DNA from: Smittium culicis
Taxonomy: Eukaryota; Kickxellomycota; Harpellomycetes; Harpellales; Legeriomycetaceae
NCBI GenBank assembly: GCA_001970855.1
Contig: LSSN01002578.1
Coordinates: 1 to 12,638, forward strand
Direction of reading: 5' to 3'
DNA: 12,638 nucleotides
In this document: positions 1-12,638 of the stretch, in pieces
Layout of the letters: each line of letters opens with the position of its first letter
Position numbering within the stretch: position 1 is the stretch's first letter
Notes under the pieces: model-generated
Databases searched by the model: none
Told to the model about the DNA's origin: nothing
Seen by the model: only the letters and a program-made list of their open reading frames with translations
Program-made: the position numbers and the translations under genes

Positions 1-60
1 TTATCAAAAGATGAGCTAAGTAAAAGAGAGAGAGATTCAAAAGGAATCTCATAAACTAAA

Positions 61-70
61 CTATTTATAC
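61..70 (-). promoter_or_regulatory. LTR TATA box
   Basis: On the minus strand the site reads GTATAAATAG, followed about 25-30 bases downstream by a CT-rich stretch (TCTCTCTCT) that is the likely start of transcripts. The same word is found at the equivalent place in the 10954-11261 LTR. Confidence 0.6.
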
Positions 71-118
71 TAAAATCAAAGCTATGTAAAATATATTGTT
101 ATTTAGTTATTGGCTATT

Positions 119-145
119 GCTGAAATGACGTATGGTCATTTCAGC
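119..145. promoter_or_regulatory. U3 dyad flanked by inverted CCAAT boxes
   Basis: Perfect 11-bp inverted repeat GCTGAAATGAC / GTCATTTCAGC around a 5-nt loop (130-134). It is bracketed by ATTGG (left) and CCAAT (right) boxes and contains TGACGTA, which resembles ATF/CREB-type bZIP sites. It lies upstream of the TATA box in LTR orientation, where U3 enhancers are expected. Confidence 0.45.
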
Positions 146-285
146 CAATAAATTTACTGTATGTCATTACATAATGTTATGCTTAGCCAATAACCTCGGA
201 AGTCATATCATTCGATAGCTGGTGATCTTGGCTGTCCATTGGCCGAATCAGTATATCTGATTCCTGGCTGCTATTGGTCGTAACA

Positions 286-362
286 GTCTGTTATACATAT
301 AAGGTGACCCATTTCGCACCTATTGAATAAACATCTTCGAACTATATTTTGACTTATATTTA
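286..362. other. Short unassigned interval between LTR and inverted repeat
   Basis: This stretch separates the left LTR from the left arm of the giant inverted repeat. I see no similarity to the other retroelement parts in the window and no purine-rich tract next to the LTR. It may be old flanking DNA or an unrecognised scrap of pol. Confidence 0.4.
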
Positions 363-751
363 GTTACGACTTATCAAAAGCTTTTACTTATGGTGTATTA
401 TAAGTAATAGAACATCAGTGGAAACTTGTAGGCCAATTGAATAAGTATTGGCTGAGTTATAGCCAATAAAAATTCTATTGGCTGGATCAAATGTGATCAG
501 CCAATAGAATAGAATATATTCAATTGATCAAATAGGATTTATTATAATTAATCAATCCAATAGCAAAGAAGAATATCTACTAGCCAATAGATATAAACCA
601 AGGCTGCTGAAATAATAGCTCATAATTTCATAGCCAATATTTATATATATTAAATCATTAGTTTTATATATAATTGAATCTCCCTATCTCTTTTCTAAAG
701 TATTAAATATGTTAAATAAACTCATCTTTATATTATATACCTTTTTATAAC
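363..751 (+). repeat. LTR-like outer segment of left arm (faces inward)
   Basis: Starts GTTACGAC, has many AGCCAATA / ATTGGCT boxes, an AT-rich TATA-like region and a CT-rich GAATCTCCCTATCTC leader, in the same order as the three other LTRs in the window. The mirror copy on the right starts with a full TGTTACGAT. The inner end is placed near TATAAC at 751 by analogy with the TAACA end of the 10954 LTR and is uncertain. No primer-binding site follows, so it is probably a solo or truncated LTR of a related family. Confidence 0.5.
461..510. repeat. 38-bp unit with 13-bp dyad, absent from right arm
   Basis: ATTCTATTGGCTG (472-484) and CAGCCAATAGAAT (498-510) form a perfect 13-bp inverted repeat. 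AGCCAATA occurs directly repeated at 461-468 and 499-506. The right arm has a single AGCCAATA here (9224-9231, reverse strand), as expected if the unit was deleted between the direct repeats. Confidence 0.75.
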
Positions 752-1240
752 TTTTCAATAGTTAAACCAACCAGCGTGGATTCTGAATGAATATTCTCTA
801 GTTTAAGATACCTTTTCATTAAAATAAGTTCAAGGCTGAATGATGGCAGCGTTGGTATCTTATGCTTTCTAATATCCCATTTCAACAAAGGAGATTCAAA
901 AAAGCGATAAAATCTTATTTTTAATTATTTTAATCTACAAATATTCTATTAATCTATTTAAGTTGTATCAAAAAATTTAAATAAATAAAATTTATTGACT
1001 TTTTATATCAGTGAACCGATTTATAACTTTATAACCTACAATTTTATTTTTTTTAAAATTTTACCGTGCATAAATTATATTTCATAAAATAAGTATTCTG
1101 TTTTAAAGTCTTTCAATATAATTTTAAGGTTTTGTTTTAGAAAAATGCTAATTTATAAATAAATTCATACGATTAAATAATTAATCCAAATAAACAAATT
1201 GATTTATGAGTTCACAGTTATGAATAAATCCAATAAAGGA

Positions 1241-1535
1241 AATGTACCGCCTTGATGGATTTTGGGTGTCCTGTTTTTTTTCATATAAAGTCACAACCAC
1301 CTATATATGACCTCACGGTAACCAATTTAATTATAATTTAAGTGAAACAGTAATTACGTCGATTTAGGGGCAATTCTGCAAAAACAACTGCCGAAGCGAG
1401 CGGGAACAGACTATCCGCACAGTCTAGAGAACAGTCAGCCTTCTCATTGATCCGCTTCAAAAACTAGAGATAACTAAAATTCTCGTACCCCCCGTAACTC
1501 ACGACCGCACCTGAAAATTACCTCGAGGTAGCATA
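1241..1535. other. GC-richer island of unknown nature (left arm)
   Basis: A block of roughly 300 bases that stands out from its AT-rich surroundings and is kept nearly unchanged in the other arm (8215-8505). It holds a perfect 12-bp palindrome TACCTCGAGGTA at 1519-1530 and a small hairpin AGACT-loop-AGTCT inside a GC-rich patch near 1390-1440. No open frame or tRNA-type internal promoter is evident. It could be a structured RNA gene relic, a short repeat element or a remnant of a captured sequence. Confidence 0.4.
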
Positions 1536-2487
1536 AATGAAAATAAATTATATTTTATGTAAAATTTCGAATATATTATTAGTTCATATGAAAATATATA
1601 TCATTTTATAACGAATTAATCAAATCAGCGGGAAATTATGTTAAATTTTTTATCATATTGAAGAATTTGAGCATGATAAATTTTATTATGAATCGAATTT
1701 GGTATGTCAGCCGTTTAATGAATCGGATTTTATTAATAAAAATATGATTTAATATAGTATCAATGACATATTCTTTAATAATAGAAAAATAATAATTATT
1801 TGGCTCCAGAATGACAGTTACAATAAAAAAGATTTTGATTAATTTTTTTCAATAACATTGATTTCTAGTTTCATAGATCAGTAATTAATTTTATGAAACA
1901 AGGAGGCCTAAATTAAGTATATCAAAATAAGGCATTTCACAAGTTTTGTAATAGTATTGAAACTTTAATAAACATATTTAGTTAATTACGTTTATAATTT
2001 CACAATAGATAGAACTTCGATTGAAGTAGTATTTATGATCGCACTTTTGGATAAGATTTTCAGTTCTAAAGTATGTTCTTGATTAATCTCTTGTATCGTA
2101 AATGTTGAAAGTTTTTTGTAAGTATTACAAAGTTTGAATAAAAAATTATATATATCTTTTTGATTTTTAAAATTATTTGATATATTAATAGAAAAAAATT
2201 TTTTTTACATGAATTGAGGGCAAATATATTGAATAATCCATTAATTTTATACGCGTCATGTATAGCTTTTTTATTATGACTTTTTTATTAGCAAAATTTC
2301 GAATATAAAATGCTTATAAATATATGAAAATTATATTTTTTGTATTTATTTTATTTATCAAATAATTTATAAATAAATACGACTTATTAATTGGTTTTTT
2401 TTATCCAAAAAAATGCAACATTTTTAAACTTAATCTATTCATAAAGATAATAATAGCTAGAAAAATAATAGGATACAATAATTATTG

Positions 2488-2543
2488 ATGTTTTACATGT
2501 GGTAAATAGTTATTAATGTTTTACATGTGGTAAATAGTTATTA
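2488..2543 (+). repeat. 28-bp minisatellite, two copies
   Basis: Two exact tandem copies of a 28-bp unit (2488-2515 and 2516-2543) that contains TTTACATGTGGTAAA, itself nearly palindromic. The equivalent site in the right arm has three copies. Confidence 0.9.
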
Positions 2544-3394
2544 TAATTAATGGGGTTGTCAAAAAATAGAATTTATTTTTTTTGGGAAAAGGTAAATAAT
2601 TTGTCAAATCATGGTTCTTAATTAATATAGATTCAGTTAATAAAACCTTGCGATTAATTTTAAGCCAATGGAATTTTTTAAAAAAAATGCAAATTTCGGT
2701 AATGAAAATCAAGCAAAAACCCCTGTTTAAATAAAAATTACGCCCTATGGTAAATATCGGCTACTTACATTTTTGTTTGAGATTTTTAACTTAATCGAAA
2801 TCCCAAAATTAAAGTAAATTTGTAATCCCTATCTATAAGGTATTGAAAAGTTATGAAAGCGTTTTTAGTGGGATATTTTATCAATTTGATTAATATTTAA
2901 GCTATAATCGATAGTTCTGGAGCTATTTTTAGTGTGATTTAGCGATACTGTGAATCGTAGTGATAAATAATATAAATATTAATTTATTTTATCTATTATA
3001 TATAGATTTAAAATTGTCTAATAAAATTATATATTTTTGCAAAACTTTATTTTGAAAAAATATTTCTAAGTGAAAATATAATAGAAAAAGTTTCTCTCTT
3101 AGAAATAGTCCCCCATAAATCAATTATAGCTCAAAGATATTTATTCCATAGATTTCATATATGTCACCTTGTATAATTATCACTTTATGGATTAAAACTA
3201 TAATTTGGGTACTAACTCATAAACATTCAAAATAGAATAGAATAAAATAAAGGTAACTTCAACTTATTAAATACGTAACAAACCAACTTGGGAGTTGAGC
3301 AATATGTATTATAAGCCACTCAATATTGAATGATGCAATCATTGCTGTAATATGATAGTCAGACTCTAATACCTATTTTAGCATTATTTGTTTT

Positions 3395-3580
3395 AATACT
3401 ACTCCATTTGTTCTATTTTTTATACGTTAAGCCGTTGTTTTTTTAGCTTCTGCACAAAATTTAATGCCTAAGCCTGCTTATATTTTCATGGTTTTTTCGA
3501 TGTTATAAAAGATATCTGATCACAATTTCAGTTACTCCATTATACCGAGGTGTATATGGAACGATCCTTGTTAGTAATAT
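3395..3580 (-). pseudogene. Ty1/copia integrase relic (left arm)
   Basis: On the minus strand one frame gives PYTPRYNGVTE, the signature PYTPQ-x-NG-x-x-E of retroviral-type integrases that holds the third catalytic acid. After a frame change it continues NIEKTMKI, stop, AGLGIKFCAEA, then NRTNGVV, matching in order the copia-type block around AGL, F-W-x-EA and NR. The usual Trp is Cys here. Several stops and at least one frameshift make it dead. Only this internal slice of pol is recognisable. The upstream part expected on the far side of the mariner insertion is missing; a mirror copy of the same slice is there instead. Confidence 0.7.
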
Positions 3581-3618
3581 TGAATTTTTTTTTATAATAG
3601 TAAAATATTTTGATATTA

Positions 3619-3877
3619 CAGGGTTTTGCATTCTATTTTACAAAATTTCAAAACAATTTTGCAATAAAAATTTTTTCGCGTTTCGCGTTTCGATTTTCGA
3701 AATTATGTAAGCAATTTCAAAACGATTTTACATTGCGTAATTTCAATTTTTCAAAGCTCTCATTCTACATTGTAAAGCTGCTTATATGAGCGTGAAAAAT
3801 AAAATTGGGGATACTAAAAATCTCTACTATAAGAAAAGCTCTACAATTTCATAAAATTTTGCAAATAAAAAAAATAA
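3619..3877 (+). repeat. Left terminal inverted repeat of the mariner element
   Basis: Pairs with 5851-6101. It differs from the right copy at a dozen or more positions by eye and carries a short extra CGCGTTT-type duplication near 3676-3690. The shared similarity stops at about 3877, where the two sides become unrelated. Confidence 0.85.
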
Positions 3878-4412
3878 TTACAAGCCATCTATCTTTTTTA
3901 ATTTCTCTTTTAATTTCTACAAGTATTTCTCAATAAAACTATCGAACTTGTATTAGTTATAACCTTTTATTGTGACCTATTAATACTATTAAACTATTTA
4001 AACATAGAGCTTCATTACATTTAGATAATAAAAAAATACATGAATAAAGCTAAATAAAGATGATTAATACGTGACCCTAATTCGAACTCGAAATATACGA
4101 ATTTATAATTATACATGTATACCTTGTAAGAATTATTCAATTGTAATTTAATTTATATACAATATATCAATTTAGAGCGATGACTATCTAATCTTTTAAT
4201 TACAACACTATTACTTTAAAATTTCATTTATAGGATATTATTAATTTATTATAAGCTATAAATAATATCGCAAAGTATCATTTGCTTTTTACTATTTAAT
4301 TTTAATAAAATTTTAAAATAAATTGACTATTTAAACATGACTAATATAAAATAAAGCAATATATTTCGTATTAGATATATTAAATAAAAAGTATTAAAAT
4401 AAAAAATTTGTA
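3878..4412. other. AT-rich filler downstream of transposase
   Basis: About 530 AT-rich bases between the transposase stop codon and the left terminal repeat. No open frame, motif or repeat stands out. Confidence 0.5.
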
Positions 4413-5421
4413 TTATTGTTCGATTATTTCTCTTCTTCCAGATGATATTAAGTATTTGTTCATGTTTCTATAATATCCATTACAATCCTCTCTTGTTACA
4501 CTTTCAAACCCTTCATTTATTTTATTAAAAAGATCAGATTCATTTTCAGGCTTAGAATATCTGACATAGTTTTTTACCTTTGAAAACAAATTTTCTATAG
4601 GATTTAGAAAAGGGAAATACGGGGGTAAATATAACAATTTAAAGTTGGTAGTTTCAATAAATTCCTTTATTATTTCAGTTTTATGGAATGCAACATTATC
4701 CATAACTAAAATCCCTCGTGTTATACCTTTGAATTCGAAGTCATTTAAAAGATCATTTATATAATCGTAGAATGAATCTGACCTGTAGGCTACAAAGCTC
4801 GGCAAAAAAAAAAAAAATTAAATCCAATTTTATTTACTGTGCAACAAGTTGATAAATTTCTTGATCTTATATTGTGTGCTACTCAAATCGGAAAAGTTCC
4901 TTTTTTTGATCTCCCATATAAAGGTCTTAAGGAAACAGAAAATACTACCTCATCGACGAAAAAAAATACTTCTTCGTCATAGGTAGCTGTATAATCGGTG
5001 TATGTTTTTGATTAGTCCTCCCTGGAATTTAAATTTTCATCATCATTTCTTCTAATTGGCAAAATTCTTATTCTCTTTAAATTATAGAAAAACCTAATAC
5101 AGCATCTATGTACTGTAGAAATTGATAGTTCAATATCGAATTCTTTTTTAACCATTTCTTTAATATCAGTCAATCTCAAGGTACGGTATTCATCCAATAA
5201 TCGTAACATATAACTTTCAATTCCAATGTTTACTTTTAAATTAACTGCTCCACCTTTAGGCATTGGTGCAATTCTGGATTCTGACTGGTATGCTTTTATT
5301 ATTTTATACACTGTATTTATTTTAATTTTCAGATCTTCTGATATCTCCTTTGCAGGTTTTGATTCAATATAATATGAACTACTCTTTCCCTATCTTCGGT
5401 ACTTGTCGTTTTATATTTCAT
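4413..5421 (-). pseudogene. Tc1/mariner (DD34E) transposase, dead
   Basis: Would encode about 336 residues, normal for a Tc1/mariner transposase that cuts and pastes the element at TA. An ATG at 5421 opens a frame lost by frameshift near 5365-5385. The next frame carries two helix-turn-helix segments (SKPAKEISEDL... and TDIKEMVKKEF...STVHRC) and a GAPxGG-like PMPKGGA patch. After an in-frame TAA (5012-5014) it continues into FFFVDE with the first catalytic Asp (codon 4952-4954). An in-frame TGA (4883-4885) and a frameshift at a 14-A run (4804-4817) follow. The last frame (4413-4805) has the second Asp in VMDNVAFHK (codon 4698-4700) and LNPIE with the catalytic Glu 34 residues later, plus an intact C-terminus. 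All catalytic residues remain; the reading frame does not. Confidence 0.88.
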
Positions 5422-5850
5422 TTTAAAAAATTTTTTCAATATTTGAATTATATATTTTTTGAATAATTTATTCAGGATGAAAAAAAACGATTATATAAAT
5501 TAAATGCATATATATCATTTGAAAAATAAAAAATTTCCTTGAAATTTAAGATATAAAAAAATAATAACATATGTATAATTATTTTTCTTTGAATATTTTT
5601 CTTCATTTATTTTTGAAACACTTAATAATAATATATTATTGTTTATAAAATACTAAATCAAGACTAAGCAAAGATATTTTATTGATATCACGTATAAAAT
5701 TAACATAAATATTCATTTATTAAAAAAATTTAGATGTTAAAGTATAAAATTATATAAAAAAAGTATATAGCGTGCGAGTATATTTAATATGAATAAAAAG
5801 GTATAAGGGTAGGTATACTAATTTCAAATAGATAAAACGCGAAAGATTAT
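5422..5850. other. AT-rich 5' region of the transposon
   Basis: About 430 AT-rich bases between the right terminal repeat and the transposase start. It would contain the transposase promoter, but I see no distinctive site and no gene. Confidence 0.45.
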
Positions 5851-6101
5851 TTATTTTTTTTATTTACAAATTTTTATGAAATTTTAAAGCTTTTTTTAAA
5901 GTAGAGATTTTTAGTATCCCCAATTTTTTTTTTCACGCTCAAATAAGCAGCTTTTCAATCTAGAATCAGAGCTTTGCAAAATTGAAATTACGCAATGTAA
6001 AATCGTTTTGAAATTGCTTACGTAATTTCGAAAATCGAAACGCGAAAAATTTTTATTGCAAAATTGTTTTGAAATTTTGCAAAATAGAATGCAAAACCCT
6101 G
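5851..6101 (-). repeat. Right terminal inverted repeat of the mariner element
   Basis: Reverse complement of 3619-3877. The outer end TGCAAAACCCTG directly abuts TA. It shares the word TTGGGGATACTAAAAATCTC with the left copy. Confidence 0.85.
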
Positions 6102-6140
6102 TAATATCAAAATATTTTACTATTATAAAACAAAATTCAA

Positions 6141-6328
6141 TATTACTCATAAGGAACATTCCATATACACCTCAGCATAATGGTTTAACTGAAATTGTGA
6201 TCAGATATCTTTTATAACATCGAAAAAACCATGAAAATATAAGCAGGCTTAGGCATTAAATTTTGTGCAGAAGCTAAAAAAACAACGGCTTAACGTATAA
6301 AAAATAGAACAAATGGAGTAGTATTAAA
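6141..6328 (+). pseudogene. Ty1/copia integrase relic (right arm)
   Basis: Plus-strand mirror of the relic at 3395-3580. Here the motif reads IPYTPQHNGLTE, closer to the family form than the left copy, then after a frame change NIEKTMKI, stop, AGLGIKFCAEA and NRTNGVV. Stops and frameshifts are shared with the left copy, so the decay came before the duplication. Downstream, one frame reads SDYHITAMIASFNIEWL, which is loosely reminiscent of the end of copia RNase H (EAEY..A...A..E..WL); that match is weak. Confidence 0.72.
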
Positions 6329-7176
6329 ACAAATAATGCTAAAATAGGTATTAGAGTCTGACTATCATATTACAGCAATGATTGCATCATTCAATATTGA
6401 GTGGCTTATAATACACATTGCTCAACTCCCAAGTTGGTTTGTTACGTATTTAATAAGTTGAAGTTACCTTTATTTTATTCTATTCTATTTTGAATGTTTA
6501 TGAGTTAGTACCCAAATTATAGTTTTAATCCATAAAGTGATAATTATACAAGGTGACATATATGAAATCTATGGAATAAATATCTTTGAGCTATAATTGA
6601 TTTATGGGGGACTATTTCTAAGAGAGAAACTTTTTCTATTATATTTTCACTTAGAAATATTTTTTCAAAATAAAGTTTTGCAAAAATATATAATTTTATT
6701 AGACAATTTTAAATCTATATATAATAGATAAAATAAATTAATATTTATATTATTTATCACTACGATTCACAGTATCGCTAAATCACACTAAAAATAGCTC
6801 CAGAACTATCGATTATAGCTTAAATATTAATCAAATTGATAAAATATCCCACTAAAAACGCTTTCATAACTTTTCAATACCTTATAGATAGGGATTACAA
6901 ATTTACTTTAATTTTGGGATTTCGATTAAGTTAAAAATCTCAAACAAAAATGTAAGTAGCCGATATTTACCATAGGGCGTAATTTTTATTTAAACAGGGG
7001 TTTTTGCTTGATTTTCATTACCGAAATTTGCATTTTTTTTAAAAAATTCCATTGGCCTAAAATTAATCGCAAGGTTTTATTAACTGAATCTATATTAATT
7101 AAGAACCATGATTTGACAAATTATTTACCTTTTCCCAAAAAAAATAAATTCTATTTTTTGACAACCCCATTAATTA

Positions 7177-7260
7177 TAATAACTATTTACCACATGTAAA
7201 ATATTAATAACTATTTACCACATGTAAAACATTAATAACTATTTACCACATGTAAAACAT
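7177..7260 (-). repeat. 28-bp minisatellite, three copies
   Basis: Tandem copies at 7177-7204, 7205-7232 and 7233-7260 of the reverse complement of the unit found at 2488-2543. The first copy has a single-base variant (ATAT for ACAT at its end). Confidence 0.9.
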
Positions 7261-8214
7261 CAATAATTATTGTATCCTATTATTTTTCTAGCTATTATTA
7301 TCTTTATGAATAGATTAAGTTTAAAAACGTTGCATTTTTTTGGATAAAAAAAACCAATTAATAAGTCGTATTTATTTATAAATTATTTGATAAATAAAAT
7401 AAATACAAAAAATATAATTTTCATATATTTATAAGCATTTTATATTCGAAATTTTGCTAATAAAAAAGTCATAATAAAAAAGCTATACATGACGCGTATA
7501 AAATTATTGGATTATTCAATATATTTGCCCTCAATTCATGTAAAAAAATTATTTTCTATTAATATATCAAATAATTTTAAAAATCAAAAAGATATATAAT
7601 TTTTTATTCGAATTTTGTAATACTTACAAAAAACTTTCAACATTTACGATACAAGAGATTAATCAAGAACATACTTTAGAACTGAAAATCTTATCCAAAA
7701 GTGCGATCATATATACTACTTCAATCGAAGTTCTATCTATTGTGAAATTATAAACGTAATTAACTAAATATGTTTATTAAAGTTTCAATACTATTACAAA
7801 ACTTGTGAAATGCCTTATTTTGATATACTTAATTTAGGCCTCCTTGTTTCATAAAATTAATTACTGATCTATGAAACTAGAAATCAATGTTATTGAAAAA
7901 AATTAATCAAAATCTTTTTTATTGTAACTGTCATTCTGGAGCCAAATAATTATTATTTTTCTATTATTAAAGAATATGTCATTGATACTATATTAAATCA
8001 TATTTTTATTAATAAAATCCGATTCATTAAACGGCTGACATACCAAATTCGATTCATAATAAAATTTATCATGTTCAAATTCTTCAATATGATAAACAGT
8101 TTAACATATTTTCCCGCTGATTTGATTAATTCGTTATAAAATGATTTATATTTTCATATGAACTAATAATATATTCGAAATTTTACCAAAAATATAATTT
8201 ATTTTCATTTATGC

Positions 8215-8505
8215 TACCTCGAGGTAATTTTCAGGTGCGGTCGTGAGTTACGGGGGGTACGAGAATTTTAGTTATCTCTAGTTTTTGAAGCGGATCAATG
8301 AGAAGGCTGACTGTTCTCTAGACTGTGCGGATAGTCTGTTCCCGCTCGCTTCGGCAGTTGTTTTTGCAGAATTGCCCCTAAATCGACGTAATTACTGTTT
8401 CACTTAAATTATAGTTAAATTGGTTACCGTGAGGTCATATATAGGTGGTTGTGACTTTATATGAAAAAAAAAGGACACCCAAAATCCATCAAGGCGGTAC
8501 ATGTC
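8215..8505. other. GC-richer island of unknown nature (right arm)
   Basis: Reverse-complement copy of 1241-1535, including the palindrome TACCTCGAGGTA at 8215-8226. Its near identity to the other arm reflects the recent origin or conversion of the repeat and is not in itself evidence of function. Confidence 0.4.
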
Positions 8506-8978
8506 CTTTATTGGATTTATTCATAACTGTGAACTCATAAATTAATTTGTTTATTTGGATTAATTATTTAATCGTATGAATTAATTTATAAATTAGCATT
8601 TTTTCTAAAACAAAACCTTAAAATTATATTGAAAGACTTTAAAACAGAATACTTATTTTATGAAATATAATTTATGCACGGTAAAATTTTAAAAAAAATA
8701 AAATTGTAGATTATAAAGTTATAAATCGGTTCACTGATATAAAAAGTCAATAAATTTTTTGATACAACTTAAATAAGTTAATAGAATATTTGTAGATTAA
8801 AATAATTAAAAATAAGATTTTATCGCTTTTTTGAATCTCCTTTATTGAAATGGGATATTAGAAAGCATAAGATACCAATGCTGCCATCATTCAGCCTTGA
8901 ACTTATTTTAATGAAAAGGTATCTTAAACTAGAGAATATTCATTCAGAATCCACGCTGGTTGGTTTAACTATTGAAAA

Positions 8979-9343
8979 GTTATAAAAAGGTATATATTAT
9001 AATGATGAGTTTATTTAACATATATAATACTTTAGAAAAGAGATAGGGAGATTCAATTATATATATAACTAATGATTTAATATATATAAATATTAGCTAT
9101 GAAATAATGAGCTATTATTTCATCAGCCTTGGTTTATATCTATTGGCTAATAGATATTCTTCTTTGCTATTGGATTGATTAATTATAATAAATCCTATTT
9201 GATCAATTGAATATATTCTATTCTATTGGCTATAACAGTCAACACTTATTCAATAGGGCTACAAGTTTCCGCTTATGTTCTATTACTGATAATACACCAT
9301 AAGTAAAAGCATTGGTATAATATATCAGTATTATATCGTAACA
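8979..9343 (-). repeat. LTR-like outer segment of right arm (faces inward)
   Basis: On the minus strand it opens TGTTACGAT (with position 9344 included), like the LTR at 11554, and shows CCAAT boxes and the CT-rich GAATCTCCC leader. It interrupts the pol frame of the gypsy element immediately after the CCCCCAA that encodes part of a Pro-Pro. The inner end is uncertain. Confidence 0.55.
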
Positions 9344-9658
9344 TTGGGGGAAATACTTCGTCATTAAAGCATAAACTCGAGATGTTCGTTGAAAATGTCG
9401 TAAAATCGTAATCGGTATCGTAATTATCGTTATCGTCGTTATCTTCGTAGTCGTATTTTAAGTCGTTATCGTCGTAGTCGTTTATGATTTCGCTATCGTA
9501 TTCGCTTTCGTTGTCGTTTTTGATGTCGTATTTGTTGTCGTTTTTGATGTCGTATTTGTTTTCGTATTGGATTTGGAGTTTGCTGTTTTCGGATTGAGGC
9601 TTGTCAGGAGGTTTACGTTGTTTGCGCACAGTATTTCTCCTATTTACTGTGCGTTGTC
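9344..9658 (-). pseudogene. Start of pol (protease leader), copy A, truncated
   Basis: This is the -1 frame entered after the frameshift site. It is open from the slip to 9629, where VRKQRKPPDKPQ begins, then runs through an Asn/Asp/Glu/Tyr-rich linker to NDEVFPP. Alignment with copy B (RKLRKPPDKPQ ... EIILPP) stops exactly where TGTTACGAT starts, before the catalytic DSG of the protease. The remaining codons to 9273 belong to the invading LTR-like sequence. The linker contains a 24-bp exact-length tandem duplication (9517-9540, 9541-9564) encoding KYDIKNDN twice. Without the catalytic core it cannot be a protease. Confidence 0.75.
9517..9564 (-). repeat. 24-bp in-frame tandem duplication in pol leader
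   Basis: Two 24-bp units differing at one base, lying within a wider run of TCGTNN hexamers that encode the acidic Asn/Asp/Glu linker. The length keeps the frame open. Confidence 0.85.
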
Positions 9659-9665
9659 TCTTCCC
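9606..9665 (-). promoter_or_regulatory. Predicted -1 ribosomal frameshift signal, copy A
   Basis: On the minus strand, in gag frame, G GGA AGA (9665-9659) is followed by a 6-nt spacer (9658-9653) and by GCACAGTA / TACTGTGC, a perfect 8-bp stem that can gain a ninth C-G pair (9653 with 9625). Its 11-nt loop (9644-9634) holds AGGAG (9641-9637), which can pair with CTCCT at 9610-9606 to form a pseudoknot. The gag stop codon (9646-9644) lies at the stem/loop border. The -1 frame leads without stops into pol. The heptamer departs from the X XXY YYZ rule at one base and copy B has the canonical form, so this copy may shift poorly. Confidence 0.7.
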
Positions 9666-9760
9666 TCTTCAAATGATTCTGAAACCAAGAGATTCATGAA
9701 GCGGACGGATCTGAAATGCTTTTTGCACGAGCTTCGTAGATGCCCCTTTTGATCGCAGTT
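9644..9760 (-). pseudogene. Gag C-terminus beyond an internal stop: zinc knuckle
   Basis: Gag continues in frame after the TAA at 9761-9763. The Cys just before the stop (codon 9764-9766) and then Cys (9755-9757), His (9740-9742) and Cys (9725-9727) complete a CX2CX4HX4C zinc knuckle, the nucleic-acid-binding motif of nucleocapsid. The stop occupies the first X position, where a Tyr or similar codon would need only one base change to become TAA. The frame then runs to the true gag stop at 9644-9646, ending EEGRDNAQ, which matches copy B (DEGKDKAQ). Confidence 0.8.
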
Positions 9761-10891
9761 TTAGCACTGGCTGTTTAGATCATACTCGTCGAATTGAACC
9801 TTGGTCATAGTTATATTGTCGCGGCTGTGTGGCTTTGTATTGCGCTGGAATGGGTTCCTGAAATTTTGTGTGCCGAAACGAGTAGTCACAGGAACATAGC
9901 GGTTGTTGTACTGTGGTGTGTATTGTGCAGCACTGATAGTGATATTTTGATCAGGTTTGATTGAGGCGACAATCGGATCAATTTCCATGCTTAGATGGCG
10001 GTCTACATTCATTCGGGCAGGCTTGGATTGAATCTCTGTAATCTGGGCCTTGAGTCGTTTCTCGAATTCCTCAAAGGTCTCATTGGCAATTTCGGGAAGG
10101 TACTTGCGAATGCTTTGGTCGATTTGCTTCCTAAGCATTACAATGGCTAATTTGCTGTTGTCTCCTGTGACAATTTTGATGGCTGGTCGGACTTGCTGGA
10201 TAAACGAGTTGAAGTCTGATTTCTCCGTAAGGCGCATTGTGTATATTTTGTCCAATGCCATACTGAGCGATTCTGCACCGCCAAACTGTTTCGCTAGAGA
10301 CTGTCTTAAATTGTCCCAGTTGTCGATGTTTCCGTCAGGTTCTGCGTCGTACCAACTTCTGGCCTCCCCTTTCAATGAGTCGACTACAAGGATAAGTTTC
10401 TGGAAGTCGCTGAGTCCGGGATAGTTTGTGAACAATTCGTCGACTCCAAATATCCATCGGTTGAAAGAGATAGGCTGGCCGTCGAAGGAGGGAATTTTCG
10501 GAATATTTTTGAGTGAAGCTTGGCCAACTGCAGAAATGTTGGTGCCAGCATTATTTTGGAGCTCCATAATTTGCTTGTAGAGAGATGCTTCTTTGACGGC
10601 TAACTGTTCGCATTTCATGGCAGTTTCGGCTTTTAGCTGTTCATACGCTACGGCTTGCTCAAGGCGGTGGCGGCTCTCGGTATCAAGGCTCAGCTTAAGT
10701 TGGGCCAACTCGGCATCTTTTTCGGATAGGGCGGCGGCGAGTTTGTTGTGCTCTTCGGCGAGAGCGTTAAAGCTGTTTTCCCCGTCTATCAACTGTTGGC
10801 GCAGGCTGGAGATTTCGTTGTCCTTGGAAGCTAGCAGTTCTTCAGCATTGGTGATTTGGCTGGCAGTTAATTGGATAGAGTTGTCAGACAT
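9761..10891 (-). CDS. gag: Ty3/gypsy Gag structural protein, copy A
   Basis: Gag forms the cytoplasmic virus-like particle that packages retrotransposon RNA. The ATG at 10891 has a good context (AAACATGTC) and follows the leader by about 50 bases. Residues about 15-113 are Glu/Lys/Leu/Ala-rich heptads, a long coiled coil. Residues about 133-285 form the retrotransposon gag (capsid-like) domain, with IPSFDG, RW, YPGLSDFQKL, LKGEARSWYD and WDNLRQSLAKQF. The C-terminal part is basic and Asn/Gln-rich (FRNPFQRN). The frame stops at residue 376, right inside the zinc knuckle; the in-frame remainder is at 9644-9760. Codon use is far less AT-biased than the surrounding DNA, as is usual for a retroelement that expanded relatively recently. 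Full length would be about 415 codons. Confidence 0.88.
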   Translation of the reverse strand: MSDNSIQLTASQITNAEELLASKDNEISSLRQQLIDGENSFNALAEEHNKLAAALSEKDAELAQLKLSLDTESRHRLEQAVAYEQLKAETAMKCEQLAVKEASLYKQIMELQNNAGTNISAVGQASLKNIPKIPSFDGQPISFNRWIFGVDELFTNYPGLSDFQKLILVVDSLKGEARSWYDAEPDGNIDNWDNLRQSLAKQFGGAESLSMALDKIYTMRLTEKSDFNSFIQQVRPAIKIVTGDNSKLAIVMLRKQIDQSIRKYLPEIANETFEEFEKRLKAQITEIQSKPARMNVDRHLSMEIDPIVASIKPDQNITISAAQYTPQYNNRYVPVTTRFGTQNFRNPFQRNTKPHSRDNITMTKVQFDEYDLNSQC

Positions 10892-10939
10892 GTTTAGAAG
10901 AATAAAAGAAATTTAATTAGATAAGGTTTGATAAATAAT
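10892..10939 (-). other. Leader between primer-binding site and gag
   Basis: Short AT-rich untranslated leader of about 48 bases. No upstream ATG is seen before the gag start. Confidence 0.5.
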
Positions 10940-10951
10940 GGTTCTCCACCA
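10940..10951 (-). other. Primer-binding site
   Basis: On the minus strand TGGTGGAGAACC begins two bases after the LTR end. A TGG start complementary to the CCA tail of a tRNA is what is expected here. The matching tRNA would end GGTTCTCCACCA. I cannot say which tRNA that is without the host's tRNA set. Confidence 0.65.
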
Positions 10952-11036
10952 AATGTTAGGTATTTTTAGTGAATTTATTGAAAAAGTAAAAGCTAAGAGA
11001 AGAGAGAGAGATTCAAATGGAATCTCATAAACTAAA

Positions 11037-11046
11037 CTATTTATAC
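11037..11046 (-). promoter_or_regulatory. LTR TATA box
   Basis: GTATAAATAG on the minus strand, identical to the site in the LTR at 1-285 and placed before the CT-rich leader. Confidence 0.65.
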
Positions 11047-11094
11047 TAAAATCAAAACTATGTAAAAAATATTGTTAATTAGTTATTGGCTATT

Positions 11095-11121
11095 GCTGAA
11101 ATGACGTAATGTCATTTCAGC
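11095..11121. promoter_or_regulatory. U3 dyad with bZIP-like core and CCAAT boxes
   Basis: Perfect 11-bp inverted repeat GCTGAAATGAC / GTCATTTCAGC with loop GTAAT, giving ATGACGTAAT, close to an ATF/CREB-type site. It is bracketed by ATTGG and CCAAT. The stem is identical to that at 119-145 while the loop differs. Confidence 0.5.
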
Positions 11122-11261
11122 CAATAGAATTACTGCTAGTCATTACTTCCTGTTCTACTTGTCCAATAGCATCGCAAGATATATCATTCAACAGCTGGCT
11201 ATCTCGGCTGTTCATTGGTCTTGTCAGTATGTCAGAATACTGGCTGCTGATTGGCGTAACA

Positions 11262-11553
11262 TTGGCATTATCGTATTCTGTGGCGGCTGATTGTCGGCAT
11301 CATTGGTTGTTACTTCAGATACGTCATTTTCTTCAGAATCATCATCGTAATTTGAAGCGCCATCGGAAATAGAGTCAATTTCGGAAGAGCTGTCAGCTAA
11401 AGTATCTAATTGCCCAAATCGGCGAATTGTTCTTTTTGGCGGGCCTTGACTTCTAGTTTGAACGGCGGCTATTTTATTATCACCAGAATTGATATCCTTG
11501 AAATCACGCGATAAGGCATCAGTTAGTCCATTTTCTAGTCCTTTTATATGTTT
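11262..11553 (-). pseudogene. Ty3/gypsy pol fragment: RNase H end and tether
   Basis: The minus-strand frame is open across the whole piece (about 97 codons). It begins HIKGLENGLTDALSRDF, the hallmark end of the Ty3-type RNase H domain (family form HIKG-x-x-N-x-x-ADALSR). It continues into a linker with IAAVQTRSQGPP and a long Asp/Ser/Glu-rich tail, as found between RNase H and integrase. It is cut at both ends by LTRs: one in plus orientation upstream at 11554, one in minus orientation downstream at 11261. It could be the same old element as copy B, whose reverse transcriptase is missing, but that link is inference. Confidence 0.72.
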
Positions 11554-11717
11554 TGTTACGATTGGATAACGTTAGATACCCAGTTTAGCCAATAAGATAA
11601 ACAGATAGCGACTTATTGATGTAGCCAATCAATAGATAAGATCATTGCCTATCGAATGATATAAGTTTCATTATGGACGGCCGATTATATCATGAGATAT
11701 GAACGGTCGATAAAACT

Positions 11718-11752
11718 ATTGGCTGAATTAGCTTAATCTCAATTCAGCCAAT
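11718..11752. promoter_or_regulatory. CCAAT-box dyad in plus-strand LTR
   Basis: ATTGGCTGAATT and AATTCAGCCAAT form a perfect 12-bp inverted repeat with an 11-nt spacer, so two CCAAT boxes face each other. The arrangement parallels the dyads of the other LTRs although the inner sequence differs. Confidence 0.45.
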
Positions 11753-11757
11753 TGTGA

Positions 11758-11803
11758 ACATATTTAGCTACATATATTTAGCTACATATATTTAGCTACA
11801 TAT
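11758..11803 (+). repeat. 14-bp tandem repeat in LTR
   Basis: ACATATATTTAGCT at 11770-11783 and 11784-11797, preceded by a 12-bp short version (11758-11769) and followed by a partial unit. It lies just upstream of the TATA-like tract. Confidence 0.8.
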
Positions 11804-11835
11804 TTTCATAGTATATATATTTTAGTTTTAGTTAT

Positions 11836-12558
11836 TTATTTTGAATCTCTCTCTCTTTCCTTAGCTTTAAATTTTGCACTTGGCTTAAATAAAACTGCTT
11901 TTAATTGACACTTTTCACAGATCGTCATATCCATTGGACTGTATGTCACTTTCGAGGCAAAGATGAAATTGGCACCTAAAATGATGTCAAGTGGCTGTGA
12001 AGGCATAATTCTGAAAGTCGTGTCATATTTTGTTCTCCCAAAGCTTAAGCAAGCAGAAGCGACTTTGTTTGAAGTGATAGTAGTTGAGCCATTTCCAAGC
12101 TTGATTTTTATTGGCTTGTGCTCTATTTGTTTTAATTTTAATTTTGCTGCAGCTGCGGATGAAATACTTGTTATTTGAGACCCTGAATCTAATAGTATCG
12201 AAACAGGAACATTATTGACATATCCAGTGAGTTTGAAGCATATACTCTCGTTTAGATGTAGATTCATAGTTGTTATAGTAGTCGGAGGCAAAATAATTTC
12301 AGAAGAGTCGGGAGTCGTAAAATTCGATGCAAAAGTCGTATCGTCGATATCATCTGTGTCATATTCGTTTATATTCGTTCGGTTGTCGTATTTGCATTCG
12401 TAATCGTAATCGTAATCGTTTTCGTTTTCGTTGTTGAGGTCGTTTTCGTTGTCGTTTTCGTTGTCGTTCTCGTTGTCGTATTTGTATTCGTAATCGTCGT
12501 TTTGGAGTTTGGTGTTTGAAGTTTGAGGCTTGTCGGGAGGTTTTCTTAGTTTGCGCAC
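11836..12558 (-). CDS. Retropepsin (pol N-terminal part), gypsy copy B
   Basis: The aspartic protease cleaves Gag-Pol during particle maturation. Residues 1-12 (RKLRKPPDKPQ after the first) match copy A. Residues 20-75 are an Asn/Asp/Glu/Tyr-rich low-complexity linker. The retropepsin core spans about 100-215: catalytic LLDSGSQITSI (Asp 124) and the ILGANFI signature (193-199) where the family has ILG-x-DF. The frame has no ATG start; the first codon shown is GTG, and it is open upstream to the slip site at 12588-12594, so translation by -1 frameshift from gag is the likely route. The last ten residues (KAKERERDSK) are read antisense through the LTR leader repeat at 11836-11866, so the natural C-terminus and the reverse transcriptase are lost. 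The protease core appears complete. Confidence 0.85.
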   Translation of the reverse strand: MRKLRKPPDKPQTSNTKLQNDDYEYKYDNENDNENDNENDLNNENENDYDYDYECKYDNRTNINEYDTDDIDDTTFASNFTTPDSSEIILPPTTITTMNLHLNESICFKLTGYVNNVPVSILLDSGSQITSISSAAAAKLKLKQIEHKPIKIKLGNGSTTITSNKVASACLSFGRTKYDTTFRIMPSQPLDIILGANFIFASKVTYSPMDMTICEKCQLKAVLFKPSAKFKAKERERDSK

Positions 12559-12594
12559 AGTATTACTCCCATTTACTGTGCTTTGTCTTTTCCC
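12535..12594 (-). promoter_or_regulatory. Predicted -1 ribosomal frameshift signal, copy B
   Basis: On the minus strand in gag frame: canonical slippery heptamer G GGA AAA (12594-12588), spacer of 6 nt (12587-12582), stem GCACAGTA (12581-12574) with TACTGTGC (12562-12555), loop of 11 nt. The loop bases GGGAG (12570-12566) can pair with CTCCC at 12539-12535 after a 15-nt connecting loop, giving an H-type pseudoknot with 3-nt loops on either side of the second helix's 5' strand. The gag stop lies at 12575-12573. Geometry and order fit known retroelement -1 frameshift signals. Confidence 0.8.
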
Positions 12595-12638
12595 TCATCG
12601 AAAGATTCAGAAAGCATTGGGTTCATGAAACGCGTTGG
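12573..12638 (-). CDS. gag: C-terminal end of Gag, gypsy copy B (partial)
   Basis: In-frame tail of gag entering from the right window edge: RFMNPMLSESFDEGKDKAQ then TAA. It matches the copy A tail (RFMNLLVSESFEEGRDNAQ), which follows the zinc knuckle. The rest of this gag, including any knuckle, lies outside the window. Confidence 0.75.
   Translation of the reverse strand, partial: PTRFMNPMLSESFDEGKDKAQ

Follow-up and report, generated by a model that had tools for sequence, protein, structure and literature searches.

A group of Ty3/gypsy LTR elements in the genome of Smittium culicis (hereafter group I) shares a gag-pol junction in which pol lies at −1 to gag, a slippery heptamer is confined to the frame overlap, and two downstream helices are conserved, with strong covariation in the first and moderate support from covariation in the second. 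We consider it likely, with a probability of roughly 0.8, that −1 frameshifting at this junction is driven by an H-type pseudoknot.

In the mechanism we propose, the majority of ribosomes would terminate at the gag stop and release Gag. A minority would pause at G GGA AA(A/C) on meeting an H-type pseudoknot that begins about 6 nt past this site, predicted to consist of stem 1 (8–9 bp) and stem 2 (4–7 bp), the latter joining an 11-nt loop to bases about 15 nt farther downstream. A tandem slip back by one base would replace GGA AA(A/C) by GGG AAA, the pseudoknot would be unfolded, and the slipped ribosomes would read on into the protease-reverse transcriptase frame, so that Gag would be made in excess of Gag-Pol. 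The gag stop overlaps the 5' arm of stem 1 in 9 of the 11 junctions, and ribosomes that do not slip would therefore open the stem before terminating.

Two truncated Ty3 copies in the window

Smittium culicis belongs to the Harpellales and lives as a commensal in the insect gut (PMC5954228). The GC content of the window, that is the whole stretch of 12,638 nt analysed here, is 28.4%, compared with 28.6 and 29.5% in two S. culicis strains (PMC5954228). Its minus strand carries two Ty3-type copies, A and B, which are truncated remnants of Ty3/gypsy elements with the putative frameshift signal. Their main frames are:

9761–10891, minus strand: gag frame of copy A, 376 aa (PF03732, E 3e-7), closed by an in-frame TAA before the junction is reached
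9273–9665, minus strand: pol (−1) frame of copy A, truncated after 390 nt
11836–12594, minus strand: pol (−1) frame of copy B, counted from the heptamer (PF13650, E 1.8e-11; PF13975)

Copy B (11836–12638, minus strand) comprises the end of gag and a protease (PF13650/PF13975). Its gag runs off the contig end with 44 nt visible, and the gag frame was taken from relatives. The pol frame encodes an Asp/Asn-rich linker followed by a retroviral-type aspartyl protease, which is broken by entry into another repeat, present elsewhere, before the stop is reached. The pol frame of copy A ends 390 nt past the heptamer, within the end of a long inverted repeat. The two copies are 83% identical over 132 nt.

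As read from the sequence letters, the TAA that terminates the gag frame of copy A sits inside an apparent zinc knuckle. A reassigned stop codon was considered and rejected, a decayed copy being the simpler explanation: the best actin-family match (profile positions 2–409) is free of stops, and locus L012, translated with the standard code, has a long gag frame as well as a long pol frame. Other actin-family matches do contain stops, as expected from introns and broken copies.

An inverted repeat at 377–9313 has arms of about 3.5 kb (377–3880 and 5848–9313), pieces of which are 90–99% complementary, and its 2-kb spacer holds a piece of a DDE_3 transposase (4413–4805, minus strand) and a weak, below-cut-off helix-turn-helix match (5012–5311, minus strand). 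It resembles a Tc1/mariner-type element whose inverted repeats are very long, and its end lies in the protease frame of copy A. At the break in the protease of copy B lies a stretch of about 900 bp (10979–11878) with 70-nt inverted ends (80% complementary); part of it (11000–11261) is 84% identical to positions 24–285 of the window, and short matches to other contigs were found near its end.

The whole junction spans 12535–12594 in copy B and 9606–9665 in copy A, both on the minus strand. In element sense copy B reads GGGAAAA-GACAAA-GCACAGTA-AATGGGAGTAA-TACTGTGC-(15 nt)-CTCCC, and copy A reads GGGAAGA-GACAAC-GCACAGTA-AATAGGAGAAA-TACTGTGC-(15 nt)-CTCCT. The parts in copy B are:

12588–12594, minus strand: slippery heptamer GGGAAAA (G GGA AAA in the gag frame)
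12582–12587, minus strand: 6-nt spacer GACAAA
12574–12581, minus strand: 5' arm of stem 1, GCACAGTA
12573–12575, minus strand: gag stop TAA, overlapping the end of the stem 1 5' arm (alignment columns 20–22)
12563–12573, minus strand: 11-nt loop, AATGGGAGTAA
12566–12570, minus strand: 5' arm of stem 2, GGGAG
12555–12562, minus strand: 3' arm of stem 1, TACTGTGC
12540–12554, minus strand: 15-nt linker from stem 1 to stem 2
12535–12539, minus strand: 3' arm of stem 2, CTCCC

and those in copy A are:

9659–9665, minus strand: heptamer position, GGGAAGA, not X XXY YYZ
9645–9652, minus strand: 5' arm of stem 1, GCACAGTA (gag-frame TAA at 9644–9646)
9634–9644, minus strand: 11-nt loop, AATAGGAGAAA
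9637–9641, minus strand: 5' arm of stem 2, AGGAG, in the loop
9626–9633, minus strand: 3' arm of stem 1, TACTGTGC
9606–9610, minus strand: 3' arm of stem 2, CTCCT

An earlier, sequence-only reading of the window had proposed that both copies share a perfect 8-bp stem, an 11-nt loop and a 15-nt linker, with five pairs between the loop and downstream bases (GGGAG with CTCCC in B, AGGAG with CTCCT in A). All of these were found where it had placed them, and pol is, as it had claimed, exactly −1 to gag and open in both copies, for 756 nt in B and 390 nt in A. It had also called the 6-nt spacer identical, which is incorrect, as copy B has GACAAA and copy A has GACAAC, one base apart; because of this difference a ninth stem pair (C-G), absent in B, is possible in copy A. 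A heptamer of the G GGA ANA type had been assigned to both copies; GGGAAAA of copy B does fit X XXY YYZ, and is the only such heptamer in phase between a −1-frame TGA directly upstream (12595–12597) and the gag stop, whereas GGGAAGA of copy A is off-pattern. The downstream difference was rightly described as silent (CCC or CCT, both Pro in the pol frame). The G/A difference on the loop side is not silent in pol, giving Gly in B and Arg in A. As for the proposed compensatory pair between the copies, pairing is indeed kept by the base change, but this amounts to one event only.

A loose scan of the window for any X XXY YYZ followed by an 8-bp stem gave nine matches, compared with 1.55 per dinucleotide shuffle; five of the nine had a 5-bp stem 2, compared with 0.31 per shuffle, and the eight matches other than copy B are AT-rich. 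The motif inside the window alone is thus not decisive, and the case was therefore moved to a comparison across copies.

Further junctions and the two stems

The host genome was searched by DNA, protein and stem pattern, and at least 11 distinct group I junctions were found among the best candidates. One family (family 1) consists of A, B, C (L007) and D (L009), and the loci L010, L011, L012, L013, L014, L015 and L016 make up six further families, L014 being grouped with L015. L008 was dropped, as it is the same as L007 except for 2 of 3,627 bases, and L015 was left out of the aligned rows because its first 62 columns are the same as those of L014. A genome-wide pattern of the exact stem with a loop of 9–13 nt was found at five places only, all of family 1 and one of them the duplicate.

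The examination of more copies, which the sequence-only reading had proposed as a check, turned out in its favour: the nine further S. culicis junctions keep the layout, which is common to all 11 and free of gaps over 62 columns in the 10 aligned, and pol is −1 to gag in 11/11, the gag frame of B and D (44 and 24 nt of gag left) being taken from relatives. Stem 1 begins 6 nt past the heptamer (5 nt with the ninth pair) in every junction. The heptamer fits X XXY YYZ in 9/11, where it is the sole one in phase between the upstream −1-frame stop and the gag stop; the exceptions are copy A (GGGAAGA) and L016 (AGGAAAA), neither of which has an in-phase X XXY YYZ in its overlap. That −1-frame stop lies 0–9 nt upstream in 8/11 junctions; in the other three the distance is 33 nt (L014 and L015) or 114 nt (L010). 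The gag stop occupies columns 20–22 in 9/11, the two others having it at column 17 (L011) and column 11 (L016). After the junction pol stays open for between 78 nt (L016) and more than 2000 nt (L011, L012), and the peptide GKR opens the pol frame in all six rows of the protease alignment. Judged by sequence, the site is a putative −1 frameshift site of the X XXY YYZ class, with the heptamer, an open −1 frame that overlaps gag, and a predicted stimulatory structure 5–9 nt downstream.

The assignment to Ty3/gypsy rests on a gag with a CCHC knuckle, an aspartyl protease, a Ty3-type reverse transcriptase and RNase H, the last two read in the relative L041. An integrase (PF00665) is among the domains of the relative P0007, listed with no position relative to RNase H, and is absent from the truncated window copies. 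Directly after the junction, 12-nt periodic repeats (9448–9595 and 12362–12521 of the window) encode an Asp/Asn/Tyr-rich linker in the pol frame, and these repeats are long in family 1 and short or absent in L010–L013.

Stem 1 is almost certainly real. Over the 10 distinct rows 97.5% of its 80 cells are paired; 7 of the 8 pairs have changed on both sides, and the eighth is invariant. Its covariation is 0.503, compared with 0.219 ± 0.039 in shuffles, 0/500 of which reach it, and sliding the partners gives a covariation of at most 0.164 and at most 58.8% pairing. Taken by itself, the count of pair types is unremarkable (199/500 shuffles). A ninth pair (columns 13 and 41), G-C or C-G, is present in 8/10 rows.

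In fixed register 82% of the 50 cells of stem 2 are paired, and 4 of its 5 pairs show changes on both sides. Ten cells carry double changes, compared with a shuffled mean of 4.4 (0/500), and the covariation is 0.507, compared with 0.214 in shuffles (0/500); since the seven families are related, these and the other shuffle counts given here are not probabilities. The number of pairs with double changes is reached by 115/500 shuffles, and with the stem slid by +1 the covariation is still 0.427. A covariation test had also been proposed by the sequence-only reading, and the support it gives is very strong for stem 1 and moderate for stem 2. The loop letters change together with their partners, as in GGGAG/CTCCC, TTTGG/CCAAA, TGAGG/CCTCA and TTTTGGT/ACCAAAA. 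The best stem 2 in register 83–87 is, for each junction:

B: UGGGAG with CUCCCG
A, C and D: UAGGAG with CUCCUG
L010: GGAGU with ACUCC
L011: GGAG with CUCC
L012: UUUGG with CCAAA
L013: UUUGG with CCAAG
L014 and L015: UGAGG with CCUCA
L016: UUUUGGU with ACCAAAA

When loops were swapped among the seven families, the natural sum was matched by 26/5040 arrangements in register 83–87 and by 168/5040 in register 85 alone. Leaving out L016 gave 11/720 and 32/720, respectively, and leaving out both L016 and B gave 9/120 and 16/120, which is weak; a swap free of any register limit was not significant (1346/5040). Shuffling the downstream letters gave a combined p of 4e-6 at register 84–87, a range chosen from the same data. 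Furthermore, a synonymous-codon null, itself weak and built on codon usage pooled from the same short junctions, gave no clear signal for stem 2 (Fisher p 0.09, 0.15 and 0.63); part of the reason is that the 3' arm is largely dictated by Pro codons. Stem 2 has 4–5 bp in 5/7 families (only 4 bp in L011), and about 3 nt separate it from stem 1 in most families, although L014 and L015 can close this gap by an 11-bp stem 1; textbook frameshifting pseudoknots have 0–1 nt between the stems. With the fixed-register and restricted-swap results positive, and the unrestricted swap and the synonymous null not significant, we regard stem 2 as probably real.

A covariance model of the junction (R1), run over 46 sources, gave six further, decayed junctions (L022, L019, L021, L058, L059 and L025), which were left out of the counts, as were matches at E ≥ 0.67 (a second place in L019, L027, L060/L061, L068 and others to E 4.8). 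In fixed register the six keep 6, 5, 5, 1, 1 and 6 of the 8 stem 1 pairs, respectively; allowing for a 1-nt deletion improves the pairing in L058 and L059. They have 8–12 gag-frame stops in the 450 nt upstream and a stem 2 of −3.0 to −5.5 kcal/mol, compared with −6.4 to −11.9 kcal/mol in the 11 main junctions, where stem 2 is at nearly the same place in all seven families. L016 runs counter to this contrast, with nine pol-frame stops in 450 nt and yet a 7-bp stem 2. In viral contigs 38 stretches fitted a search pattern, none of them a relative.

A hairpin group in the same genome and the rival explanations

A second, more distant Ty3 group (group II) consists of L070, found in a separate search, and L075–L088, which are 14 of 52 matches. 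Pol is −1 in all 15 loci read, and the heptamer is X XXY YYZ in 12/15 (GGGAAAA in 11, TTTAAAA in L086), the off-pattern loci being L078, L080 and L088. The gag stop follows soon after the heptamer. Downstream lies a hairpin of 13 pairs with an 8-nt loop, in which 90.9% of cells are paired over 11 rows and 5 pairs show double changes; L076, L085 (a near copy of L079), L087 and L088 were left out of this count, and over all 15 rows 86.2% of cells are paired. The pair at columns 21 and 38 is unpaired in 7/11. No consistent downstream partner was found for the group II loop, and 1/11 reaches −6.4 kcal/mol, a loose comparison as the loops are shorter.

The existence of this group bears on the reading in which −1 frameshifting is real but stimulated by the stem 1 hairpin alone, stem 2 being a by-product of Pro-rich downstream coding and short loops. 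Group II, in the same genome, has the same slippery site with a hairpin and no consistent second helix, and the shortness of stem 2 in group I, together with the outcome of the unrestricted swap and the synonymous-codon null, is consistent with it. However, the letters of stem 2 change together with their partners at a near-fixed distance, and both the fixed-register covariation (0/500) and the restricted swap (26/5040) argue against a by-product. The loop and downstream bases of the hairpin group, whose loops are shorter, pair more weakly than −6.0 kcal/mol in 10/11, so strong pairing of this kind is not automatic. We therefore regard a hairpin-only stimulator in group I as unlikely.

Explanations that do without a frameshift, or without meaningful pairing, have a much lower probability. 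The current S. culicis gene models would suggest that gag and pol are joined by the splicing of a small intron, and in the annotated proteins P0003, P0005, P0009 and P0025 a gag part and a protease part appear to be linked over the junction. Read against the loci studied here rather than the models' own DNA, the four join at different places (after, inside and upstream of the zinc knuckle, and after the gag end), as expected if gene finders were forced to bridge two frames, and no intron is required where the overlap itself holds a conserved slippery site in phase. Splicing is accordingly very improbable, and the joins are probably false introns, which suggests that gene models of S. culicis joining gag and pol frames by introns are wrong. 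The idea that translation of pol starts past the gag stop, by re-initiation or internal entry, draws on a methionine just before the protease in 4/6 rows of the protease alignment, at which the gene model P0004 starts. It would leave unexplained the in-phase GGGAAA(A/C), the −1-frame stop 0–9 nt upstream in 8/11 junctions and GKR at the heptamer in 6/6, and we give it as little credence as splicing. That the pairing in A and B is meaningless, a product of chance and shared descent, could be argued from the 83% identity of the copies and from the fact that an X XXY YYZ with an 8-bp stem and a 5-bp stem 2 is not very rare within the window. Six further families keep the pairing with different stem and loop letters, however, and for stem 1 chance is largely refuted by covariation across 10 rows, which makes this reading extremely improbable. 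The −1 frameshift signal with a pseudoknot, as put forward by the sequence-only reading, is the best-supported explanation, with both helices kept by paired changes in nine further junctions.

Relation to known frameshift systems

Retroviral gag-pro and gag-pol pseudoknots of the MMTV type combine an X XXY YYZ heptamer, a spacer of 5–9 nt and an H-type pseudoknot. Compared by description rather than by sequence, the group I junctions resemble them in the heptamer, the spacer and, probably, the H-type fold, and differ in the short stem 2 and in the gap of roughly 3 nt that separates the two stems in most families. The PEG10/RTL family is a single-copy domesticated gene with a PF16297 capsid. 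Membership of the group I elements in this family was rejected: there are several copies, many with broken frames, and the gag of copy A matches PF03732 and gave no match at E ≤ 1 to PF16297, which we take to be the PEG10-type capsid domain and which is listed for the fish relative P0066. In PEG10, itself derived from a Ty3/gypsy element, the slippery site is GGGAAAC, followed by a 5-nt spacer and a pseudoknot (PMC2800197; PMC5009743). The likeness lies in a gag-like frame followed by a protease frame at −1, the slippery site, the short spacer and, probably, the 3' pseudoknot (PMC2800197; PMC5009743), whereas the elements described here are multicopy fungal LTR elements with GGGAAAA or GGGAAAC, a 6-nt spacer and an 11-nt loop.

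The Ty3 element of Saccharomyces, likewise Ty3/gypsy, provides the closest solved reverse transcriptase (7q5b, 4ol8). It uses a +1 shift believed to proceed without tRNA slippage and without any pairing inside the mRNA (PMC5009743). A Ty3-type +1 frameshift was rejected for group I, where pol is −1 in 11/11. A 2003 survey found pol at −1 in 28/51 animal elements, fungi being less skewed between +1 and −1 (PMC5009743). In the open-licence literature, screened by title or the start of the abstract, we found no report of a signal of this sort from Smittium or any other early-diverging fungus. Given the PEG10 precedent, the kind of signal is known, and the fungal family, with its covarying pseudoknot, appears to be a new member of it. 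The group I junctions would thus extend pseudoknot-driven −1 frameshifting from Ty3/gypsy-derived mammalian genes to the LTR elements of a harpellalean fungus. The seven covarying families, together with the hairpin group, offer material for testing the co-evolution of slippery site and stimulator.

Group II resembles group I in the in-phase GGGAAAA (11/15; TTTAAAA in L086) near the gag stop and in the −1 position of pol, and differs in having the 13-pair hairpin with an 8-nt loop in place of the predicted pseudoknot. We put at about even the chance that related Ty3 elements kept the slippery site and the gag end and exchanged the 3' stimulator, a pseudoknot in group I and a 13-pair hairpin in group II, with others using one frame. 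If so, the exchange would provide a natural series for the evolution of frameshift stimulators between RNA folds.

Three further Ty3 families (L071, L072 and L073, on C813, C1166 and C2030) encode zinc knuckle and protease motif in the same frame. The suggestion that a pseudoknot type would serve as a family marker therefore holds fairly well within the S. culicis genome, where the other Ty3 group has the hairpin and these three families a single frame.
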